Positions 1-64,000 of a stretch of DNA of 64,000 nt are shown here, piece after piece. Source of the stretch: Solirubrobacterales bacterium. Lineage in GTDB: Bacteria; Actinomycetota; Thermoleophilia; Solirubrobacterales; 70-9. Each line of letters starts with the position of its first letter. The stretch's first letter is position 1. Location of the stretch: assembly GCA_023958085.1 (NCBI GenBank), contig JAMLGI010000002.1:1-64000 (forward strand), written 5' to 3'. The position numbers were made by a program, and so were the translations under genes. Under the pieces are notes generated by a model. That model was given only the letters and a program-made list of their open reading frames with translations. It made no database searches and was not told the origin of the DNA.

Positions 1-240
1 GTCGTACCAGTGGGCCAGATACACCGGCCAGTCCACCATCAGGTTGAAAAACTTGTCGATCCCGAACAGCAGGGGTGCCGCGACAAAGGTGATTCGCAGC
101 AGGAAGTAGGCCTGGTAAGCGGGATCCCTGATCCGGTCCGCGAAGGTTGAGTCCGGGGTTCCCGCCACCGCCTTCCCGTTCGGTGAGACGCCGTTCGCCG
201 CGGCTTTCGCATCCGCCGGGCTGATCGTTTCGGTATTCAT
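1..240 (-). CDS. DoxX-like small membrane protein (3' end outside window)
   Basis: Eighty codons are visible; the gene runs off the left edge. The ATG is preceded by GGAGG five bases upstream, a good ribosome binding site. After about 45 polar residues comes AYQAYFLLRITFVAAP, then LLFGIDKFFNLMVDWPVYLA. This hydrophobic stretch followed by G-[IL]-DKF-x-N is common in actinobacterial DoxX-like/YkgB-like membrane proteins. The role is unknown; DoxX relatives are often tied to redox or detoxification. It is divergent from the ECF sigma gene at 359. The family call rests on a short N-terminal stretch and is tentative. Confidence 0.55.
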   Translation of the reverse strand, partial: MNTETISPADAKAAANGVSPNGKAVAGTPDSTFADRIRDPAYQAYFLLRITFVAAPLLFGIDKFFNLMVDWPVYLAHWYD

Positions 241-358
241 CGGTTCCTCCTTTTGGGGTTGTCTGACCTGTAGGTGTCACCGACCGGCGATTCCTTACCC
301 GATCGAGATGATTCAACGACGAAAGTAAGATCGGAGTTGGTCCGGCCACTAACCGGCC

Positions 359-1066
359 ATGACCGCAATGCTGATGAGCCACCCTCGGGAAACAGCCGAA
401 ACGGAGACCGGTACGCAACCGGCGGCCGGGCTCGACCGCTCCGAACGGTCACGTGACCTCCACCGGCGGCTGTCCGGGAGCGCCGGGGAGCGCCGTTCGG
501 CGATCAGCGAGCTGCGTGACCTGCTGCTCGCCGCGGCCCGCCACGAGGTGAACCGTCGCCTGGCGGCTTCCGGGTGGACGGCGGCGCAAAGCGAACGTGA
601 AGACATCGCCCAGCAGAGCGCCGACGATGCGCTGCTGTCGATTCTCGGCAAGCTGGACCAGTTTCGCGGCGAAAGCCGGTTCACCACCTGGGCCTGGAAG
701 TTCGCCCTGTGCGAGGCCGGGGTGAAGGTCCGGCGCAGAACCTGGCAGGGGCGGGAAATACCCCTTGAGCAGGAAGCCTGGGCTCGCTTTCACGCCGCCG
801 AGGGGGCGGCCGAACGGCGGGCCGAGGATGGTGAGCTGCTGGACGCGCTGAGGCAGGAGATCGAGCACTCCCTGACTCCACATCAACGCCAGGTGCTGGT
901 CTCTGTGGCGTTGAACGACGTGCCGATCGACGTGCTCGCCGAACGGCTGGACACAACTCGCGGGGCGCTCTACAAAACGCTCCATGACGCCCGAAAGAGA
1001 CTGCGGGCCGCGCTCGGCAGGCGCGGCCTGGAGCCTGTAGCCCATGAACGGGGGCAGAATCGATGA
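359..1066 (+). CDS. ECF-type RNA polymerase sigma factor
   Basis: A 235-residue sigma-70 family protein. The central part (LLSILGKLDQFRGESRFTTW, then AWKFALCEAGVKVRRR) matches sigma region 2, which binds the -10 element and core polymerase. The C-terminal LTPHQRQVLVSVALNDVPID, then LAERLDTTRGALYKTLHDAR, matches the region 4 helix-turn-helix. The 45-residue N-terminal tail is longer than usual for ECF factors. In-frame ATGs at 368 and 374 are alternative starts, and no clear ribosome binding site separates them. The stop codon overlaps the start of the next gene (ATGA), so sigma and presumed anti-sigma are probably made together. Confidence 0.85.
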   Translation: MTAMLMSHPRETAETETGTQPAAGLDRSERSRDLHRRLSGSAGERRSAISELRDLLLAAARHEVNRRLAASGWTAAQSEREDIAQQSADDALLSILGKLDQFRGESRFTTWAWKFALCEAGVKVRRRTWQGREIPLEQEAWARFHAAEGAAERRAEDGELLDALRQEIEHSLTPHQRQVLVSVALNDVPIDVLAERLDTTRGALYKTLHDARKRLRAALGRRGLEPVAHERGQNR

Positions 1067-1302
1067 ACGACAAGGTGAATCCGACCGACGACCGGGTGAT
1101 CGACCGGGTCCTGGGCCCGGCCGGGCCGGAGGTGAGCTGCGACGACTGCTTCAACTGGCTCGACCACTACGTCGAACTGGAACGGGGCGGCCTCGATGCG
1201 GAAGCGGCGATCCCCGGGATGGCCGCCCACCTGGAAGGCTGCCCGGCCTGCAAGGACGACCACACCGCGCTGCACGACTGGCTGGGCAGAGTCGAAGACT
1301 GA
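1063..1302 (+). CDS. Small zinc-finger anti-sigma-like protein
   Basis: A 79-residue acidic protein. CDDCFNWLDHYVE near residue 26 and HLEGCPACKDD near residue 56 form the H-x3-C-x2-C pattern of zf-HC2 (ZAS-type) anti-sigma factors, with an extra CxxC in front. There is no transmembrane segment, so a soluble, cytoplasmic regulator is expected. It begins inside the sigma factor stop codon (ATGA overlap), the usual arrangement of an ECF sigma with its cognate zinc anti-sigma factor. Redox sensing through the cysteines is inference from the family. Confidence 0.7.
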   Translation: MNDKVNPTDDRVIDRVLGPAGPEVSCDDCFNWLDHYVELERGGLDAEAAIPGMAAHLEGCPACKDDHTALHDWLGRVED

Positions 1303-1316
1303 AAGACGGGCAACCG

Positions 1317-1342
1317 ACCCCGACCGGGCTTCCGGTCAGGGT
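1317..1342. terminator. Hairpin between convergent genes
   Basis: ACCC-c-GACCGG (1317-1327) pairs with CCGGTC-a-GGGT (1332-1342) around a 4-base loop, giving a 10-bp stem with one mismatch. It sits just after the anti-sigma stop and overlaps the sulfatase stop, so it could end transcription from both sides. There is no T-run. Confidence 0.45.
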
Positions 1343-3261
1343 TCGATGACCGGGAACCAGAGACGGAACTCGTCGAGCAGTCCGGCGATCCGCAGGAAGC
1401 TGTCCCGGCCGGGGCCCGGAGGGAGTCCCTCCAGGTCGGCCAGGTCCTCCTCCCCGCTCTCGCCGCTGACGATCCGGTCAAGCAGCTCACGGGAGACCCC
1501 AAGCCGCGGCGCGTATTCATCGGTGAGACCGATCGAGTGATGGAGCACCCCGTTGACGAGTCGCAGCAGGACATCGGTGGCGTCACCGTCGCTGCCGCCC
1601 ACCGAGAGGTTCAGGGTGATCTCCAGAGCGGACGCCCGCTCTCCGTTCAGCTTCACCCCCAGGAAGTTGAAGATCATCGGCAGGGTCATCGCCGAGATCG
1701 AGTCGGGGCTGGCCGTTCCCACCTTGATCGGAAGATCCGGGGTGCCGTTCCGCAGTTCCTGGGCGCCGGTCAGGTAGGCGTTTCGCCAGGTCGCGGATTC
1801 CGACTGGTACCCGAGCTGCTCGAAGGCGTCGGCCTGGAGTTCACGGGCCTCACGGTTGGCGGGGTCGGCGAACACGGCGTGACCCACCAGCTCGGCCACC
1901 CAGCGGTACTCCCCTTTCGCGAAAGCGGCCCGGGCCTTCCCCAGCAGCGCTTCGGCTCCACCGATCGCCGCCACGTACCGGCTCGCGGCTTCGACCGGGG
2001 GCAGCGGCTCAAGGTTGGCCGGATTGCCGTCATACCAGCCGAGATAGCGGGTGTAGGTCGCCTTCACGTTGTGGCTGACCGTCCCGTAGTAGCTGCGGAC
2101 CGACCAGTGACGGGCGAGCCCGGGCGGCAGCTCCACCCGTTCGGCGATCTCCTTCGGGACGAGACCGTGGTTGGCCAGCCGCAGGGTTTCGTCGTTGATG
2201 TAGCGGTAGGCGTCACGCCCCTTCTCCAGCATCTCCCGCACCCGGGCGGAACCCCAGACCGGCCAGTGATGCATCCCGTACATCACCTCGCTCCGGTCGG
2301 CCCAGCGGTCGATCGTCTGGTTCAGGTAGATCGACCAGGCCTGCGGATCACGCACCTGGGCACCCCGGATCGGGTAGGTGTTGTGCAGCGTGTGGACACA
2401 GTTCTCGGCGGCGGTCAGGGCGGCCAGTTCCGGGATGAACCAGTGCATCTCGGCCGGGGCTTCGGTGTCGGGAGTGAGCATGAACTCGAAGGTGAGACCG
2501 TCGATGGTCCGGGTTTCACCGGTGGCAGTGATCGTGTCGGTCGGCGGGATCAGGGTGACCGTGCCGAGCGAAGTCGTGAGCCCGAGACCGGCCCCGAGCG
2601 TGCCCTGTGGATCCGGGGGCAGCAGCGGCCCGAACTGGTACATCGCGCGGCGGGTCATCACGTTTCCGGCCGCCACATTCTCGGAGACCGCGGCCTCGAG
2701 AAAACCGTCCGGGGCGATCACCGGCACCCTGCCCGCTGATACGTCGGACTCCTCGACCACGCCCTTCACCCCTCCGTAGTGATCCACGTGGCTGTGGGAG
2801 TGGATCACCGCGACCACCGGCCTTCGGCCGCGATGCTCGAAGTAGAGCCCGAGCGCGGCCCGGGCGGTTTCGCTGCTGATCAGCGGATCGACCACGATCA
2901 CCCCGGTGTCACCCTCGATCAGGGTGAGGTTGGAGATGTCCATGCTCCGGACCTGGAAGATCCGGTCACAGACCTTGAAGAGGCCTCCCCCGGCAACCAG
3001 TTTCGCCATCCGCCAGAGGCTCGGGTTGGCGGTGTCGGGGCACTCGCCGTCGAGGGTGAAATCGAGCCGGGACGGATCCCAGACGAACTCGCCGGACTCC
3101 TTCAACACCGGACCTGCCGGAAGCGGGGCGATGAACCCGCGGGCGGCCTCCTCGAAGGAGGCCTCATCCTCGAAGTCGAGGTGGCGCACCGAGTGACGGT
3201 GGGCCGCCCGGGTGTGGTCGGTTGCAGGTTTTCTCGCGTTGCCTGGAATCCCGTCAGCCAC
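1336..3261 (-). CDS. Alkyl/aryl-sulfatase, metallo-beta-lactamase fold (SdsA1/BDS1-like)
   Basis: A 641-residue protein of the usual length for class III alkylsulfatases such as SdsA1. Residues 120-161 (GVIVVDPLISSETARAALGL, then AVIHSHSHVDHYGG) hold the HxHxDH zinc motif. The middle (YGMHHWPVWGS, AEYRWVAELV-like helices) matches the alkyl-sulfatase dimerisation domain, and the C-terminus resembles an SCP2-like lipid-binding domain. The family hydrolyses primary alkyl sulfates such as SDS to alcohol and sulfate. I see no clear signal peptide, so the enzyme may be cytoplasmic. The GTG start follows a TAGGGT -10 box by six bases, suggesting a leaderless mRNA. It is divergent from the SDR gene at 3305. 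Confidence 0.88.
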   Translation of the reverse strand: MADGIPGNARKPATDHTRAAHRHSVRHLDFEDEASFEEAARGFIAPLPAGPVLKESGEFVWDPSRLDFTLDGECPDTANPSLWRMAKLVAGGGLFKVCDRIFQVRSMDISNLTLIEGDTGVIVVDPLISSETARAALGLYFEHRGRRPVVAVIHSHSHVDHYGGVKGVVEESDVSAGRVPVIAPDGFLEAAVSENVAAGNVMTRRAMYQFGPLLPPDPQGTLGAGLGLTTSLGTVTLIPPTDTITATGETRTIDGLTFEFMLTPDTEAPAEMHWFIPELAALTAAENCVHTLHNTYPIRGAQVRDPQAWSIYLNQTIDRWADRSEVMYGMHHWPVWGSARVREMLEKGRDAYRYINDETLRLANHGLVPKEIAERVELPPGLARHWSVRSYYGTVSHNVKATYTRYLGWYDGNPANLEPLPPVEAASRYVAAIGGAEALLGKARAAFAKGEYRWVAELVGHAVFADPANREARELQADAFEQLGYQSESATWRNAYLTGAQELRNGTPDLPIKVGTASPDSISAMTLPMIFNFLGVKLNGERASALEITLNLSVGGSDGDATDVLLRLVNGVLHHSIGLTDEYAPRLGVSRELLDRIVSGESGEEDLADLEGLPPGPGRDSFLRIAGLLDEFRLWFPVIEP

Positions 3262-3267
3262 GAAATC

Positions 3268-3273
3268 ACCCTA
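3268..3273 (-). promoter_or_regulatory. -10 box TAGGGT for leaderless sulfatase mRNA
   Basis: TAGGGT on the reverse strand, then six bases (gatttc), then the GTG start at 3261. No Shine-Dalgarno sequence is present. No convincing -35. Confidence 0.5.
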
Positions 3274-3291
3274 CCGGCACTCCTGGGCGAA

Positions 3292-3297
3292 TATCGT
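3292..3297 (+). promoter_or_regulatory. -10 box TATCGT for leaderless SDR mRNA
   Basis: TATCGT, then seven bases, then ATG at 3305. The divergent sulfatase promoter lies only about 20 bp away, so the two promoters share one short intergenic region. Confidence 0.5.
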
Positions 3298-3304
3298 CAT
3301 CTTC

Positions 3305-4006
3305 ATGAGCGACGAGAGAGTCTTGATCATCACCGGGGCAGGCAGCGGCATCGGGAAGGCGACCGCGAAACGGCTGGCCGGGACGCGAAGGCTGGTGCTG
3401 TCCGGCCGGCGACCGGAGCCACTTGAGGAACTGGCGGCCGAGCTGGGCGGGCCGGAGCGGGCGATCGCCGTGCCCGGAGATGTGGCCGAGTGGGCCGCCA
3501 ACCAGCGGCTGGCCGAGTCCGCGCTGAACGGCTTCGGACGGATCGACGAGGTGTTCGCCAACGCCGGCTTCGGTGCCACCCGGGGCTTCCTCGAGGAGTC
3601 ACCGGAGCATTGGCGCTCGATGATCCTGACCAACGTGCTCGGCCCGGCCCTGACGATTCGGGCCACCCTCCCTCACCTGCTCGAACGCGGCACCGGTCAC
3701 TACGTGGTCACCAGTTCGGTCGCCGGCCGGGAGGTGATGCCGGGATCGATGTACTCGGCCAGCAAGCATGCGGCCACCGCGATCGGGGAGGCACTGAGAC
3801 GGGAGTTGCGGCACCGGGACGACGGCAACGGGATCAAGGTGACCCTGATCGAGCCGGGGGTTGTCGACACCCCGTTCTTCGAGAACCGGCCGGAGGCCGG
3901 CCTGAAGGACGACGACATCGCCCGTTCGGTCGCCTTCGCCCTGGACCAGCCCGAGGGCGTCGACCTGAACGAGATTCTGATCCGGCCGATCGGCCAGGCA
4001 GTCTGA
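3305..4006 (+). CDS. Short-chain dehydrogenase/reductase
   Basis: A 233-residue classical SDR. The N-terminal VLIITGAGSGIGKATAKRLA carries the TGxxxGIG nucleotide-binding motif and is followed by a basic LSGRR that suggests NADP(H). The NAG-like motif is FANAGFG. The catalytic Ser-Tyr-Lys set is VTSSVAG and YSASKHAA, and EPGVVDTPFF is the usual post-catalytic loop. The open frame extends to 3212, but ATG 3305 gives a normal N-terminus and sits behind a -10 box. The substrate cannot be told from sequence. The neighbouring genes (sulfatase, SRPBCC protein) suggest lipid or xenobiotic turnover, which is only a guess. Confidence 0.88.
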   Translation: MSDERVLIITGAGSGIGKATAKRLAGTRRLVLSGRRPEPLEELAAELGGPERAIAVPGDVAEWAANQRLAESALNGFGRIDEVFANAGFGATRGFLEESPEHWRSMILTNVLGPALTIRATLPHLLERGTGHYVVTSSVAGREVMPGSMYSASKHAATAIGEALRRELRHRDDGNGIKVTLIEPGVVDTPFFENRPEAGLKDDDIARSVAFALDQPEGVDLNEILIRPIGQAV

Positions 4007-4015
4007 CTCGCGGCG

Positions 4016-4645
4016 GTGGGCCGGAACTTGAAAATCCCGGCGAGAATCCTGATCGGCCTCGGTGCTGGAGCAGCCGCCTGGTTCGGGTTCGGACGCCGGG
4101 CGGTCCTGACCTGGGGCGCGACCGCGACCGAGGCCGAGGGACCGCTTCCGGGCGACGGGCTGATGCCGGACTTCGACGGCGGCTCGACCCGGGCGATCAC
4201 GATCTCGGCTCCACCCGCGGCAGTCTGGCCGTGGCTGGTCCAGATCGGACCGGCCCCCCGCGGCGGGGCCTACACCTACGACTGGATCGAGAACCTGCTC
4301 GGCCTCGGCTTCCATTCCGTCGACCGGGTACTGCCCGAGTACCAGCACCCGGAGCCGGGGGAAAGCGTGCCGTTCGGTCCGAACGAGATGCGCTTCGAGC
4401 TGGTTGATCCGGAGCGGACCCTGGTACTCCGATCCGGTGACGACAACTGGCTCTGGTCCTTCAACCTGATCGAGGCCGGATCCGGGCGGACCCGCCTGAT
4501 CAGCCGCAACCGGTATCGCCTGCCGACTCTCGCCGCCCGGATCTCGATGCTGCCGATGGAGGCCGGATCGCTGGTGATGGAACGCAGGATGCTGCTCGGA
4601 ATCCGTCAGCGAGCCGAAGCGCTCACCTCCACCCCATCGAAGTGA
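4016..4645 (+). CDS. SRPBCC-family protein with N-terminal hydrophobic segment
   Basis: A 209-residue protein with a GTG start nine bases after the SDR stop, so the two are probably co-transcribed. Residues 6-24 (KIPARILIGLGAGAAAWFGF) form a possible membrane anchor or signal. The rest (AITISAPPAAVWPWLVQIG, then GGAYTYDWIENLLGL) matches SRPBCC/START-like helix-grip proteins, whose first strand and helix contain a P-x-x-V-W motif. Such proteins bind hydrophobic ligands in a deep cavity. The ligand and role are unknown. Confidence 0.7.
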   Translation: MGRNLKIPARILIGLGAGAAAWFGFGRRAVLTWGATATEAEGPLPGDGLMPDFDGGSTRAITISAPPAAVWPWLVQIGPAPRGGAYTYDWIENLLGLGFHSVDRVLPEYQHPEPGESVPFGPNEMRFELVDPERTLVLRSGDDNWLWSFNLIEAGSGRTRLISRNRYRLPTLAARISMLPMEAGSLVMERRMLLGIRQRAEALTSTPSK

Positions 4646-4713
4646 AGGAAAGTCGTAGCTATCCCTGACAGGGTTCATCTCGGCGGGATCCGGGTGTGAC
4701 TGCGGGCTTGGAA

Positions 4714-4719
4714 TAGATT
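4714..4719 (+). promoter_or_regulatory. -10 box TAGATT for leaderless lldD mRNA
   Basis: TAGATT, then exactly six bases (ccggac), then ATG at 4726. No ribosome binding site is seen. The -35 is weak (TGTGAC lies too close). Confidence 0.55.
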
Positions 4720-4725
4720 CCGGAC

Positions 4726-5901
4726 ATGCGCTTCTCGCCCGATCGTTCGCTCGGCCTGGTCCCCGCCAACATCAGCGACTACCGGGAGCTGGCCCGTCGG
4801 CGGTTGCCCCGGCAGATGTTCGACTACATCGACGGCGGCGCCTACGGAGAGGACACCCTGCGAGCCAACGTGGCCGACCTCGAACGGATTCTGCTGCGCC
4901 AGGTGGTGATGCGGGATGTCTCGGTCCGGGAGCAGGCCGTGAACGTGCTCGGACAGCAACTCGAGATGCCGGTGATCCTCGGGCCGGTCGGCCTCTGCGG
5001 GATGTTCGCCCGGCGGGCCGAGGTCCAGGCGGCGAGGGCGGCCGAGCGGGCCGGAGTGCCGTTCGTGGAGTCGACCGTCTCGATCTGCTCAATCGAGGAG
5101 GTGGCCGGGGAAACCTCGACGCCACCCTGGTTCCAGCTGTACGTGATGCGGGACCGGGCCTATGCGGAAAAGCTGATGACCCGGGCTGCTGCGGTCGGGT
5201 CACCCGTCCTGGCCCTGACCGTGGATCTGCCGGTGGTCGGGGCGCGCCACCGGGACAGGCAGAACGCAATGGTCGGCGAGGTCGGAGCCTGGGCAAAGCT
5301 GCGGCGGGCAGCCGACCTGGTGTCGCACCCCCGGTGGCTCGCTGACGTGGGGATCAAGGGCAAGCCGCACACCTTCGGCAACCTGACCGATGCGGTTCCG
5401 GACGCCGGCAGCCCGGCGGAGTTCAAGGAGTGGGTCGACGCACAGTTCGATCCGGGGGTCACCTGGGAGGACATCGCCTGGGCCCGGGAGAACTGGGACG
5501 GCAAGCTGGTGGTCAAGGGAGTGCTCGATCCGGAGGACGCCCGGAAGGCAGCCGCGGCCGGGGTCGACGGGGTGATCGTCTCCAACCACGGTGGGCGCCA
5601 GCTCGACTCGGTGCCCTCCACCGTGATGGCGCTGCCCGCGATCGCCGCGGCGATCGGCGATCAGGTCGAGGTGCTGGCCGACGGCGGGGTCCGATCCGGA
5701 CTGGATGTAGCCAAACTGATGGCGCTTGGCGCGAAAGCGGTCCTGATCGGCCGGGCCTGGGCCTGGGCGGTCGCCGCCGCCGGCGAGCAGGGAGTCAGCG
5801 ACATGCTGGCCGGGCTCGGCGCCGACCTCGACACCGTCCTCGGCCTGACCGGCAACCGGTCGGTCGCCGGGCTCGACGACTCGACGCTCTACGACGGATA
5901 G
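4726..5901 (+). CDS. lldD: FMN-dependent alpha-hydroxy-acid dehydrogenase/oxidase, probably L-lactate dehydrogenase
   Basis: A 391-residue TIM-barrel flavoenzyme of the LldD/glycolate oxidase family. RQMFDYIDGGAYGEDTLRAN near residue 33 is the N-terminal signature. PVILGPVGLCGMF and WFQLYV line the FMN site. IVSNHGGRQLDSVPS near residue 285 carries the catalytic His and the substrate-binding Arg. ADGGVRSGLDVAKLMALGAK binds the FMN phosphate. The reaction oxidises L-lactate, or a related 2-hydroxy acid, to the 2-keto acid. Lactate is the most frequent substrate in this branch but is not proven here. It converges with cutA and the two overlap by 13 bases. Confidence 0.87.
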   Translation: MRFSPDRSLGLVPANISDYRELARRRLPRQMFDYIDGGAYGEDTLRANVADLERILLRQVVMRDVSVREQAVNVLGQQLEMPVILGPVGLCGMFARRAEVQAARAAERAGVPFVESTVSICSIEEVAGETSTPPWFQLYVMRDRAYAEKLMTRAAAVGSPVLALTVDLPVVGARHRDRQNAMVGEVGAWAKLRRAADLVSHPRWLADVGIKGKPHTFGNLTDAVPDAGSPAEFKEWVDAQFDPGVTWEDIAWARENWDGKLVVKGVLDPEDARKAAAAGVDGVIVSNHGGRQLDSVPSTVMALPAIAAAIGDQVEVLADGGVRSGLDVAKLMALGAKAVLIGRAWAWAVAAAGEQGVSDMLAGLGADLDTVLGLTGNRSVAGLDDSTLYDG

Positions 5902-6248
5902 TCCGGCTGGCTGACCGAGTCCGCCACCCAGTCAAGGTAAGGATTGCTCCCGGCTTCGACCGGGAGGCAGACCAGTTCGTGCACCTCCGACGGGTGGATC
6001 TCACGAAGCTGGGACTCAAGCGCGAACAGCCTTGGCCGGGTGGTCTTGACTACGAGGAGCGCCTCCCGTCCGTGCTCGATCTTCCCCCGCCAGCGGTAGA
6101 CCGAGCGGACCGGATCGACCAGGTTGACACAGGCGGCGTTACCCGCCTCGACCAGGGCCGTGGCGAGATCGTCGGCACTCTCGACCGGGCAGGTCACGAG
6201 ACAGGTGAAGACGGCCGGGCGGCGACGGGTTGCAACCGACCGGATCAC
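5889..6248 (-). CDS. cutA: CutA divalent-cation tolerance protein
   Basis: About 119 residues. AVFTCLVTCPVESADDLATA, then ALVEAGNAACVNLVDPVRSV and YRWRGKIEHGREALLVVKT, match CutA, a small trimeric cytoplasmic protein with a ferredoxin-like fold, usually about 110 residues. The C-terminal HPSEVHELVCLPVEAG is also typical. The start is unsettled: the frame is open into the end of an acetyltransferase (GNPARVIRSV) without a stop, and GTG 6248 is the nearest plausible start. It may be a natural in-frame fusion or overlap with the damaged upstream gene. Confidence 0.75.
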   Translation of the reverse strand: MIRSVATRRRPAVFTCLVTCPVESADDLATALVEAGNAACVNLVDPVRSVYRWRGKIEHGREALLVVKTTRPRLFALESQLREIHPSEVHELVCLPVEAGSNPYLDWVADSVSQPDYPS

Positions 6249-6790
6249 CCGGGCCGGGTTACCCACCGCGATCTGGCCGGCGGCACATCGGCGACAACCA
6301 CCGATCCGGCTCCGACCGGCACCGTCACCGATGGTCCCCGGGCAACACGGTCGAGCCGGCTCCATCCAGACGTTGTCGCAGATCGTGACCGGGGCGGAAC
6401 CCTCCCACTCGTCCAGCCGGGCGCCCGGGTCGATCGGATGGGTCGGAGTCACGAGGCTCACGTTCGGCCCGATGTTGCAGACCTCGCCGATCTCGATCGG
6501 GGCGATGTCGAGCGCAGTGAAACCACTGTTGATGAAGGTGCCTTCGCCGATCGAGATGTTGCGGCCGAGGTCGCAGGCGATCGGCCCGCGGACCTCCGCG
6601 TCCGTTGCCAGGGATCCAGTAGACGCTCGAGCACCCGTCGGGCGGTTTCGGGCTCAACCCCACTCAACCGGTTGAACTCGGCAACCAGTGCCCGGGCAGC
6701 GGCGATCTCGTCCTGAAGCCCGGGTGTGTCCACCGCCCGATAAGGGTTCGGCAGATCGTCGGGTGGATCGCTTTCAGTGGACTCACTCAC
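6249..6790 (-). pseudogene. Maltose/galactoside O-acetyltransferase (LbH hexapeptide), multiply frameshifted
   Basis: The N-terminus (GTG 6790; PNPYRAVDTPGLQDEIAAAR, then LVAEFNRLSG) is normal for maltose O-acetyltransferases. The reading frame then breaks near 6608, where LLDP continues in another frame as TDAEVRGPIACDLGRNISIG. The hexapeptide core runs through ATHP-like TPTHPIDPG to DNVW and then breaks again at about four places between 6370 and 6260. Reinserting one or two G/C/T bases at each break gives the expected GAGSTVLPG, TIGDG, VGAGSVVVADVPP and GQIAVGNPARVIRSV. Either this is a young pseudogene or the region holds clustered sequence errors. It is adjacent to, and in frame with, cutA. 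Confidence 0.7.
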
Positions 6791-6851
6791 CGCCAGCGAG
6801 GTTATCGCCCCGCGCCGGCCTTTTCCCGATCCGGCGTCCTCCCGGAGCGGT

Positions 6852-6857
6852 TAGTTT
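6852..6857 (+). promoter_or_regulatory. -10 box TAGTTT for leaderless VOC mRNA
   Basis: TAGTTT, then six bases (ccagaa), then ATG at 6864. No Shine-Dalgarno sequence. Confidence 0.55.
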
Positions 6858-6863
6858 CCAGAA

Positions 6864-7214
6864 ATGATCACCGGACTGGATTTCGCCGCCGTGCCGTCAA
6901 CCGATGCCGACCGCAGCATCGCCTTCTACGTGGAGACCCTCGGGCTGCGCCGGGACAGCAAGGCCGAGTACGAGTTCTGGGTGGGAGATACCTGTTGCGC
7001 GATCTGGGAGCCGGAAAAGTCCGGTTTCTCATTCGCACCGCAGACCCTCGCCCACCTCGCCTTTCACGTCGATGACATCGAGGTTGCCCGGAAGGAACTC
7101 GAACAGCAGGGGGTGGAGTTCATGGGCGACACCTTCGATACCGGGGTCTGCCACATGGCCCTGTTCGCCGATCCGGATGGGAACGGCCTGATGCTCCATC
7201 ACCGGTACGCATAG
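6864..7214 (+). CDS. VOC (glyoxalase/bleomycin-resistance) family protein
   Basis: A 116-residue single-domain vicinal-oxygen-chelate protein with two beta-alpha-beta-beta-beta modules. DRSIAFYVETLGLRRDSK and LAHLAFHVDDIEVARKELEQ are the two module starts. MALFADPDGNGLMLHH supplies the usual C-terminal metal-ligand region. Possible metal ligands are His near residue 58 and residues near the C-terminus. The reaction cannot be assigned; the family includes glyoxalase I, dioxygenases, epimerases and antibiotic-binding proteins. It stands alone, about 210 bp ahead of the SigB-like gene. Confidence 0.8.
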   Translation: MITGLDFAAVPSTDADRSIAFYVETLGLRRDSKAEYEFWVGDTCCAIWEPEKSGFSFAPQTLAHLAFHVDDIEVARKELEQQGVEFMGDTFDTGVCHMALFADPDGNGLMLHHRYA

Positions 7215-7426
7215 TCCCGGTCGGCCACCGACCGGCTGCCGCGAACACCTGGGTACCAGAGGAGCTGGACAGTTCAGGGCCAAGGTGTTACGGTGAATTA
7301 CGGATACGGCCTGCATCTTTTTACTGGCCGGAGCACCTGAACGGCGCCGCGAGAACTGCCCGGACGACCGAGCCGGTAACAAGGCGGTTCACAGAGGAGA
7401 TCGATCTCCCGGGAAGGAGTAGCCGA

Positions 7427-8239
7427 ATGAACATGGTGGCCCACAAGGGAATCATCGGATCGCACCGGAACCCCGGATCGCGAACGGCTTCGGCCCTCGG
7501 GCTGGTCGAGGAACGTGAACTCTGGGATGCCCGGAGCAGTGATCCTCGTGCCGTCGACGAACTGGCCGAGCGCTACCTCGCCTACGCCAAGAGCATCGCG
7601 ATGAAGTTCCGTTCCGGCTCCGAGTCTTTCGATGACCTGGTTCAGGTCGCCTCGCTGGGGTTGGTCAATGCGATCAACCGGTTCGATCCGGATCGCGGAA
7701 TCCCCTTCATCGCGTTCGCCTCCCCGACCATCACCGGTGAACTGAAACGGCACTTCCGGGACCGGAACTCGACCATGCACATCCCGCGAAGCCTCTACGA
7801 CCGGATCGGCAAGGTCGACGCCACCGCCCTGGCGCTGACCGCCGAGCTCAACCGTGAACCCACCCCGGCCGAGATCGCCGACGAAATGGATACCAAGGAG
7901 CACGACGTGATCGAAGCCATCGACGCCAGCCAGAACCGGCACCCGGTGTCGCTCGATCGTCCGCCCGCATCTGCCAGCCATGACGGTCTGAGCCCGGCCG
8001 AGTGGCTCGGTGGTGACGACCGGAACTTCGAGCTGACCGAGGAAAGGATCCTGCTCCAGGAGGTTCTCGAGGAGCTGTCGGATCATGAACGGATGGTGGT
8101 ACGGCTGCGCTTCCGGGAGGAGCTGACCCAGACCGAGATTGCCGACCGGATCGGTCGCTCCCAGATGCACGTCTCCCGCCTTCTGCGGCGCATCCTCGAC
8201 ACGCTCCAGGACCGGATGCCGGATCCCGGCACCAACTGA
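7427..8239 (+). CDS. SigB/SigF-family RNA polymerase sigma factor
   Basis: A 270-residue sigma factor with regions 2, 3 and 4. FDDLVQVASLGLVNAINRFD and GIPFIAFASPTITGELKRHF are region 2 as found in the SigB/F/G group. Region 3 spans PRSLYDRIGKVDATALALTA. Region 4 is LSDHERMVVRLRFREELTQT, then EIADRIGRSQMHVSRLLRRI. Such factors run general stress or sporulation-type regulons under anti-sigma/anti-anti-sigma control; no partner genes are next to it. The start is secure: GGAAGGAG lies about eight bases before the ATG. The 212 bp upstream holds no gene. GGTGTT and GGATAC near 7284-7306 resemble a SigB-type promoter, but the spacing is about two bases short. Confidence 0.9.
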   Translation: MNMVAHKGIIGSHRNPGSRTASALGLVEERELWDARSSDPRAVDELAERYLAYAKSIAMKFRSGSESFDDLVQVASLGLVNAINRFDPDRGIPFIAFASPTITGELKRHFRDRNSTMHIPRSLYDRIGKVDATALALTAELNREPTPAEIADEMDTKEHDVIEAIDASQNRHPVSLDRPPASASHDGLSPAEWLGGDDRNFELTEERILLQEVLEELSDHERMVVRLRFREELTQTEIADRIGRSQMHVSRLLRRILDTLQDRMPDPGTN

Positions 8240-8264
8240 CGTTCCCTGCCGTGAGCCGATCCGG

Positions 8265-9416
8265 TCAGGCGACGGCCGGAACCTCGCCCAGGCGGTTATC
8301 CGGTCTCAGTTCGGGCCGCACCGGCAGACCGCCCGCTGCATCAGACAGCGCCTCCCCCAGCACCGGTGCCAGGCGGAACATGTTCGCCCCTGCGGGGAAG
8401 AGAACCTGACCTGAACGCCAGATCCCGATCCCGTCCCTGCCCCACGGCAGCTCGGTCACCCAGCAGGCATGGGCCCTGCTTGGTTCCGGAACGAGGCCCG
8501 GCATCAGTTCACCAACGACGTCGGTTACGTCTTCCACCCGACGGTTGATCGAGTCGGGATCGACCCGCCCCTCCCCATCGGTCTGGACGCTGCCGTCAAC
8601 CCCGACTCCGAACCGCCCGTAGCCCCGCATCGGAGAACCCTCCACCGTCTCGCCGCGATGACGAAGTTCCCTGAAACCCGATGAAACCCGACCGGAAACA
8701 CGCGGCCGGACCTCATGGATGGTCCGCACCCTGGCCCGCTTGCTGACCGGGATCTCCACCCCGAAGGGACGGGCCAGATCCGGGGTCGAGGTCCCGGCCG
8801 CAACCACCACCGCATCGTAGACCCGGCGAATGTCACCGGCCCGGATCTCCACCCGGCCGTCCGCCAGCGTGGTCAGTCCATCGACCCGGCGCGGAATCAC
8901 CGCCTGTCCGACCTGACTGAACAGACTGCCGATCGCTACCTGGGCCCAGATCGTGGCTCCTGCCGGATCAAGCGCAACCGGCTCATCGACCCGGTCCAGT
9001 GCGGGAAGATGGCGGGCGGCCTCCTCCCCGGTGAGCAGCCGGACGTGACGATCAGGGCCCGCTTCCCGGGAGACCGGCTCCTGCGGTGAACCCTCGAGTC
9101 GGGTGATCACCTCGGTTCCGAAGGTGAGGATTCCCCGACGCGAGATCAGTTCGACCTCCATCCGGTGCTCCCAGGCGTTCCAGATCCGCATGCTCTCGAG
9201 TGCCAGTCCGACCAGGTCGGGATCACCCTTCTCGTACCAGTAGAGCCGGGAGCCGCCCCGGGACTGTCCGCCACCGGGGGCGCCTGGCTCGAAGATCTCG
9301 TACCCGACCCCGCGGCGTTCCAGAGCCATCGCGGTTGCGAGGCCGACTATCCCGGCCCCGACAATGCCGATGCTCCCGGCACCTTCCCTGGTCCCCGCTG
9401 CTGCGATTTCCGCCAT
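8265..9416 (-). CDS. FAD-dependent oxidoreductase, DAO family (sarcosine/N-methyl-amino-acid oxidase-like)
   Basis: A 383-residue flavoprotein. SIGIVGAGIVGLATAMALER near residue 17 is the dinucleotide-binding GxGxxG fold, and YEIFEPG ends with the FAD-ribose acidic residue. SRGGSRLYWYEKGDPDLV is like the RxxR/substrate loop of monomeric sarcosine oxidases. VYDAVVVAAGTSTPDL and LPWGRDGIGIWRSGQVLFPA complete the FAD site. A conserved Cys that would bind FAD covalently in MSOX is not obvious. The substrate is unknown. A TACTCT box lies nine bases upstream of the ATG. It converges with the SigB-like gene. Confidence 0.82.
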   Translation of the reverse strand: MAEIAAAGTREGAGSIGIVGAGIVGLATAMALERRGVGYEIFEPGAPGGGQSRGGSRLYWYEKGDPDLVGLALESMRIWNAWEHRMEVELISRRGILTFGTEVITRLEGSPQEPVSREAGPDRHVRLLTGEEAARHLPALDRVDEPVALDPAGATIWAQVAIGSLFSQVGQAVIPRRVDGLTTLADGRVEIRAGDIRRVYDAVVVAAGTSTPDLARPFGVEIPVSKRARVRTIHEVRPRVSGRVSSGFRELRHRGETVEGSPMRGYGRFGVGVDGSVQTDGEGRVDPDSINRRVEDVTDVVGELMPGLVPEPSRAHACWVTELPWGRDGIGIWRSGQVLFPAGANMFRLAPVLGEALSDAAGGLPVRPELRPDNRLGEVPAVA

Positions 9417-9461
9417 GACGGCCCGAGAGTACCCGCGTGGCCCTGCGGGAAACCCGCGTAC

Positions 9462-10340
9462 TCAGGCCAGCCAGAGGATCAGGGAGGCGATCAGACCGAC
9501 TGCGGTGAAGCCGAATGCCAACCGGGCCATGAACCGCTCCCAGATCCCGGTGTACCGGACACTCTGAAAGAAGAGCAGTCCGACCGTGTGGCCGGCGTTC
9601 AGGAGGAAGGAGCCGATCGCGATCAGGATGGTCGCCGCGCCCCTGCCCTCGATCGGGCCGTCGGTCCCGAGATTGGCCAGCACCGCGATCAGCCCGAGGC
9701 AGAAGGTGCCGATCAACCCGACCACGATGCCTACCGCGTCCCGGGTTGTGAGCGGGGGGAAGTTGCGGCTGGCCCGGATCATCTCCTCTTCCGTGTGGGC
9801 CTTGGCCGGCTCGTGGGATACCCTGATCGCCCCGGCTGCCGGTCCATCCTCGTCCGGGCGGGGGACCTCGATGTCCGAGATCGGCAGGCGGAAGTCCAGC
9901 TTGAGGCGTTCCCAGAGGTCCTTCTCTGCGTAGGCCCGCTGGCTGTCGGGATGGCTGACGACGATCAGTTCGTCGGCCGGGAACTCTCGCAGGCCGTCCC
10001 CGACTGCGGTCACCGGGTCGCCGTCGCCGACGTGACCGATCGCCCTGATCCCGTTGGCCTTCAGTTCCTGAAGGATCGCGTCCAGGCGATGTCCGGCATC
10101 CCTGATCGGACCGTCGAAATCGGCCATCTCGTGATGGAGGCCGGATTCGGCCAGAGCCGGGGTGACCACGAAGACCTCGACCTCGGCTACCGGTGACTTC
10201 ATGTGACTTCGGAGTTCCGCGAGGAAGTCGTCACCCCGGAACCGCTCGTCCGCCACCACCAGCACCCGGTGGATTCCGTCCCCGGGACTGTCTCCGGCTG
10301 CCGGCACATCCATCGTTGGATCCGATATCTCCCGAACCAT
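9462..10340 (-). CDS. Universal-stress-like domain protein with C-terminal membrane segments
   Basis: A 292-residue protein. The ATG at 10340 is favoured over an upstream one at 10403 because GGAG lies six bases before it. The N-terminal half (HRVLVVADERFRGDDFLAEL, AEVEVFVVTPALAES, IRAIGHVGDGDPVTAVGDGL, ADELIVVSHP) has the alpha/beta alternation of a Usp/adenine-nucleotide alpha-hydrolase-like fold. Residues about 200-290 contain three hydrophobic segments (AVGIVVGLIGTFCLGLIAVL, ATILIAIGSFLLNAG and LAFGFTAVGLIASLILWLA). The function is unknown. It is probably co-directional with rlmA but separated from it by a hairpin. Confidence 0.6.
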   Translation of the reverse strand: MVREISDPTMDVPAAGDSPGDGIHRVLVVADERFRGDDFLAELRSHMKSPVAEVEVFVVTPALAESGLHHEMADFDGPIRDAGHRLDAILQELKANGIRAIGHVGDGDPVTAVGDGLREFPADELIVVSHPDSQRAYAEKDLWERLKLDFRLPISDIEVPRPDEDGPAAGAIRVSHEPAKAHTEEEMIRASRNFPPLTTRDAVGIVVGLIGTFCLGLIAVLANLGTDGPIEGRGAATILIAIGSFLLNAGHTVGLLFFQSVRYTGIWERFMARLAFGFTAVGLIASLILWLA

Positions 10341-10391
10341 GATGTTCTCCTTCGGGTTGTCGCCGTCTCTAGACCCGGAGATACCCGATCT

Positions 10392-10411
10392 GCCCCCCTC
10401 CAACCGGGGGC
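10392..10411 (-). terminator. Short GC hairpin after the RlmA-like gene
   Basis: GCCCCC (10392-10397) pairs with GGGGGC (10406-10411), with an 8-base loop, 8 bases past the RlmA-like stop at 10419. The stem is short and has no T-run, so the call is weak. Confidence 0.35.
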
Positions 10412-10418
10412 CGGACTC

Positions 10419-11252
10419 TCAGAAGAGGTGGATGCAGACGGACCCGGTGACCGCACTGCGGTCCGGAAGCCCGGCGACGGCTTCAGCCATTGCCTCCGGC
10501 GCCAGGCGCCCGGCGCTCGGACCCATCCCGACAAGATCTTTCACCTGTCCCGGGTCCGCACTGATCGCCCAGTCCATCGAACTGGAGCGGAGCGGACGGC
10601 CCAGGGCCTGAAGGCTCTGATCGACCCGCTCCTGTTTGTCCGGATCCACGCTGATCATCCCGAACCGGTCGATGAGTTCACCGAGATGATCGGCCTCGGG
10701 CACAACCACGATCGTTCTTCCCCCGGGGGCGACGACTCGGGCCATTTCCTCTCCGTTCCGGGGCGAAAAGACGTTGATCAGCAGCGAAACCGCGTCGGTC
10801 CGGATCGGAAACCGGTCCCAGATGTCGGCTACCACCGCCCCGATGCGGGGGTGTGTCCGGGCGGCTCGCCGGGCGGCGAACTTGGAGTTGTCGAGCGCGA
10901 TCCCGGACCGGTCGGGCAGCCGGTCCAGCACCGCTTGCAGGTAGCTCCCGGGGCCCGATCCCAGATCGAGCACCGGCCCATCGCCCACTTCCGATCCCGA
11001 TTCGAAGGCCAGGTCGGAAACCGCCTCGACCAGCGGGGCGAAAAGTCCGTCCGCGAAGACCCGTTCCCGGGCGGCGATCATCTCCGCACTGTCGGCAGTG
11101 TGGGTGCCGGCGTCCCGTCCCAGCAAGCTGACGTATCCCTGGCGGGCGACATTGCTTGTGTGGCCGGAGCTGCAGATGAGTGAGGCACCGCTCACCCGGA
11201 GATGCCCACCGCAGTGGGGGCAGGCCAGCCAGGGAAGGACGTCCTCGAGCAC
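10419..11252 (-). CDS. RlmA-like 23S rRNA (guanine-N1) methyltransferase
   Basis: A 277-residue SAM-dependent methyltransferase. LACPHCGGHLRVSG and LICSSGHTSN supply a CxxC...C...H zinc ribbon as in RlmA(I)/RlmA(II). These enzymes methylate G745 or G748 in helix 35 of 23S rRNA, and the RlmA(II) member TlrB gives tylosin resistance. VLDLGSGPGSYLQAVLDRLP is SAM motif I, and ARQGYVSLLGRDAGTHTADS is the usual linker. The start is placed at GTG 11252 because a TACTGT box lies six bases upstream. The open frame extends to 11318 without a better start. It is divergent from the ABC exporter, which hints at a shared antibiotic-related role (inference). Confidence 0.8.
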   Translation of the reverse strand: MLEDVLPWLACPHCGGHLRVSGASLICSSGHTSNVARQGYVSLLGRDAGTHTADSAEMIAARERVFADGLFAPLVEAVSDLAFESGSEVGDGPVLDLGSGPGSYLQAVLDRLPDRSGIALDNSKFAARRAARTHPRIGAVVADIWDRFPIRTDAVSLLINVFSPRNGEEMARVVAPGGRTIVVVPEADHLGELIDRFGMISVDPDKQERVDQSLQALGRPLRSSSMDWAISADPGQVKDLVGMGPSAGRLAPEAMAEAVAGLPDRSAVTGSVCIHLF

Positions 11253-11258
11253 GCCGCC

Positions 11259-11264
11259 ACAGTA
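11259..11264 (-). promoter_or_regulatory. -10 box TACTGT for leaderless rlmA-like mRNA
   Basis: TACTGT, then six bases (ggcggc), then GTG at 11252. It decides the start of this gene. Confidence 0.5.
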
Positions 11265-11380
11265 CCCGGTACGGTCGATCGGCCGATCCCCGCGTTCCCC
11301 GGCAGCGGGGCCGAACACCCGCTGGTCCGGGGGCAGCGGACCTCACCCTGGTCGGGGCTGGTGAGCTCGGGGCGGGTCGC

Positions 11381-11403
11381 ATTACTTCACTTTGTATAGT
11401 AAT
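11381..11403 (+). promoter_or_regulatory. AT-rich inverted repeat overlapping the -10 of the ABC exporter
   Basis: ATTACT (11381-11386) and AGTAAT (11398-11403) are perfect inverted repeats in an otherwise GC-rich region. The right half overlaps TATAGT (11395-11400), which lies six bases before GTG 11407. This looks like a repressor operator (PadR/TetR/MarR type) on a leaderless promoter. No regulator gene is adjacent. Confidence 0.5.
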
Positions 11404-11406
11404 GCG

Positions 11407-13167
11407 GTGATCACCTTCCGGCGACTGCTTGGCTACGTGCGGACCTACCGAAGGGAGCTCTGGGGCTCCCTGATCTTTGCCTGGGCGGCAATGGGCATGA
11501 CCGTGCTGATCCCGTGGCTGATCGGGATGGCAGTCAGCGCGATCGAGGACGGTGATCTCGATCGCCTGTGGCAGGTTGTGGGGCTGATTCTCGGGGCGGC
11601 AGTCCTGCGGCTGGTCCTCACCGTAGTCCGGCGGATCATCGCCGGCCGGGTCTCGCTCGCGGTCGAGTTCGATCTTCGCCAGCAGATCTACTCACACCTG
11701 CAGCAGCTCGAACTGGGCTTCTTCGATCAGCAGCAGACCGGTCAACTGATGTCACGGGCCACGGTTGACCTGCAGGCGATCCGCTTCTTCCTTGGCTACG
11801 GGCTGATCTTCTTCTCCCAGAGCCTGCTGACGATCGCACTCGCTGCGGGCGTGATGTTCTGGATCAACCCGTGGCTGGCCCTGGTTGGACTCGCCCCCAC
11901 CCCGCTGGTGGTGCTGACCGCGTTCCGGTTCACCCGCCAGTCGCGACCGGCGATGCAGGAGGTTCAGCAGCGGGTGGCCGAGCTCACCGCCCAGGCCGAG
12001 GAGACGGTCACCGGGATCCGGGTGGTCAAGGCCTTCGCCCGCGAGGATCACCAGTACCGCAAGTTCCAGGGAGCGGTTGACCGGTTGTTCGAGAAGAGCC
12101 TGCTCTCGACCCGGATCCAGGCATTCTTCCAGCCGCTGATCGGTGCCCTGCCTCAGATCGGGACGGCCCTGGTGCTGCTGGTCGGCGGAAGAGCGGTGAT
12201 CGCCGACCAGATCGGCCTCGGCGAGTTCACCGCGTTCTACACCTACATGCTGATGCTCTCCTCCCCGCTTCGTTCCTTCGGCATGGCTCTGGGCATGGGA
12301 CAGCGGGCGATCGCCGCGGGAAACCGGTTGTTCGAGGTTCTCGACCGGGACCCCGGAATCACCGCCCCACCCGGGGCGCCACCGCTGCCCGACGGCGGCG
12401 GACGGATCCAGTTCGAAGGGGTCGACCTGAACTACGGCTCCGGCGCCGGAGATGCGCTCAGCGGGATCTCGCTCGATCTCGCCGCCGGCAGCCGGATCGG
12501 ACTGGTCGGCGGTTCCGGATCGGGCAAGACCAGTCTGGTCGCGCTGATCGCCCGTCTGTACGACCCGACCGGCGGAAGAGTCATGATCGACGGGGCCGAC
12601 CTCCGGTCGGTCGAGACCGGCTCGATCCGGACCGGTATCGCCTACGTGTCCGATGACAGTTTCCTTTTCAGCGATTCGATCCGGGCCAACATCGCCTACG
12701 CCCGACCCGACGCCGGCGACGAGGAGATCGAGCGGGCCGCCCGCCTGGCCCAGGCCGACCGGTTCATCGAGGACCTCTCCGAGGGCTACGAAACGGTTGT
12801 CGGCGAGCGCGGACTGACCCTCTCCGGCGGCCAGCGCCAGCGGATCGCCATCGCCCGGGCGATTCTCGCCGATCCCCGCATCCTGATCCTCGACGATGCC
12901 ACCTCGTCGCTCGATGCGGCGACCGAAAGGGCGGTACGCGACGGCCTCGACGAGGTGATACGAGACCGCACCACGATCGTGATCGGCCACCGGACCTCCA
13001 CCCTCTCTCTGGCCGACGAGATCCTGGTGATGGAAGCCGGTCGCATCGTCGAGCGCGGAAGTCACACGGAACTGGCCACCCGGTCGCAGGCCTACCGCTC
13101 GCTGATCGCCTCCGACGAGGATCAGGAACTCCGCTTCGTCCGGGAACCGGAAGGAGCCGTCGGATGA
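11407..13167 (+). CDS. ABC exporter half-transporter with degenerate ATP site (TM287-like)
   Basis: 586 residues from GTG 11407; a TTG at 11392 in the same frame lies inside the presumed promoter. An N-terminal six-helix ABC transmembrane domain (LIPWLIGMAVSAIED, FFDQQQTGQLMSRATVDL) is followed by an ATPase domain. The Walker A is GGSGSGKTS, the signature LTLSGGQRQR, and the H-loop IGHRTSTLS. The Walker B reads ILILDDATSSLD: the catalytic Glu is Asp, as in the non-catalytic subunit of heterodimeric exporters (TM287, BmrC). It presumably pairs with the next gene, whose start overlaps its stop (ATGA). Multidrug or lipid export at the cytoplasmic membrane is the family role. Confidence 0.9.
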   Translation: MITFRRLLGYVRTYRRELWGSLIFAWAAMGMTVLIPWLIGMAVSAIEDGDLDRLWQVVGLILGAAVLRLVLTVVRRIIAGRVSLAVEFDLRQQIYSHLQQLELGFFDQQQTGQLMSRATVDLQAIRFFLGYGLIFFSQSLLTIALAAGVMFWINPWLALVGLAPTPLVVLTAFRFTRQSRPAMQEVQQRVAELTAQAEETVTGIRVVKAFAREDHQYRKFQGAVDRLFEKSLLSTRIQAFFQPLIGALPQIGTALVLLVGGRAVIADQIGLGEFTAFYTYMLMLSSPLRSFGMALGMGQRAIAAGNRLFEVLDRDPGITAPPGAPPLPDGGGRIQFEGVDLNYGSGAGDALSGISLDLAAGSRIGLVGGSGSGKTSLVALIARLYDPTGGRVMIDGADLRSVETGSIRTGIAYVSDDSFLFSDSIRANIAYARPDAGDEEIERAARLAQADRFIEDLSEGYETVVGERGLTLSGGQRQRIAIARAILADPRILILDDATSSLDAATERAVRDGLDEVIRDRTTIVIGHRTSTLSLADEILVMEAGRIVERGSHTELATRSQAYRSLIASDEDQELRFVREPEGAVG

Positions 13168-14981
13168 GTCCGGGCGGAAGGGACCGGCGGCGCAAGCTGA
13201 CCTGGGTTCTTGGCCTGCTGCGGCCGTACCGTGCCCGGCTGGTCTGGATGTTCCTGGCGGTGCTGGCCTCCACCGGTTCTGCTCTACTGCCGCCCTGGCT
13301 GGCCGGCCGGGCGATCGACGTCGGCATCGTTCCCGGCGACACGACCGCCCTCGGCCTGACCGTTCTCGCCTTCGCGCTTGCGATCACGGTCAACGCCGCG
13401 ACCTCCTGGCTGCAGACCTGGCTGGTCGGGTGGGTCGGGATCCGGGTGCTGCAGGACCTGCGAGAACAGGTTTTTCAACACGTTCAGCGGATGTCCGTCG
13501 GGTTCTTCAGTCGGACCCATCCCGGCACCGTGATCTCACGGATGACCAACGACATCGAGGCGCTGAACCAACTGATCAGTGACGGCATAGTCACCCTGTT
13601 CGGGAACCTGCTCACCCTGGTCGGGGTGGTCGCGATCATGGTTGCCCTCGACTGGCGTCTCGCCCTGATCACCTTCACCGTCCTTCCGCTGCTGGCCTTG
13701 ACCAGCATGGTCTTCCGCCACTACTCGACCGGTGCCTTCCGGCGAACCCGGGAACGGATCGCCCAGGTGACCGCCTACCTGCAGGAGACCCTGAGCGGCG
13801 TCCGTGCGGTCCGTTCCTTCGGCCAGGAGGAACGGCATCTGGTCCGGATGACCGAGCTCAATCAGCTCAACCGCGAAGCCAACATGGCGACCGTGTACCT
13901 GAACGCCAGCTACTTCCCGGCGACCGAGCTTCTGACCGCGGTCGGGACCGCGACGATCCTGATCTTCGGTGGCTGGCAGGCGATCGAGGGCAACATCATG
14001 ATCGGGGTGGTCGTTTCCTTCATCGGGTACCTCAACCTGTTCTTTGACCCGGTTCAGCAGCTGGCCCAGCTCTACGCCACCTACCAGCAGGGAATGGCCG
14101 CGCTGGACAAGATCTTCGAGCTGCTCGACACCGAAGCCGAGATCGTCGATCTGCCCGAAGCGGTCACCCCGGAGGACATCGAGGGACGGGTCGGGTTCGA
14201 CCGGGTCTCCTTCAGCTACGCCAGGGAGGCCGGGCGACCCGACGGTCCCTGGGCGGTCGAGGAGATCGACCTCGAGATCTCCCCCGGAGAGACCGTCGCG
14301 TTGGTCGGCGCGACCGGCGCCGGCAAGTCCACCCTGGCGAAACTGGTCACCCGTTTCCACGACCCGCAGCGCGGGGTGGTCCGGATCGACGGCCGGCCGC
14401 TGCCGGAATGGAATCAGCGAGGAGTGCGGCGTCTGATGGGAATCGTGCCCCAGGAAGGCTTCCTGTTCTCGGGCACGATCGCCGAGAACATCGCCTTCGG
14501 TCGGCCCGACGCGGACCGCGGTGAGATTGAGGCGGCGGCAGCCACGGTCGGGGTGGATCAGTTCGTCGCCAATCTGCCCGATGGCCTCGACACCGAGGTC
14601 GGGGAACGCGGAATCCAGCTTTCATCCGGCCAGAGGCAGCTGGTCGCCTTTGCCCGGGTGGTCCTGGCCCGACCGCGCCTGCTGGTCCTCGATGAGGCCA
14701 CCTCGGCCGTCGATACCCGTACCGAACGAATCATCGAGCGGGCCCTGGCCACCGCCCTGAGCGGACGCACCGCAATCGTTATCGCTCATCGCCTGTCGAC
14801 GATTCAGCGGGCCGACCGGATCGTGGTTCTCGATCACGGACGGATCGTCGAGAGCGGCCCCCACGATGAACTGATCCGGTCAGGCGGAGCGTACGCCCGA
14901 CTCCACGGGTCCTGGGTCGGTGCGACCGAAGACCGCGGCTCAGCCGGGTCCGATGCCGCCGGTGCCGGAACCGCCGGATGA
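13164..14981 (+). CDS. ABC exporter half-transporter with canonical ATP site (TM288-like)
   Basis: A 605-residue partner of the preceding gene, with ATGA overlap. The transmembrane domain (LLPPWLAGRAIDVGIVPG, FFSRTHPGTVISRMTNDIEA) is followed by Walker A GATGAGKST and Walker B LLVLDEATSAVD with the catalytic Glu. The signature is IQLSSGQRQ and the H-loop IAHRLSTIQ. With the first subunit, the consensus site would combine this Walker A/B with the canonical LSGGQ of the partner, and the other site would be degenerate. That is the layout of TM287/288-type heterodimers. Its 3' end overlaps the convergent lipoprotein gene by 42 bases. Confidence 0.9.
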   Translation: MSPGGRDRRRKLTWVLGLLRPYRARLVWMFLAVLASTGSALLPPWLAGRAIDVGIVPGDTTALGLTVLAFALAITVNAATSWLQTWLVGWVGIRVLQDLREQVFQHVQRMSVGFFSRTHPGTVISRMTNDIEALNQLISDGIVTLFGNLLTLVGVVAIMVALDWRLALITFTVLPLLALTSMVFRHYSTGAFRRTRERIAQVTAYLQETLSGVRAVRSFGQEERHLVRMTELNQLNREANMATVYLNASYFPATELLTAVGTATILIFGGWQAIEGNIMIGVVVSFIGYLNLFFDPVQQLAQLYATYQQGMAALDKIFELLDTEAEIVDLPEAVTPEDIEGRVGFDRVSFSYAREAGRPDGPWAVEEIDLEISPGETVALVGATGAGKSTLAKLVTRFHDPQRGVVRIDGRPLPEWNQRGVRRLMGIVPQEGFLFSGTIAENIAFGRPDADRGEIEAAAATVGVDQFVANLPDGLDTEVGERGIQLSSGQRQLVAFARVVLARPRLLVLDEATSAVDTRTERIIERALATALSGRTAIVIAHRLSTIQRADRIVVLDHGRIVESGPHDELIRSGGAYARLHGSWVGATEDRGSAGSDAAGAGTAG

Positions 14982-15608
14982 GCCGCCGGAACCGCCCGCG
15001 GGCGGGGCGGCGCCACCGGTGTCCGGCGCGTCGGGGGTAACCCCGCCGGTGTCCGGCGCCGGGGCGGGAGCCGGAGCGGGAGTCGTCTCCGGAGCCGGCG
15101 CTTCGTAGGTCGATCCGGCATCCGGCGTTTCCGAAGGAACCGTTCCGGTGTCGCTGCCGGTGCTCACCGGCGCCGAGGGACCGTCGGCGCAGTCGGTGAA
15201 GCCGTATGCGCCGGCAGCCTCCTGGAAGGTCGCCGGGTCGGTGCTGCCGCTGGCCGGATCGGCGAGATCGTTGAGGGCGGCGATCACCTCCTCCGGGGCC
15301 GGACCGTCATCGGGGGTACCCAGTTTCTCGAGGCGTTCAGCCAGACTGCGGTAGAACCCGGCGACCTGTTCGGCCTTGTCGCTCTCCGCGGTGGTGGTGC
15401 TTGCCTGGAGCGCCCCGATCGCCGCGTTGACCTCAGCGCAGATCGCATCGCCCTCACTGATCAGATCTGCCTTGCTCAGGCTCACCGGTTCGGTTGTCGG
15501 AGCCGGAGCCGGTGCCGGCTCCGAATCGCTGCCACCGCAACCGGAAAACCCGACCATCGCCAGGGCGACCAGAAGCACAGCCGGAGAGAGACTTTTCAGG
15601 GTAGGCAC
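14940..15608 (-). CDS. Lipoprotein with Ala/Pro/Gly-rich tail
   Basis: 222 residues from GTG 15608, chosen because TACCTT lies seven bases upstream; a TTG three codons earlier is less likely. LSPAVLLVALAMVGFSGCGG is a signal peptide ending in a lipobox (FSGC). A helical region follows (EGDAICAEVNAAIGALQAST, AEQVAGFYRSLAERLEKL) with paired cysteines (AICAEV and TDCADG). The last 80 residues are Pro/Ala/Gly/Thr-rich with PAPAPAPAP runs, probably a wall-spanning spacer. Similar helical Cys-containing lipoproteins are common in actinobacteria and have no known function. Confidence 0.7.
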   Translation of the reverse strand: MPTLKSLSPAVLLVALAMVGFSGCGGSDSEPAPAPAPTTEPVSLSKADLISEGDAICAEVNAAIGALQASTTTAESDKAEQVAGFYRSLAERLEKLGTPDDGPAPEEVIAALNDLADPASGSTDPATFQEAAGAYGFTDCADGPSAPVSTGSDTGTVPSETPDAGSTYEAPAPETTPAPAPAPAPDTGGVTPDAPDTGGAAPPAGGSGGSSGGSGTGGIGPG

Positions 15609-15615
15609 GCAAATC

Positions 15616-15621
15616 AAGGTA
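15616..15621 (-). promoter_or_regulatory. -10 box TACCTT for leaderless lipoprotein mRNA
   Basis: TACCTT, then seven bases, then GTG at 15608 on the reverse strand. Confidence 0.45.
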
Positions 15622-15687
15622 ACAGAGCCCCCGGCGGGATCAGGAGACGACCCGAAGGTGCCTCAGGTATTCTTCGACCCTGCCCAC

Positions 15688-15758
15688 TGCGGGGTAGAAT
15701 AATGGTAATTCGTGCGGTTCTGGTCCGTGAAATCGGGGTTCGAGTCCCTGCCCCGCAG
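15688..15758 (+). tRNA. tRNA-Gln (anticodon CTG)
   Basis: The acceptor stem TGCGGGG (15688-15694) pairs with CCCCGCA (15751-15757). The D arm is GAAT...ATTC. The anticodon stem TGCGG/CCGTG encloses loop TTCTGGT with anticodon CTG at 15720-15722. The T arm is CGGGG-TTCGAGT-CCCTG and the discriminator base is G. The 3' CCA is not fully encoded (CCT follows). A TATTCT box about 15 bases upstream could be its -10. All helices pair, with a few G-T wobbles. Confidence 0.93.
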
Positions 15759-15808
15759 CCTTGACAACCGGGTCGATCGGGTCTCATGATCGAAACCGGA
15801 AGCCTCGG

Positions 15809-16465
15809 TCAGGCTCCGAAAACCCTTCGCAGTTCCTCTTCGCGTTCGGGATCCAGCACCGCGAGGACGTCGTCGTCGACCTGAAGTTTCGAGTCGGCGT
15901 TCGGGACGAAGCCGTGCCCCGACCGGATGATCGAGATCAGCAGCGTGTGATCCGGAATCTCGATCTCGGCGATCGTCCGTCCGGCGACCGGTGAGTTCTC
16001 CCCCACCCGCATCTCGACGATCTCGATCTCCTCGGCTTCAAGATCCAGCAGCCGGACCAGGCTGCGTTGGGGAACCTCGTGTTCGAGCAGGCGCAGGATC
16101 GCGTCGGTGGCCGAGACCACCGGCTTGATTCCGAGCAGATCGAAGTGCTGGCGATTGTTCGGGTTGTTGGCCCGGGCGATGATCCGCCCGACCCCGTACT
16201 TGTCCCGCGCGACCTGGCAGATCAGGATGTTGTCCTCGTCGTCGCCGGTGACCGCGATCACCAGGTCGGCCCGCTCGATGCCGGCACGTTCGAGGACCCA
16301 GAGCTCGGAGCCATCGCCGTAAAGAACCCGGTGTTCAAGCAGCTGCTCGACCCCGAGATAGCGATGACGGTTCGACTCGATCAGGGTGACCTCGTGACCC
16401 TGACCGACCAGCTCCCGGGTCAGGTTGAATCCGACCTTCCCGGCACCGATCACGACCACATACAT
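15809..16465 (-). CDS. trkA: TrkA-family potassium-uptake regulatory protein (ceoC-like)
   Basis: A 218-residue RCK protein. MYVVVIGAGKVGFNLTREL is the NAD-binding TrkA_N motif; VIAVTGDDEDNILICQVARD and RIIARANNPNNRQHFDLLGI continue it. The C-terminal part (LEAEEIEIVEMRVGENSPVA, then GHGFVPNADSKLQVDDDVLA) is a TrkA_C domain, which in this family binds ligands such as c-di-AMP or nucleotides. The start overlaps the previous TrkA stop by one base (TGATG). With the upstream gene it forms a pair like mycobacterial ceoB/ceoC, also next to an APC-type permease. It should gate K+ or other cation transport at the membrane. Confidence 0.85.
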   Translation of the reverse strand: MYVVVIGAGKVGFNLTRELVGQGHEVTLIESNRHRYLGVEQLLEHRVLYGDGSELWVLERAGIERADLVIAVTGDDEDNILICQVARDKYGVGRIIARANNPNNRQHFDLLGIKPVVSATDAILRLLEHEVPQRSLVRLLDLEAEEIEIVEMRVGENSPVAGRTIAEIEIPDHTLLISIIRSGHGFVPNADSKLQVDDDVLAVLDPEREEELRRVFGA

Positions 16466-16908
16466 CAGCTTCCACCCGTCTTGCCGGCGGCCCGGTGAAG
16501 GCCGTCTTCGAGCATCTCGATCGCAACCCGGGTCGGGCAGATGATCTCGAGACCCTGCTCGCGGTACCACTCGGCCCGCCACGGATCGAGGATCCGGGCG
16601 ATCACCGTGTCCACCTGGTAGCGCTTCCGGGCGATCTGGGAGATCACGATGTTGGTGTTGTCGCCGTTGGTAGCGGCGACGAAGGCGTCCGCCCGTTCGA
16701 TCCCGGCAACCTCGAGGGCTCCGGACTCAAGCGCCGCCCCGACCGTGAAGGTCCCCCCGGCCTCCTCCCACGACTGCTCCATGTCCAGCTCAAGGCGGGC
16801 ATGGGATTCGGGGTCCTGGTCGAGACAGGAGACGGTGTGGCCCTCCGAGAGCATCGACCGGGCCAGACCCGACCCCACTCTCCCGCAGCCGACGATCAGT
16901 ACGAACAT
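16465..16908 (-). CDS. TrkA_N-only regulatory protein (ceoB-like)
   Basis: 147 residues. FVLIVGCGRVGSGLARSMLS is the Rossmann glycine motif and LDQDPESH ends with the ribose-binding acid. AFVAATNGDNTNIVISQIAR and VIARILDPWRAEWYREQGL are typical TrkA_N. There is no TrkA_C domain, unlike the next gene, so the two may form a mixed assembly. The ATG at 16908 is favoured over 16917 because TAGGAT sits seven bases before it, which would make the first ATG part of the promoter. Together with the downstream trkA it lies 46 bp after the APC-Usp permease operon. Confidence 0.8.
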   Translation of the reverse strand: MFVLIVGCGRVGSGLARSMLSEGHTVSCLDQDPESHARLELDMEQSWEEAGGTFTVGAALESGALEVAGIERADAFVAATNGDNTNIVISQIARKRYQVDTVIARILDPWRAEWYREQGLEIICPTRVAIEMLEDGLHRAAGKTGGS

Positions 16909-16915
16909 CGGCCGC

Positions 16916-16921
16916 ATCCTA
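16916..16921 (-). promoter_or_regulatory. -10 box TAGGAT for leaderless trkA pair
   Basis: TAGGAT, then seven bases (gcggccg), then ATG 16908. It gives the two TrkA genes their own promoter within the reverse-strand block. Confidence 0.45.
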
Positions 16922-16954
16922 GATCATTCACTCCCGGTTTCCCACCGCGGGACA

Positions 16955-18877
16955 TCAGGCCGGTGGTGCGGTCAGGATCACGCGACAGGGCGCCCGCTTC
17001 AAAACGTATGCGGTCACGGGGCCGATCTCCGGCGGCCGGTAGTCGCCCTTCCCGCCCAACTGTGCCCCACCCTTGACCGGACTCGGCGGCTCCGCCCCCA
17101 TCACTATCGCATCTGCCTCAAGCAGCCTTGCGGTCGCCACGATTCCGGTGCCCTGCCGACGAACCCGGCGACGCTCAACCGTCACCTTCACCCCTCCGTA
17201 TTCGGACGCGACCTCGAACGCACGCTCGGCCGCGGTGGCGGCGGCCCGCTCCTCGGCCGCCGGCAGCGGGTCCTCGATCGCCCGCTTCAGGGGGACCTCA
17301 CTCAACTGGACGATCACCAGTTCCGCGCTGGTCCCGCCTGGCCGGTCATCGGTCTCGGCAGCCATCCGGCCGGCGGTGGAGACGATGTCATCATCGAGCG
17401 GGGTGCCGAAGATCGGGACCAGGATGCGACGGAACGCGACCGCGGGACGACGGCGGACGAGATCCTTCGCCTCGACCGTGAAGCGTTCGGTAAGGCTGAT
17501 TCCCTCCACTGCCCGCCGGTAGACCACATACCCGACCAGGCCGACCGTGAGCCAGGCCAGCCCGACCCAGCGGGCGGTGTCGTGAAGCAGAATCACCGAG
17601 AGCAGGGCCAGACCCGAAAGCAGGGCGCCGAGCGCCGCCGAGACCGGGAATCCACCCGGTCCGCGGTTCAGGTTGAGCGGAGCCCGGAACGGTCGAGCGG
17701 CATCCGGCATCTTCCGGCGCAGCCGGATGATCGAGAGATGGCCGATCGTGATCGCCAGGGTGGCTCCGAAGGCGTAGATTCCGGCCAGCATCTCGATGTC
17801 TCCGGTCACGGCCAGCCCGAGGGCGATCAGGGCGCAGATCACGATCGCCCGGTAGGGAGTCTCGTACCGGGTGTCGAGCTTCGCCAGCCAGCTCGGAATC
17901 TGCCGGTTGACGGCAAGCGCGTAGACGTGGCGGGACACCCCGAACATCGCTGTGTTGGCCGCCCAGATCAGGGTCCCCGAGGCGATCACCGCGACCAGAA
18001 TCTGCAAAGTATCGGCGATCCATTCAGGCCGGAACGCCTCCACGACGCCGAGGATCGGGGCCTCGATGTAGGTCGACCCGAGGGCGGTTTCGGGTCCGGA
18101 CGGTCCCGCGGCGACCGGAACCGCCATCAACGCCACCGCGGCGATCAGCGCGTAGAGCACCGGCACCAGCCAGATCGCCCGGGTGACCACCCGGGTGAAG
18201 CGCTTCGCGTTCAGGTCGAGGTCCGGCACGAGGTTGGCCATCGCCTCGATCCCGGCATAGGCGAGAGTAGCCAGAACGACCGAGTAGATCAGGTCCTCGA
18301 CCCCGGGGCCACCGGCCAGTCCCAGCGATCCGGTCAGGGCGTCCGGGTTCATCACGACCGCCACCCCGACCAGCAGGATCAGTAGCTGGACCAGCAGATC
18401 CGCACCGGCCAGAACCATGATGAACCGGGGCCGGCGACGGGCCGTGATGTCGAGCCAGTTGAGGGCAGTTGCATAGAGAATCACCGCAGCGATCACCACT
18501 GCCGCCCAGACCCGATCGCCCAGGTCACCGAAGATCGGGGTCAGATAGTGCGGAACCGAGAGCGCCGCCAGGGCGATCACGATCAGGTAGTCGAGCAGGA
18601 TCACCCAGCCGGCGACGAAGGCGACCAGCTCGTTGAAGGCGTGGCGGGCATACGAGGATGACCCTCCCCGTTCTCGCAGCATCGCGCTGCCCTCGAGGTA
18701 GGAGGCCACGGTCAGGACAAACAGCACCCCGGCGGCAAGGAAGATCAGCGGGGTGTACGCGAGGCCACGCTTCGCAACCACGCCGAGCGAGAAGTAGATC
18801 GAGAATCCGACCCCGGCGTAGGCCAGGACAAGCAGCCAGAGCCCGCTCGATCGCTGCGGTCCGCCCGGCAGTTTCAC
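16955..18877 (-). CDS. APC-superfamily permease with C-terminal Usp-like domain (copy 2)
   Basis: A 640-residue protein. The first ~450 residues hold about 12 transmembrane helices (GLWLLVLAYAGVGFSIYFSL, SSSYARHAFNELVAFVAGWV, YSVVLATLAYAGIEAMANLV). The last ~150 residues are a soluble Usp-like domain (AFRRILVPIFGTPLDDDIVS, AELVIVQLSEVPLKRA, LEADAIVMGAEPPS, VLKRAPCRVILTAPPA). The GTG start overlaps the stop of the small membrane gene (GTGA). Substrates in this superfamily are amino acids or, in KimA-type members, K+. Two TrkA genes downstream favour a cation role, but this is inference. It is a paralogue of the permease at 19068-21005. Confidence 0.82.
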   Translation of the reverse strand: MKLPGGPQRSSGLWLLVLAYAGVGFSIYFSLGVVAKRGLAYTPLIFLAAGVLFVLTVASYLEGSAMLRERGGSSSYARHAFNELVAFVAGWVILLDYLIVIALAALSVPHYLTPIFGDLGDRVWAAVVIAAVILYATALNWLDITARRRPRFIMVLAGADLLVQLLILLVGVAVVMNPDALTGSLGLAGGPGVEDLIYSVVLATLAYAGIEAMANLVPDLDLNAKRFTRVVTRAIWLVPVLYALIAAVALMAVPVAAGPSGPETALGSTYIEAPILGVVEAFRPEWIADTLQILVAVIASGTLIWAANTAMFGVSRHVYALAVNRQIPSWLAKLDTRYETPYRAIVICALIALGLAVTGDIEMLAGIYAFGATLAITIGHLSIIRLRRKMPDAARPFRAPLNLNRGPGGFPVSAALGALLSGLALLSVILLHDTARWVGLAWLTVGLVGYVVYRRAVEGISLTERFTVEAKDLVRRRPAVAFRRILVPIFGTPLDDDIVSTAGRMAAETDDRPGGTSAELVIVQLSEVPLKRAIEDPLPAAEERAAATAAERAFEVASEYGGVKVTVERRRVRRQGTGIVATARLLEADAIVMGAEPPSPVKGGAQLGGKGDYRPPEIGPVTAYVLKRAPCRVILTAPPA

Positions 18878-19071
18878 CGGTCCCGTCCGATCCGCCGCTG
18901 GACCACGGTTCGCCCGATCCCCACCGCGATGAAGGCGACTCCCAGGAGGACACCGATCGAGAGCGGTCCGCCGCCACGAGTCAGAGTGAGTACAAGAATC
19001 AGGGCACCGATCCCGACGTACACCGCCGAGATCACGCGTACCGTTCGGTCGTATGCCCCACCGCGCTTCAT
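18874..19071 (-). CDS. Small two-helix membrane protein between the permeases
   Basis: 65 residues: TVRVISAVYVGIGALILVLT and LSIGVLLGVAFIAVGIGRTV are two transmembrane helices, flanked by basic ends (MKRGG and RRIGRDR). The ATG overlaps the stop of the upstream permease (ATGA), and its own stop overlaps the GTG of the downstream one (GTGA). The tight coupling on both sides suggests it is made in step with both transporters, possibly as a small subunit. No family was recognised. Confidence 0.7.
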   Translation of the reverse strand: MKRGGAYDRTVRVISAVYVGIGALILVLTLTRGGGPLSIGVLLGVAFIAVGIGRTVVQRRIGRDR

Positions 19072-21005
19072 CTGCCGACCGCCGGTTCGGGGAGTCCGGC
19101 TCCGACGGCGGCGGCGTTCACCCCGGGAGCCGAGAGCTCGCTGCCGCTGTCGCCGGTGACCACGATGACCCGGCACGGACGCTCCCGCATCAGCACCTCC
19201 AGAGTGTGACCGTAGTGGGGGGCTCCCCCTCGGGATTCGAGTCCGAGCACAACCGCCTCGGCCTTCAGCTTCCGCGCCGCCCGGGCCAGGAAATACCCTT
19301 CCTCCCCGGGGCGCACCCGTTCGACCCGTCCGGTGATCCGGGTGCCGGCGATCATCCGGGCCCGTTCGATCTTTTCCCGGGCGAGTCGTTCCTCCGATTT
19401 CATCGCCCCGTCGAGGGGCAGGTTCGGCGGCACGGTCAAGAGCGCAACGATGTGAATCGCCCGGCTCTGACTCGAGGTCAACTTCGAGGCGGTGGCGATC
19501 AGGTCCGGTGAGAAAGGCTGGTCGGCCGGCAGCGCGACCAGAACCGAGCGGTACTCGATCTCCTCCACCCCGAGGGGTTCCGGCAGAACCACCTTCACGG
19601 TCCTGGTGACCGGCAGCTTCTGGTGGCGTCGGTAGAGCAGGTAGCCGACCACGCCGATCACCAGCCAGCTGGACCCGACCGTCAGGGTGATCGGGTTGAG
19701 GACCATCACGATAACCCAGGCTGCCGCGGTCCCGATCCCGCCCAGCACCGCGGTCATCGGCAGCTCGTGGCTTCCGAGTTTCAGGTTCATCGGGGGCTTC
19801 CACGGGCGCTCGACCTCGGACCGGCTCCAGCGCAGCCGGATCACCGCGGCATGGGCGATCGTGAACGAGAGCATCGCCCCGAAGGCGTACATGGTCGCCA
19901 GGAATGAGGCCTGGCCGGGCAGCATGGTGATCGTGGCGATACAGGCAAAGGTGACGATCGCAATCCAGGGGGTGCGGTAGCGAGGATGGATCCGGCGAAT
20001 CGATTCCGGGAGCTGTCGGTGCTGGCCCATCGAGTAGCTCAGCCGGGAGACTCCGATCAGTCCGGCGTTGGTCGCGACGATCAAGATGATCCCGGCGAAA
20101 CTGCCGACGTAGATGTTGAGGATCGAGGTCAGCCCCGGCGGGAGACCGAGTCCCTGGACGATCCCCAGCATCGGATCATCCGCGTACCTGCTTCCCAGCT
20201 CGGTGAACCAGGTGCCGTCAGCCGCCTGGGTGACCGGCATCGCCGAGAGTGCAACGACCGGAATGAAGAGGTAGAGCGCCATCACCACCAGGACCGTCAG
20301 GCCGACGCCCCGGGGCACGGTTCGGGCGGCATCCCGAGCCTCCTCCGACATGTTCGAGATCGTCTCGATCCCGGTGTAGGCGATCATTCCGACCGCCACG
20401 CCGAGGGCGAAGTCGCCCCAGGTCGGGGCCACACCGAGATGAATGTTCGAAATCAGGATGTCGGTGTTGAAGACCAGCAGGAACCCGACCGCGACCAGTA
20501 CCAGCTGGGTTATCACGTCGGCCACCGCCAGCACCGTGTTGAGCCGGGCGGACTCCTGGCCGCCCCGCACGTTGATCACGGCGAGCCCGCCGATGATCGC
20601 CGCGGCGGCGATCACGTCGTACGGGGACTCGGCCAGGGGCGGCCAGATCGCCGCGAAGTAGTGCGGCACGAAGTAGGACGAGATCGCAACCGTGATCGTG
20701 TAGTTCAACATCTGGCCCCAGGCGGCGATGAAGCTGACCAGCTCGTTGAAGGCGTGGCGGGCGAAGGACGAGGACCCGCCGGCCTCCGGGTACATCACCG
20801 TCGCCTCGGCGTAGGTGGCAGCCGTGAAGATGAAGATCACCCCGGCGAGAATGAAGGCCAGGGGCGTCAACCCGAGAGCGAACGCGGCGGTGACCCCGAG
20901 CGCGTAGTAGATCGATGAGCCGACGTTGCCGTACGCCGCCGAGAACAGCGCCCCGGTGCCGTAGATCCGGCTGAGGCTCTGATCCCGCGGAATCCGCTCA
21001 GCCAA
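19068..21005 (-). CDS. APC-superfamily permease with C-terminal Usp-like domain (copy 1)
   Basis: A 645-residue protein with the same design as the permease at 16955-18877. Matching landmarks are GSSSFARHAFNELVSFIAAW (the other copy has GSSSYARHAFNELVAFVAGW), VAVGMIAYTGIETISNMSEE and a C-terminal Usp domain (EYRSVLVALPADQPFSPDLI, AIHIVALLTVPPNLPLDGA, LKAEAVVLGLESRGG, ERPCRVIVVTGDSG). The TTG start is eight bases after a GGAG. It begins 18 bases after the ferredoxin-like-domain gene at 21024-21521, so it probably belongs to the same transcript. Confidence 0.82.
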   Translation of the reverse strand: MAERIPRDQSLSRIYGTGALFSAAYGNVGSSIYYALGVTAAFALGLTPLAFILAGVIFIFTAATYAEATVMYPEAGGSSSFARHAFNELVSFIAAWGQMLNYTITVAISSYFVPHYFAAIWPPLAESPYDVIAAAAIIGGLAVINVRGGQESARLNTVLAVADVITQLVLVAVGFLLVFNTDILISNIHLGVAPTWGDFALGVAVGMIAYTGIETISNMSEEARDAARTVPRGVGLTVLVVMALYLFIPVVALSAMPVTQAADGTWFTELGSRYADDPMLGIVQGLGLPPGLTSILNIYVGSFAGIILIVATNAGLIGVSRLSYSMGQHRQLPESIRRIHPRYRTPWIAIVTFACIATITMLPGQASFLATMYAFGAMLSFTIAHAAVIRLRWSRSEVERPWKPPMNLKLGSHELPMTAVLGGIGTAAAWVIVMVLNPITLTVGSSWLVIGVVGYLLYRRHQKLPVTRTVKVVLPEPLGVEEIEYRSVLVALPADQPFSPDLIATASKLTSSQSRAIHIVALLTVPPNLPLDGAMKSEERLAREKIERARMIAGTRITGRVERVRPGEEGYFLARAARKLKAEAVVLGLESRGGAPHYGHTLEVLMRERPCRVIVVTGDSGSELSAPGVNAAAVGAGLPEPAVGR

Positions 21006-21023
21006 CCGCGGCGCTCCGGTCGA

Positions 21024-21521
21024 TCATGCCCGGGCGGGCGGGCGCCAGGCCGGTCGGAGCGAGATCACCAGCTCACGTTCGGAGCTTGAGGTCACATCGA
21101 AGTTGACCGGAAGCGAGCTGCGGAGCGGCTCGACCAGATCGTTCCCCGACTCCAGCTCGAGTTCGAACCGAACCTCATCATCGGCCCGGGTGACCTCCAC
21201 CATTCGACGCACCGGGGGGAGCCCGCGGAGGCTGGTCTCGGCGACTGCGGCCATGGCCAGTTCCGCCACCGGGGAAACCACCACCCGGAACGGCTTGGTC
21301 TCCCCGCCGGGTCCGGCGGTGACCGGCCGGCGAGCGGGATCCGCGGTGGTCACAGCACTGGCAGCCGGGCCCGCGGGACCCAGCGCCTCTACCGCAAGTC
21401 CCAGCCGTGAGACCCGGTCGGTCAGGGTCTCGACGTCGCGGGCAAGTACCGAAACCGCCCGGCGAAGCTCCTCCACCCCGGCGGGATCGACTGCCGGCTG
21501 GTCTGAGGCCGCGTCTTCCAT
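21024..21521 (-). CDS. Coiled-coil protein with C-terminal ferredoxin-like domain (paralogue of 30247-30756)
   Basis: 165 residues. The N-terminus (VEELRRAVSVLARDVETLTD, RVSRLGLAVEALG) is a predicted coiled coil. An Ala/Pro linker follows, then an 80-residue domain beginning FRVVVSPVAELAMAAVAETS and ending LPVNFDVTSSSERELVISL. Its predicted beta-alpha-beta-beta-alpha-beta order suggests a ferredoxin-like fold. The same layout and similar sequence recur in 30247-30756 (IRVIVRPLRDLSLARAVESS ... LPVAFDVTDSDDRSVTIAL). No known family was recognised. One copy heads the glycosyltransferase operon and the other precedes the permeases, so it may be an adaptor or sensory module. Confidence 0.65.
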   Translation of the reverse strand: MEDAASDQPAVDPAGVEELRRAVSVLARDVETLTDRVSRLGLAVEALGPAGPAASAVTTADPARRPVTAGPGGETKPFRVVVSPVAELAMAAVAETSLRGLPPVRRMVEVTRADDEVRFELELESGNDLVEPLRSSLPVNFDVTSSSERELVISLRPAWRPPARA

Positions 21522-21528
21522 GTTGCGA

Positions 21529-21534
21529 AGCTTA
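21529..21534 (-). promoter_or_regulatory. -10 box TAAGCT, possible leaderless start
   Basis: TAAGCT, then seven bases, then ATG 21521. It lies between two closely spaced co-directional genes, so it may be an internal promoter or chance. Confidence 0.35.
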
Positions 21535-21545
21535 GCCGCTGCCGC

Positions 21546-23135
21546 TCAGACCGAGTAGATCTGGGCCGAAACCACGCACCAGTTCCTCGATGCAGTGGGA
21601 TCGTTGGTCTTCCAGCGGGAGGAGACGAGGATCCTCTCGCCCGAGTTCAGCTGGACGAAAAGCATCCCGTTGTTTGGCAGTCGCATGATCAACGGACCTT
21701 CGGTCTGGGTGACCGAGGTGTCTTCCGAGCCCTCTCTGGTAGTCACCCTTCCCCCGACCGGGCTGTCGACGATCAAGCGCCGGGTTCCGGTCGGTCCCGG
21801 CCGGCAGATCGCGGTCACCCTCCCCAGACCGGGGAAGTCGTAGCTGCTCTCGGTTTTCTCCGGGGTGGTGGCGTTCGCTTCGCCCCGCCAGACGATCTGC
21901 ACCGCCCGGGCCAGCGGCTTCTGCTCAAGGTCGGTCCCGGTCCTGAAGGTCGCCTTCACGTTGCAGCGGGCGCGTTTCGGCTTGCTGAAGTCCCACTCCC
22001 AGTCCAGGTCGTAGGTGGTCGGCTGGGCCAGGGACACCCCGCCCGGGCCGAGGATCGGACCGCGATCAGAGATGATTCCCTGGAACGAGCCGGTCGACCA
22101 CTTCTCGGTCGGCCCGAACTTGTTGAATCCTTCCCGGAAATCGGGTCCGGTGCCGTCCGCGTACTTGGCCTCGCGGAGTGATTTCTCCCTCCAGGTGCCC
22201 CAGTCCTTGTAGGTCCAGGTCATCATCGCCGCCTCACGGCCACCGTTGGACGGGTAGAAGCGGATCCACTGCTGTTCCGGACTGCAGACGATCTCGCCGT
22301 AGCCGATGCCGGGGGCGATGAAACCACCGACCTGGCGGCCGTTCCATTCACCTCTGGACCAGTCGACAGCCACCTTCTGAACCATCATTCCGGTGGTCTT
22401 CACCGGCTTCGCCCCGCCACCGCCGGCGACGAAACGGAAAGTCTGCGCCGACTGCTGCCAGCGGCCGGAGGAGAGGTCCCTGCCGTTCAGGCGGATCCGG
22501 TAGCGACCGGCCCTGAGCGTTCCCCGGATCGGGAGTTCGGCGATCATCTGGCGTCGGCCCAGATCGGCGATCACCTGCTCGGCGACGGTAGCCCCGTCGG
22601 CATTGACCAGAGTCGCCCTGATCCGGCCGATCGAGGTCCGACGGATCGGCCGGAGGGCGAAACGAACCACCCCGGTGTTGTCTTTCACCCGGGTGCTGAA
22701 TGGGGCCGCCTTGATCGGCAGGCTGGGGGCACGGAACCCCCAGATTCGGGACTTGCTCCGGCGCTTGCTGCAGCCTGCCTTGCGAGCGGTGGTCTCGACC
22801 CGGTACCGGCCCGCGCCCAGTCGATGCCTGAGATGAAGGCGGACCACGCTGGTGCGCCCACCGGCCGGCCGGCCGGAGATCCTGCCCTTGGCGAAAACCC
22901 GCTTGCCACGACGCACCTTCACCTGAACCGAAAACACCTTGGCCCGCGGGGCCACATAGACCCAGGCGTAACCGGCCTCAAGCAGGTCGGTCGGATTGTG
23001 GGTGCTCAGCTTGACCGAGAGCGGCAGCTTGCCGCACTTCTTGCCCTGCGCCGAGGCAGCGGACGACGCCGCTGCGGAAAGTCCGAGTGCGGTGATCAGG
23101 ACGAGGAGGGCTGTACCAAAGCGACGAAACGACAC
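21546..23135 (-). CDS. Secreted protein of unknown function
   Basis: 529 residues with GTG start and AGGA seven bases upstream. A signal peptide (GTALLVLITALGLSAAASSA, cleavage near ASAQ) is followed by about 220 residues of basic beta-rich repeats (VSVQVKVRRGKRVFAKGRIS-like, LRHRLGAGRYRVETTARKAG, RGTLRAGRYRIRLNGRDLSS). These resemble Ig-like/bacterial surface domains. A C-terminal region with several Trp and Cys follows (YGEIVCSPEQQWIRFYPSNG, TYDLDWEWDFSKPKRARCNV). No catalytic motif was recognised. It is the last likely member of the glycan operon, 60 bp after the PstS-like gene. Confidence 0.65.
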   Translation of the reverse strand: MSFRRFGTALLVLITALGLSAAASSAASAQGKKCGKLPLSVKLSTHNPTDLLEAGYAWVYVAPRAKVFSVQVKVRRGKRVFAKGRISGRPAGGRTSVVRLHLRHRLGAGRYRVETTARKAGCSKRRSKSRIWGFRAPSLPIKAAPFSTRVKDNTGVVRFALRPIRRTSIGRIRATLVNADGATVAEQVIADLGRRQMIAELPIRGTLRAGRYRIRLNGRDLSSGRWQQSAQTFRFVAGGGGAKPVKTTGMMVQKVAVDWSRGEWNGRQVGGFIAPGIGYGEIVCSPEQQWIRFYPSNGGREAAMMTWTYKDWGTWREKSLREAKYADGTGPDFREGFNKFGPTEKWSTGSFQGIISDRGPILGPGGVSLAQPTTYDLDWEWDFSKPKRARCNVKATFRTGTDLEQKPLARAVQIVWRGEANATTPEKTESSYDFPGLGRVTAICRPGPTGTRRLIVDSPVGGRVTTREGSEDTSVTQTEGPLIMRLPNNGMLFVQLNSGERILVSSRWKTNDPTASRNWCVVSAQIYSV

Positions 23136-23195
23136 GGCTTAATCCTTGCTCAGTCCCCTAAACCCCGGATCAAGCCCGAGTCTCGGCCGAACTGT

Positions 23196-24590
23196 TCAGC
23201 CACCCTCGGTGGCGCTGGTCCCCTTGGTCCCGTAGAAAACCACGTCGGGCTCGCTGCTGCCGTCGAGCCAGGTGTCCTCCTTCGCCCTGACCTCGTCGGG
23301 AAGCGGAACCAGCGCCGCATTCTCGGCCAGTTTCTGGGAGCGAGCCAGGCTGCTGCGCAGAAAGTCGTTGATGTCCGGATCCCGCATGTTGCGGTAGTTC
23401 ACGGTCAGCAGCAGCTGCCGGGACAGCGGGTAGGTCGCGTCGGTGACCGTCTGCTGGGACGGGAAGATGCATTCAGGCTTGTTGAAGTTGTTCGAGGCGC
23501 TGATCTCCATCGGGCGGAGCTGATCCTCGAACGCCTCATAGTAGGAGAACCGGAAAAGGCCCATCGTTCCCCGGAGCCGCTCCAGGCGGCGCAGGGCTTC
23601 CCGGTTTCGCAGCATGTAGCCCCGTGAATCCGGCAGCGATTCGAGCAGGTTCTCGAGGTTGCGTTCCGCCCGACGCAGCAGTCGTCGGTCCCTCGCCTGG
23701 GCTGCGGGGGTTCGCTGGTCCCGGACTCCCTTGCGGACCTCGGCCCGGGCGTCCCGAACTGCCTGCCGGTTCTCGGCCAGGGAGGAACTGACCTCCTCGT
23801 AGACCTTGCGGGAGGGTTCGTAGCGCTGGGCCGCACGGAAATCCGCGGTACTCCCGACCACCGCTCGACGCACCCCGCCATCGGTCGGGAAGGCCATGTA
23901 GTCGGACCGCATGGAGAGCAGGCTCGGCGCGCTTTCACCCAGTACGTACTGGCCGAAGAAGCCGAACACGTTCGAGTTCTCGTCGGGACCGGCGACCTTC
24001 ATTCGGGGAGCCGCGATATCGGGAGCGAGATCGTGACCGTAGCCGACCTGGGCCCAGCTGTTGATCGAGGATCCGGCGCGGAAGATGTTGTAGACCTCGT
24101 CGATCGAGAGGCAGTCGGCCCCGACGTCGGTCTCATTCTTGATCGCCAGTACCGCAGCGTCGGAGGCAACCTGGAACTGGACCGGCTGGATCCCGTTGGC
24201 GACACAGAGGTCGTACTCCTCGGGCGAGATCGGTCGGGCCGAGTCGACGAGGTCGATCTCGCCGCTGCAGAACTGCCGGAATGCACTCTCCTCGTTCCCT
24301 CCGGAAAGCCGGATCTCGGCGGCGCCGCCGTAAGTCCTGGCCATGCGGTCGGTCAATGACCCCTGGGCCTTGCCGGCGATCCGGATCACTCCCTGCTCAC
24401 GGGGGGTCGGTTTCGCGTCGGGGTTGCCGCCCTTCTTGGTGGGCGGCTGGTAGCGGGCGTTGGTGCCGGTATGCCCGCTGTCCACCGGGGCCTGGTCGGG
24501 GCTTACCCCGCAACCGGCCACCAGAACGCCGAAGACAACGGCGAGCGCCACGCCGGTGACGGTGGTCAGGCTTCTCGGTACGGCGTTCAT
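23196..24590 (-). CDS. PstS-like periplasmic-binding-fold lipoprotein with coiled-coil insertion
   Basis: 464 residues. GVALAVVFGVLVAGCG is a lipoprotein signal with lipobox VAGC. VIRIAGKAQGSLTDRMARTY, LSGGNEESAFRQFCSGEIDL and DSARPISPEEYDLCVANGIQ follow the pattern of phosphate-binding PstS proteins (a GS-rich site, then S-R-P-I and a Cys pair). LAIKNETDVGADCLSIDEVY also fits. Unlike ordinary PstS, residues ~260-340 are a highly charged helical insertion (LAENRQAVRDARAEVRKGVR, RRLLRRAERNLENLLESLPD). No pst transport genes are nearby; neighbours are glycosyltransferases. A role in ligand or envelope binding is inferred. Confidence 0.75.
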   Translation of the reverse strand: MNAVPRSLTTVTGVALAVVFGVLVAGCGVSPDQAPVDSGHTGTNARYQPPTKKGGNPDAKPTPREQGVIRIAGKAQGSLTDRMARTYGGAAEIRLSGGNEESAFRQFCSGEIDLVDSARPISPEEYDLCVANGIQPVQFQVASDAAVLAIKNETDVGADCLSIDEVYNIFRAGSSINSWAQVGYGHDLAPDIAAPRMKVAGPDENSNVFGFFGQYVLGESAPSLLSMRSDYMAFPTDGGVRRAVVGSTADFRAAQRYEPSRKVYEEVSSSLAENRQAVRDARAEVRKGVRDQRTPAAQARDRRLLRRAERNLENLLESLPDSRGYMLRNREALRRLERLRGTMGLFRFSYYEAFEDQLRPMEISASNNFNKPECIFPSQQTVTDATYPLSRQLLLTVNYRNMRDPDINDFLRSSLARSQKLAENAALVPLPDEVRAKEDTWLDGSSEPDVVFYGTKGTSATEGG

Positions 24591-25861
24591 CAGGCCCCGC
24601 CTCCAGTGTCCGGTGTCCCGCTGTCCGTCGAGCCCGAATCGGCTGCGCCGGTCTCCGGACCCTCGAGCTTGACCTTGCTCAGCGGCGGATCCTTGTAGAT
24701 CTTCGGTAGCTGAATCACCTCGAAGTCGGTCAGGGAGAGCCAGCTGAGCTCTCCTCCCCTGATTGCCCGTCGGGATGTGCCCCTCGGCGCGTAAAGCGTC
24801 GGCACGGCGGCTCGATCCACCACGATCGCGCCGTACTCCCTCAACGCCTGCAGGATCGACTCGACCAGCACGCGCCGTTCACCCTTGAGCCGGCGGTTGC
24901 CGGTGCCGAGCCCGAGGGCCCGGCGGTCGGCGCCGACGTTGGCCCGCAGGCGGATCCGGGCACCCGCCGGCAGGGAGTCCGGACTGCCGACCCCGTCGGT
25001 CACCGAGGCAGGCTGGACGAAGTTCCGACGGGCCAGCCCGGGAACCGAGATCGCCAGGGCGTGATCGATCTGACCCCCGGTCCCGGCGGACGGGCCGATC
25101 ATCCCGGCAAACAGCGGAAGGCCGGTACCCCGGGCGCCGACCGCCCGCGCCTCGTTCACCTCGATCGGCGCGCTGAAACCCGGTCCGTTCAGGGTCCAGG
25201 CCTTGGCGTACTGGTAGGAGATCATGTCGTCGGTCTGGCGACGGGCCCGCCAGAAGTCATAGCCCAGGTTGTTCTCGCGATCGATCACGCTGAGCCACCC
25301 GTCGTAGCGCGGATCAGGAACGGTGCTGGCCGGGATCGCGATGCTTTCCGGCACCTTCGGCGGGCCGGCTCCGCATTTCGACTGGCGACAGACAAAGCGG
25401 GTGACCTGGGCATCCGGACCGCCGGCCTCGACGATCAAGGGGGCCCAGGCATCGGTATTCACGAAGAGGCCGTCGTTCACCCGACGGACAATCGTGGTCA
25501 CGCCCTGCTGTCCGGGAACCTCACGTACCGCGACCCGATTCATCGCCAGATTGAGCATCCGGGCCGAGTCCGCGGCGACCGGCAGGTCGTCGATCCGGGT
25601 GTTCCAGGGGCTGTCCGCCGCAAAGAAGCGCCCGCCGGCGAGGGGATCGGCGTTGGTTGTCACCACCGGACCGGTGGCTCCCGTGGTTCCGGTCAGGCCG
25701 GTCGCTCCGGTGGTTCCGGTTGCGTTGGCGCTCGCCTTCTTCTCGCTGGAGGACTTGTCCCCGGAACTGTCACCGGACCCGCAGGCCGCCACCAGGACGC
25801 CGAGCAGCACGGCCAGCAGAACCGCCGCAACCGGACGGAGAGATCCTCGTGATGAATTCAC
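24590..25861 (-). CDS. Lipoprotein with collagen-like Gly-x-Thr tract
   Basis: 423 residues, GTG start overlapping the previous stop (GTGA). The signal RPVAAVLLAVLLGVLVAACG has lipobox VAAC. A charged Ser/Lys segment is followed by Gly-Thr-Thr/Gly-Ala-Thr triplets (GTTGATGLTGTTGATGP), a short collagen-like stalk. The body begins FFAADSPWNTRIDDLPVAAD and includes AISVPGLARRNFVQPASVTD and LREYGAIVVDR. SPWNT starts of this type are common in secreted actinobacterial proteins of unknown function. The C-terminus is Ser/Thr/Gly-rich. It is probably an outer-face partner of the glycosyltransferase complex. No enzymatic motif was identified. Confidence 0.7.
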   Translation of the reverse strand: MNSSRGSLRPVAAVLLAVLLGVLVAACGSGDSSGDKSSSEKKASANATGTTGATGLTGTTGATGPVVTTNADPLAGGRFFAADSPWNTRIDDLPVAADSARMLNLAMNRVAVREVPGQQGVTTIVRRVNDGLFVNTDAWAPLIVEAGGPDAQVTRFVCRQSKCGAGPPKVPESIAIPASTVPDPRYDGWLSVIDRENNLGYDFWRARRQTDDMISYQYAKAWTLNGPGFSAPIEVNEARAVGARGTGLPLFAGMIGPSAGTGGQIDHALAISVPGLARRNFVQPASVTDGVGSPDSLPAGARIRLRANVGADRRALGLGTGNRRLKGERRVLVESILQALREYGAIVVDRAAVPTLYAPRGTSRRAIRGGELSWLSLTDFEVIQLPKIYKDPPLSKVKLEGPETGAADSGSTDSGTPDTGGGA

Positions 25862-27831
25862 TCGCCCTCCACGGCCGGAGCGGAGGAGGATCCGGGGGCC
25901 TCCGGGGCCGGCGTCGTCGGCGGGCTCGCGGGGCTTGATTCACCGACCCCGGTCTGGCCGGGATCGGTCTGGACCGGTGCCGGCGCACCCTGACCCGGCT
26001 GGGCCGGACGGTCCGGAGTCACCGGGCGGGGAGTGCTCTGGGGGACCGAACCGTCGCTGCCTGCCTGACCCTTCCCGGGGCTTTCCGGGCGGGTTTCGGA
26101 GACCTCGAGCAGCACGTAGCGATCGGTCCGGAAGACCGGGGTGAGCCCCGGTTCGCCGCCTTCGATCGCCTTTGGGTAGGCCTTGCGGAGCTGATCGCCC
26201 GGCCGGCTGGTGGTGATCAGCATGTAGCCGACCTTGCCGAACGGATCGTCGATCGCCGAACGCCAGACATCCTCGCCCCGGTCAGCCCGATCCAGAAAGA
26301 GGCTGGGTCGGCCGGAGGTGAGCATCACGCCGTAGCTGAAGTTCTCGTCTACGAGGATGCTGTCCTGCTTCTGTGGCAGGACCTCGTTGATGTGTCGGGC
26401 CATGACCAGTTCGGGATCGATCCCGACCGTGTATCCGCCGACCGACCTGGTGCCTTCCTGGCTGTCCCGATGCTCGGCGTACCGGGTGAACGCCTGGGCC
26501 TGGTTCTGGAAACGGTAGTTCTGCATCGCGTTCCAGCCCAAGGGCAGGGCGGCGATCAACCCGATGCCCATCGCCAGGGCGGCAATTCCGCGCCAGCCGG
26601 CCTCGGAACGTCCCACGTATGCCGTGCCGGCGGTCGCCAGAACCATGATCGAGAGGCCGACCGAAAGATCCATCAGGTCAGCCTGATCGGCGATCAAAGC
26701 CCGCAGCAGCGGAACCAGCACCGCGGCGAGAATGATCAGCAGTAGCCCGAACGAGAGCCGGGAGTCGCGGCTGAAACCGGATGCGAGCAGCAGGATCACC
26801 GCGAGAAATGCGAGGGGCGCGATCCCGAGCACCACGTGGAAGAGATCGGTGAGGGATCCGCCCAGGGTGGCGGTCACTCCCTGCAGCACGCCGGTGGTGT
26901 TCACCTGGATCGGCCCGCTCTGGGCGTTGATCCAGCCCAGTGGATCGCCGGTGAGCACGGTGTTGATAAGTATCCAGGCGGAAAGCGCGTAGGTGGCCGG
27001 CACCAGCAGGACCAGCAGGGTCGAGCGCAGCCGGTCGGCAGAACTTCTCCTGCCGGCCGCAACCAGCAGCGCGGCGATCGCGAATCCGACCACCCAGAGG
27101 AAGTACCCGTAGTCGAACATGGCGGCGACCGCGATCGCGAGTCCGGCCCCGACCACGTGGCGGGTTTCCCCGGTTACCTGCCAGGAAACCAGGGCGCTCA
27201 CCCCGACGGCGGCGAAGCCGAGTCCGAGCATCAGGGCGTCGCCGTTGCCCGCGTAGTAGACGAACATCGGGTTGAGCCCGAAGAGAACCAGCAGAATGAG
27301 CCTCAGCCCGAGCGCAAAATCACAGCGACGGAGAACCGAGTTGATCGCCCCGATCGTGATTCCGCCGCCGATGGCGCTCAGAATCGGCATCGCCACGAGC
27401 GAGGTGGCCAGCGGCTTGATCAGGGCAAGCGGGAGGAACGCAAGGGCCCCGAGGGGGGCCACATTCAGGGGAATCGCCGCCAGTTTTGGCGGGGCGTTCC
27501 ACCAGACCATGTAGGCCTCGTTGAGCCGGTTCAGGGCGTCGAAGTTGACGATCCGCCCGTTGGTGACCACGAAGTAGCCGATCACCCCGTAGATGATCGC
27601 GAAGATCACCGGGATCACCAGGCTGTCGATCCCCTGGACCGGATCGTGACCCCGGATCGGCGGTGGCTCCGGCGGCACCTCGCGCACCGCCGCGACGGCC
27701 TCCTCGGTGGTCACCGCACCCGGAAGTGAGTGGTCCCTGAAATCGGCTCGACCGTTGCGGTCGAGCTCTCCGGGAATGCTCCGGCCGGGACTGTCGGATC
27801 GCCCCGACCCGGGACTGCGAACTTCGCTCAC
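25858..27831 (-). CDS. Polytopic membrane protein, GT-C glycosyltransferase-like
   Basis: 657 residues with 10-12 predicted transmembrane helices between residues ~70 and 440 (IPVIFAIIYGVIGYFVVTNG, LGALAFLPLALIKPLATSLV, MFDYGYFLWVVGFAIAALLV). A soluble domain (ARHINEVLPQKQDSILVDEN, VWRSAIDDPFGKVGYMLITT) and a Pro/Ser-rich cytoplasmic-type tail follow. The helical core with a loop containing Asn-Glu/Ala-Tyr-Met-Val-Trp-Trp-Asn is reminiscent of GT-C/ArnT-like lipid-linked sugar transferases, but the usual Asp-Glu/Asp motif is not clear. The GTG start overlaps the stop of the GT2 gene (GTGA). A role as partner of that enzyme in glycan assembly is inferred. Confidence 0.65.
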   Translation of the reverse strand: MSEVRSPGSGRSDSPGRSIPGELDRNGRADFRDHSLPGAVTTEEAVAAVREVPPEPPPIRGHDPVQGIDSLVIPVIFAIIYGVIGYFVVTNGRIVNFDALNRLNEAYMVWWNAPPKLAAIPLNVAPLGALAFLPLALIKPLATSLVAMPILSAIGGGITIGAINSVLRRCDFALGLRLILLVLFGLNPMFVYYAGNGDALMLGLGFAAVGVSALVSWQVTGETRHVVGAGLAIAVAAMFDYGYFLWVVGFAIAALLVAAGRRSSADRLRSTLLVLLVPATYALSAWILINTVLTGDPLGWINAQSGPIQVNTTGVLQGVTATLGGSLTDLFHVVLGIAPLAFLAVILLLASGFSRDSRLSFGLLLIILAAVLVPLLRALIADQADLMDLSVGLSIMVLATAGTAYVGRSEAGWRGIAALAMGIGLIAALPLGWNAMQNYRFQNQAQAFTRYAEHRDSQEGTRSVGGYTVGIDPELVMARHINEVLPQKQDSILVDENFSYGVMLTSGRPSLFLDRADRGEDVWRSAIDDPFGKVGYMLITTSRPGDQLRKAYPKAIEGGEPGLTPVFRTDRYVLLEVSETRPESPGKGQAGSDGSVPQSTPRPVTPDRPAQPGQGAPAPVQTDPGQTGVGESSPASPPTTPAPEAPGSSSAPAVEGE

Positions 27832-30044
27832 CGCTCCACCCTTCGCTGCGGGGTCGGGGTGTGGTCGGCGCCTCCGGAGAGATCGAGTCCGTGCTCCGTC
27901 TTCTCCCAGTAGAACGGGTTGGTGAAGAGTTGGACGAAGCCTTTCCAGGCCGCAACCGACATCAGACCCCAGTAGAAGGGGAAGAACAGTGCGTACGGTG
28001 CGAGACCGTCGTCACCCCGGCGGACCGCCGCGGCCAGGCCGAGGTACATGAACACGAAGTTGCCGAGGAAGAGCTGAGCCGCGGCAAGGTAGTACACCCA
28101 TCCGGGGAAGAGTTCCTGGATGAAGCCCGCCTGGGACAGCGCGAAAAGTGTGGTCAGGAACCAGAAGAAGGGGTTGATCAGGAATATGAAGGTGCCGCCG
28201 ATCAGCAGCTGGAAAGACATGAACCCCTTGAATCCGACGCTCTTCATGAAGCGGAACGGGTTCCGCATGTAGACCAGCCAGGTCTGGAGGTAGCCCTTGA
28301 TCCACCTTGAACGCTGCCGGATCCAGTTGCCGACCGCGACGTTCGCTTCCTCGTAGGTGGTTGAGTCCATCATCGTGGTCCGGTAGCCGGCCTGATGGAG
28401 CCGAATGCCGAGATCGGCGTCCTCGGTCACGTTGTACGGATCCCAGCCACCGACCTCGACCAGCCGGTCGAGCCGGATGTGGTTGGAGGTACCACCCAGC
28501 GGGATCGGATCCTTGCGGGCGTCGAGTCCGGGCAGGACGAGGTCAAACAGCATCGAGTACTCGATCGAGAACCAGCGGGTGAGGATGTTGGTGTGCTGAT
28601 TGAAGAAGTTGAGCTTGGCCTGCATGCATACGACCGATTCGTCGCTGTTCTCGAACATCAGAACGGCCTTCTTCAACTGATGTGGGTCGGGACGATCCTC
28701 GGCGTCGTAGATCACCACGTACTCGCCCTTCGCTCCGAGCAGCCCGAAGTTGCAGGCTTTCGGTTTGGTCTGCGGCTGCGAGGGCGGGACCACGATCAGG
28801 TTGAAATGTGGCGGCAGGTCGAGTTCCCGGATCGCGTTGATCGATTCCTCGTCCTCCTCCTCGCAGAGCAGCCGGACGTCGAGTTTGGTCTTCGGGTAGT
28901 CGAGCGACTCAATCCCGGCCACCAGGTAGGGGATGACCGCAGCCTCCCGGAAAAGGGGGATCAGGATCGAGTAGACGGGAAGGTCGCGTTCGTCCATCGC
29001 GGCCAGGTTTTCGGGGCTGGTATCCACCTGGTAGCGATGTTCCAGCGCGGAGTAGCCGGCGACCAGCTTGTAGAGCGAGGTGGCGGTGTAGAAGATCGCG
29101 GCCAGCGCGAAGACCACGATCAACGTACCGACGAACTTCCAGATCAGAAATCCGATCAGGACGATCGCCAGCAGGATCAGCAGCCCCTTCTGAAAACCGT
29201 TCAGGACGATGTGCGCAGAACTCTCGGGAAAGCGCTCGCGCAGATCCGAGAGGGCAGTTTCGGTGTAGGCCTCGCTGTGAATCCGGCGCTGGAGCGCATC
29301 GATGTCGTTGCGGGGCGCCAGGAACTGCCGGACCCGAAGTCCGCTTTCGGCGCTGATCTCACGCTCCTCGTCCTCGCGCAGTTCGTCCGGAACCGCGAGA
29401 TAGACGTTCTCCGCGTCAACCGCGATCGGCACGCAGTGGAATCGCCGCTCCATCGGCTCCGGAATCACGTTGCGGGGAGCCTGGGTGGCGTCGAACTCCG
29501 AGAGGTCGACGGTCGGCAGGTCGAGCTGCTCGGCCAGGACCCGGAGCAGGGCCCGTTCCTCCAGGGCGCCACCATGCACCAGGACCTCACCGATGCGGCT
29601 GCCGGTGCGCTGCTGTTCGGCCACCGCCTCGCCGAGCTGTTCTTCCGTGACCAGCCCCCGGCTGGCCAGTTTCTCACCCAGCCGCGGCGGGATCGCCAGC
29701 CCGTGGCTGAGCAGGTCGTCGGCGGTGAACTGGTTGTCTCCGGGACTGCCGTTGACCGCGAACAGGCGGTCGATCGCGAGCTCGATCTCGGCCCGATCCG
29801 CGGTCAACCAGACGGGGTCGTATCCGGTTGCCTCGCGGATCGCCCGTTCGACCCGCCGACCCCCCGGTGCCGCGGCCACCATGGTGACAACGCCTTCGCT
29901 GTACTCGAGCGGAACCATCGTGTGGCGGCGGCAGAGATCCCGCGGCAGCAGGTGGGCGATCGCCGGGCTCAGCGTGACCATGCGTTCGCTCAGCGATCCG
30001 GGATCGTCCCTGACCAGCAGCTGCTGCTCGAAGGCGGAGTTCAT
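27828..30044 (-). CDS. MshEN-GT2 fusion: c-di-GMP-responsive family 2 glycosyltransferase
   Basis: 738 residues. Residues 28-95 resemble a GspE/PilB N-terminal domain. Residues 121-144 and 150-173 are two consecutive matches to the 24-residue MshEN motif RLGxxLxxxGxxxxxxLxxxLxxQ (starting RLGEKLASRGLVTEEQ and RIGEVLVHGGALEERA). That motif binds c-di-GMP in MshE. A second GspE_N-like part follows (VIPEPMERRFHCVPIAV). Helices at ~286-332 precede a GT2 domain with YDAEDRPD (447-454), EDADLG (541-546) and QRSRW (577-581), then three or four membrane helices. This is the BcsA/NfrB catalytic pattern, but with the MshEN module N-terminal. It probably polymerises and extrudes a glycan under c-di-GMP control. 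Confidence 0.85.
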   Translation of the reverse strand: MNSAFEQQLLVRDDPGSLSERMVTLSPAIAHLLPRDLCRRHTMVPLEYSEGVVTMVAAAPGGRRVERAIREATGYDPVWLTADRAEIELAIDRLFAVNGSPGDNQFTADDLLSHGLAIPPRLGEKLASRGLVTEEQLGEAVAEQQRTGSRIGEVLVHGGALEERALLRVLAEQLDLPTVDLSEFDATQAPRNVIPEPMERRFHCVPIAVDAENVYLAVPDELREDEEREISAESGLRVRQFLAPRNDIDALQRRIHSEAYTETALSDLRERFPESSAHIVLNGFQKGLLILLAIVLIGFLIWKFVGTLIVVFALAAIFYTATSLYKLVAGYSALEHRYQVDTSPENLAAMDERDLPVYSILIPLFREAAVIPYLVAGIESLDYPKTKLDVRLLCEEEDEESINAIRELDLPPHFNLIVVPPSQPQTKPKACNFGLLGAKGEYVVIYDAEDRPDPHQLKKAVLMFENSDESVVCMQAKLNFFNQHTNILTRWFSIEYSMLFDLVLPGLDARKDPIPLGGTSNHIRLDRLVEVGGWDPYNVTEDADLGIRLHQAGYRTTMMDSTTYEEANVAVGNWIRQRSRWIKGYLQTWLVYMRNPFRFMKSVGFKGFMSFQLLIGGTFIFLINPFFWFLTTLFALSQAGFIQELFPGWVYYLAAAQLFLGNFVFMYLGLAAAVRRGDDGLAPYALFFPFYWGLMSVAAWKGFVQLFTNPFYWEKTEHGLDLSGGADHTPTPQRRVER

Positions 30045-30250
30045 GACTCGCTCTCCCGGGGCGCGTTGGTCGCCTCGTCCCGCGACTTGCGACGGTCACT
30101 GACCACCATCGCGATCAGCCCGCCGATGAAGATGAAGAAGGGGACGATCAGAAACAGGTTGAAGAAGATCGCAAACGCGATCAGCAGGCCCACACTCACG
30201 AAAAGCGCTGCGAGGGCGCTACCGCCGCCCGTCTTGCCGGTTTCGCTCAC
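30041..30250 (-). CDS. Small two-helix membrane protein
   Basis: 69 residues. ALAALFVSVGLLIAFAIFFN and LFLIVPFFIFIGGLIAMVVS are two helices, followed by a charged tail. The GTG start overlaps the upstream stop (GTGA) and its stop overlaps the GT2 start (ATGA). The position suggests a small subunit of the glycosyltransferase complex. No family recognised. Confidence 0.7.
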   Translation of the reverse strand: MSETGKTGGGSALAALFVSVGLLIAFAIFFNLFLIVPFFIFIGGLIAMVVSDRRKSRDEATNAPRESES

Positions 30251-30756
30251 GATCCGCCGGGGGCGACCACGCCGCCCGCGCTTCCGGCCTGAGGCTGGGC
30301 CAGAGCGATAGTCACCGATCGATCGTCGGAGTCGGTCACGTCGAATGCGACCGGGAGACGGCGACGCAGCGTTCCGACTACCGAAAAGTCGTCGGTGGCG
30401 CGAACGTCGATCGTGGCCGAGTCACCGCGGAGTTCCCTCAGCGTGGCCCGTTCGACCCCGTCACTTTCGGCCAGCGAACTCTCGACCGCCCGAGCGAGGC
30501 TGAGGTCTCGCAGCGGCCGGACGATCACCCGTATCTCTCCGTCGGCAGGCGCCGGCAGCCCGACCGGGACCCCGGCCTCGGCGGTCGGCACGGCAGACCC
30601 CGGGACCGCCCCCTCGACCGGGAGCGGAGGCAGCGACGGTTCGGTCCGCGGGCTGCGGTCCCCCAGACCGGCTTCGAGCCGGTCCAGCCGAGCGGTAATC
30701 TCCGCCCGGAGGGAGGCAATCTCCTTGAGGATTTTCTTGCTGCGGTCCTTGGCCAC
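30247..30756 (-). CDS. Coiled-coil protein with C-terminal ferredoxin-like domain; first gene of the glycan operon
   Basis: 169 residues from GTG 30756. DRSKKILKEIASLRAEITAR, then LDRLEAGLG, is a short coiled coil. A Pro-rich linker leads to a domain starting IRVIVRPLRDLSLARAVESS and ending LPVAFDVTDSDDRSVTIAL, paralogous to that in 21024-21521. The open frame continues upstream to 31686, but that stretch is antisense to the diguanylate cyclase. GTG 30756 is downstream of a good promoter at 30835-30864. It is the leading gene of the operon that includes the MshEN-GT2 enzyme. Function unknown. Confidence 0.65.
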   Translation of the reverse strand: MAKDRSKKILKEIASLRAEITARLDRLEAGLGDRSPRTEPSLPPLPVEGAVPGSAVPTAEAGVPVGLPAPADGEIRVIVRPLRDLSLARAVESSLAESDGVERATLRELRGDSATIDVRATDDFSVVGTLRRRLPVAFDVTDSDDRSVTIALAQPQAGSAGGVVAPGGS

Positions 30757-30834
30757 GATTCCGTCACTATTCTCACCGGTCCACCGGACGTTCCTTGTCG
30801 CGGGTCGCGGGGAAATACTGATTCGACCATTCGG

Positions 30835-30864
30835 ACTATAGGCGACCGGTCGAACGGGCGTCAA
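30835..30864 (-). promoter_or_regulatory. Promoter TTGACG-N18-TATAGT of the glycan operon
   Basis: On the reverse strand, TTGACG (30859-30864) and TATAGT (30835-30840) are 18 bp apart, close to the vegetative consensus. Transcription should start near 30828, leaving a leader of about 70 bases before GTG 30756. The -35 directly abuts the ATG of the diguanylate cyclase. Confidence 0.65.
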
Positions 30865-32415
30865 ATGCGCACAGACAGACAGATACCCATTGGCAGGCCG
30901 CCCCACCATCGGGGCTACCGGAACAGCCGGGAGTACCGGGACCGGCTGCTGCGGTCGGCCTGGCCGTTCGTCGGGGTGGCGTTCCTCGTTTTCGGGTTCT
31001 CGATCCTCGGGGCTGACGACCCGGGCTGGGTCCTCTTTGCGGGTGGCTGGGTGGTGGCGGCGATCTGTCTGGCGATCGCCGCGCTGAATCCACAGCTCTG
31101 GCTGGTCGCCCCCTACGGGGCGCTCGCCGCGATCGTCCTGATCCGCTGGGGGACCGACGGTCCGGATGCCGGGATCGGACCGCTGGTCCTGATCCCGATC
31201 GTCACGGTTGCGCTCTACGGCTCCCGCATGGCACTGGCCGCGATGTTTGCAACCGCGACAGTCGTCATCGCCGCCTTTCACCTCGGCCCGGGCGAGACCG
31301 AACTGGTGGTTTCCCCGGTCTGGCGCCAGGACCTGATCATGCTGGTGATGGCAATTACCGTGGCGGTCGGGGTGCAAACCCTGGTCAGTCGGCTCAGGGT
31401 CGAGCGGCGGTTGAGCGAGGCCCGGGGTGAGCGGCTGGTCCGGGTCTCGGAGATCACCCGGGTCGTGTCCACCAGTGCCGAGCCGACCCGCACGCTCTGC
31501 GAGATGACGGTGGAGCTGACCGAGGCCCGGGGGGCAGCGCTTTTTCGTCACCATCCGGACGGACCGAGGTTGATGGCATCGACCGGTGCCGATCCCGGGC
31601 GTCTGGATGAACTCGCTGCCGGTCCGGTCGCCGGTCTCCTCGACGGGCTCGACCAAGGTGATGACGCGACCGCAGTCACGATCCACCGCGACGCCGGCCC
31701 CGAGCTGGAAAGCCTTCGCCGGGTGTGGCGTGGATTCGATCCGTCGGTGGTGGTCTGCGCGGCGGCCCGGTCGGACCGGGATCTGACCGGCCTGTTGCTC
31801 CTCGCCTGGCCGGACGACGCGTCCCCCGAGGATTCAGCCGTTCCGCTCGATCTGCTCGCGGCCGAGGCGTCGATCTCGATCCGCAACCAGGAACTCACCG
31901 AACGGCTTGAGCGTCTCGCCCTGACCGACCCTCTGACCGGGGTGGCCAACCGTCGCGGCTGGGACCAGCACATCACCGCCGTGATCAGCACCGCCGGGCG
32001 GCACCAGCGGCCGTTGAGCGTGGCGATCCTCGATCTCGACGGATTCAAGTCCTACAACGACCGGCTCGGGCACCGGGCCGGGGATCTCCTGCTGAGGGAG
32101 TACGTGGCTCGATGGCAGCACGTGATCCGGGCCAGCGATCACCTCGCCCGATTCGGCGGCGACGAGTTCGTTGCGACCTTCCCCGACACCGGCCTCGAGG
32201 AAGCGACGATCGTGGCACAGAGGATGTGTGGCAGTTCCGAGCGGGGGGTCTGGGCCTCGGCCGGAGTCGCCCGGTGGGACGGGAGCGAGGCGGCCGCGGA
32301 ACTCCTCGACCGGGCCGACCGGGCCCTCTACGAGGCCAAGCACAGGGACCCGGGATCGGTCCGGACGGCCGCGTCCGGGACTGCCACATCCGGACCGCGC
32401 GGCAGGAGGACCTGA
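30865..32415 (+). CDS. Membrane diguanylate cyclase (GAF-like + GGDEF)
   Basis: 516 residues. Four to six transmembrane helices fill residues ~30-175 (PFVGVAFLVFGFSILG, WVVAAICLAIAALNPQLWLV, LIMLVMAITVAVGVQTLVS). A GAF-like sensor follows (LCEMTVELTEARGAALFRHH ... AAEASISIRNQEL). The GGDEF domain is at ~350-500 with DPLTGVANRRGW, DLDGFKSYNDRLGH and RFGGDEF (430-435). An intact allosteric I-site (RASD, 422-425) precedes the active site. It should make c-di-GMP from two GTP and be feedback-inhibited. It is divergent from the MshEN-GT2 operon and is the obvious source of its ligand (inference). Confidence 0.9.
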   Translation: MRTDRQIPIGRPPHHRGYRNSREYRDRLLRSAWPFVGVAFLVFGFSILGADDPGWVLFAGGWVVAAICLAIAALNPQLWLVAPYGALAAIVLIRWGTDGPDAGIGPLVLIPIVTVALYGSRMALAAMFATATVVIAAFHLGPGETELVVSPVWRQDLIMLVMAITVAVGVQTLVSRLRVERRLSEARGERLVRVSEITRVVSTSAEPTRTLCEMTVELTEARGAALFRHHPDGPRLMASTGADPGRLDELAAGPVAGLLDGLDQGDDATAVTIHRDAGPELESLRRVWRGFDPSVVVCAAARSDRDLTGLLLLAWPDDASPEDSAVPLDLLAAEASISIRNQELTERLERLALTDPLTGVANRRGWDQHITAVISTAGRHQRPLSVAILDLDGFKSYNDRLGHRAGDLLLREYVARWQHVIRASDHLARFGGDEFVATFPDTGLEEATIVAQRMCGSSERGVWASAGVARWDGSEAAAELLDRADRALYEAKHRDPGSVRTAASGTATSGPRGRRT

Positions 32416-32417
32416 AA

Positions 32418-32873
32418 TCAGTCCCGCCCGGGAACCCAGAGCCCGGAGCCGCCGGGCCGCTCGGGTTCCGGTGGACTCCCACCCGGCACCGGACCACTGC
32501 CGACAGCTCCGGGCTTCGGATCGGCCGGCTCGGCCGGTCCCGGGCCGCCGCTCTTCTGGGCGTAGAGCATCTGAAGCTGGCTGAGTGGCTCCCGAACCGC
32601 GGCCCCGACCTCCTCGGGCAGGAGAGCGGTCAGGGAACGCACCGCCTCGATCCCGACCCGGGCCTGTTCCAGATCCACCTCGTCCTCCTTGAGCAGCCGG
32701 CGGGCACTCAGGTTCAGGACCGAGGCAACCGTCTGGGCGAGCAGGTCCTCGACCCGGATCTCCTTCATCTGCTGTTCGAGGGCTTCGCGCTCGGCTTCGG
32801 TCAACTCGGGTGAGGCCGGACTGCCGTCGTCCGAGGGTCCGGAGGGGCCTTCTGTCGGGGTCTGGTCGTTCAT
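32418..32873 (-). CDS. DUF1844-like helical protein
   Basis: 151 residues. The central IRVEDLLAQTVASVLNLSAR and LEQARVGIEAVRSLTALLPE resemble the helical DUF1844 family; Pro/Gly-rich ends flank it. Function unknown. The ATG follows TAGGGT by six bases. It converges with the diguanylate cyclase, two bases apart. Confidence 0.5.
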   Translation of the reverse strand: MNDQTPTEGPSGPSDDGSPASPELTEAEREALEQQMKEIRVEDLLAQTVASVLNLSARRLLKEDEVDLEQARVGIEAVRSLTALLPEEVGAAVREPLSQLQMLYAQKSGGPGPAEPADPKPGAVGSGPVPGGSPPEPERPGGSGLWVPGRD

Positions 32874-32879
32874 CGCTTC

Positions 32880-32885
32880 ACCCTA
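32880..32885 (-). promoter_or_regulatory. -10 box TAGGGT for leaderless DUF1844-like mRNA
   Basis: TAGGGT, then six bases (gaagcg), then ATG 32873. Confidence 0.5.
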
Positions 32886-32894
32886 CCCGGAGCC

Positions 32895-34067
32895 TCACTC
32901 CGGAATCGGAGCGGCGGGTCGGGCGTAGGTGCGGGTGGTCTCGGCCAGGGTGTCCCGGTAGATCTCCTCGACCGACCGGCCGTTCCGAATCTGCCGCTGG
33001 ATCCGCTGGGCTCCGTTCGCGTCCGGCAGATCGACCGCTATCCCCAGTGCCGAGCGGGCCGGCGCCGTCCACTCCAGCAGTTCCTCCAGCCCGGCCCGGG
33101 CCTCCACCTCACGCCGGTTCCGGTAATCGATCATCCTGCCGTTCATCCCGTAACGGATGGCCCGCCAGAGGTTCTCCTCGATCTCCCGGTCACGCAGGGG
33201 CTCAAGCCGGTCGAGGCGACCCTCATCAAGGTCAACCGCGGTCTGGGCCACCACGGCGACGATCAGCCCGGCAAGGGCGGTCGATTCGGGGCCGGTGCTC
33301 TGGGCATCGCAGATCCGCACCTCGACCGTGCCGAACGCGTGGTGGGGACGCACGCTCCACCACAGCTGGGTTGCTTCCACCACCGACCCGAGCCGGTGAA
33401 GAGTCTCGATGAAGTCCGCGTACTCGGCCCAGTCGTGAAACCGCTCCGGCACCCCGCATCGAGGAAAAGTGCGAGTGAAGATCTCGGTCCGGACCGAGGC
33501 CAGACCGCTGTCCTGGCGATCGAGGAAAACCGAGTTGGCCGAAAGCGCCAGCAGGATCGGCAGTCGCTCCCGCAACCAGTCGTTGACCATGATCGCCCGG
33601 TCGGCACCACGAATCCCGACATGGACGTGAAGGCTCCAGGTGTTGTTCCGCCGGGCAACCCAGCCGAGATCCTCCTTAAGCCGCTGATAGTGCGGCGTGT
33701 CGATGATCTCCTGGTCGAGGTAACTGGCCCAGGGGTGGGTTCCGGTGGCGCCGAGCATCGCCCCGCGGGACTCGGCCAGGGCGAAAAGATGCCGCCGACG
33801 GGTCTCCTGCAGGGCGATCGCCTCGGACATGGTTTCGGCCCGCCCGGAGCGGATCTCGATTTCCGAGGCAATCAGTTCGCCGGCCACCGAGTCGGCCAGC
33901 TCGGGTTCCTCCCGGGCCGCCTGGTAGAGCTCCGGGAAGCGATCGACCAGGTCGAGACTGGCCGGATCGAGGATCGCGAACTCCTCCTCGATACCGATCG
34001 TGAAGTCGCGGGAGGCGTCGAACACCTCCCGGACCGCATCCATTTTCAGCAGGCCGTGGTCGGACAA
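32895..34067 (-). CDS. Carboxylate-amine ligase, glutamate-cysteine ligase family 2 (YbdK-like)
   Basis: 390 residues. FTIGIEEEFAILDPASLDLV is the GCS2 start; GELIASEIEIRSGRAETMSE and WSLHVHVGIRGADRAI carry the ATP/metal ligands. LWWSVRPHHAFGTVEVRICD is another signature. The family forms gamma-glutamyl or related amide bonds using ATP. True substrates vary, so glutathione, ergothioneine and other thiols remain possible. The TTG start lies three bases after the rex stop, and ATG 34043 is an alternative. Its place behind a glutaredoxin and the redox sensor rex fits a thiol-linked function (inference). Confidence 0.82.
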   Translation of the reverse strand: MSDHGLLKMDAVREVFDASRDFTIGIEEEFAILDPASLDLVDRFPELYQAAREEPELADSVAGELIASEIEIRSGRAETMSEAIALQETRRRHLFALAESRGAMLGATGTHPWASYLDQEIIDTPHYQRLKEDLGWVARRNNTWSLHVHVGIRGADRAIMVNDWLRERLPILLALSANSVFLDRQDSGLASVRTEIFTRTFPRCGVPERFHDWAEYADFIETLHRLGSVVEATQLWWSVRPHHAFGTVEVRICDAQSTGPESTALAGLIVAVVAQTAVDLDEGRLDRLEPLRDREIEENLWRAIRYGMNGRMIDYRNRREVEARAGLEELLEWTAPARSALGIAVDLPDANGAQRIQRQIRNGRSVEEIYRDTLAETTRTYARPAAPIPE

Positions 34068-34070
34068 GGG

Positions 34071-34742
34071 TCAGGAAAGATAGAAGTAAAGGGCGTAGAG
34101 CAGGTCGACCGCCGGGCTTGACGTGTGCACGGTCACTTCCGGGGGCACCTGCAGCAGCTGCTCGGTGTAGTTGAAAATTACCGTTACTCCCGCCTCGACC
34201 AGGCCGTCCGCCACCTCCTGCGCCGCCGCCGACGGGACCGCCAGCACCCCGACCACGATCGCATCATTTTCCACCGCGCTCTCCAGCTCGGAGAAGTCCC
34301 GCACGGTCAGCGATCCCACCCGTCGACCGATCATCCCGGGATCGACGTCGAACAGCGAGACGATCCGGAAACCGTGGTCGGCGAAGATGTCCGAGTTGGC
34401 GATCGCCTGCCCGAGCTTGCCGGCTCCGAACAGGGCGATGTTGTGCTGGCCGGCGGTACGCATGATCTTCCGGATCTCCTCGATCAGATACTCGATCCGG
34501 TACCCGACCCCCCGCTTGCCGAACTTGCCGAAACCGGACAGATCACGGCGGATCTGGGTCGAGTTGATGTGGGTGTACTCGGAAAGCTCCTGGGAGGAGA
34601 TCGTCTCCCGCTTCATCTTCCGGGCCTGGATCAGAACCTGGAGGTAACGGGAAAGCCTGGCCGCAACCCCGAGCGAGAGCCGCTCGCCCTCGGCCACGGC
34701 CAGCGGGTTGATCTCTTCCTGGTCTCTCCCCCTCGGGCTCAT
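34071..34742 (-). CDS. rex: Redox-sensing transcriptional repressor Rex
   Basis: 223 residues. The winged helix (AARLSRYLQVLIQARKMKRE, TISSQELSEYTHINSTQIRR) includes the QIRRDLSGFGKFGKRGVGY signature. The Rossmann domain (NIALFGAGKLGQAIANSD, VSLFDVDPGMIGRRVGSL) binds NAD(H), and the C-terminal helix LLYALYFYLS swaps between subunits. Rex represses respiratory and fermentation genes until NADH rises. The ATG is 5 bases after the glutaredoxin stop. A TACGCT seven bases upstream could be an internal -10, but it lies inside the glutaredoxin coding end. Confidence 0.93.
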   Translation of the reverse strand: MSPRGRDQEEINPLAVAEGERLSLGVAARLSRYLQVLIQARKMKRETISSQELSEYTHINSTQIRRDLSGFGKFGKRGVGYRIEYLIEEIRKIMRTAGQHNIALFGAGKLGQAIANSDIFADHGFRIVSLFDVDPGMIGRRVGSLTVRDFSELESAVENDAIVVGVLAVPSAAAQEVADGLVEAGVTVIFNYTEQLLQVPPEVTVHTSSPAVDLLYALYFYLS

Positions 34743-34747
34743 CGTTT

Positions 34748-35026
34748 TCAGCGTACCTTCCCCGACCCGAGTGCCTCCCGGACCGCCTCGGGTTCGAAAT
34801 AGATCACGCAGATCTCGCGGCCCTCGACCTCGACCACCGGGATCCGCTCGAGATGAAGCCGATGCAGGTCGTCGTCGCTCTCGATGTCGATCACCTCCAG
34901 CTCCGTCCCCGGGAAATCGAGGAGAACCTCCTTCAGTTCAGCCAGGGCCTCGTCGCAGAGATGGCAGCCCTGCCGGGCCAGCATGCGGACCCGGACAGGA
35001 TGGCCGGATCGGGCTGCCTCGTTCAA
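34748..35026 (-). CDS. Glutaredoxin-family thioredoxin-fold protein
   Basis: 92 residues. VRVRMLARQGCHLCDEALAE has the active-site CHLC, and LERIPVVEVEGREICVIYF has the cis-Pro loop of a DUF836/glutaredoxin-like fold. It begins with TTG overlapping the tsaD stop (TTGA). Being next to rex suggests a thiol-redox role. Confidence 0.82.
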   Translation of the reverse strand: MNEAARSGHPVRVRMLARQGCHLCDEALAELKEVLLDFPGTELEVIDIESDDDLHRLHLERIPVVEVEGREICVIYFEPEAVREALGSGKVR

Positions 35027-36045
35027 GCGGACCTTCCCGGGCTCGCCGGTCTCCGCCTGCCGGTGGAGAACGCGTCGTAGCCGAGATAACCCGGCCAGGC
35101 CAATGCTTCGGTGTGAATGGCAGCAGCCCCGATCATCGCGGCGTTGTCGGTGCAGAGTTCGGCCGGGACCAGTTTCAACTCAACCCCCTCCCGCTCGCAA
35201 ACCGCTCGTACCGCTCTGCGGAGCGGACCGTTGGCCGCCACCCCGCCGCCAAGTGCGACCGCGGGCCAGGACTCGCCGCGAAGGGCCCGCCGGAGCTTGG
35301 CCACCAGCTGGTCGACCACCGCCGCCTGGAAACCGGCGGCCAGGTCGGCCCGCTGCCGGGCCAGCTGATCCTGATCGAGATCCCTCACCCGATAGACCAG
35401 GGCGGTCTTCAGCCCGCTGAAGCTGAAGTCGAGTCCGGGGTCACGGGACATCGCGACCGGAAACTGATGGCGCTCCGGGTCACCCCCGGCCGCCAGCCGC
35501 TCAAGCGCCGGACCCCCCGGGTAACCGAGCCCGAGCAGCCGGGCGGCCTTGTCGATCGCCTCCCCGGCGGCGTCGTCGAGCGTCTCGCCGAGCACCTCAA
35601 ACCCCAGATGGTCACGCACCCCGGCCAGCAGGGTGTGGCCGCCGGAACAGATCAGGCAGAGGAAGGGTGGCTCGAGTGGATCGGGCTCGAGGAAATTGGC
35701 CGCGACATGTCCGTGGAGATGGTTGCTCGGGATCAGCGGCAGGCCCCGTGCGGCGGCGATCGCCTTCGCGGTGCTGAGCCCGACCAGTAGTGCGCCGATC
35801 AGTCCCGGGCCGGCGGTCACCGCCACCGAATCGATCGCCTCCAGGTCGGCGTCGGCTTCCGCCAGGGCGGCCCGAATCACCGGCTCGATCAACTCGAGAT
35901 GGTGGCGGGATGCGACCTCCGGCACCACCCCGCCGTAGCGACCATGGGCATCCTGCGAGGAGATCACGTTGCTGAGAATCCGGTTCCCGTCCAGCACCGC
36001 AGCACAGGTGTCATCGCAGGACGTTTCGATCGCAAGCAGCGGCAT
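35023..36045 (-). CDS. tsaD: tRNA N6-threonylcarbamoyladenosine transferase subunit TsaD
   Basis: 340 residues of the Kae1/TsaD family. LLAIETSCDDTCAAVLDG, VVPEVASRHHLELIEPVI and the metal-binding SNHLHGHVAA are present, with LICSGGHTLL and FSFSGLKTALVYRV further on. With TsaB, TsaE and TsaC it transfers the threonylcarbamoyl group to A37 of ANN-decoding tRNAs. It lies directly after rimI, as in many bacteria. The C-terminus overlaps the glutaredoxin start. Confidence 0.95.
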   Translation of the reverse strand: MPLLAIETSCDDTCAAVLDGNRILSNVISSQDAHGRYGGVVPEVASRHHLELIEPVIRAALAEADADLEAIDSVAVTAGPGLIGALLVGLSTAKAIAAARGLPLIPSNHLHGHVAANFLEPDPLEPPFLCLICSGGHTLLAGVRDHLGFEVLGETLDDAAGEAIDKAARLLGLGYPGGPALERLAAGGDPERHQFPVAMSRDPGLDFSFSGLKTALVYRVRDLDQDQLARQRADLAAGFQAAVVDQLVAKLRRALRGESWPAVALGGGVAANGPLRRAVRAVCEREGVELKLVPAELCTDNAAMIGAAAIHTEALAWPGYLGYDAFSTGRRRPASPGRSA

Positions 36046-36048
36046 CGG

Positions 36049-36606
36049 TCAACCTCGGGCCGGTTCGAGGCTTTCCGCCGGGACACCGGCCAACTCCGGA
36101 TCCCCCCGCCACATCAGCAGGGCGTCCTCCCCGTTGTCCGGATAGTAAGAGGGTCGGCGGCCCCGCCCGACAAATCCGAAATTCCGGTACAGGGCAATGG
36201 CCGCCAGGTTGCTCGGCCTCACCTCGAGGGTCACCGGAATCCCGTCTCCGATCCGTTCAAGTACCGCGGAGAGCAGTCTCGAACCGATGCCCTGGCGACG
36301 TCCTGACGGCTCGACCGCGATCTTCATCAGATGCCAGGCACGGTCGTACCTGGTGGCAATCACACAGCCCACGATCCGTTCACCGTCGGCCGCAACCAGC
36401 GCAACCCCGGTCGGCCGGGACAGCTCCAGGGCCAGCATCGCAGCCGACCACGGGCTGGAGAAGGATCGCCGTTCGATCGACGCCACCGCCGGCAGGTCGA
36501 CATGGGTCAACGCCCTGATCCGGCATGAGCCGGCCCCCGATCCGGGGATCGGCCGTTCATCCGGGAGTCCCGGACCGTCGGTCGCGTTCAAGCCAGACTT
36601 GGGCAT
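36049..36606 (-). CDS. rimI: RimI-like ribosomal-protein/peptide alanine N-acetyltransferase
   Basis: A 185-residue GNAT enzyme. IRALTHVDLPAVASIERRSF, LMKIAVEPSGRRQGIGSRLL (the R/Q-x-x-G-x-G/A acetyl-CoA site) and IALYRNFGFVGRGRRPSYYP are diagnostic of RimI. The start is not settled: ATG 36606 gives about 25 extra N-terminal residues and overlaps tsaB by 50 bases. No closer ATG or GTG is in frame; a TTG exists near the conserved start. It sits between tsaB and tsaD, the usual gene order. Confidence 0.85.
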   Translation of the reverse strand: MPKSGLNATDGPGLPDERPIPGSGAGSCRIRALTHVDLPAVASIERRSFSSPWSAAMLALELSRPTGVALVAADGERIVGCVIATRYDRAWHLMKIAVEPSGRRQGIGSRLLSAVLERIGDGIPVTLEVRPSNLAAIALYRNFGFVGRGRRPSYYPDNGEDALLMWRGDPELAGVPAESLEPARG

Positions 36607-37282
36607 CGGGGGCACGGAGGTAGATCGGTTCGAGTGATTTGTTGTCTTCGGACGGGGAAAGCCGGGAGCCGAGTTCGCACAGCGACCGACCCGAAAGCCG
36701 GTGGATCGGCGAATCCGGGGCCGGAACCTGAAACCCGGCCTGTTCAAGCCGCTCCCGAAATCGTACCGAGCCGGGACCGGCGATCAGCGGCGCTCGCGGC
36801 AGGCGGGTCGAGATCGCCTCGAGGCAGCGGATCAACCGTTCGGGGGAACAGACCAACGGAGGTTCCAGCTCTCGCCCGTCCGGATCGTGGAGGGCGGCGA
36901 AGACCTCACCGCGACGGGCGTCGAGCACCGCCATGACGGGACCCTCCTCGGACGCCTGCCGGGCTGCCCCCCGGGCCAGGGCAGCGAGAGTCGGGACTGC
37001 GACCACGGGTACGTCGGTGGCAAGGACCAGGCCCCGCGCCGTGGCGATCCCGATCCTGATCCCGGTGAACGTACCGGGACCCACTCCGACCGCGAGTCGC
37101 TCCACCCCGCCCCAGCCACCGGCAGCCACCACCCCGTCGGCCACCGACCGAAGCAGCGTCTCGCTGTGCCGGGGCCGACCGGAACCGTCCGGCCCCACCC
37201 GCCGCTCGAACTCGGACCGGTCGCCGTTGATCACTCCGACGACCGTGTCGTCGGTCGCGGTGTCAATTCCGAGGACTCTCAC
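36557..37282 (-). CDS. tsaB: TsaB, tRNA threonylcarbamoyladenosine complex subunit
   Basis: 241 residues. MRVLGIDTATDDTVVGVI, LAVGVGPGTFTGIRIGIATA and VMAVLDARRGEVFAAL are the TsaB hallmarks; it is an ASKHA-fold partner of TsaD lacking the metal site. It heads the run tsaB-rimI-tsaD-glutaredoxin-rex-ybdK-like. The GTG start has no obvious Shine-Dalgarno sequence. Confidence 0.93.
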   Translation of the reverse strand: MRVLGIDTATDDTVVGVINGDRSEFERRVGPDGSGRPRHSETLLRSVADGVVAAGGWGGVERLAVGVGPGTFTGIRIGIATARGLVLATDVPVVAVPTLAALARGAARQASEEGPVMAVLDARRGEVFAALHDPDGRELEPPLVCSPERLIRCLEAISTRLPRAPLIAGPGSVRFRERLEQAGFQVPAPDSPIHRLSGRSLCELGSRLSPSEDNKSLEPIYLRAPDAQVWLERDRRSGTPG

Positions 37283-37339
37283 CGCGGGTCCCGGTAAGGT
37301 GATGCGCCCATTCCCTTTGACAGAACTGGAGTCGCGCAG

Positions 37340-37660
37340 GTGATCGGAAAGAGATTCCCCATAGCAGTAGCAATTCTCGCAACGCTCGCGATCGGCGGGT
37401 CGGTGGCCGGATGCGGATCCGATTCAACCAGTCCGGGTGACCTCCAGAAGCAGGCCAACGACGCGATCAACCAGGCCAAGGATGAGGTGAACAAGGCCGG
37501 CGAGCAGGCCCAGAAGCAGACCCAGCAGGCGATCGACAGTGGCGTCGGTGGAGAACAGGCCCAGAAGGCGCTCGAGGACGCCCAGAAGCAGCTTGAACAG
37601 GCCCAGGGAGAGGCCAACAAGCAGCTCGACCAGGCCCAGCAGGCGGCCGGCGGCAACTAG
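37340..37660 (+). CDS. Small coiled-coil lipoprotein
   Basis: 106 residues, GTG start with GGAG eight bases upstream. IAVAILATLAIGGSVAGCGS is a lipoprotein signal (VAGC). The mature part is one long Gln/Ala/Lys-rich heptad coil (LQKQANDAINQAKDEVNKAG, AQKQLEQAQGEANKQLDQAQ). Lpp-like or envelope-tethering roles are possible but not shown. It is inserted between tsaB and tsaE on the other strand. Confidence 0.75.
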   Translation: MIGKRFPIAVAILATLAIGGSVAGCGSDSTSPGDLQKQANDAINQAKDEVNKAGEQAQKQTQQAIDSGVGGEQAQKALEDAQKQLEQAQGEANKQLDQAQQAAGGN

Positions 37661-37666
37661 AACCCG

Positions 37667-38149
37667 TCAACTGCTTTCCAAAGCGGGGAGAGCCGGGCCG
37701 AGAAACCGGCTCTCCTCGTCACGGTGCCCGATTCTCACCTCGATCAGCCGGTCGGCGAGGCCGGCCAGCCAGTGCTCCCTGCCTTCCGCCCACTCGACGA
37801 AGGTGATGCGATCCCGCCCGAAGTACCCGGTGAGCAGCCCGGGATCCTCCTCCTCGATATCCCCCAGCCGATGCAGGTCGAGGTGGGCGAAGGCCTCGAC
37901 TCCGTCCGGCACCACGGTGCTCCCGGCCATGGCCGGATAGATCCGGCCGACCGTAAAGGTGGGCGAAGGGATCGGCCCCTCGACACCGAGTTGACGCAGG
38001 GCAGCCCGGATCATGGTGGACTTGCCGGCCCCGACCTCGCCCCGGAGCATGACCACGTCCCCTGCCCTGAGCCGGCGAGCGAGATCTGCCCCCTCCCGCT
38101 CCATCGCGGCCGGACCACGCACCACCCGATCGGCTTCCGGAAACTCCAC
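37667..38149 (-). CDS. tsaE: TsaE, ATPase of tRNA t6A synthesis
   Basis: 160 residues. VVMLRGEVGAGKSTMIRAAL carries the P-loop, and IPSPTFTVGRIY and FVEWAEGREHWL match TsaE. GTG start. The panC gene starts divergently 22 bp away. In many genomes tsaE sits directly before tsaB; here the lipoprotein gene separates them. Confidence 0.93.
   Translation of the reverse strand: MEFPEADRVVRGPAAMEREGADLARRLRAGDVVMLRGEVGAGKSTMIRAALRQLGVEGPIPSPTFTVGRIYPAMAGSTVVPDGVEAFAHLDLHRLGDIEEEDPGLLTGYFGRDRITFVEWAEGREHWLAGLADRLIEVRIGHRDEESRFLGPALPALESS
37687..37715 (+). terminator. Strong hairpin after the coiled-coil lipoprotein gene
   Basis: GGAGAGCCGG (37687-37696) and CCGGCTCTCC (37706-37715) form a perfect 10-bp stem with a 9-base loop, extendable by a G-T and a G-C pair. 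It lies inside the 3' coding end of tsaE and 27 bases after the lipoprotein stop. No T-run. Confidence 0.5.
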
Positions 38150-38159
38150 GGTGGCAGCC

Positions 38160-38165
38160 TATAAT
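38160..38165 (+). promoter_or_regulatory. -10 box TATAAT for leaderless panC mRNA
   Basis: A perfect TATAAT, then six bases (ccgtcg), then GTG 38172. It places the panC start and argues against the open frame reaching back to 38013. Confidence 0.65.
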
Positions 38166-38171
38166 CCGTCG

Positions 38172-39056
38172 GTGGAGATTCTGCGGACCCCGGCCGGAAT
38201 TCACGATTGGCGGGACTCGATCCGGGCCCGTTCCCTGAAGGTCGGGCTGGTGCCTACGATGGGATCGCTGCACGCCGGCCACGTGTCGCTACTCGAAGCG
38301 GCCCGCCGGGACTGCGACCGGGTGGTCATGAGTCTGTTCGTCAATCCGACCCAGTTCGCTTCCGGGGATGACCTCGCGACCTACCCCCGCGACGAGGCGC
38401 GGGACTTCAGGATCGCCGCCGATGCCGGGGTCGACCTGGTCTACTGTCCGGCCCCCGAAGTGATCTATCCGGAGGGGTTCTCGACCACGGTCCGGGTGAG
38501 CGGGTTGTCCGAACTGCTCGAGGGCCGGGAGGGAAGCCGCGGTCCCACACATTTCACCGGCGTCACCACCGTGGTGGCCAAGCTGCTCAACGCGATTGAT
38601 CCCGACCGGGCCTATTTCGGACAGAAGGACGCCCAGCAGGCAGCGGTGATCCGGCGCATGGTCGCCGATCTCGAGTACCGCCAGGAGATCGTGGTTCTAC
38701 CCACGGTCCGTGAACCGGACGGTCTGGCGATGAGTTCCCGAAACGTTCACCTCGACCCGGCCGAGCGTAGCCTCGCAGCAGAGATCCCGGCCGCCCTCGA
38801 AATCGTCAGGGCCGGGGCTGCGGGCGGGGATCTCCCGGCCGCGATGGCGGCCGCACGCTACCGCCTGGCGGAAGCCGGGATCGAACCGGAGTATCTTGAA
38901 GTCCGGGACGCAGAAACCCTCGAACCGGTCGAACCGGACGGAAGCCGACCAGTGCTGGTCGCCGTCGCGGCCCGAATCGGGAGCACCCGTCTGATCGACA
39001 ACATCGTGATCAAACCCGAACCACAGCCGAACCAAACCGCGAGGAGCAATCGATGA
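38172..39056 (+). CDS. panC: Pantothenate synthetase
   Basis: 294 residues from GTG 38172. LVPTMGSLHAGHVSLL holds the HIGH-like motif, and FVNPTQFASGDDLATYPRDE and YFGQKDAQQAAVIRRM are PanC signatures; MSSRNVHLDP is the KMSKS-like loop. It condenses pantoate and beta-alanine with ATP, giving AMP. The stop overlaps the panB start (ATGA). No panD is in the window. coaE, the last CoA-pathway enzyme, lies at 57 kb. Confidence 0.95.
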   Translation: MEILRTPAGIHDWRDSIRARSLKVGLVPTMGSLHAGHVSLLEAARRDCDRVVMSLFVNPTQFASGDDLATYPRDEARDFRIAADAGVDLVYCPAPEVIYPEGFSTTVRVSGLSELLEGREGSRGPTHFTGVTTVVAKLLNAIDPDRAYFGQKDAQQAAVIRRMVADLEYRQEIVVLPTVREPDGLAMSSRNVHLDPAERSLAAEIPAALEIVRAGAAGGDLPAAMAAARYRLAEAGIEPEYLEVRDAETLEPVEPDGSRPVLVAVAARIGSTRLIDNIVIKPEPQPNQTARSNR

Positions 39057-39988
39057 GCTCTGGCAGCCGACCCGAACCGACCAAGAAGCCTTCCCGCAAG
39101 CCGATGACCATTCCCGGCCTGGCCACAATGAAGACGGCCGGCGAGGCGATCGCGATGATCACGGCCTACGACTACCCCTCCGCCCTGGTGGCCGAGGAGG
39201 CCGGGGTAGACGTCGTCCTGGTCGGTGACTCCGCCGCAAACTGCGTCCTCGGCTACGACAGCACCGTTCCGGTCGGCATGGACGAGATGATCATGCTGGC
39301 CAAGGCGGTCCGGCGGGGCCTCACCACCCCGCTGCTGGTTGGCGATCTGCCCTTCGGTTCCTACGAGGCGACCGATCAGCTGGCGGTCGCCTCGGCTCAG
39401 CGCCTGGTCAAGGAGGCTGGATGTGACGCGGTCAAGCTCGAAGGTGGTGGCAGCTCGGCCGACCGGGCCCGGGCGATCGTGCGGGCCGGAATCCCGGTGA
39501 TGGGCCATATCGGCCTGACCCCTCAGACCGCGACCGCACTTGGTGGCCTCAAGGCCCAGGGCCGGACTGCCGAGCGGGCAGTCAAGCTGGCCGAGGACGC
39601 GGTCGCCCTTGAGCGGGCAGGCTGCTTCTCGATCGTGATCGAGGCCGTCCCGGAGGCGGTGACCGAACTGATCGTGGATCGCCTTGGCGTGCCGACGATC
39701 GGGATCGGGGCCGGCAACGCCACCGCCGGGCAGGTACTGGTGCTCCACGACCTCGCCGGAATCAACCAGGGCAAACTGGCCAAGTTCGTTCAGCGTTTCG
39801 CCGACGTCCACGGAGAGATGCTGCGCGGTGTCTCGGGCTACGTCGCGGCCGTTCGCGATCGCTCCTTCCCGGCCCCGGAACACGTATACAGCGTGGAACC
39901 CACCGAGCTGGAGGGACTCAGGAACCGTCTCGGTGAGGAGGTCAGCGAGCCCTCTTCATCCTGGGACTGGGAACCCTTCTCCCAGTAA
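39053..39988 (+). CDS. panB: 3-methyl-2-oxobutanoate hydroxymethyltransferase
   Basis: 311 residues. MITAYDYPSALVAEEAGVDV, VLVGDSAANCVLGYDSTVPV, LPFGSYEATDQLAVASAQRL and AVKLEGG are PanB motifs that bind Mg and the substrate; GIGAGNATAGQVLVLHDL follows. It transfers a hydroxymethyl group from methylene-THF to alpha-ketoisovalerate. The first 18 residues are a Lys/Pro/Ser-rich extension. It is translationally coupled to panC. Confidence 0.95.
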   Translation: MSSGSRPEPTKKPSRKPMTIPGLATMKTAGEAIAMITAYDYPSALVAEEAGVDVVLVGDSAANCVLGYDSTVPVGMDEMIMLAKAVRRGLTTPLLVGDLPFGSYEATDQLAVASAQRLVKEAGCDAVKLEGGGSSADRARAIVRAGIPVMGHIGLTPQTATALGGLKAQGRTAERAVKLAEDAVALERAGCFSIVIEAVPEAVTELIVDRLGVPTIGIGAGNATAGQVLVLHDLAGINQGKLAKFVQRFADVHGEMLRGVSGYVAAVRDRSFPAPEHVYSVEPTELEGLRNRLGEEVSEPSSSWDWEPFSQ

Positions 39989-40020
39989 CGGGCGGGCGGT
40001 CCGCAGGAACCACCAGAGCG

Positions 40021-40466
40021 GCGTCTGCGGCGTCATCGACCTCACGGGTTTGCTCACGTACCGAAGTACGTTCGCTGCCCCCGTTCAGTCGATTCCTTGC
40101 ATCCATCCACTCTGGAGGCCCCTGCGAGCCACCCGCCTGTTGAACCGTTCGCTGGGGAAACCATCGAAGTAGCGGCGTCTGCGGCGTCATCGACCTCACG
40201 GGTTTGCTCACGTACCGAAGTACGTTCGCTGCTCCCGCTCGGTCGATTCCTTGCATCCATCCGCTCTGGAGGCCCCTGCGAGCCACCCGCCTGTTGAACC
40301 GTTCGCTGGGGAAACCATCGAAGTAGCGGCGTCTGCGGCGTCATCGACCTCACGGGTTTGCTCACGTACCGAAGTACGTTCGCTGCCCCCGTTCGGTCGA
40401 TTCCTTGCCTCCATCCACTCTGGAGACCCCTGCGGGGGCGCCCGCGAGTCTCCCGTGAACCGTTCT
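40021..40466. repeat. 154-bp tandem repeat, about 2.9 copies
   Basis: Units begin with gcgtctgcggcgtcatcgac at 40021, 40175 and 40329 (exact period 154). Copies 1 and 2 are nearly identical; copy 3 diverges after about 100 bp and ends near gaaccgttc. Each unit carries ACGTAC-cgaa-GTACGT (40056-40071, 40210-40225, 40364-40379), a perfect 6-bp hairpin. Because 154 is not a multiple of three, open frames through it shift each unit, so it is unlikely to code. The bases from panB to 40020 and from 40513 to 40620 hold no gene I can support. Confidence 0.9.
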
Positions 40467-40512
40467 GGAGCCGATTTTGGCGGTATGGCCGCCACTTTCG
40501 GCTCCAGAACGG
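40460..40512. other. Long perfect hairpin beside the tandem repeat
   Basis: CCGTTCTGGAGCCGA (40460-40474) and TCGGCTCCAGAACGG (40498-40512) are 15-bp perfect inverted repeats. Inside, TGGCGG and CCGCCA can pair as a second stem. It could be a strong terminator/attenuator, or the end of the repeat element. There is no T-run. Confidence 0.7.
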
Positions 40513-40620
40513 GTGGGGGTGGTGGCCTTGGCTCTGTCGGGAGTGGCGCGGCAGGGTGACGGAGAGCGCGGCTGCCACGGCCCGGCTCGCCTCGAAGATT
40601 TCGACCCCGGCGGGCCGACT

Positions 40621-41238
40621 TCAGCTCAAGGCTGGCTTGAACTTGATTTCGCGGATCACCCTGGCCGGGGAACCGGCGGCGATCACCCCGGGTGGCAGAT
40701 CGGTGGTCACGACCGAGTTGGAGCCGATCACGCAGCGATCCCCGACGGTTACCCCACCGGTGACCACGCAGTGCACCCCGAACCAGCAGTTGGACCCGAT
40801 CCGCACCGGACCCTTGCTGGTGAAACCCTGCCAGGTGACCGGCAGGTCGGGGTCGTCGAACCGGTGTGACGCATCACCGACAAAACAGCCGTTGGCGAAC
40901 ATGGTGTGCTCGCCGATCTCGATCCGTTCCTGGGCGGCCAGCATCACGTTGCGATTGAGATAGACCCCGGCTCCGATCTCGATCCTCGCCTCCGGCCCCA
41001 TGGTGATCCAGCAACCCGGCTCGAGATGAGCGCCCGGTCCGATCTCCAACCGCCCGGAAAGCAGCCCCTCGAGGATCTCCCCTTCAACCGGATGTCTGGC
41101 GTAGGCGCCCCGACGGGCCAGCTCGCGGTTCAGGCGCAGCCGGTTGAGCGGACGATGCGCCCGTTCGTACCAGCGTCGCTTGCGCCACCAGTTGAGCCAG
41201 CCCCGCTGGTCGAAATCTCGGTTTCCGCCGCCGGTCAT
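40621..41238 (-). CDS. Hexapeptide-repeat (LbH) acyltransferase
   Basis: 205 residues. Left-handed beta-helix repeats run from residue ~60 (LEIGPGAHLEPGCWITMGPE, ARIEIGAGVYLNRNVMLAAQ, VRIGSNCWFGVHCVVTGGVT) and end VIGSNSVVTTDLPPGVIAAG, the maltose/xenobiotic acetyltransferase pattern, with His in GDASHRF as likely catalytic base. The basic N-terminus (WLNWWRKRRWYERAHRPLNR) may contact the membrane or a polyanionic substrate. The acceptor is unknown. It is intact, unlike the relative at 6249-6790. It is divergent from the glucokinase-like gene. Confidence 0.8.
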   Translation of the reverse strand: MTGGGNRDFDQRGWLNWWRKRRWYERAHRPLNRLRLNRELARRGAYARHPVEGEILEGLLSGRLEIGPGAHLEPGCWITMGPEARIEIGAGVYLNRNVMLAAQERIEIGEHTMFANGCFVGDASHRFDDPDLPVTWQGFTSKGPVRIGSNCWFGVHCVVTGGVTVGDRCVIGSNSVVTTDLPPGVIAAGSPARVIREIKFKPALS

Positions 41239-41264
41239 CCCGGGACAGCTTCGCAGAGTCGGGA

Positions 41265-41270
41265 TAAGGT
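41265..41270 (+). promoter_or_regulatory. -10 box TAAGGT ahead of a leaderless micro-ORF
   Basis: TAAGGT, then six bases (ccggac), then ATG 41277, the first codon of the micro-ORF. Confidence 0.5.
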
Positions 41271-41276
41271 CCGGAC

Positions 41277-41300
41277 ATGACGGAGAAGGTGGACGAATGA
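41277..41300 (+). CDS. Seven-codon leader ORF (MTEKVDE) coupled to the ROK kinase
   Basis: ATG 41277 opens a 7-codon frame whose TGA (41298-41300) overlaps ATG 41297 of the kinase as ATGA. The ATG stands exactly where leaderless starts stand elsewhere in this window. It may deliver ribosomes to the kinase start by termination-reinitiation, and could also act as a regulatory leader. The GGAG/GGTGG inside it could serve as a normal ribosome binding site instead. Confidence 0.5.
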   Translation: MTEKVDE

Positions 41301-42607
41301 GGTTCTGGCGAAAGAAGGCAGGCGAGCGGGAAGCGGTGCCGCCATCGCCCGGCGATGATCACGGGGAGGAACCGGCCGCCAGTCCGAGCGAGCCGGCTCC
41401 CGAGACTGCGATCGAGTCGACCCCTGAGTCGAGTGAAACGTCCACTTCCGAACCCGGGACTGAAAAACCTGCACCCGACCGGACGGTGGGCCCCGACCGG
41501 GAAGCAGTGACCGCCGAGGCTGAACCCGCCGTCGCCCCGCCAACCGGAAAGGAGGTGAAGCACGGCCGGGCTGCTCCCGTCCAACCGCGACCGAAGCAGC
41601 CGCCGACCCGCTCGACCCTGCCGCCCAGTTCACCGTTGGCACCACGCCGCGACGGCCCCCTCGTCGGTGGCATCGATCTCGGCGGGACCAAGATTGCCGC
41701 CGCGATCATCGGCCCCGATCATGAGATCCTCACCTACCGGCGCCGACCGACTCCCGACCGTGGCGGTCCCGCCGACGTGGTCCGGGCGATGGCCGTGACG
41801 ATCCAGGAGGCGGCCGAGGATGCCGGAATAGAGGCACACCGCCTGCGTGCGGTCGGGGTCGGGGCGCCCGGCTCGGTCGATCCGCACAGCGGGGCCGTGT
41901 CCGGGGCCGGCAACCTGCCGGGCTGGACCGGCCGCTTCCAGCTGGCGATGGCCCTGCGAGATGCGATCGGGACCCCGGTTTCGGTCGGTAACGACGTCCA
42001 GGTTGCGACCCGGGCCGAGTACCAGCTCGGGGCGGGCTCCGGGTTCAACAGTCTGCTCGGCGTGTTCTGGGGCACCGGAGTCGGCGGAGGCCTGATCCTG
42101 AACGGTGAGCCGTGGCTCGGGCGCGGTCGGGCCGGGGAGATCGGTCACACCCTGGTTCGCCGCCGCGGAGCCCGCGGAATCAACGCCCCGAACGGGACCG
42201 TCGAGGCCTACGCCGGACGGCGGGCGATGGAGGAGAAGGCCCGGCGGGAAGTGAAGAAGGGCCGCAAGACCCGCCTGTTCAAGATCATGAAGAAGCACGA
42301 GAAGGACCACCTGACCAGCGCGGTCTGGCAGCGGGCCCTGGAACAGGAAGACGAACTGGCGATCGACCTGCTGAACCGGGCGGTCCGGGCGCTTTCAGCC
42401 GGAATCGCTTCCGCGATCAACCTGCTGGACGTCGAGGCAGTGGTCATCGGCGGTGGTCTCGGAACGAGATTCGCCGACACCCTGGTCCCGGAGATCTTCG
42501 AAGGCATGACCCCCTACCTGCTGAACCCGGAGAATCCGCCCGCGGCCAGAACCGCCTCTCTCGGTGACAACTCGGGGGTTCTCGGGGCATCTCTGCTGGT
42601 GCCCTGA
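41297..42607 (+). CDS. ROK-family sugar kinase (glucokinase-like) with acidic N-terminal tail
   Basis: 436 residues. The first ~115 are Pro/Glu/Ser/Thr-rich, with no fold expected. The ROK domain follows: VGGIDLGGTKIAAAII (phosphate loop), LRAVGVGAPGSVDPHSG, GNLPGWTG, GNDVQVATRAEYQLGAGSGF and FWGTGVGGGLIL. The normal ROK zinc motif (GHxxxxxx...CxCGxxGCxE) is replaced by GHTLVRRRGARGINAPNGTV then EAYAG, with no Cys. Only the His and the final Glu remain. Glucose or N-acetyl-sugar phosphorylation is the family role. Confidence 0.82.
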   Translation: MRFWRKKAGEREAVPPSPGDDHGEEPAASPSEPAPETAIESTPESSETSTSEPGTEKPAPDRTVGPDREAVTAEAEPAVAPPTGKEVKHGRAAPVQPRPKQPPTRSTLPPSSPLAPRRDGPLVGGIDLGGTKIAAAIIGPDHEILTYRRRPTPDRGGPADVVRAMAVTIQEAAEDAGIEAHRLRAVGVGAPGSVDPHSGAVSGAGNLPGWTGRFQLAMALRDAIGTPVSVGNDVQVATRAEYQLGAGSGFNSLLGVFWGTGVGGGLILNGEPWLGRGRAGEIGHTLVRRRGARGINAPNGTVEAYAGRRAMEEKARREVKKGRKTRLFKIMKKHEKDHLTSAVWQRALEQEDELAIDLLNRAVRALSAGIASAINLLDVEAVVIGGGLGTRFADTLVPEIFEGMTPYLLNPENPPAARTASLGDNSGVLGASLLVP

Positions 42608-42639
42608 GGATTCAATTCAAAGCACCCCATCGGGTCGAC

Positions 42640-42669
42640 TTGACTTGAGCCGACCGCTCCGGTTATTTT
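42640..42669 (+). promoter_or_regulatory. Promoter TTGACT-N18-TATTTT
   Basis: TTGACT (42640-42645) and TATTTT (42664-42669), spaced 18, upstream of the surface-protein gene at 42757. The 5' leader would be about 80 bases. Confidence 0.55.
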
Positions 42670-42756
42670 CGAGACTCTGGAATGACGGGGTCGGCTGAAC
42701 GGGCGGACAGCCACCGTTGTGCTTCTCAAACCACGATCCGGCCGGCAAGGGGAACA

Positions 42757-43533
42757 ATGTCGAGAGTCCGGAAGCATCTTTCGCCCGCCACCGTACTGGC
42801 CGCGATCGCGGTCTTTTTCGCGTTGGCCGGCGGGGCCTTCGCGCTGGGCAGGAACAGCGTCGGCACCAAACAGTTGAAGAAGAACGCGGTGACCACCTCG
42901 AAGATCAAGAAGGGCGCGGTCAACAACGCCAAGATCCGCAAGGGCGCGGTCTCCAATGCGAAGCTGGCAGCGAATTCGGTTTCGACCACCAAGATCAGGG
43001 ATGGAGCGGTGACCGGAGCGAAGGTGAAGGTCGAGACGCTCGGGCCGGTACCGAAGGTGCAGGGGCACAGCACCTTCCCCCAGACCAGGATTGTGGCGAC
43101 CGACGGGGCCGATCTGAATGCCGCCCGGACGGCCGCCCCGGAGGTGCCGCTCTTCACGGTCGGGCCGATAACGATCTACGCCAAGTGCTACACCAACACA
43201 GCCACAACCCGGACCTACGCCTCCTTCTTCATCAAGTCCACGGTGGACGGGGTGATCTTCGACTCCGACGAAGATGACCTGGCCGGCAATCCGTTTCTGA
43301 CCCCGGCAACCCCGGAGACCGACCGTCAGCTCATGTACACGTACGCAGATGCGAACTCGGCCGAGGTCTACTTCGAGCATTCCAATGAGACCGTGGCGAT
43401 GCTCCCCGACGGCAGCTCGTTCGAAGCGCGCCATTCACTGGCGGCCAAGAACGGGACCCTGCCCGGCGGAAACGGGCTCTACGGAGACGGCAACGTCTGC
43501 CTGGTCACCGGTGACCTGACCGAGTACCGCTAG
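42757..43533 (+). CDS. Secreted repeat protein (NSVGTKQLKK-type repeats)
   Basis: 258 residues from ATG 42757; an upstream in-frame ATG at 42682 would put the signal peptide too far inside. VLAAIAVFFALAGGAFALGR is the signal/anchor. Residues ~30-90 are about six short degenerate repeats (NSVGTKQLKK, NAVTTSKIKK, GAVNNAKIRK, GAVSNAKLAA, NSVSTTKIRD, GAVTGAKVKV), a beta-helix or fibre-like motif seen on many actinobacterial surface proteins. The C-terminal half (FTVGPITIYAKCYTNTATTR, CLVTGDLTEYR) is a beta-rich domain with two Cys. Function unknown. Confidence 0.72.
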   Translation: MSRVRKHLSPATVLAAIAVFFALAGGAFALGRNSVGTKQLKKNAVTTSKIKKGAVNNAKIRKGAVSNAKLAANSVSTTKIRDGAVTGAKVKVETLGPVPKVQGHSTFPQTRIVATDGADLNAARTAAPEVPLFTVGPITIYAKCYTNTATTRTYASFFIKSTVDGVIFDSDEDDLAGNPFLTPATPETDRQLMYTYADANSAEVYFEHSNETVAMLPDGSSFEARHSLAAKNGTLPGGNGLYGDGNVCLVTGDLTEYR

Positions 43534-43553
43534 AACCCGACGGCCCCAGTCAG

Positions 43554-43597
43554 TAGCGAAACAGTCTAAATCTGACCGGGTTTAGGCTGTTTCGCTA
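43554..43597 (+). terminator. 17-bp hairpin between two genes
   Basis: TAGCGAAACAGTCTAAA (43554-43570) and TTTAGGCTGTTTCGCTA (43581-43597) pair along 17 bp with one G-T wobble and a 10-base loop. It follows the surface-protein stop by about 20 bases and ends 10 bases before the next ATG. Confidence 0.7.
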
Positions 43598-43601
43598 TTC
43601 T
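43596..43601 (+). promoter_or_regulatory. -10 box TATTCT for leaderless DUF4395 mRNA
   Basis: TATTCT, then six bases (tgcttc), then ATG 43608. Its first two bases are the last two of the hairpin at 43554-43597, so terminator and promoter touch. Confidence 0.5.
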
Positions 43602-43607
43602 TGCTTC

Positions 43608-44090
43608 ATGAGCCAGATTTTCAGCTTTCCCAATCCGGTCAACGAGAAGGCCGCCCGCGTGGTTGCCGGCGGGGTCGTCCTGATCTCGCTGCTCGGCCTG
43701 GCTACCGGTTGGATGTGGCTGCTGGCGGTGCTCGCGGTCGGTTTCTGGCTGAGAGTCGCTTCCGGGCCCCGGTTCAGCCCGCTGGGACTGCTGGCCACCA
43801 AGGTGATCTCGCCCCGGCTCGGAGAACCGAAACGGGTTCCGGGTCCGCCGAAGCGCTTCGCCCAGACGATCGGTGCGGTCACCACCACCGTCGGGGCCAT
43901 TCTCGCGCTCGGTTTCGGACTGGATGCAGCCGGCTACGTGGTCTTCGGCATCATGGCCCTGTTCGCCGCGATGGAGTCAATCTTTGCCTTCTGCGTCGGC
44001 TGCCAGATCTTTGCCCTGCTGATGCGGGCCGGGATCATTCCCGGCGAGGTCTGCGAGGCCTGCGCCGACATCAGCCTGCGCCGGGCCTGA
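43608..44090 (+). CDS. DUF4395 membrane protein
   Basis: 160 residues. FPNPVNEKAARVVAGGVVLI begins with the conserved N-E-x-x-A-R start of DUF4395, followed by four hydrophobic helices. The conserved FAFCVGCQIFALLMRAGIIP with a CxxC follows, then CEACADI. In many actinobacteria DUF4395 genes lie near thioredoxin or rhodanese genes, so a thiol/sulfur role is plausible but unproven. Confidence 0.85.
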   Translation: MSQIFSFPNPVNEKAARVVAGGVVLISLLGLATGWMWLLAVLAVGFWLRVASGPRFSPLGLLATKVISPRLGEPKRVPGPPKRFAQTIGAVTTTVGAILALGFGLDAAGYVVFGIMALFAAMESIFAFCVGCQIFALLMRAGIIPGEVCEACADISLRRA

Positions 44091-44105
44091 TCCAGGCTCA
44101 CAGAC

Positions 44106-45056
44106 TCAGGGTTTCAGGGCAAGTTTTCGCCCGGGACTCTCGGCCTGTGAACGCCAGGCCCCGGCTGCTTCATCGAGTGGTCTGACCTCGGTTTCGAGCT
44201 TGAGGTTTCCGGTGGTGGCGTGTTCGCACATCAGCCGGAAGACCCGGGCCCGTTCCTCTTCCGGGGCCCAGAAGTTGCGGTGGCCGAGGATCGAGTAGTC
44301 GCCGCCGCGGAGAGTGCCGGCGGTGATATCCGCGGACTTCGCGGCCGAGTTGCCGACCTGGATCAGCCGACCGTGGGGCTTCATCGCCCGGATCGCGGCC
44401 ACGGCGGGCTTGCCCCAGAGCATGTCCAGCACCAGGTCCGCCCCTCCCCCGGTCGCCTTCTGAATGGCCGCGGTCAGGTCCGCTTCCTCGGTCGAGACGG
44501 CCTCGTCCGCGCCGAGATCGACCGCCAGCTCGAGTCCGGAACGGCTGCGGGCGACGGCGACCACCCGGCCCGCGCCCAACAGTCGGGCGGCCTGCACGGC
44601 CACCTGGCCGACCGCGCCGCTGGCCCCGAGGACGACCACCGTCTCACCGGGCCGGATGCCGCCTCGCCACTCGAGGCCGAGCCAGGCGGCGGTGCCGGCG
44701 ATGCCGAAACCGATCGCCTGTTCCGGGGAAGTGCCGTCAGGAAGCTCCACCCCGTGTCCGGCCGGGATCACGGCCCGCTCGGCCATCGACCCCGTGGGGA
44801 AGAGGACCTCGTCGAACCAGACGATCCGGCCGTCACCGGTTCGGGCGATCCCTTCGCGACCGGTCGTGTAGGGCAGCGGCGGGGCCCCGGCGTCGAACTT
44901 GCCGGAGGCGATCGCCAGATCAACCGGGTTGATCCCGGCGAGGATCACCTCGACCACGGCACCACCGTCGACCGGCTCGGGGGCCGGAATCGACTCGATC
45001 CGAGGCGGTTCACCGTACTCGCGGATCAGCGCTGCCCTGATCATCTCTTCGGCCAA
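44106..45056 (-). CDS. Zinc-less MDR (quinone oxidoreductase-like)
   Basis: 316 residues. LIREYGEPPRIESIPAPEPV, AGINPVDLAIASGKFDAG and the Rossmann VVLGASGAVGQVAVQAARLL are typical of QOR/zeta-crystallin proteins. The Cys ligands of alcohol dehydrogenases are absent, so it is a zinc-free NADPH reductase. The TTG start at 45056 is supported by GGGAG six bases upstream; an ATG four codons later has no such site. It follows uvrA by 81 bp on the same strand. Confidence 0.85.
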   Translation of the reverse strand: MAEEMIRAALIREYGEPPRIESIPAPEPVDGGAVVEVILAGINPVDLAIASGKFDAGAPPLPYTTGREGIARTGDGRIVWFDEVLFPTGSMAERAVIPAGHGVELPDGTSPEQAIGFGIAGTAAWLGLEWRGGIRPGETVVVLGASGAVGQVAVQAARLLGAGRVVAVARSRSGLELAVDLGADEAVSTEEADLTAAIQKATGGGADLVLDMLWGKPAVAAIRAMKPHGRLIQVGNSAAKSADITAGTLRGGDYSILGHRNFWAPEEERARVFRLMCEHATTGNLKLETEVRPLDEAAGAWRSQAESPGRKLALKP

Positions 45057-45137
45057 TTCAGGCTCCCTTCCGTCTGTCCTTGTTTTCGGATTGATTCGTC
45101 CGGGATCTGGTCGTCCGGTACCCGGATGCCAGCCGGA

Positions 45138-47984
45138 TCACGTGGCGGCCGGTTCCAGCGAGACCGGTTCAAGGATCTCCCTGAGGAATCGCCCGGTGTG
45201 TGAATCGTTGACTGCCGCAACCTCCTCGGGCGTCCCGGTCGCGACCACCCGGCCGCCGCCATCGCCGCCTTCCGGCCCGAGATCGATCACCTGGTCGGCG
45301 CTCTTGATCACGTCGAGGTCGTGTTCGATCACGACCACCGTGTTGCCGGCCTCGACCAGCCGGTCGAGCACCTCGAGCAACCGCCGGACGTCACCGAAGT
45401 GAAGGCCGGTGGTCGGCTCGTCGAGGATGTAGAGGGTGTTGCCGGTGGCGACCCGGGAGAGTTCGCTGGCCAGCTTGATCCGCTGGGCTTCGCCACCGGA
45501 AAGGGTGGTCGCCGGCTGACCCAGCCGAACGTAGCCGAGGCCTACGTCGTTCAGGGTTGCGAGGCGCCGGGACACCTTGGGGATCGCTTCGAAGAACTCG
45601 CAGGCCTCCTCGACCGACATCTCGAGCACGTCGGCGATCGACCTGCCCTTGAATCGCACTTCGAGCGTCTCCCGGTTGTAACGGCGACCGTGACACTGCT
45701 CGCAGGGTACGTACACGTCCGGCAGGAAGTGCATCTCGATCTTGATCTGGCCGTCGCCCTTGCAGACCTCGCAGCGTCCGCCCTTCACGTTGAAGCTGAA
45801 CCGGCCCGGCTTGTAGCCGCGGGCCCGCGCTTCCTGGGTGGCGGTGAAGAGCTGCCGGATGTGATCGAAGACCCCGGTGTAGGTGGCCGGATTGGACCGG
45901 GGCGTCCGCCCGATCGGGGACTGGTCGATGTTGATGATCTTGTCGATCTTTTCGATGCCGTCGATCCGGTCGTGCGGTCCGGGACGCAGCTTCGCCTTGT
46001 GCAGCCGGTTGGCGACCGCCGGGTAGAGGGTCTCGTTCACCAGGGTCGACTTGCCCGAACCGGAGACCCCGGTGACGCAGGTCAGGGTGCGCAGCGGAAA
46101 CTCGACCTCGATTCCCTGGAGATTGTGCTGACGGGCACCGTGAACGGTCAGGGTGTCGCTGAACTTCCGACGCTGGTCCGACACCGGTATCTGCTCGATT
46201 CCCGCGAGGTAACGCCCGGTCAGGGAGCCGGGGTCCGCCTCGACCTCCTGCGGGGTGCCCGCGGCGACCACCTCGCCCCCGTGTTCGCCCGCGCCGGGTC
46301 CGAGATCCACCAGGTAGTCGGCGGCCCGCATGGTCCCCTCGTCGTGTTCGACCACGATCACGGTGTTGCCGAGGTCCCGGAGCCGCTCCAGGGTGCCGAT
46401 CAGTTTTTCGTTGTCGCGCTGATGAAGACCGATCGAGGGTTCGTCCAGCACGTACATCACCCCGACCAGGCTGGAACCGATCTGGGTGGCCAGCCGGATC
46501 CGCTGGGCCTCCCCGCCGGAGAGGCTGCGGGCGGAACGGGCCAGGTTCAGGTAGCCGATCCCGACGTTGACCAGGAAGGAGAGCCGTTCGGCCACCTCCT
46601 TGACGATCAGTCGGGCGATCGCCCGTTCGGTCGGGTTCAGATCGAGGTCTTCCACCCAGTCCCGGGCGGCGGTCGCCGAGAGTTCCGTGAACTGGTGGAT
46701 CGAGAGTCCACCGACGGTCACCGCGAGACTGGTCGGCTTGAGCCTGGCGCCGTGGCAGGACGGGCAGGGCTGCTCCGCCATGTACTCCTCGATCCGTTCC
46801 CGGACCGCTTCGGACTCCGACTCCTCGTATCGGCGCTCGAGGTTGTTGAGCAGGCCCTCGTACTTGACCTGGTAGCTGCGGCTGCGACCGGCCCGGCTCT
46901 TGGTGCGGACGGTGTGCCTTTCCTCACCGGTGCCGTAGAGAAACACCTCGCGTTCGGCCTCGGTCAGTTCCTGCCAGGGAAGGTCGATGTCGATTCCGTA
47001 GGTCTTCGCGACCGCCTTGTTCAGCCGACGCCAGTAGCCGGAGTAGCCGGTTCGCCAGGGCTGGATTGCCCCGTCGGCGACCGAAAGGGTCGGGTCGGGC
47101 ACCACCAGGTCGGGGTCGATCACCCGCTTGAAGCCGAGCCCGGTACAGGCCGGACAGGCGCCGTGCGGCGCGTTGAAGGAGAAGATCCGGGGCTCCAGCT
47201 CCGGCATCGAGGTGCCACATTTCAGGCAGGCGAAGCTCTCGGAAAAGGTCATCCGTTCGCCGTCGATCACCTCGACCTCGACCAGCCCCTCGGCCAGCCC
47301 GGCGGCCGCCTCGACCGACTCCGAGAGCCGCCTCCTCAGATCTGCCTTCATGATCAGACGGTCGACCACCACCGAGATGTCGTGCTTGTACTTCTTGTCG
47401 AGGACGATCTCCTCGTCCAGCATCCGCATCTCACCGTCCACCTCGACCCGCGAGTAACCCTCGGCCCGCATCCGATCGAAAAGCTTGCCGTACTCGCCCT
47501 TGCGGCCCCGGACCACCGGAGCCAGCACCATGAACCGGCTGCCGTCATCCAGGGTCATCAACTGGTCGGTGATCTGCTCCTGGGTCTGGCCGGTGATCTC
47601 GGCCCCGCACTTCGGGCAGTGCGGCTTGCCGATCCGGGCCCAGAGCAGGCGCAGATAGTCGTAGATCTCGGTCACCGTGCCGACCGTCGAACGCGGGTTT
47701 CGGGAGGTGGTCTTCTGGTCGATCGAGATCGCCGGCGAGAGCCCCTCGATCGAGTCCACATCCGGCTTCTCCATCAGGCCGAGAAACTGGCGGGCGTAGG
47801 CGGAGAGCGACTCCACGTAGCGGCGCTGGCCCTCGGCGTAAATCGTGTCGAAGGCAAGGCTCGACTTGCCCGATCCGGAGAGTCCGGTGACCACGATCAT
47901 CGCGTCCCGGGGCAGGTCGAGATCGATTCCCTTGAGGTTGTGCTCCCGGGCACCGGTGATGACGATTCGCTGTGACCTGCTCAC
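45138..47984 (-). CDS. uvrA: Excinuclease ABC subunit A
   Basis: 948 residues, full length. [20 protein letters not shown] starts the first ATPase, with [12 protein letters not shown] near 33; the second P-loop is [10 protein letters not shown]. Zinc modules are visible (CLKCGTSM with [16 protein letters not shown] with CEQCHGRRY), and two LSGGEAQR signatures. It scans DNA with UvrB for damage in nucleotide excision repair. The GTG start is seven bases after TAGAAT. A perfect LexA-type box lies just upstream, so SOS control is expected. uvrB is about 4 kb away on the same strand. Confidence 0.97.
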
Positions 47985-47991
47985 CCGGAGG

Positions 47992-47997
47992 ATTCTA
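47992..47997 (-). promoter_or_regulatory. -10 box TAGAAT for leaderless uvrA mRNA
   Basis: TAGAAT, then seven bases, then GTG 47984. Its expected -35 region overlaps the SOS box. Confidence 0.6.
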
Positions 47998-48011
47998 TTG
48001 AACCCTGCGCC

Positions 48012-48033
48012 GAAGCGAACAGACGTTCGCTTC
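48012..48033. promoter_or_regulatory. SOS (LexA) box between uvrA and the beta-helix gene
   Basis: GAAGCGAAC (48012-48020), spacer agac, GTTCGCTTC (48025-48033): a perfect 9-bp palindrome containing the actinobacterial/Gram-positive LexA core CGAAC-N4-GTTCG. It is 28 bases upstream of the uvrA start and about 45 from the divergent gene. Confidence 0.85.
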
Positions 48034-48065
48034 AGGGCGACGCATCCATTCCGGTTCCAGCGGGT

Positions 48066-48071
48066 TACATT
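48066..48071 (+). promoter_or_regulatory. -10 box TACATT for the beta-helix gene
   Basis: TACATT, then six bases, then GTG 48078. The ATG at 48075 lies only three bases from the box, so GTG is the better start. Confidence 0.45.
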
Positions 48072-48077
48072 TCCATG

Positions 48078-49493
48078 GTGCCCTCGGCGACCTTCAGAGC
48101 AACGCTGACTGCCGCAACGGTTGCGGTTGTGGCGCTACTCGGTGCCGGACCGGCTGCGGCGAAGACGCTCTGGGTTGATCCGTCGGGCGGCCGGGACGCC
48201 GGGCCCGGCACCCGGGCGAAGCCGCTGGCCACCCTGACCGAAGCCTGGAACCGTCTCCCCGCCGTACCCCGAAAACCGGCGAGGATTGAACTCAGGGCCG
48301 GCGATTATCGAGGCCGGACCCCGGTCTACTGGGAGCGCCAGCCCGGTCGGAACGGTTCACCGATCCTGATCCGCTCGGCCGACGGACGGGGCCGGGCCCG
48401 GCTGCCTGCGGTGAACCTGTTCGGGGTCTCGAATCTCGAGTTCCGCGGGGTCTCCTTCAGCGACGGAGGTGATGTGATCCACTGCGAACGGTGTAACGGG
48501 TTCACCCTGCGGGGAGTGACCGCCACCGGCCGTGACGCACAGGAGACGGTCAAGGTGAACCAGAGCCGCCGGGTGAGGATCTTCGGCAGCAGGATCGGCG
48601 GGGCCGGCGACAATGCGATCGATTTCGTTGCGGTGAACAGGGGCCGGATCAGGGGCAACGTGGTTTACGGAGCGGGCGACTGGTGCGCCTACGCCAAGGG
48701 CGGCTCGGTTGACATCAGGGTGACCGGCAACCTGTTCACCCGCTGCGGTACCGGCGGCTTCACGGCCGGTCAGGGCACCGGATTCCAGTTCATGACCAGG
48801 CCCTGGATCACCTACGAGGCAACCGGAGTGGTCATCCGGGGAAACACGGTCACCGAGACCGAGGGCGCCGCCTTCGCGGTGCAGGGCGGCTTCAACGTGC
48901 TGGTCGCGAACAACGTCGCCCGCCGGGTGGGTCGGCGCTCCCACGTGCTTGAGGCGCTTTACGGGAGCCGCAGCTGCGACGGGCGCCCCGGGGATCCCCT
49001 CCGATGGAAATGTGACCGCAACCTGTCCGAGCGGGGCTGGGGCACCACCGGGGTGAGCGACGGGACCAACGACGTCCGGATCCCGAACCGGCACGTCTAC
49101 TTCGTGTCCAACGTGGTCTACAACCCTGCCCCCTACCGTTCACGGTGGCAGCAGCTCGAGGTTCCCGGGCCGGTCGGCATCCAGCCGGGGACGAACGTGC
49201 CGGCCGGTGCCTCCGCGGCATCCGATCTCAGGTTCCTCGGCAATGTCGTCTGGAACGGACCCCACAACATGGCGCTCGGGGCCGACGGCTGCCGCCCCTC
49301 CAACCGGACCTGCAACGCAGGGCAGCTGCGTCGCCAGAACATGTTCAACCGCCGAAGGCCGGCGCTCCGCAAGCGAGGACGGCTGCTGCTGAAGTCGGGC
49401 TGGACCCGTGCCTGGCATCCGTACCGCATCCCTTCCGCGAGATGGTCCGATCTGCCAGCAGGATCCCGGCCCTGGACCACCTGGCCGAAGTAA
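48078..49493 (+). CDS. Secreted right-handed parallel beta-helix protein
   Basis: 471 residues from GTG 48078 (ATG one codon earlier is possible). [20 protein letters not shown] then AAAKTLW is a signal peptide. [20 protein letters not shown] begins a DUF1565-like beta-helix; repeated N-x-[VIL] coils follow ([60 protein letters not shown]). Such folds serve polysaccharide lyases or surface proteins; no lyase catalytic residues could be assigned. It is divergent from uvrA and shares the SOS-box region. Confidence 0.75.
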
Positions 49494-49522
49494 ACCTGTA
49501 AACCCCGTGGTCTTTCGGAGAA

Positions 49523-50065
49523 TCAGCCCAGCCGGGTGAGGACGTCGTCCAGCAGGGTTTCGGTGTCACCCAGTCGGTACTCGGATTCGAGACGAGCCCG
49601 GATCGTCTCCCGATCGGCGCCCTCGAGGGCGAGCGCGCTCGCCGTCAACCGGGCGGCAACTTCCTGGTCGTCACGTGCTGGTCCGGCCGCCCCTTCCACC
49701 TCGGAACGGTTTTCGGGCTGCCGGGGTGGTTCCGACGGCTGGTGACCGGAACCGGCCGAACCAAACCGGGCTGCCGCGTGATGGCCGTCCTCCGGGAAGA
49801 CGCCATGGCGAGCCGCCCGACCACGGGGTGGTCCGGTGCGGGTGAACGGAACCGGGTGAGAGCCGGTTGCGGGCTCGTCCGGAGAGATCATCCCGATCCG
49901 GTGCCGCAGGGCCTCCCGCTCGACCTCGAGCGCGGCGATCATCGATTCCAGCGCGGCCACGTGGGCGGCGACCGCCGCAAGGTGAGCGCTCACCGAGGCG
50001 CGGTCGAACCCTGCTTCACCCTCGGCCGGGGGAAAATCATCACGAACAAGCTGCTCTCGCTCCAT
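49523..50065 (-). CDS. DivIVA-like coiled-coil protein
   Basis: 180 residues from ATG 50065, nine codons inside the open frame, selected because TACGCT lies six bases before it. DDFPPAEGEAGFDRASVSAH, then LAAVAAHVAALESMIAALE, resembles the DivIVA/Wag31 start (FP-x-x-x-x-GY-D-x-x-x-V-x-x-F/HL) and its coiled coil. The middle is low-complexity. The last 40 residues (LTASALALEGADRETIRARL, YRLGDTETLLDDVLTRLG) are helical. It is much shorter than true Wag31. A cell-pole or division role is only a guess. Confidence 0.5.
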   Translation of the reverse strand: MEREQLVRDDFPPAEGEAGFDRASVSAHLAAVAAHVAALESMIAALEVEREALRHRIGMISPDEPATGSHPVPFTRTGPPRGRAARHGVFPEDGHHAAARFGSAGSGHQPSEPPRQPENRSEVEGAAGPARDDQEVAARLTASALALEGADRETIRARLESEYRLGDTETLLDDVLTRLG

Positions 50066-50071
50066 GAACCC

Positions 50072-50077
50072 AGCGTA
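50072..50077 (-). promoter_or_regulatory. -10 box TACGCT for leaderless DivIVA-like mRNA
   Basis: TACGCT, then six bases (gggttc), then ATG 50065. Confidence 0.5.
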
Positions 50078-50144
50078 GCGAAGGCAGTTCACCGGGCCAT
50101 CGGACTGGCAGTCGCCCTGGGGTCATGTCGGTGATCGGCAGGGG

Positions 50145-51755
50145 TCAGCGCCAGTAGCCCCGGATCCAGCGTCCCTTGATCCAGCGCTTCTTGCCGGCAA
50201 CCCGCTTGATGTGACCTTTCACCCAGCGACCCTTCACCCAGGTCGGTCGGGCTGGCCGCATCACGATCTCGTGCCGACCTTTCGGCACCTTCACGTAGAT
50301 CCGGAAACCGCGGATCCCGACCCGGTCCGTCCTGAACGCCTTCGCGATCAGGGTCGGCCGTACCCTCCGGCCGTCGATGGTGACCCGGATCAGCGGCTGG
50401 GTCTGAAGCGTTTCTCCGCCGCGGTGTACGACCGTGCCCGACCAGAGCCGGGCGAGGCCGCCCCTGCCCCTGGCGACAGTCGTCAACCGACCGTCACTCA
50501 GTCCGGTCGAGACGATCCGTCCGGGGATCCGGTCGGCATGGGGCCGCGAAAGCATCTGGGCCCGCATCGAGTCGTCCCGCAGGCTGCCGTCCTCGTTGAC
50601 CGTTTGCCAGTTGTAAAAGCCGGCCTTCTGCTTCCACATCCAGAAAGCACTGCCGGTCCGGAACTCGTCCTGGAGATCGAGCTTCAGTGATCGCATCGAC
50701 TCGGCCTTCTCGTCGCTCCCCCCGCCCCACTCTCCGTCCACGAAGGGGGCGTCGTACTTCCCGGCTTCGCTGATCGCCGCCTCGTAGGAGGCCCGGAGGG
50801 CCTCCGGTCCGCCGTCATTGAAGGTGCCGGTGTAAATGTGCGGTGCGTAGACCAGGTTGCCGTCGCTGGAGAACTTTTCCGGCTTGCCGATGTCGAAATC
50901 CAGCGTGTCGCGCAGAATGTTCGGGCCGAACCAGATCATTCGCTTCTCGCCCGCCTTGCGCAGACCGTCGATCATCCGGTTGTTGAAGGGCCAGAGCTGC
51001 TGCCGTTCGAAGACCGGCGAACCGGCCGAACCCGCGGTCGGCTCGTTCATGATCTCCAGGCCGAGCAGCCCACTGTGGCCACGCAGGTAGCGGGACACCC
51101 TGACCATCGCTTCAAGGTAGTGCGTCTGGAGCGGCTTGCCGGCGATCACGTCGTTGTTCCAGAAATGGTCGTAGGCAGCGATCGAGCACGGTGAGGTGAA
51201 GAAGGCGCCGTAGGTGCATTCCTTTCCGTCCGTCTCGGTGGCCCAGTCGGGGGCACCATCTGCCTCGTCCGGTGGTCTCAGGTTCCGGTTGTAGCGATCC
51301 TGGTGGAAGTCGACCAGCACACTCAATCCCTCCGCCTCGGCCCAATTGACGATCTGTTCGATCTGCTTCAGGTAGGAAGCGGAGAACCGGTCGGGCTGCG
51401 GCTCGAGCAGGCTCCAGTTGATCGGCAGGCGCAGAAAGTTGAAACCGAGCGCCGCCATCTCGGCCAGGTCATCCCGGCGCAGCGGCACGGTCTGCTGGAA
51501 GTTGGCCGGGTACTCGACCAGCGAGTTGCTGTTGATGCCACGGAGCAACATCTCCCGGCCCTGAGCATCGGCGATGTATGCCCGCTCGCCCGACCGGGCG
51601 ACCTGGGGCGAGCCGGGCACGGCAGCCAAAGCCGTCGCCTGGAACATGAACATCATCGAGAGGACCGCCAGCGCCACGGTGGCGAGGATCGACCTGCTGC
51701 AGATAGTCACGCTTCTGAAACCGGCAGGAACCGGTCGAGTTGCAGTCTCAGGCAC
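50145..51755 (-). CDS. Secreted GH5 glycoside hydrolase (endoglycoceramidase-like)
   Basis: 536 residues. [20 protein letters not shown] is the signal peptide. [40 protein letters not shown] and [20 protein letters not shown] follow the GH5 TIM barrel. [13 protein letters not shown] holds the acid/base Glu, and [12 protein letters not shown] the probable nucleophile Glu. The strands resemble endoglycoceramidases, which cut glycan from glycolipids, but cellulase-like activity is equally possible. A beta-sandwich follows, then a cationic aromatic tail of repeated KGRW motifs. GTG start overlaps the uvrB stop by eight bases. Confidence 0.82.
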
Positions 51756-53748
51756 CGGCCTTCATCCCTTCGAGGTCGCGTTTCAACTCCCGGATTTCGT
51801 CCCGCAGCCGGGCGGCCTGCTCGAAGCGAAGCTCCTCGGCGGCCGCGTTCATCTCCTCCTCGAGGATGCCGATCTGGCGGGCCAGACCGTCCGGCCCCTC
51901 GAACTCATCTCCGTCCGAGCGGCGACGACGGCGGGCCGGGGCACGGTCCTCGATCGTGAGCAGGCTGTCTCCCGCCGCCACACCCTTGACGATCGTGGTC
52001 GGGGTGACCCCGTGCTCGAGGTTGTACTCAAGCTGAATCTCGCGGCGACGATCGGTTTCCGAGAGCGCCGCCTTCATAGCCTTGGTCTCCCGGTCGGCAT
52101 ACATCAGCACCCGGCCGTCGACGTTGCGGGCGGCACGGCCGATGGTCTGGATCAGGCTGGTCTCACCGCGGAGGAAGCCCTCCTTGTCGGCATCGAGGAT
52201 CGCGACCAGCGCAACCTCCGGCATGTCGAGGCCCTCCCGGAGCAGGTTCACCCCGACCAGCACGTCGTACTCGCCCAGCCGGAGCTCCCGCACGATCTGG
52301 ACCCGTTCCAGGGTGTCGATATCCGAATGCAGGTAGCGCACCTTGATTCCGTGTTCGAGCAGGTAGTTGGTCAGGTCCTCGGCCATCTTCTTGGTCAGGG
52401 TGGTGACCAGGGTGCGCTGGCCGCGTTCGGTGGTGGCCCGGACCTCGTTCATCAGGTCGTCGATCTGGTTGACCGTGGGCCGAACGTCGATCTCGGGATC
52501 GACGATCCCGGTCGGACGCACGATCTGTTCGACCACCCGGCTCGACCCGGTTCGTTCGAACTCGCCCGGGGTGGCCGAAACCAGGACCAGCTGATTCATC
52601 CGCTCCATGAACTCCTCGAACTTGAGTGGCCGATTGTCGATCGCCGAGGGCAGCCGGAAGCCGTAATCGACCAGGGTCTGCTTGCGGGAGCGGTCACCGA
52701 GATACATGCCGCCGATCTGCGGGATGGTCTGATGCGACTCGTCCACGAAACAGATGAAGTCATCCGGGAAGTAGTCGATCAGGGTGTGCGGCGGGCTGCC
52801 TGCCGGACGGCCCTCGAACGGTCGGGAGTAGTTCTCGATCCCGGAGGTGAAGCCGGTCTCGCGGATCATCTCGAGGTCGTACAGGGTGCGCTGCCGGAGC
52901 CGATGGGCCTCCAGTTCCTTGCCTTCGCTTTCCAGTTCCTCGAGCCGCTGGTCGAGTTCCTCGCGAATCGCGTCCAGGGCCCGTTCGACCTCGCCCTCCT
53001 CGGTTACGTAGTGGGTGGCCGGCCAGATCGAGACGTGCTCAACCGTGTCGAGGATCTCCCCGGTCAGCGGGTCGAAGTGCTGGATCGACTCGATCTCGTC
53101 GCCGAACAGGGCGATCCGGAAGGCGGTCTCGGCGTAGGAAGGCATGATCTCGAGGACCTCGCCCCGCACCCGGAAGGCGCCGCGGGAGAGCACCGCATCG
53201 TTGCGCTGGTACTGAAGCCGGACCAGTTTCCGGAGGACCTCGTCCCGGTCGATCCACTCCCCGGTCTTGAAAAGCTGCATCTGGCGGGCGTAAAGGGTGG
53301 GCGAACCGATCCCGTAGATGCAGGAGACCGAGGCGACGATGATCACGTCCCGCCGGGCCAGCAGCGAGGCGGTGGCAGCATGGCGGAGCCGATCGATCTC
53401 GTCGTTGATCGAGGAGTCCTTCTCGATGTAGAGATCCTGGGCCGGGACGTAGGCCTCGGGCTGGTAGTAGTCGTAGTAGGAGACGAAGTACTCGACCGCG
53501 GCCTCCGGGAAGAACTCGCGGAACTCGTTGGTGAGCTGGGCGGCGAGGGTCTTGTTATGAGCCATGACCAGGGCCGGTCGCTGGGCCTCGGCGATCACCC
53601 CGGCCATGGTGAAGGTCTTGCCGGTGCCGGTCGCTCCCAGCAAGGTCTGGATCTTCTCCCCGGCCTCAAGGCCGTCCGACAGCGAACGGATCGCCGCCGG
53701 CTGGTCGGCGAGCGGGGTGAAGGCAGGGTTCAGCTTGAACTCGGACAC
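51748..53748 (-). CDS. uvrB: Excinuclease ABC subunit B
   Basis: 666 residues. [20 protein letters not shown] is helicase motif [21 protein letters not shown] contains the beta-hairpin that opens damaged [23 protein letters not shown] includes the DE(S)H box, and [20 protein letters not shown] is motif V. The C-terminal UVR domain ([20 protein letters not shown]) contacts UvrC. The GTG start is six bases after TACCCT. No SOS box was found upstream, unlike uvrA. Confidence 0.97.
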
Positions 53749-53754
53749 CGGGTC

Positions 53755-53783
53755 AGGGTAGCGCCCCGGGCAACCACGGTCAG
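53755..53783 (-). promoter_or_regulatory. Promoter CTGACC-N17-TACCCT for leaderless uvrB
   Basis: -35 CTGACC (53778-53783) and -10 TACCCT (53755-53760), 17 bp apart, then six bases to GTG 53748. It overlaps the 3' end of the upstream gene. Confidence 0.55.
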
Positions 53784-54661
53784 GGCTTGATCAGGTCGTT
53801 GAGACCCTTTTCGACCTGATCGCTCAGGTCCGGAGGAAGTGCCTGCTGCACGTCCTCCGGGAGTTCCTGCTTCAGGCGGTCGGTCAGCTCGCCGCCGAGC
53901 CTCCCCGGGATCTCTTCCGGTTTCAGGCTGCTGCCGGTGCCGTCCGGGTTGCCGCCGGAACCACCCGGTTCGCTCCCGGTCGGACCGAGCAGATCGAGCG
54001 CCCCGCCAAGCGCCCCTCCGGCTCCGCCGAGCGAACCGCCTTCGAACAGGGTCGTGGCGTTATCGAAAAGCTCGACCATCACGCTCATCGGCATCACCTT
54101 GATCGCCAGCCGGGCGCCGGTCGCCGCCAGCGGCGAGAGCGAACCGCCGCGTTCGGCGTCGTCGGCCGCCCGGAGCAGCCCGGATCGGACCGCATCCTCG
54201 ACCTGCGTATCGGTGAGACCGTGATCCTCGGCGAAGGCCCGGCGCGAGCTTTCACCGGCCAGGGCCCGGGTCAGCTCCTCCCGACTCACACCCAGCTCGC
54301 AGGCCGCGCCGTCGATCGCCGCGAGGCTGAACCGTTCAGCGGTCTCCTCCACACCCTGGGGCGAACCCCACGGACGGGGGTCACAGGGGTCGGCGGCGGT
54401 GCCCGGACGGTAGTCGAGTCCACCAAGACCGATGTAGGCACCGCAGAGCACCAGCGCGGCCAGGACCGAGGCGGCCAGCATCAGGTAGCCGAGCCGTCGT
54501 CCGTCGTCGCCGGTTGCTGGCGGACGGGTCGGCGCCGGTTCGGTCGGTGGCTCGAGCAGCGGCTCGGTTGGATCTCCCGACCCGGAACCCGGCAACGGAC
54601 GGGTCGGTTCCCCGGCCCGTTCCTCCGGCAGTCGTTCGGTCGGATCTTCGCCCCGGTTCAC
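53780..54661 (-). CDS. Single-pass membrane protein of unknown function
   Basis: 293 residues. A Pro/Thr/Glu-rich cytoplasmic N-terminus, one transmembrane helix near residues 53-74 ([20 protein letters not shown]), then a helical extracytoplasmic part ([40 protein letters not shown]). The C-terminal [20 protein letters not shown] continues the helices. The GTG start overlaps the MFS stop (GTGA). No family was recognised. Its tight coupling with the MFS exporter hints at joint function. Confidence 0.6.
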
Positions 54662-56040
54662 AGGTCCAGCCTCCGGGTCATCCCGATCGGAACAAGGGCG
54701 AGCAGGCCGAACAGGGCCGAGATCAGAAAGGCCGGGGAGAAGGCGTGGGTCGCCGCCTGGTCGAGCTGGTCGGAGATCCCGGCGAGCACCGACTCCCAGG
54801 CCTGCCTTTCGACCGGATCGACCGGCATCGGCTCGAAGGCCGGAGCGAGGTCCGGGACCCGATCGGAGTCGCGATCAACCCGTCCGGCCAGCCGGGCGCC
54901 GAGCTCGATCTTGTCGGTCGGGGCTATCTCCGAGTCGAGCAGGATCGCGGTGCCGGCATCCAGCGCCGCTTCCCGCTGAACGTCGAGCTGGTGGGTGAAC
55001 ACCGGGGTCAGAATCAGCAGCCCGACCACCACCCCGAGATGCCGGGCGGCGATCGTCCAGCCGCCGTGAACGGCGGCCTGGGAACGGCCGTGGAGGGCGG
55101 CCTCGGTCAGCGAGGAGAGCACCAGCGAGAGACCGAACCCGGCCAGGATCTGGGGAGCGATCACCCAGATCACTTCGGCTCCCGGAAGCAGACCGAGTGC
55201 GGCCAGGCCGCCGGCCAGCAGGATCGCACCGGAACCGGCCCGCAGGCGGATCGACTCGATCCGGCGGCCGAATCGGGCCCCGATCAGGGCCGCCACCGGC
55301 AGCACCGAGACCACGATCGCGGCCTTGATCGGGCTGAGCTGCCAGCCCTCGATCAGGAGCAGCACGATCAGGAAGAGCGCGGCAGCGATCGCCGCCGAAA
55401 CCAGGGCGAGGGCGATGTTTGCCGGCAGGTGGGGTCGCTCCCGGCCCTGCGGTCCCACGGGAGCGAAGGAGAGCGAATCGGGGATCCTCCACTCGCGGGT
55501 TTCGGCGATCACGGTGTCCCTGAGCGGCACCCCGGCCAGAATCGCGATCGGCACCTGAATCAGGAAGATCGACTGCCAGGAGACCAGCTCGGTCAGAAGA
55601 CCGCCGATCCCGGGGCCGACCGCCGCCCCGATCGCTCCGGCCCCGACCCAGGCCATGATCGCCCGCTTCTCGGTGCCGTAACCGCTGATCATCAGCTCCA
55701 GTGCCGCGGTGACCGCCACCGCCCCACCGGCAGCCTGGACCATCCGCCCGGTGATCAGCGGCCCCAGACCGGTGGCCGCGGCGCAAACCAGGCTGCCCCC
55801 GGCGAAGACTGCGAGTCCGACCGCTGCCGAACGGCCCGGCCCGAAGCGGCGGGCGAGCCAGGCTCCGGGTACAGCCGCCACGGCCAGCACCAGGTTGAAG
55901 CTGATCAGCACCCAGGCGACCCCGAAAATCGAGCTGTCGAACTGCCGGAAGATTTCCGGCAGGGCGAGAACCACGATCGAGGAGTCGGCCAGGATCAGCC
56001 CGACCGCCCCGGCCAGCGCAGTTAGGCGGATCCGGTTCAG
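54658..56040 (-). CDS. MFS transporter of the DHA2 (14-TM) type, CTG start
   Basis: 460 residues if it begins at CTG 56040. Its first in-frame GTG (55974) would cut off half of helix 1, giving VVLALPEIFRQFDSSIFGVA. The upstream 22 codons read NRIRLTALAGAVGLILADSS and complete the helix, with no ATG, GTG or TTG. CTG 56040 overlaps the lytic transglycosylase stop as CTGA, like the ATGA/GTGA overlaps of neighbouring genes. Motif C-like GAGAIGAAVGPGIGGLLTEL and other DHA2 features support a drug-proton antiporter. A ~120-residue soluble stretch between late helices carries two Asp/Glu-rich segments. Confidence 0.75.
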   Translation of the reverse strand: MNRIRLTALAGAVGLILADSSIVVLALPEIFRQFDSSIFGVAWVLISFNLVLAVAAVPGAWLARRFGPGRSAAVGLAVFAGGSLVCAAATGLGPLITGRMVQAAGGAVAVTAALELMISGYGTEKRAIMAWVGAGAIGAAVGPGIGGLLTELVSWQSIFLIQVPIAILAGVPLRDTVIAETREWRIPDSLSFAPVGPQGRERPHLPANIALALVSAAIAAALFLIVLLLIEGWQLSPIKAAIVVSVLPVAALIGARFGRRIESIRLRAGSGAILLAGGLAALGLLPGAEVIWVIAPQILAGFGLSLVLSSLTEAALHGRSQAAVHGGWTIAARHLGVVVGLLILTPVFTHQLDVQREAALDAGTAILLDSEIAPTDKIELGARLAGRVDRDSDRVPDLAPAFEPMPVDPVERQAWESVLAGISDQLDQAATHAFSPAFLISALFGLLALVPIGMTRRLDL

Positions 56041-56660
56041 TAGCCCAGCTCCAGCCCGTACCTGTGACGGTACTCCCGCTGTTTCTCCAGCACCTTTTTC
56101 ACGTAGTTGCGGGTCTCGTCGAAATCGATGTCCTCAAGTCTCATCTCGGAGCCGCCCCAGCGCTCGGCCTGGGAGGGTCCGGCGTTGTAGGCGGCCAGGG
56201 CGGCGACCACGTCCCCGCCGAACTGATCGATCAGATGCCCGAGGTAGAAGGTTCCGTAGCGGATGTTCAGCTCCGGGTCCCGGAGATCGGAGAGCTCGAA
56301 GGTGTTGCCGCCGCTCAGCTTCTCGATCTCCCGGGCCGTGTCCGGGGTGATCTGCATCAGCCCCCGGGCATCGGCGTGGGAGGTCTGGTCGACGAAACGC
56401 GACTCGGTGTAGATCACCGCTGCGATCAGGGCGGCATCCACGCCCTTGTCTTCGGCCTGCTGACGGATCACATCGTCATGCCGAAGCGGCAGGGTCACCT
56501 CCTTGATGCCCTTCTCCGCCATTCCGGTCGCCACTACCACCGCGATCACTCCGACGGCGATCAGCCCGAACAGAATCAGCGCCGCCCGTCCGGCACCGGT
56601 CTTGCGAGCCGGCGCGGGACGGCGCTTCGACCGGGTTGCTGTGGGCTTGCGGCGGGCCAT
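56037..56660 (-). CDS. Membrane-anchored lytic transglycosylase (SLT domain)
   Basis: 207 residues from ATG 56660. A basic N-terminus precedes one helix (GRAALILFGLIAVGVIAVVV). The SLT domain has LIAAVIYTESRFVDQTSHAD with the catalytic Glu, then ARGLMQITPDTAREI and VVAALAAYNAGPSQAERWGG. It cleaves peptidoglycan between MurNAc and GlcNAc, forming 1,6-anhydro ends. It lies just after coaE and before the MFS gene in the same transcript. The open frame reaches 56735 but lacks a better start. Confidence 0.88.
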   Translation of the reverse strand: MARRKPTATRSKRRPAPARKTGAGRAALILFGLIAVGVIAVVVATGMAEKGIKEVTLPLRHDDVIRQQAEDKGVDAALIAAVIYTESRFVDQTSHADARGLMQITPDTAREIEKLSGGNTFELSDLRDPELNIRYGTFYLGHLIDQFGGDVVAALAAYNAGPSQAERWGGSEMRLEDIDFDETRNYVKKVLEKQREYRHRYGLELGY

Positions 56661-56676
56661 GACGGGACCCCACAGG

Positions 56677-57264
56677 CTAGTCGGTCGGTGGCCGTTCCCG
56701 GATCCGGTCAAGGAGCCGGGCCAGATCGGCCTCAAGGTCCTCCCGGGCGCCGTCGTTGACGATCACGAAGTCGGCCCGCTCTGCCTTTTCGTCCTGGTCG
56801 AGCTGTCGTCCGTCCCTGCCGGCGAGTCCGACCTGTCCTCGCGCCTCGGCCCGCTGCCGGCGGATCTCTTCGGCGGCGACAACGGCCACCGTGAAATCAA
56901 AACGATCCGCCATCTCGCCTTCGAACAGCAGCGGCACCTCGGCCACCGCGAACTCGGTCTCGGACGGAAGTCCGCCGAGCCAGCCGGACAGCTCCTCCCG
57001 GACCAGGGGATGAATCTGGTGTTCAAGCCAGGCCAGCTCCTCCCGGTCTCCGAACACCCGGGTCCCGATCAATTCACGGTCGGCCCGGTCTCCGACCACG
57101 GCCTCCCTGCCCCATCGCTCCCGCAGGCGGGAGAGCATCGGTTCGCGGTCGAGCAGATCGTGAACGACCCGGTCGGCCGAGATCGTGGCGGCCCCGAGAC
57201 GCCCGAGGGCGCCCAGAGCCTCCGACTTGCCGGCGGCTACGCCTCCGGTAAGCCCGATCGTCAG
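56677..57264 (-). CDS. coaE: Dephospho-CoA kinase, CTG start
   Basis: 195 residues if begun at CTG 57264. The first ATG in frame (57138) would remove the P-loop GLTGGVAAGKSEALGALGRL, which is essential; no GTG or TTG precedes it. CTG-ACG-ATC-GGG gives M-T-I-G-L-T-G-G, the normal CoaE N-terminus. The CTG overlaps the rpsA TGA stop (CTGA). Later motifs: ADRVVHDLLD, VFGDREELAWLEHQIHPLVR and VAEVPLLFEGEMADRFDFTV. It phosphorylates dephospho-CoA. rpsA-coaE order is common in actinobacteria. Confidence 0.88.
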   Translation of the reverse strand: MTIGLTGGVAAGKSEALGALGRLGAATISADRVVHDLLDREPMLSRLRERWGREAVVGDRADRELIGTRVFGDREELAWLEHQIHPLVREELSGWLGGLPSETEFAVAEVPLLFEGEMADRFDFTVAVVAAEEIRRQRAEARGQVGLAGRDGRQLDQDEKAERADFVIVNDGAREDLEADLARLLDRIRERPPTD

Positions 57265-58712
57265 GACTGTCCGTCCCCTTCGGCTTCGGCCTCTTCCTCC
57301 ACCGGAGAGTCGGGCTCCCCGGCTTCGGCAGCCTCATCGGTTTCTGCCTCGGCAGCGACTTCGACCTCAACCTCTTCGGCGGCCGCGTCGGCTTCCGCGA
57401 CTCCGGCTTCGGCCTGGACCTCGACCTCTTCGGCTTCGGTCTCCGGCTCGGCTTCGAGTGCTGCTTCCTCGGTTTCCTCAGTCACCGAGGCCTGTTCGGC
57501 CACGAACTCCTCGACCGCCTGCTCCTCCGGGGTGCCGGAGTGGGCGGCCAGGGCGGCGCCGAGATCCTTGAGCAGCATGTTCTGGCCTTCGACCCGCTTG
57601 ATCGAGAGCGAGAGCCGGCGGCGCTCCTCGTCGATCTCGAGGATCTTCACGTTCATCGTGGCGCCGAGTTCGACCACCTCGTTCGGGTTCTCGACGTGAT
57701 GATCCGCCAGCTCCGAGATGTGGACCAGTCCCTCTACCCCGTCGAGGATCTCGACGAAGGCACCGAAGGAGACCACCTTGGTGACCACACCTTCGAGCAC
57801 GTCGCCGGAACGGTAGGTGGAGACCACCCGCTGCCACGGATCTTCCTGGGTCTGCTTGAGACCGAGCGAGATCCGCTGGCGGTCGCGGTCGATGTCGAGC
57901 ACCTTGATCTTGACCGTGTCGCCGATCGCGACCACCTCGGAGGGATGGTTGACGTGGCTCCAGGAGAGCTCGGAGATGTGAATCAGGCCGTCAATCCCCT
58001 GAAGATCGACGAAGGCACCGAAGTCGACGATGTTCGAGATCTTGCCTTCGACCACCTGGCCGGGCTCGAGGTTGTCGAGGATCTGGTTGCGAACCTCCTT
58101 GCGCTCCTCCTCGAGGACCGCCCGGCGGGAAAGCACCACGTTGTTGCGGCTGCGGTTGAGCTCGATCACCTTGCACTCGAGGGTCTGGCTCATGAACTCG
58201 TCCAGGTCATGGACCCGGCGGATGTCAACCAGCGAGGCCGGCAGGAAGCCGCGGATGCCGAGATCCAGGATCAGGCCGCCCTTGACGACCTCGATCACGT
58301 TGCCCTCGACCGGTTCGCCGTTCTCGGCGGCGGCCTCGATCTTGCGCCACGCCTTCTCGAAGCGGGCCCGCTTCTTGGAGAGGATCAGCCGACCTTCGGC
58401 GTCCTCCTTGGTGACGACGAGGGCGTCGATCTCCTCGTCCAGCTCGACCTCTTCGGAGGTGTCGACTGACTTGCGGATCGAGAGCTCGGATGCGGGGATC
58501 ACACCCTCGGACTTGTAGCCGATGTCGAGCAGGACCTCGTCTCGATCGATGCGGACGACTTTGCCGTTTACGACATCGCCCTCCTCGAAGGAGACCATGG
58601 TCGCCGCGTAGTTTGGAACGATCCGGCCGTCGACGTTGACGAGAAGGCCGTTTGAGCCTTCGACCGGAACCCCCTCTGGGGCGTGTAGAACAGTTGAATG
58701 AGTAGTAGTCAC
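57261..58712 (-). CDS. rpsA: 30S ribosomal protein S1
   Basis: 483 residues with four S1 domains. Their cores are near VNGKVVRIDRDEVLLDIGYK (1), GNVIEVVKGGLILDLGIRGF (2), VEGKISNIVDFGAFVDLQGI (3) and LEGVVTKVVSFGAFVEILDG (4). The C-terminus is a ~100-residue acidic Glu/Ala tail. It unfolds and delivers mRNA in canonical initiation. The GTG start lacks a clear Shine-Dalgarno sequence. The gene has an unusually long (~900 bp) structured region upstream. Confidence 0.95.
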   Translation of the reverse strand: MTTTHSTVLHAPEGVPVEGSNGLLVNVDGRIVPNYAATMVSFEEGDVVNGKVVRIDRDEVLLDIGYKSEGVIPASELSIRKSVDTSEEVELDEEIDALVVTKEDAEGRLILSKKRARFEKAWRKIEAAAENGEPVEGNVIEVVKGGLILDLGIRGFLPASLVDIRRVHDLDEFMSQTLECKVIELNRSRNNVVLSRRAVLEEERKEVRNQILDNLEPGQVVEGKISNIVDFGAFVDLQGIDGLIHISELSWSHVNHPSEVVAIGDTVKIKVLDIDRDRQRISLGLKQTQEDPWQRVVSTYRSGDVLEGVVTKVVSFGAFVEILDGVEGLVHISELADHHVENPNEVVELGATMNVKILEIDEERRRLSLSIKRVEGQNMLLKDLGAALAAHSGTPEEQAVEEFVAEQASVTEETEEAALEAEPETEAEEVEVQAEAGVAEADAAAEEVEVEVAAEAETDEAAEAGEPDSPVEEEAEAEGDGQS

Positions 58713-58821
58713 GGTCCGGGGATGATGCCAGAACCCGCATCCTGATGCGTAGCAAGCGCACCGGTCCGGGTCACCGAAATCCCGGTCGCCCCTGTGAGTT
58801 GTCCGCCCGGTGTTTCACGGC

Positions 58822-59060
58822 GAGGGACCAACCCGGTGGTCGGCGGGTCCTGTCCACGTTTTTTCTTTTGGCATTCGCTCCCGCTCGGTGCCAAAAGCAA
58901 AAAACCCGGCCACCCGCCGAAGGGGCGCTGGTGGTTGACGGTGAAGGGACCAGCCTGGTGACCGGCGGGTCCTGTCCGCGTTTTTTCTTTTCGTACTCCC
59001 GGGACGACGGTCCGTGCGAAAAGCAAAAAACCCGGCCACCCGCCGGAGCAACGCTGGTGG
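58822..59060. repeat. Two tandem ~122-bp units, each a long hairpin
   Basis: Unit 1 hairpin 58841-58919, unit 2 hairpin 58963-59045. Each has an outer stem CGGCGGGT/ACCCGCCG and an inner A/T-rich stem GTTTTTTCTTTT paired with AAAAGCAAAAAAC (one bulged C). The tip of the inner stem differs: GGCA/TGCC in unit 1 and CGTAC/GTGCG in unit 2, so pairing is kept while the sequence changes. The T/A runs on both strands would suit a bidirectional terminator. Confidence 0.85.
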
Positions 59061-59401
59061 AACAGGCCGCAATCAAGGCGGGTCGGTTCACGTTCACTGA
59101 GTTGCCCGTACCCACGATCCCTGTTGATGGTCGGGTGATGGGGGTTTTGGCGGTGGGGGTCTGTTTCGGCAGGGCTGCGAAGTGGACGTGCCGATTCGGG
59201 GAAGCCGCGGGTTGTCCGGTTGCGAAGCGCGGGCCGGTGGCCCGTGCGAGTGGCCGGACGGCCCCCGGCGAGTCGAAGCGGTGCGATCCACGAGCTCTTC
59301 AGCTCACGGAAGAACTGGAGGTTGGGGAGGCGTCGAAACCCCTATATCACCTACGGCCCCACCAAGGTTCGCACGACTCGGAAGGGGAATGGCAACGAGA
59401 T

Positions 59402-59447
59402 CCCCATCGTCCGGGCCCCGGCCACTGTTGACGGGCGGACGATGGGG
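59402..59447. other. 12-bp inverted repeat
   Basis: CCCCATCGTCCG (59402-59413) and CGGACGATGGGG (59436-59447), perfect, with a 22-base loop. Confidence 0.75.
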
Positions 59448-59465
59448 TTCCGGTAGCCGTGGGGC

Positions 59466-59542
59466 CCGACTGCCTTCCCCGCGGAACCTGAAATGGAGCT
59501 GCCCCGCAACCATTGATAGCCGGCCGCGGGGATGGCAGTCGG
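59466..59542. other. 19-bp inverted repeat, one mismatch
   Basis: CCGACTGCCTTCCCCGCGG (59466-59484) and CCGCGGGGATGGCAGTCGG (59524-59542), with a 39-base loop; a single mismatch. Confidence 0.8.
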
Positions 59543-59599
59543 ACCACGCGGCGTGAGCACGGCGTGTACCGGCGACCTCCCCTTGACGGCTGGTCCGGG

Positions 59600-59605
59600 T
59601 ACGCT
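59600..59605 (+). promoter_or_regulatory. -10 box TACGCT for leaderless flavoprotein mRNA
   Basis: TACGCT, then seven bases, then ATG 59613. A TTGACG at 59583 is only 11 bp away, too near to be its -35. Confidence 0.45.
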
Positions 59606-59612
59606 GCCGCGG

Positions 59613-60746
59613 ATGGCCAGACGAGCTACCAAACGAGGCGCGGAACGCACCGATCTGACCGGGTCCCACGACGTGGTGATCTGCGGGGCGAGCTTCGCCG
59701 GGCTGATCACGGCCCGGCAGCTGGCCGGATCGGGCGCCGACGTGCTGCTGCTGGATCGCTACGAGATCGGTGAACGGCAGACCTCGGCCTGCGCGATCCC
59801 CACCTCCTGGCTGGCGGAACTGGACCTGATCGAGGCCGAGAAGCAGCGTTTCGAGACGGTGCTGATCCACACCGCCCACGGTTCCCTGCGGCTGGACGTC
59901 CCCTGGACCTTCTCCACCTTCGACTACCGGCTGCTCTGCGACCTCGTCTGGCAGGACTGCGACGCCACCTTCGAGACCGCCCAGGTGAACGGTCGCGGCG
60001 AGCGTTCAGCCGGGCCGGACGGCGAGGATCTGGTCGGAGTCGAGACCGACCGCGGGCCGGTCTCGGCCCCGCTGGTCGTGGACGCGATGGGCTGGAAGCG
60101 GGTGCTGGCCGAGGGCGCCTCCTACCAGCCGCCTGACGCTCCGCTCTCCCGGGGTCTGGAGGTCCACCCCCCGGGCGGCAACAAGGATCTCGAGATCTGG
60201 ATCGACCGGAAGTACGTGCCGGCCGGCTACGGCTGGTCCTTCCCGGCCGGCGACGAGCTGCGGGTCGGGGTCGGTTCCTTCGATCCCGGCTTTCCGGTCC
60301 GCCCGACCACCGACCTGCTGGCCGAGGACATCGGGGCCGGCACCTCCGCCTACCAGGGCAACTGGATCCCCCACAAGCTGCGGCCGGCAATCGGTGGCGA
60401 CATCTTCTTCGTCGGCGATTCGGCCGGCCACTGTTTCCCCCTGACCGCCGAAGGCATCCGTCCGGCGCTCTACTTCGGGCTGGCCCTCGGAACCGAGTTG
60501 AGGTCCGTGATCGAGGGACGCCAGAGCCGCGATCAGGCGCTCGGGAACTACGGATCCTTTTCCGACTCCCACGAGTGGCAGTACCGCTGGCTGCTTCGCG
60601 CCCAGAAGGCCCTGCCGCGGATCCACCCCCGACTGGTCAAGCCCACCCTCGCCTCGGTGTTCGGGGCGAAAGCCACCGGCCACCGCACCTTCGACAGCTA
60701 CCTCGACATCGCCCCACCCGGCTTCATCCGGGCGGCAGCCGCCTGA
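59613..60746 (+). CDS. Geranylgeranyl-reductase-like FAD oxidoreductase
   Basis: 377 residues from ATG 59613. DVVICGASFAGLITARQLAG is the FAD-binding GxGxxG variant with LLLDRYEIG. A CxxPTSWL-like segment (QTSACAIPTSWLAEL) follows, as in GGR-family enzymes, then PLVVDAMGWKRVLA and DIFFVGDSAGHCFPLTAEGI. Family members reduce isoprenoid double bonds of archaeal-type lipids, menaquinone or chlorophyll side chains, or hydroxylate. The substrate is unknown. A basic N-terminal extension (ARRATKRGAERTD) is present. Confidence 0.78.
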   Translation: MARRATKRGAERTDLTGSHDVVICGASFAGLITARQLAGSGADVLLLDRYEIGERQTSACAIPTSWLAELDLIEAEKQRFETVLIHTAHGSLRLDVPWTFSTFDYRLLCDLVWQDCDATFETAQVNGRGERSAGPDGEDLVGVETDRGPVSAPLVVDAMGWKRVLAEGASYQPPDAPLSRGLEVHPPGGNKDLEIWIDRKYVPAGYGWSFPAGDELRVGVGSFDPGFPVRPTTDLLAEDIGAGTSAYQGNWIPHKLRPAIGGDIFFVGDSAGHCFPLTAEGIRPALYFGLALGTELRSVIEGRQSRDQALGNYGSFSDSHEWQYRWLLRAQKALPRIHPRLVKPTLASVFGAKATGHRTFDSYLDIAPPGFIRAAAA

Positions 60747-60764
60747 CCGACCACCGTCCAACGG

Positions 60765-60797
60765 CCACGGCCCCCGTCGGGAGAACGGAGGCCGTGG
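60765..60797. terminator. Hairpin between convergent genes
   Basis: CCACGGCC (60765-60772) and GGCCGTGG (60790-60797), perfect 8 bp with a 17-base loop, between the flavoprotein and mmsA stops. Confidence 0.5.
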
Positions 60798-60865
60798 AGG
60801 GGAGAGACGAACGCTCTGCTGGAGCGTCCGGGTTTTCGCGGGCCTTGTGCCCGGCGAAGTGATGG

Positions 60866-62374
60866 TCAGTGCTCGACGAAGAAGCTTCCGTGCTCGTCGC
60901 CTCCCGAGAAGTAGCGGGAGGTGATCGTCTTCTTGCGGGTGAAGAACTCGATCCCGTCGAGGCCGTGAGCGTGGAGGTCGCCGAAGAAGGACTTCTTCCA
61001 GCCGGAGAAGGGGAAGAAGGCAACCGGGGCGGCGACCCCGATGTTCACCCCGACCATGCCGACCTCGACGTCGTGGCGGAACTTGCGGACCGCCGCGGCC
61101 GACTCGGTGAAGATCGAGACCCCGTTGCCGAAGGGGCTGGCGTTGACCATCTCGATCGCTTCCTCGAGCGTGTCGACGTTGACGATCGCGAGCACCGGAC
61201 CGAAAACCTCGTTAGTGATGATCGAGTCGGTCGGCTTGACCTTGTCGAGGATTGTCGGGCCGACGTAGGAGGAACCTTCGGGGGCGTCCGGCAGCGGGGT
61301 GCGTCCGTCGAGCACGACCTCGGCCCCCTCGTCGATCGCCTTCTGGATCCAGTCACCGATCCGATCGCTGGCCTCACAGGAGATCACCGGTCCGACGTCG
61401 GTCCCGTCCTCGAGCCCGTCGCCGACCAGCAGCTTCTTCGACTCCTCGACCAGGGTCGGGATCACCCGTTCGTGACCCTCGCCGACGGTGACGATCACCG
61501 AGCCGGCCATGCAGCGCTGGCCGGCAGCACCGAAACCGGAGCCGATCAGCCCCTTGACCGTCTGGTCGACCACCGCGTCGGGGCCGATCACCATGTGGTT
61601 CTTGGCGCCGCCGAGAGCCTGCACCCGCTTGCCGTTACGGGCCGCACGCTCGTAGACCAGCTGGGCCACCGGGGCCGAGCCGACGAAGGAGATCGCGTCG
61701 ATCCCGGGGTGATCGAGGATGCCCTCGACCACCTCGCGGCTGCCGTTGACCAGGTTGATCGTGCCGTCGGGCAGATCAAGCTCGTCGATGATCTCGAAGA
61801 CCGCGGCCTGGGTCATCGGTACCTGCTCGGAAGGCTTCAGGACGACCGTGTTGCCGGTCGCCAGCGCAAACGGGATGAACCAGAACGGCACCATCGCCGG
61901 AAAGTTGAAGGGAGCGATGATCGCGCAGACGCCGACCGGCTGGCGGATGGTCTCGGCGTCGACGTTGGTGGCGACGTCCTCGAGGACCTTGCCCTGCATG
62001 GTGTAGGGAATCGAGGTCGCGGCCTCGACCATTTCGATCATGCGGCCGACCTCGGCGGTAGCGTCGGGCAGGGTCTTGCCCATCTCGGTGGTCACCAGAC
62101 GGGCGATCTCATCCTTGCGGGCGGTCAGTCTTTCGCGCAACTCGAACAGCTTGTTGGCCCGCTTGATCGTGCTGACCTTGCGCCACTCGGGCAGGGCCGC
62201 CCGGGCTGCCTGAACCGCCTGGTCGAGGTGACCGGCGGTCGAGTAGGGAACCCGGCCGATCGTCTCGCCGGTGGCCGGATTGACCACGTCGTGGTACTCG
62301 GCGCCGTCGGCATCGATCCAGTTGCCGTTCACGTAGTTCTGCAGGGTCTTGGTGCTGGTGTCGGTGACCGTCAT
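60866..62374 (-). CDS. mmsA: CoA-acylating methylmalonate-semialdehyde dehydrogenase
   Basis: 502 residues from ATG 62374, which has AGGAG five bases upstream; the open frame to 62506 is not supported. NYVNGNWIDADGAEYHDVVN, then APFNFPAMVPFWFIPFALAT, and GAAGQRCMAGSVIVTVGEG with the catalytic Cys are MmsA-type. FFPFSGWKKSFFGDLHAHGL and EFFTRKKTITSRY are also diagnostic. It converts methylmalonate semialdehyde (valine, inositol or thymine breakdown) to propionyl-CoA. It is divergent from the MFS gene. Confidence 0.92.
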   Translation of the reverse strand: MTVTDTSTKTLQNYVNGNWIDADGAEYHDVVNPATGETIGRVPYSTAGHLDQAVQAARAALPEWRKVSTIKRANKLFELRERLTARKDEIARLVTTEMGKTLPDATAEVGRMIEMVEAATSIPYTMQGKVLEDVATNVDAETIRQPVGVCAIIAPFNFPAMVPFWFIPFALATGNTVVLKPSEQVPMTQAAVFEIIDELDLPDGTINLVNGSREVVEGILDHPGIDAISFVGSAPVAQLVYERAARNGKRVQALGGAKNHMVIGPDAVVDQTVKGLIGSGFGAAGQRCMAGSVIVTVGEGHERVIPTLVEESKKLLVGDGLEDGTDVGPVISCEASDRIGDWIQKAIDEGAEVVLDGRTPLPDAPEGSSYVGPTILDKVKPTDSIITNEVFGPVLAIVNVDTLEEAIEMVNASPFGNGVSIFTESAAAVRKFRHDVEVGMVGVNIGVAAPVAFFPFSGWKKSFFGDLHAHGLDGIEFFTRKKTITSRYFSGGDEHGSFFVEH

Positions 62375-62463
62375 CTCATCTCCTTGGAAAGCTCTCCCCT
62401 TCGAGGCTACCGGGCGAAAGCCCGAATTCCATTTGACACTACGCAGGGAGATCGCGAGTCGTT

Positions 62464-62479
62464 TTACGGCCCGTAATAT
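62464..62479 (+). promoter_or_regulatory. Palindrome TTACGG-c-CCGTAA overlapping a -10 box
   Basis: TTACGG (62464-62469), c, CCGTAA (62471-62476) overlaps TAATAT (62474-62479), the likely -10 of the MFS gene. It also lies upstream of the mmsA promoter region (TAGTGT near 62437-62442, reverse strand), so one regulator could control both. The regulator is not in view. Confidence 0.5.
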
Positions 62480-62541
62480 GCCGATGGGCCCGCAAGGAGC
62501 AGTCACCTCCAGGGAAGGATGATCGGTGAAGGGATTCCCCG

Positions 62542-64000
62542 GTGAGTATCTTCCGGTTCGTGTCCGTCACCTCCACCGATACCCCGGAATCCGGAAGGCT
62601 TCGCTACCGCTCGGGGCCCGGCCGCTGGGCACTGGCCGCGGTCATCCTCGGCTCCGGGGCGGCCTTCTTCGAGTCCAGCGTCGTCTCGGTCGCACTCCCC
62701 TCGATCGGCCGCGACCTCGGCCTGTCGCTTGGCGGGCTGCAATGGGTGATGAACGCCTACCTGCTCGCTCTCAGCGCCCTGATGATCACCGGCGGGTCGC
62801 TGGGCGACATCTACGGCCGACGCCGGATCTTCGTCGGTGGCCTGGCCGGTTTCGGCATCGCCTCCGCCTTCTGTGCCCTGGCCCCCACCGGAGAGATCCT
62901 GATCCTCGCCCGGGTGCTGCAGGGGGTGGCGGCGGCGCTGGTGGTCCCGTCCAGCCTGGCGATCATCCAGGCGAGCTTCGCCGAAGCCGACCGGGGAGCC
63001 GCGATCGGCCTCTGGTCCGGTTTCTCCGGAGTCTCGACCCTGTTCGGCCCGGCCCTGGGTGGCTGGCTGGTGGACGCCACCACCTGGCGACTCGTTTTCG
63101 GGGTCGTGCTGCTGTTCGCCGGTCTCGCCGCCTGGACCGCCCTGCGTCACCTGCCGGAAAGCCGTTCCGAAAGAGAGGCCGGCTCACACCCGGACTGGAC
63201 CGGCTCGATCCTGGTTTCACTCGGCCTCGGAGCGGTCACCTACGCGCTGATCGAGGCCCCCGGTGAACGCTTGATGTCGCTTCGGGTGCTGCTTCCGGTC
63301 CTCACCGGGACCGCTCTGCTGGCCGCCTTCCTGTTGGTCGAACGGAGGGTGTCCAACCCGATGCTGCCGCTCGGGGTCTTTCGGTCCCGCCAGTTCTCGG
63401 GGGCGAACGCGGCCACCCTCTGCAACTACATGGCGATCGGTTCGCTCTTCTTCTTCCTTTCCCTTCAGCTCCAGGACGTGCTCGGATACAGCGCCCTCGA
63501 GGCCGGGGCGGCCACGATCCCTCCGACCGTGATCATGCTGCTGTTCTCTCCGCTGGCCGGGCGGATCGGTCAGCGGCTCGGACCGCGCGGACCGATGACG
63601 GTCGGACCGATCGTGATGGGGGCGGGGGTCGCGATGGTTGCGGGGCTCTCGAAGGGAGGTGACTACCTGACCGATGTCTTCCCCGGAATGATCGTGTTCG
63701 GCATCGGGATGACGATCATGGTGGCGCCCCTGACCACCGCGGTGCTGGCCGCGTTGCCGAATCGTCAAGCCGGAATCGCCTCGGCGGTGAACAACGCGGT
63801 CGCCCGTTTCGCCCAGCTGATGGCGTCGGCTGCGCTGCCGGCTGCGGCCGGTCTGAGTGCCGGGGTGGCGGTCGCCTCAGACACCTTCTCGGCAGGCTTT
63901 CACCGGGCGATGCTGATCACCGCCGGGATCGCGGTGCTTGGCGGGCTGGTCTCTTTCATCACCATCCGAGGTGACCGGGTGGCCGCGACCGAACCCGTCG
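62542..64000 (+). CDS. MFS transporter, DHA2 type (3' end outside window)
   Basis: At least 486 codons, open to the window edge. GTG 62542 has AAGGGA about seven bases upstream. WALAAVILGSGAAFFESSVV then SVALPSIGRDLGLSLGGLQW is helix 1 and the following loop; GSLGDIYGRRRIFVGGL is motif A. GLWSGFSGVSTLFGPALGGW is a motif-C-like helix. At least 13 helices are visible. The DHA2 family exports drugs or antiseptics in exchange for protons. Another GTG at 62560 is possible. Confidence 0.87.
   Translation, partial: MSIFRFVSVTSTDTPESGRLRYRSGPGRWALAAVILGSGAAFFESSVVSVALPSIGRDLGLSLGGLQWVMNAYLLALSALMITGGSLGDIYGRRRIFVGGLAGFGIASAFCALAPTGEILILARVLQGVAAALVVPSSLAIIQASFAEADRGAAIGLWSGFSGVSTLFGPALGGWLVDATTWRLVFGVVLLFAGLAAWTALRHLPESRSEREAGSHPDWTGSILVSLGLGAVTYALIEAPGERLMSLRVLLPVLTGTALLAAFLLVERRVSNPMLPLGVFRSRQFSGANAATLCNYMAIGSLFFFLSLQLQDVLGYSALEAGAATIPPTVIMLLFSPLAGRIGQRLGPRGPMTVGPIVMGAGVAMVAGLSKGGDYLTDVFPGMIVFGIGMTIMVAPLTTAVLAALPNRQAGIASAVNNAVARFAQLMASAALPAAAGLSAGVAVASDTFSAGFHRAMLITAGIAVLGGLVSFITIRGDRVAATEPV

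What the first reader, a model, noticed from the sequence alone, without database searches (positions are those of the whole stretch)
15809..21005. Duplicated APC-Usp permease with a 65-residue partner and two TrkA proteins
Seen: two paralogous ~640-residue permeases with C-terminal Usp domains, a small two-helix protein coupled to both by NTGA overlaps, then a TrkA_N-only and a TrkA_N/TrkA_C protein. Known: mycobacteria place ceoB/ceoC beside an APC-type permease, and KimA K+ importers are APC proteins with a cytosolic regulatory domain. Inference: a cation (K+) transport system gated by RCK and Usp nucleotide sensors, with the small protein as a possible subunit.
Basis: partly seen in the sequence, partly recalled or inferred. 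Interest (0 to 1): 0.6.

Follow-up and report, generated by a model that had tools for sequence, protein, structure and literature searches.

The report
Probable KimA-like potassium importer operon
Five adjacent genes in an actinobacterium most likely make a potassium importer of a little-known kind, standing in for known importers that were not found in its draft genome.

Summary
Five tightly packed minus-strand genes encode permease APC1, a 65-residue two-helix protein, permease APC2, a TrkA_N-only protein and a TrkA_N/TrkA_C protein. In the nearest relatives, 53 of 59 loci with enough flank have all four partners after APC1. The small gene is real (dN/dS 0.21-0.54).

K+ transport is the best reading. 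APC1 keeps six KimA site residues in 35 of 36 sequences; none of 23 amino-acid APC permeases has more than two. TrkH, Kup, KdpA and KimA were not found in the window's draft genome. In the order, KimA occurs in 3 of 3 sampled genomes without APC1 but 1 of 30 with it. TrkH lies beside these permeases in one sister family, and some other actinobacteria have KimA beside a TrkA pair.

It is not simply a KimA. The essential TM1 aspartate is asparagine in 35 of 36, the cytosolic domain is Usp-like, and the permeases form their own clade. APC2 lost much of the site; a heteromeric importer with a degenerate partner is plausible but unproven. Usp nucleotide sensing lacks motif support.

The parts
19068..21005 (-). 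APC1: APC-fold permease with C-terminal Usp-like domain; proposed transporting subunit
   Evidence: KimA-type site residues Y33, T104, S108, T210, E213, N217, Y372 and N26 in place of KimA D36 (numbering from Ala2); AlphaFold model pLDDT 86.9. GGAG 8 nt upstream of the TTG start.
18874..19071 (-). 65-residue two-helix membrane protein (helices by eye), 4-nt overlaps with both permease genes
   Evidence: conserved between APC1 and APC2; dN/dS 0.21-0.54 against 8 relatives.
16955..18877 (-). APC2: paralogous APC-fold permease with C-terminal Usp domain; site partly lost, D96 and E211 kept
   Evidence: AlphaFold model pLDDT 84.2.
16465..16917 (-). TrkA_N-only (RCK nucleotide-binding half) protein, 150 aa
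   Evidence: invariant G10, G12, G15 and GDNTN (residues 85-89) in 19 rows.
15809..16465 (-). TrkA_N/TrkA_C (complete RCK) protein, 218 aa
   Evidence: invariant G7, G9, G12, E30 in 17 rows.

Best explanation
The five genes form one K+ uptake system. APC1 is a proton-coupled K+ importer of the APC superfamily. Its site is built like that of KimA and Kup: T104, S108 (TM3), T210, E213 (TM6), Y372 (TM10) and Y33 (TM1), with E213 as proton carrier and with Asn26 where KimA and Kup have Asp. APC2 is a paralogue that keeps two acidic positions (D96, E211) but has lost much of the ion site; it most likely partners APC1. The 65-residue protein is encoded between them and probably helps them assemble. 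The two TrkA proteins form an RCK complex that senses nucleotide and opens or closes the permease pair from the cytosol. In this lineage the system takes the place of KimA. Shown: gene order, conservation, site residues, no other known importer found, and the KimA/APC1 exclusion in the order. Inferred: K+ as substrate, proton coupling, pairing of APC1 with APC2, the small protein's role, and RCK gating.
For: 1. Residues: the six positions matching KimA T121, S125, T230, E233, N237, Y377 are all present in 11 of 11 KimA-like and 35 of 36 APC1 proteins; Kup has 4 of 6 in 6 of 6; of 23 amino-acid APCs, 6 have none, 16 have one and 1 has two. KimA numbering checked on the 6s3k sequence. TM1 reads YGNVGSSIYYAL in APC1 and (Y/F)GDIGTS in six class Kup proteins, YGDIGTSPLYAI in L169. 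2. Ten site positions of APC1 average 0.96 identity against 0.67 for the rest of the membrane domain, reached by 0 of 20000 random sets. 3. The window's genome gave no TrkH, Kup, KdpA or KimA match; 16 of the 30 genomes of the order with APC1, the window's own included, lack all four. 4. KimA is in 3 of 3 genomes of the order without APC1 and 1 of 30 with it, Fisher p 0.0007. 5. TrkH lies 1.2 to 3.0 kb from an APC1- or APC2-type permease in 9 of the 11 f7 genomes that have both genes; a channel-like gene with a TrkA-like stretch lies downstream of the cassette in G124. 6. Outside the class the TrkA pair stands beside KimA in 5 of 25 loci. 7. In f9 (L059, L072, L073) one full-site permease stands alone with the TrkA pair. 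8. In the window's genome the two cassette TrkA proteins are the only stand-alone ones with strong hits, and no TrkH was found for them to serve.
Against: KimA D36N abolishes K+ uptake (PMC6994465, passages), and the matching residue is Asn in 35 of 36 APC1 sequences. Two of the six residues are weak markers: KimA T230A grows like wild type, although T230 coordinates K+ in the later structure, and S125 does not coordinate it. Overall APC1 scores better with CAT-type amino-acid transporters (96.6 bits) than with KimA (46.6 bits). Adjacency to TrkH was seen in f7 only: 9 of 40 genomes class-wide that have both. KimA and APC1 coexist in G136 and in f9 genomes G018, G060 and G094. The genome has three Ion_trans_2 matches, so channel-mediated K+ entry is possible, and it is a draft, 95% complete. 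The class-wide link between lacking TrkH/Kup/KdpA and having an APC1-type gene is modest (38 of 51 v 53 of 98, p 0.02), 13 of those 51 have no APC1-type gene, and genomes are not independent. No transport was measured.
Confidence: 0.7

Rival explanations
1. The permeases carry an amino acid or another organic solute, and the TrkA proteins link that uptake to the cell's K+ or energy state.
For: Best whole-length sequence scores are to amino-acid transporters of CAT, LAT and related types; Pfam names the fold AA_permease_2.
Against: None of 23 amino-acid APCs has more than two of six KimA site residues, APC1 has all six in 35 of 36; the glycine common at position 30 in amino-acid APCs (14 of 24 rows) is Ser in 36 of 36 APC1; the tree sets APC1/APC2 apart from the amino-acid rows (98*); exclusion with KimA in the order.
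Confidence: 0.15
2. The permeases move another cation (for example ammonium or a polyamine) or carry K+ outward, as an efflux or K+/H+ exchange system.
For: Asn in place of the essential TM1 Asp changes the charge of the site; K+ channels in the genome could serve uptake.
Against: 16 of 30 genomes of the order with APC1, the window's own included, gave no match to any of the four importer families tested; the proton-coupling Glu is kept in 35 of 36.
Confidence: 0.12
3. APC2 is an independent transporter with its own substrate, not a partner of APC1 (compatible with K+ transport by APC1).
For: In f7 the APC2-type gene with the TrkA pair can stand apart from APC1 (G117: L067 and L068); APC2 keeps D96 in 26 of 27 and E211 in 27 of 27.
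Against: 4-nt overlaps in the window, and APC1 and APC2 side by side in 17 of 20 fetched f1-f4 loci, the others being solo APC1-type genes (hand count); site positions little more conserved than background (0.715 v 0.557, 283 of 20000 random sets; in the second alignment 0.716 v 0.613, 1655 of 20000).
Confidence: 0.4

Closest known systems
KimA (KUP-family K+/H+ symporter, B. subtilis; PDB 6s3k, 8b70, 8b71)
   Same: APC fold with C-terminal cytosolic alpha/beta domain; T121, S125, T230, E233, N237, Y377 conserved; KimA-like genes stand beside TrkA pairs in some other Actinomycetota
   Different: TM1 Asp is Asn; cytosolic domain is Usp-like by sequence, KimA's is described as PPAT-like (PMC10284832, passages); separate clade; two paralogues plus a small protein
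Kup (PF02705)
   Same: TM1 motif (Y/F)G(D/N)(I/V)G(T/S)S...Y; T, S, T, E at four site positions
   Different: Asp of the motif replaced; no K_trans match to APC1; Y372 and N217 not shared with the six Kup proteins
Mycobacterial CeoB/CeoC (TrkA-type K+ uptake proteins)
   Same: A pair of TrkA-type proteins; literature treats CeoBC as a K+ uptake system (PMC12136442, start of abstract; PMC13163235, start of abstract)
   Different: No TrkH or permease partner is mentioned in these two papers (term search); the first TrkA here lacks TrkA_C. Sequence relation to CeoBC was not tested.
Cation-chloride cotransporters (NKCC1, KCC)
   Same: APC fold with large C-terminal domain; structural matches that extend into that domain, at large rmsd; KCC4 K+ site uses TM1 Asn, TM3 Tyr, TM6 Thr (PMC11994965, passages), residues that APC1 also has in those helices
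   Different: Residue-level equivalence not established; no match in the PDB sequence searches, only a weak NCBIfam hit (TIGR00930, E 1.3e-4, 20 bits against a cut-off of 953)
CAT/LAT-type amino-acid transporters (GkApcT 5oqt, BasC 6f2g)
   Same: Best whole-length sequence score and good fit of the membrane domain
   Different: Substrate-site residues differ from those of the amino-acid APCs compared; the solved chains align to the membrane part only

Membership tests
KUP/KimA K+/H+ symporters | Acidic residue in broken TM1 (KimA D36, Kup D23) | tested here: not met
   Asn in 35 of 36, Asp in 1; placed by ungapped match with Kup, because MAFFT misplaces KimA TM1; equivalence of Kup D23 and KimA D36 from PMC6994465
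KUP/KimA K+/H+ symporters | TM3 Thr and Ser (T121, S125) | tested here: met
   36 of 36 each
KUP/KimA K+/H+ symporters | TM6 Thr and proton-coupling Glu (T230, E233) | tested here: met
   36 of 36 and 35 of 36
KUP/KimA K+/H+ symporters | TM10 gate Tyr (Y377, KimA branch) | tested here: met
   36 of 36; KimA-like 11 of 11; Kup 0 of 6
KUP/KimA K+/H+ symporters | TM3 acid (D117) | tested here: not met
   N 25, D 7, V 3, T 1 of 36; Asn in the window
KUP/KimA K+/H+ symporters | Falls inside the Kup plus KimA branch of the tree | tested here: not met
   APC1+APC2 form one group (98*) apart from Kup plus KimA and from amino-acid rows; deep joins unsure
KUP/KimA K+/H+ symporters | c-di-AMP-binding cytosolic domain | not testable with these tools
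   Domain is Usp-like by sequence; DAC genes present in 24 of 24 genomes searched
KUP/KimA K+/H+ symporters | K+ uptake | not testable with these tools
   needs an assay
Amino-acid APC transporters | G-(S/T/A)-G motif in TM1 (recalled) | tested here: not met
   GSS in 36 of 36; Gly at the last position in 14 of 24 rows labelled amino-acid, one of which is a KimA
Trk/Ktr RCK regulators | TrkA_N (and TrkA_C) domains with GxGxxG | tested here: met
   the first protein has no TrkA_C
Trk/Ktr systems | TrkH/KtrB membrane partner | tested here: not met
   no PF02386 match in the window's genome or the other 9 f1 genomes
ATP-binding Usp proteins | G-x2-G-x8..13-G-(S/T) motif (recalled, range widened) | tested here: not met
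   1 of 36, 1 of 48, 2 of 27, 3 of 49 members
Cation-chloride cotransporters | K+ site N/I in TM1, Y in TM3, P/T in TM6 | tested here: inconclusive
   Asn, Tyr and Thr present in the same helices, but no residue-level structural alignment was available

The most novel reading that the evidence does not exclude
A heteromeric K+ importer: a transporting APC subunit with a KUP-type site whose essential TM1 Asp has become Asn, paired with a site-degenerate APC paralogue and a two-helix third subunit, and gated by an RCK pair of the kind that elsewhere serves TrkH. It replaced KimA in most sampled Solirubrobacterales.
Probability: 0.35. Interest if true: 0.7.

Novelty: new variant of a known kind. 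Interest (0 to 1): 0.52.

Why it matters
If true, many members of an actinobacterial class import K+ through an APC subfamily that my paper searches did not find described; a K+ site can work with Asn in TM1; and RCK proteins, known as gates of channels and TrkH, also control secondary transporters. It would also suggest what orphan TrkA pairs such as CeoBC act on: KimA-like permeases. These points can be tested with a few expression constructs.

Tried and rejected
Amino-acid permease reading: considered because whole-length scores favour it; put second after the residue comparison and the exclusion with KimA.

KimA membership: rejected as a filing, because the TM1 Asp, the TM3 Asp and the clade were tested and not met. 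The six residues in the comparison were fixed after I had compared the motifs by eye (note). D36 and D117 were left out of the six because they differ, Y43 because MAFFT does not align KimA TM1; counting all nine KimA positions that I listed, APC1 of the window matches seven (Y43 through Kup).

Usp as ATP sensor: motif search mostly negative. c-di-AMP: cyclase genes are present, nothing more.

Structural proof of the ion site: the models gave no coordinates to measure. The DSSP string does not show a break in APC1 TM6. Foldseek and VIA-align show only the shared fold; KimA (8b71: Z 41.9, rmsd 13.8 over 507) stands only 1.5 above an amino-acid transporter that matches the membrane part alone (3gia: Z 40.4, rmsd 2.6 over 411).

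Small protein: no Pfam or NCBIfam family (best DUF4345, E 0.11; none); not folded.

Other searches: the phylum-wide search with the APC1 profile gave matches only in the window's own class (8 of 149 genomes at E 1e-60; of the 13 genomes of the class in the printed part of the list, 8 matched; 121 genomes without a match were not printed). Paper searches listed no paper on this cassette; (three of Solirubrobacterales, Thermoleophilia, potassium uptake, TrkA, APC family) returned 0. I read only the listed rows and starts of abstracts, so absence from print is claimed only for these searches.

Labels and hand work: one row first labelled amino-acid (L203) proved to be a KimA and was moved before the counts; still carry the old label. 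One APC2 row (L060) groups with APC1 in the tree and is counted among the 27 APC2 rows; one APC2 row has six of six, which I take to be L060 but did not print. Kup counts use the 21 genomes with hits over 500 bits; the tally (27 over cut-off) includes six more genomes whose 26-36 bit hits are KimA-like proteins. The presence lists and the places were typed by hand; their totals for TrkH (71), APC1 (91) and KdpA (36) agree with the tallies of those calls.
Full report
What is there. Five genes on the minus strand, 21005 to 15809, run without gaps larger than 37 nt: APC1, a 65-codon gene, APC2, a TrkA_N-only gene and a TrkA_N/TrkA_C gene. The start codon of the small gene overlaps the APC1 stop (ATGA), that of APC2 overlaps the small gene's stop (GTGA), and the two TrkA genes meet at TGATG. 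Pfam confirms the domains, APC1's Usp domain only below its cut-off; the profile of APC1 relatives finds solved Usp proteins at E 6e-10. The window belongs to a 2.44 Mb, 31-contig, 95% complete draft genome. Its nearest named relatives by APC1 are records titled Solirubrobacterales, an order of the class Thermoleophilia, Actinomycetota, so I take that to be its order. Families of the sampled genomes are known only as f1 (the window's own), f2, and so on. APC1 residues are numbered from Ala2.

It is conserved. Homologues of APC1 occur in 91 of 149 genomes of the class at E 1e-40; this counts the permease, not the cassette. One search kept the best 80 of 557 named loci. Of these 80, 59 have at least 3.9 kb after APC1, and 53 of the 59 have the small gene, APC2, TrkA_N and TrkA_NC; the six others are L082, L103, L113, L121, L133, L139. 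Among 39 loci fetched from the class, chosen to include solo copies, 19 have all five genes with the small gene in the middle (hand count). The small gene was found in 73 of 77 named loci with room for it, and its codons evolve under constraint: dN/dS 0.21-0.54 against eight relatives, third positions most variable. Variants tell more. In f9 (L059, L072, L073) a single permease with the full site precedes the TrkA pair. In f6 (L060, L061) a weakly matching small gene lies before the first permease, and both permeases group with APC1. Solo APC1-type genes without TrkA exist (L041, L056-L058, L062, L067, L069). In 149 genomes sampled across the phylum, matches at E 1e-60 were confined to this class (8 genomes).

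What it carries. KimA numbering was verified on the 6s3k sequence and the functional residues taken from PMC6994465 and PMC10284832 (passages found by term). APC1 has T104, S108, T210, E213, N217 and Y372 where KimA has T121, S125, T230, E233, N237 and Y377. All six occur in 35 of 36 APC1 proteins (the last has five), in 11 of 11 KimA-like proteins of the class, four of six in 6 of 6 Kup proteins, and at most two in 23 amino-acid APCs. TM1 is invariant, YGxVGSSIYYALG in 36 of 36, with Asn at x in 35 and Asp in one. It lines up without gaps with the Kup motif (YGDIGTSPLYAI in L169, FGDIGTS in the other five), so Asn26 takes the place of Kup D23, which PMC6994465 equates with KimA D36. This is the chief objection, since KimA D36N is dead. 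KCC4, however, coordinates K+ with an Asn in TM1, a Tyr in TM3 and a Thr in TM6 (PMC11994965, passages), so Asn at a K+ site of this fold has a precedent; whether the positions coincide in space was not shown. APC2 has mostly Val (22 of 27) and often Ala (13 of 27) at the two TM3 positions and varied residues in TM1, yet keeps D96 (26 of 27) and E211 (27 of 27). The site of APC1 is far more conserved than its membrane background (0.964 v 0.672; 0 of 20000 random sets), that of APC2 much less so (0.715 v 0.557, 283 of 20000; in the second alignment 0.716 v 0.613, 1655 of 20000).

Genome context. TrkH, Kup, KdpA and KimA were not found in the window's genome. Of 33 genomes of the order sampled, its own included, 30 have an APC1-type gene and 16 of those 30 lack all four importers. 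The three without APC1 all have KimA and Kdp, while of the 30 with it one has KimA and five have Kdp (p 0.0007 and 0.01; genomes are related, so p is only a guide). A KimA-profile hit in G118 is at the place of an APC1-type gene and was not counted. Class-wide, 38 of 51 genomes without TrkH, Kup and KdpA have an APC1-type gene, against 53 of 98 with one of them (p 0.02); KimA was not searched class-wide. In f7, TrkH lies 1.2 to 3.0 kb from an APC1- or APC2-type permease in 9 of 11 genomes that have both (not G057, G075); over the class it is 9 of 40. In G124 a gene with a channel pore and a TrkA-like stretch follows the cassette. Outside the class the same kind of TrkA pair stands next to KimA in 5 of 25 loci, three times in one direction with it; the other 20 showed no KimA within their short flanks. 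The window's genome has five TrkA_N matches: the cassette pair, one in one frame with a channel pore at C1:245 kb, and two weak ones. So the cassette's TrkA pair has no TrkH to serve, and the permeases beside it are the natural target. The genome has three Ion_trans_2 matches, a possible other route for K+.

Phylogeny and fold. APC1 and APC2 form one group (98*), apart from 23 amino-acid rows and from Kup plus KimA; long branches make the deep joins unsure. Whole-length sequence scores favour CAT-type transporters. Models (pLDDT 86.9 and 84.2) match the APC fold; in the listed rows KimA and NKCC/KCC/NCC are the matches that extend over the cytosolic domain, with large rmsd, which I put down to differing domain placement.

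How it most likely works. APC1 imports K+ with a proton carried by E213; APC2 and the small protein complete the membrane complex; the TrkA pair, by analogy with RCK proteins of TrkH, switches it in response to a nucleotide. Residues, gene order and importer inventory are shown; substrate, coupling, complex and gating are inferred. The Usp domains carry the classic ATP motif in few members, so their ligand, if any, is unknown; c-di-AMP is possible, since its cyclase is present in 24 of 24 genomes searched and a Usp domain binds it in KdpD (PMC4686210, title and start of abstract only).

Compared with what is known. It works like KimA but is not filed as one: two acidic site residues, the clade and the cytosolic domain differ. 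It resembles CeoBC in having a TrkA pair; two recent papers on CeoBC hold no mention of TrkH, Rv2690c or a permease (term search). Literature searches listed no description of the cassette. I call it a new variant of a known kind.

Noticed in passing
L251:2536-3108 (G168, same phylum, outside the class): A 190-aa ORF with one membrane stretch (by eye) and a Usp domain 43% identical to that of an APC1 sits directly before a TrkA_N/TrkA_NC pair; no KimA or APC1-type membrane domain was matched in the 9 kb. The Usp module may be a TrkA partner in its own right.
   Followed up: partly
L046:9861-10898 (G124): A gene with a K+ channel pore match (PF07885) and a TrkA-like stretch lies 1.2 kb downstream of the cassette.
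   Followed up: partly
L066:1693-3021 with G106:C248:182-1513, and L068:1697-3025 with G117:C8:21018-22313: A full-length TrkA-like gene next to TrkH stands divergent to the cassette in these two f7 genomes, so two TrkA systems share one locus.
   Followed up: partly
L001 (G000:C22), 515-1417 and 1414-2874: An ordinary amino-acid APC permease of the window's genome overlaps a 300-aa gene that looks like a Usp protein by eye, again pairing APC with Usp.
   Followed up: no
window 21024-21521, minus strand: A 165-aa gene with no Pfam or NCBIfam match ends 18 nt before APC1; relatives were found upstream of APC1 only in near kin (L075, L077-L081).
   Followed up: no
window 14940-15617, minus strand: A 225-aa lipoprotein-like gene (by eye) with no Pfam match follows the cassette; relatives of it occur 3' of the cassette in a number of loci, at varying distance.
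   Followed up: no
G010:C75:12962-16686: Two KimA genes in tandem in an f8 genome, a parallel to the APC1/APC2 tandem.
   Followed up: no

What the first reader, a model, noticed from the sequence alone, without database searches (positions are those of the whole stretch)
56037..57264. Two genes (coaE and an MFS transporter) appear to start with CTG inside NTGA overlaps
Seen: the first 42 codons of coaE, including its P-loop, and the first 22 codons of the MFS gene lie upstream of any ATG/GTG/TTG. In each case the only sensible start is a CTG that overlaps the previous stop as CTGA (57261-57264; 56037-56040). Elsewhere the same 4-base overlap occurs as ATGA (1063, 13164, 19068, 30041, 39053), GTGA (18874, 25858, 27828, 30247, 54658) and TTGA (35023). 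So all four NTGA forms occur in 64 kb. Inference: termination-reinitiation here tolerates any NTG, and standard gene callers will truncate such genes.
Basis: partly seen in the sequence, partly recalled or inferred. Interest (0 to 1): 0.75.

Follow-up and report, generated by a model that had tools for sequence, protein, structure and literature searches.

The report
Conserved CUG/AUA starts overlapping stop codons
In a genus of uncultured actinobacteria, several genes, including the essential coaE and dnaB, appear to begin with codons (CTG, ATA) that annotation programs do not accept as starts, nearly all overlapping the stop codon of the gene before, so their proteins are likely mis-annotated and perhaps deliberately made in small amounts.

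Summary
coaE (CTG 57264) and the MFS gene (CTG 56040) have no in-frame ATG/GTG/TTG for 42 and 22 codons. Those codons encode conserved protein (P-loop, first membrane helix) under purifying selection, and each CTG has a well-placed Shine-Dalgarno sequence. It is not a sequencing error: coaE has CTG here in 10 of 14 congeners, CTA in 2 and a nearby canonical GTG in 2. The MFS CTG without a following ATG is unique in its genus, where others use TTGA or CTGATG. In about two thirds of this genome I found about eight CTGA starts, against 119 ATGA, 99 GTGA and 30 TTGA in two genomes: CTG is used but rare. dnaB starts with ATA overlapping the rplI stop in all 15 congeners where the junction was found. 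The start-forming A looks selected: terminal Lys is AAA in 14/14 genomes, against 2/121 internal Lys codons. Three such pairs join a ribosomal-protein gene to a low-demand enzyme (rpsA-coaE, rplI-dnaB, rplS-lepB). I infer termination-reinitiation at near-cognate codons, acting at some sites as an attenuator. "Any NTG works" is too simple. Translation itself was not tested.

The parts
57261..58712 (-). rpsA (ribosomal protein S1), upstream gene; stop TGA 57263-57261
   Evidence: S1 domains in Pfam and NCBIfam S1 models
57274..57282 (-). Shine-Dalgarno-like CGAAGGGGA inside the end of rpsA, 9 nt before the CTG
   Evidence: predicted anti-SD pairing -8.4 kcal/mol, aligned spacing 7, within the range of canonical NTGA starts; similar purine-rich motif kept in most congeners
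57262..57264 (-). CTG start codon of coaE, overlapping the rpsA stop as CTGA
   Evidence: CTG in 10 of 14 congeners, CTA in 2, canonical GTG one codon later in 2
56677..57264 (-). coaE, dephospho-CoA kinase, 195 residues from the CTG
   Evidence: PF01121 102.8 bits full length against 70.9 from ATG 57138; codons 2-42 pN/pS 0.17 in the genus
56037..56660 (-). SLT-domain (lytic transglycosylase) gene upstream of the MFS gene; stop TGA 56039-56037
   Evidence: PF01464, 95.8 bits; ATG 56660 is the likely start (inspection)
56045..56053 (-). Shine-Dalgarno-like TGGAGCTGG inside the end of the SLT gene
   Evidence: -7.1 kcal/mol, aligned spacing 5
56038..56040 (-). CTG start codon of the MFS gene, overlapping the SLT stop as CTGA
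   Evidence: congeners have TTGA (5 genomes) or CTGATG (9 genomes) here; this genome alone in the genus has CTGA without a following ATG
54658..56040 (-). MFS (DHA2-like) transporter, 460 residues from the CTG
   Evidence: PF07690 86.5 bits full length against 81.7 from GTG 55974; codons 3-22 pN/pS 0.29

Best explanation
coaE and the MFS gene start at the CTG of a CTGA overlap. The ribosome that finishes the upstream gene, helped by a Shine-Dalgarno sequence inside that gene, reinitiates on the overlapping near-cognate codon. Within this genus (67-14, Solirubrobacterales) this is a recurrent and partly conserved use: CTG for coaE, GH15, a class II aldolase, a PspC protein, vapC, probably lepB, and mobA and maa in a congener; ATA for dnaB. 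Where the upstream gene is a ribosomal protein (rpsA-coaE, rplI-dnaB, rplS-lepB), the weak codon probably acts as an attenuator, so that little enzyme is made from a heavily translated message. Shown here: the sequence, its conservation, protein-level selection on the extra codons, SD placement at the CTG sites, and codon bias at the dnaB site that points to selection. Inferred: actual initiation there, fMet as first residue, reinitiation by the same ribosome, and the attenuator role.
For: No canonical start for 42, 22, 74 and 19 codons in coaE, MFS, GH15 and dnaB, yet those codons are under protein-level purifying selection, pN/pS 0.17-0.29, and complete known domains. CTG or ATA is conserved among congeners sequenced by independent projects: coaE CTG in 10 of 14, dnaB ATA in 15 of 15 found, GH15 CTG in 6. 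SD pairing at coding CTGA sites (mean -6.8 kcal/mol, n=11) matches canonical NTGA sites (-7.0, n=248) and exceeds non-coding CTGA sites (-4.3, n=27; Mann-Whitney p=0.004). SD spacing fits the CTG in coaE and MFS. At rplI-dnaB the terminal Lys codon is AAA in 14/14 genomes against 2/121 internal Lys, and the stop is never TGA. About two dozen junctions between ribosomal-protein genes use canonical starts, whereas coaE, dnaB and lepB do not.
Against: No translation data. lepB could use its GTG 19 codons later, and the MFS case rests on one genome in the genus. dnaB has only a weak SD (-2.9 kcal/mol), and its codon-20 ATG has a stronger one at long spacing. An AUAA junction without SD did not support reinitiation in E. 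coli (PMC9955659). Species are not independent samples, so the Fisher p-value overstates the evidence. The ribosomal-protein pattern is post hoc and rests on three pairs. No control genus could be censused.
Confidence: 0.78

Rival explanations
1. The true coaE start is another near-cognate codon, ATC at codon 3 (ATC GGG CTT), and the CTG is only the last base of the rpsA Ser codon plus its stop.
For: Two congeners have CTA instead of CTG while ATC at codon 3 is present in all of them. ATC/ATT seems to start one other gene in this genus.
Against: SD spacing is 7 to CTG but 13 to ATC, near the 95th percentile of canonical spacings. CTG is kept in 10 of 12 congeners without a canonical start. ATC is also kept as an ordinary Ile codon in other genera, so its conservation does not discriminate.
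Confidence: 0.12
2. coaE and dnaB are made by -1 ribosomal frameshifting at the end of the upstream gene, giving S1-CoaE and L9-DnaB fusion proteins.
For: In both pairs the downstream frame is -1 relative to the upstream gene and open through the stop.
Against: No slippery heptamer is visible at CAGTCCTGA or GAGAAATAG (inspection). In G008 the frame is closed by TAG just before dnaB. In G005/G014 and in other genera coaE has its own canonical start. SD sequences at the CTG sites indicate initiation.
Confidence: 0.05
3. Sequencing or assembly error hides a normal start codon, or the genes really start at ATG 57138 and GTG 55974.
For: The assembly contains at least one probable frameshift (rpoB). 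The MFS CTG without following ATG is unique within its genus.
Against: The coaE CTG occurs in ten congeners assembled by different groups. The upstream codons carry the P-loop and evolve under protein constraint. The downstream canonical starts lack an SD. The MFS site has a good SD and aligns with TTG starts in five congeners.
Confidence: 0.05
4. The near-cognate starts are real but neutral: synonymous drift at the end of the upstream gene with no dosage role.
For: The CTG of coaE lies in a TCC Ser codon, which is common in rpsA (129 of 340 internal Ser codons). Other CTGA sites (MFS, GH15, aldolase) follow genes that are not ribosomal and switch between codons in the genus.
Against: At dnaB the rare AAA and the avoidance of TGA persist in every species examined. 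Near-cognate starts sit at three of the four close ribosomal-protein-to-other-gene overlaps seen, the fourth being secY.
Confidence: 0.4

Closest known systems
Conserved non-canonical AUA/AUU starts in Staphylococcus: infC, ccpN, cvfC1, citZ (PMC13009471)
   Same: Near-cognate start kept between species, with reduced expression (about 10-30% of AUG) and a proposed regulatory role.
   Different: Those sites rely on extended SD motifs and, as far as the passages read here show, not on overlap with an upstream stop. Here most sites are CTG, all but a few overlap a stop codon, and dnaB has only a weak SD.
Translational coupling by termination-reinitiation at -4 (NTGA) overlaps (PMC6728339, PMC12548453)
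   Same: Identical gene geometry and an internal Shine-Dalgarno in the upstream gene.
   Different: Those papers treat ATGA and the general NTGA form; neither text contains CTGA or CUG. One E. coli test of an AUAA junction without SD was negative (PMC9955659).
Rare CUG/AUU start switches in comparative start-codon evolution (PMC5622118)
   Same: Records occasional CUG and AUU starts in bacteria and archaea.
   Different: AUG-to-CUG there is about 3 per 100,000 ancestral starts, based on existing annotation. Here CTG or ATA is retained across a genus.

Membership tests
Gene with a non-canonical (near-cognate) start codon | No in-frame ATG/GTG/TTG compatible with the conserved N-terminus | tested here: met
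   coaE, MFS, GH15, aldolase, dnaB; the upstream codons are under purifying selection in the four genes tested
Gene with a non-canonical (near-cognate) start codon | Start codon conserved among relatives | tested here: met
   coaE CTG 10/14, dnaB ATA 15/15 found, GH15 CTG in 6 genomes; not met for the MFS gene within its genus
Gene with a non-canonical (near-cognate) start codon | Weak codon kept by selection although a canonical codon is reachable | tested here: inconclusive
   dnaB: AAA 14/14 against 2/121 internal, never TGA. coaE: last Ser TCC in 12/12 although TCA/TCG/TCT would give ATG/GTG/TTG, but TCC is common anyway. Species are not independent.
Gene with a non-canonical (near-cognate) start codon | Initiation at that codon shown by profiling or N-terminal sequencing | not testable with these tools
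   no expression data for this lineage
Translational coupling by termination-reinitiation | Start and stop codons overlap (-4 nt) | tested here: met
   CTGA at 57264-57261 and 56040-56037; ATAG/ATAA at rplI-dnaB
Translational coupling by termination-reinitiation | Shine-Dalgarno inside the upstream gene (common, not obligatory) | tested here: met
   coding CTGA sites mean -6.8 kcal/mol, as for canonical NTGA; weak at dnaB (-2.9)
Translational coupling by termination-reinitiation | Downstream expression depends on translation of the upstream gene | not testable with these tools
   needs reporter experiments
Programmed -1 frameshift fusion | Slippery site and uninterrupted -1 frame in all members | tested here: not met
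   no slippery heptamer by inspection; frame closed by TAG in G008 dnaB

The most novel reading that the evidence does not exclude
In this genus the ribosome that terminates a ribosomal-protein gene is routinely allowed to restart on near-cognate codons (CTG, ATA, even CTA), and evolution has fixed such codons at rpsA-coaE, rplI-dnaB and rplS-lepB to set low levels of housekeeping enzymes: a conserved weak-restart dosage control for essential genes.
Probability: 0.4. Interest if true: 0.78.

Novelty: new variant of a known kind. Interest (0 to 1): 0.6.

Why it matters
Gene callers that allow only ATG/GTG/TTG would delete the P-loop of CoaE, the start of DnaB and part of the first helix of a transporter in these genomes, so reconstructions from MAGs may inherit broken proteins. 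If the attenuator reading holds, start-codon identity at stop overlaps is a selected dosage control for essential genes. It would also give natural test cases for how strictly a reinitiating ribosome inspects the start codon, given that an E. coli reporter showed no reinitiation at an AUAA junction without SD.

Tried and rejected
Relaxed initiation machinery: infC is intact with a GTG start and has a few genus-specific substitutions of unknown effect. The initiator tRNA has the normal three G-C pairs; an earlier pattern search missed it because its T-loop reads GGTTCGAA. The anti-SD is normal in G000. Homology-only screen of stop-to-stop ORFs between two genomes: noisy, mostly out-of-frame alignments over upstream genes, so I turned to coding potential plus SD. 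rpoB CTGA in G000:C7 was rejected as a frameshift artefact; two further coding-positive CTGA sites with weak SD (G000:C1 187190-189148 minus, G001:C11 648604-649680 minus) were not counted. A non-overlapping CTG candidate (ArsB-like gene, G000:C1 near 431832 minus) was left open. The starts of the ATC/ATT gene in other congeners could not be read for the same reason. Paper searches for CTG starts in bacteria gave little beyond the papers cited.

Full report
WHERE. The window is G000:C2:1-64000 of a 2.44 Mb assembly. Its nearest named relatives are Solirubrobacterales MAGs, among them 'Solirubrobacterales bacterium 67-14'. I call the group genus 67-14; the name rests on record titles and my knowledge of GTDB.

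OBSERVATION. Read on the minus strand, rpsA ends ...CAG TCC TGA and coaE reads CTG ACG ATC GGG CTT ACC GGA GGC (LTIGLTGGVAAGKS, with the P-loop). The SLT gene ends GGC TAC TGA and the MFS gene reads CTG AAC CGG ATC CGC. The first in-frame canonical starts are codon 43 (ATG 57138) and codon 23 (GTG 55974). The extra residues raise the CoaE Pfam score from 70.9 to 102.8 bits.

RELATIVES, coaE. In 14 same-genus genomes (this one included) the position is CTG (CTGA) in ten and CTA (CTAA, rpsA stop TAA) in two; two have GTG one codon later. Most genomes read from other genera of the family have GTG or ATG two to four codons upstream. The CTG genomes come from independent projects, so a sequencing error is very unlikely for coaE.

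RELATIVES, MFS. Five congeners have TTGA at the same spot, nine have CTGATG, and this genome alone has CTGA without ATG. Two genomes of another genus (G045, G047) also show CTGA without a nearby canonical start.

ARE THE EXTRA CODONS TRANSLATED? Upstream of the first canonical start, pN/pS is 0.17 for coaE, 0.29 for MFS, 0.25 for dnaB and 0.20 for GH15. That is similar to, or lower than, the value in the following part of each gene.

GENOME CENSUS. I took 1.58 Mb of this genome and 0.80 Mb of congener G001 and called genes by codon usage. At -4 junctions with canonical starts there are 119 ATGA, 99 GTGA and 30 TTGA. Of 138 CTGA junctions, 57 have a canonical start at the next codon (TGATG-type), and 11 show at least 12 coding codons before any canonical start. 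One of these 11 is a frameshift in rpoB and two have weak support. Credible sites in this genome: coaE, MFS, GH15 (C2:105475), class II aldolase (C1:339109), a membrane protein (C7:69540), a PspC protein (C7:52352, minus), vapC (C1, minus, near 429761; found by inspection) and, probably, lepB (C4:19185, minus). In G001: coaE, mobA (C11:449119) and maa (C11:621853). GH15 has CTGA in six genomes. The aldolase start is less well conserved: several congeners have GTG or TTG at the junction.

SHINE-DALGARNO. Mean anti-SD pairing energy is -6.8 kcal/mol at coding CTGA sites, -7.0 at canonical NTGA sites, -4.3 at CTGA sites without coding extension, and -4.5 at random CTGA. For coaE the aligned spacing is 7 to CTG and 13 to the alternative ATC, and the downstream ATG has no SD.

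dnaB. The same scan found dnaB starting at ATA within ATAG at the end of rplI. Every congener whose junction was found (15 genomes) has this ATA, with ATG only near codon 20; the other genera read have ATG just upstream of the conserved N-terminus. The terminal Lys codon of rplI is AAA in 14/14 genomes, while internal Lys codons are AAG in 119 of 121. The stop is TAG or TAA and never TGA, although TGA is about 70% of stops in these genomes and would create ATGA. In G008 a 7-nt duplication closes the frame just upstream of ATA, which argues against a frameshift fusion. A further gene of unknown function appears to start with ATC or ATT.

PATTERN. I mapped E. coli ribosomal proteins onto this genome. 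About two dozen junctions between ribosomal-protein genes use canonical starts, as does secY after rplO. The enzyme genes directly overlapping rpsA, rplI and rplS (coaE, dnaB, lepB) use CTG, ATA and, probably, CTG. The gene upstream of lepB was identified as rplS from its sequence and a BLAST match. This fits a weak start that limits the enzyme made from an abundant message. It is a post hoc pattern of three, and lepB could still use its downstream GTG.

MACHINERY. IF3 is intact, and initiator tRNA and anti-SD are normal, so I do not claim a relaxed ribosome.

LITERATURE. Conserved AUA/AUU starts with about 10-30% of AUG activity are known in Staphylococcus (PMC13009471). Two papers on NTGA coupling do not mention CUG. 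An AUAA junction without SD failed in E. coli (PMC9955659). Switches from AUG to CUG are about 3 per 100,000 ancestral starts in annotated genomes (PMC5622118). The literature search covered open-access papers only.

VERDICT. The interpretation needs refining: near-cognate starts at stop overlaps are very probably real here, uncommon, partly conserved, and not limited to NTG. Whether they are a selected dosage control is an open and testable question.

Noticed in passing
G000:C1:161260-162675 and 14 congeners: dnaB has no canonical start before codon 20; it appears to start at ATA overlapping the rplI stop (ATAG/ATAA) in every congener where the junction was found.
   Followed up: yes
G000:C3:75549-76433 and G001:C11:587520-588386: Gene of unknown function (no Pfam match) found in all 18 genomes of the genus appears to start at ATC in this genome and ATT in G001, at or just after the stop of the upstream gene.
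   Followed up: partly
G001:C11:59550-60113: In G001 the coaE frame stays open into the following SLT gene (427 codons), a possible coaE-SLT fusion.
   Followed up: no
G000:C7 near 90430: rpoB is broken by a frame change in this assembly, probably a sequencing or assembly error.
   Followed up: no
window 57261-57600; G000:C4 upstream of 19185: S1 and L19 of this genus carry long Glu/Ala-rich acidic C-terminal tails; IF3 carries DHPNAVAPDA-like repeats in its C-terminal tail.
   Followed up: no
window 58823-59060: Two interleaved direct-repeat families of about 54 nt (85-87% identical) upstream of rpsA, with a run of T or A in each unit; a similar peptide signature appears near G000:C1:16121, so the element may be dispersed.
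   Followed up: partly
G008 rplI-dnaB junction (L266): A 7-nt GAAATAG duplication puts the rplI stop in frame two codons before the dnaB ATA, a natural experiment against the frameshift model.
   Followed up: yes
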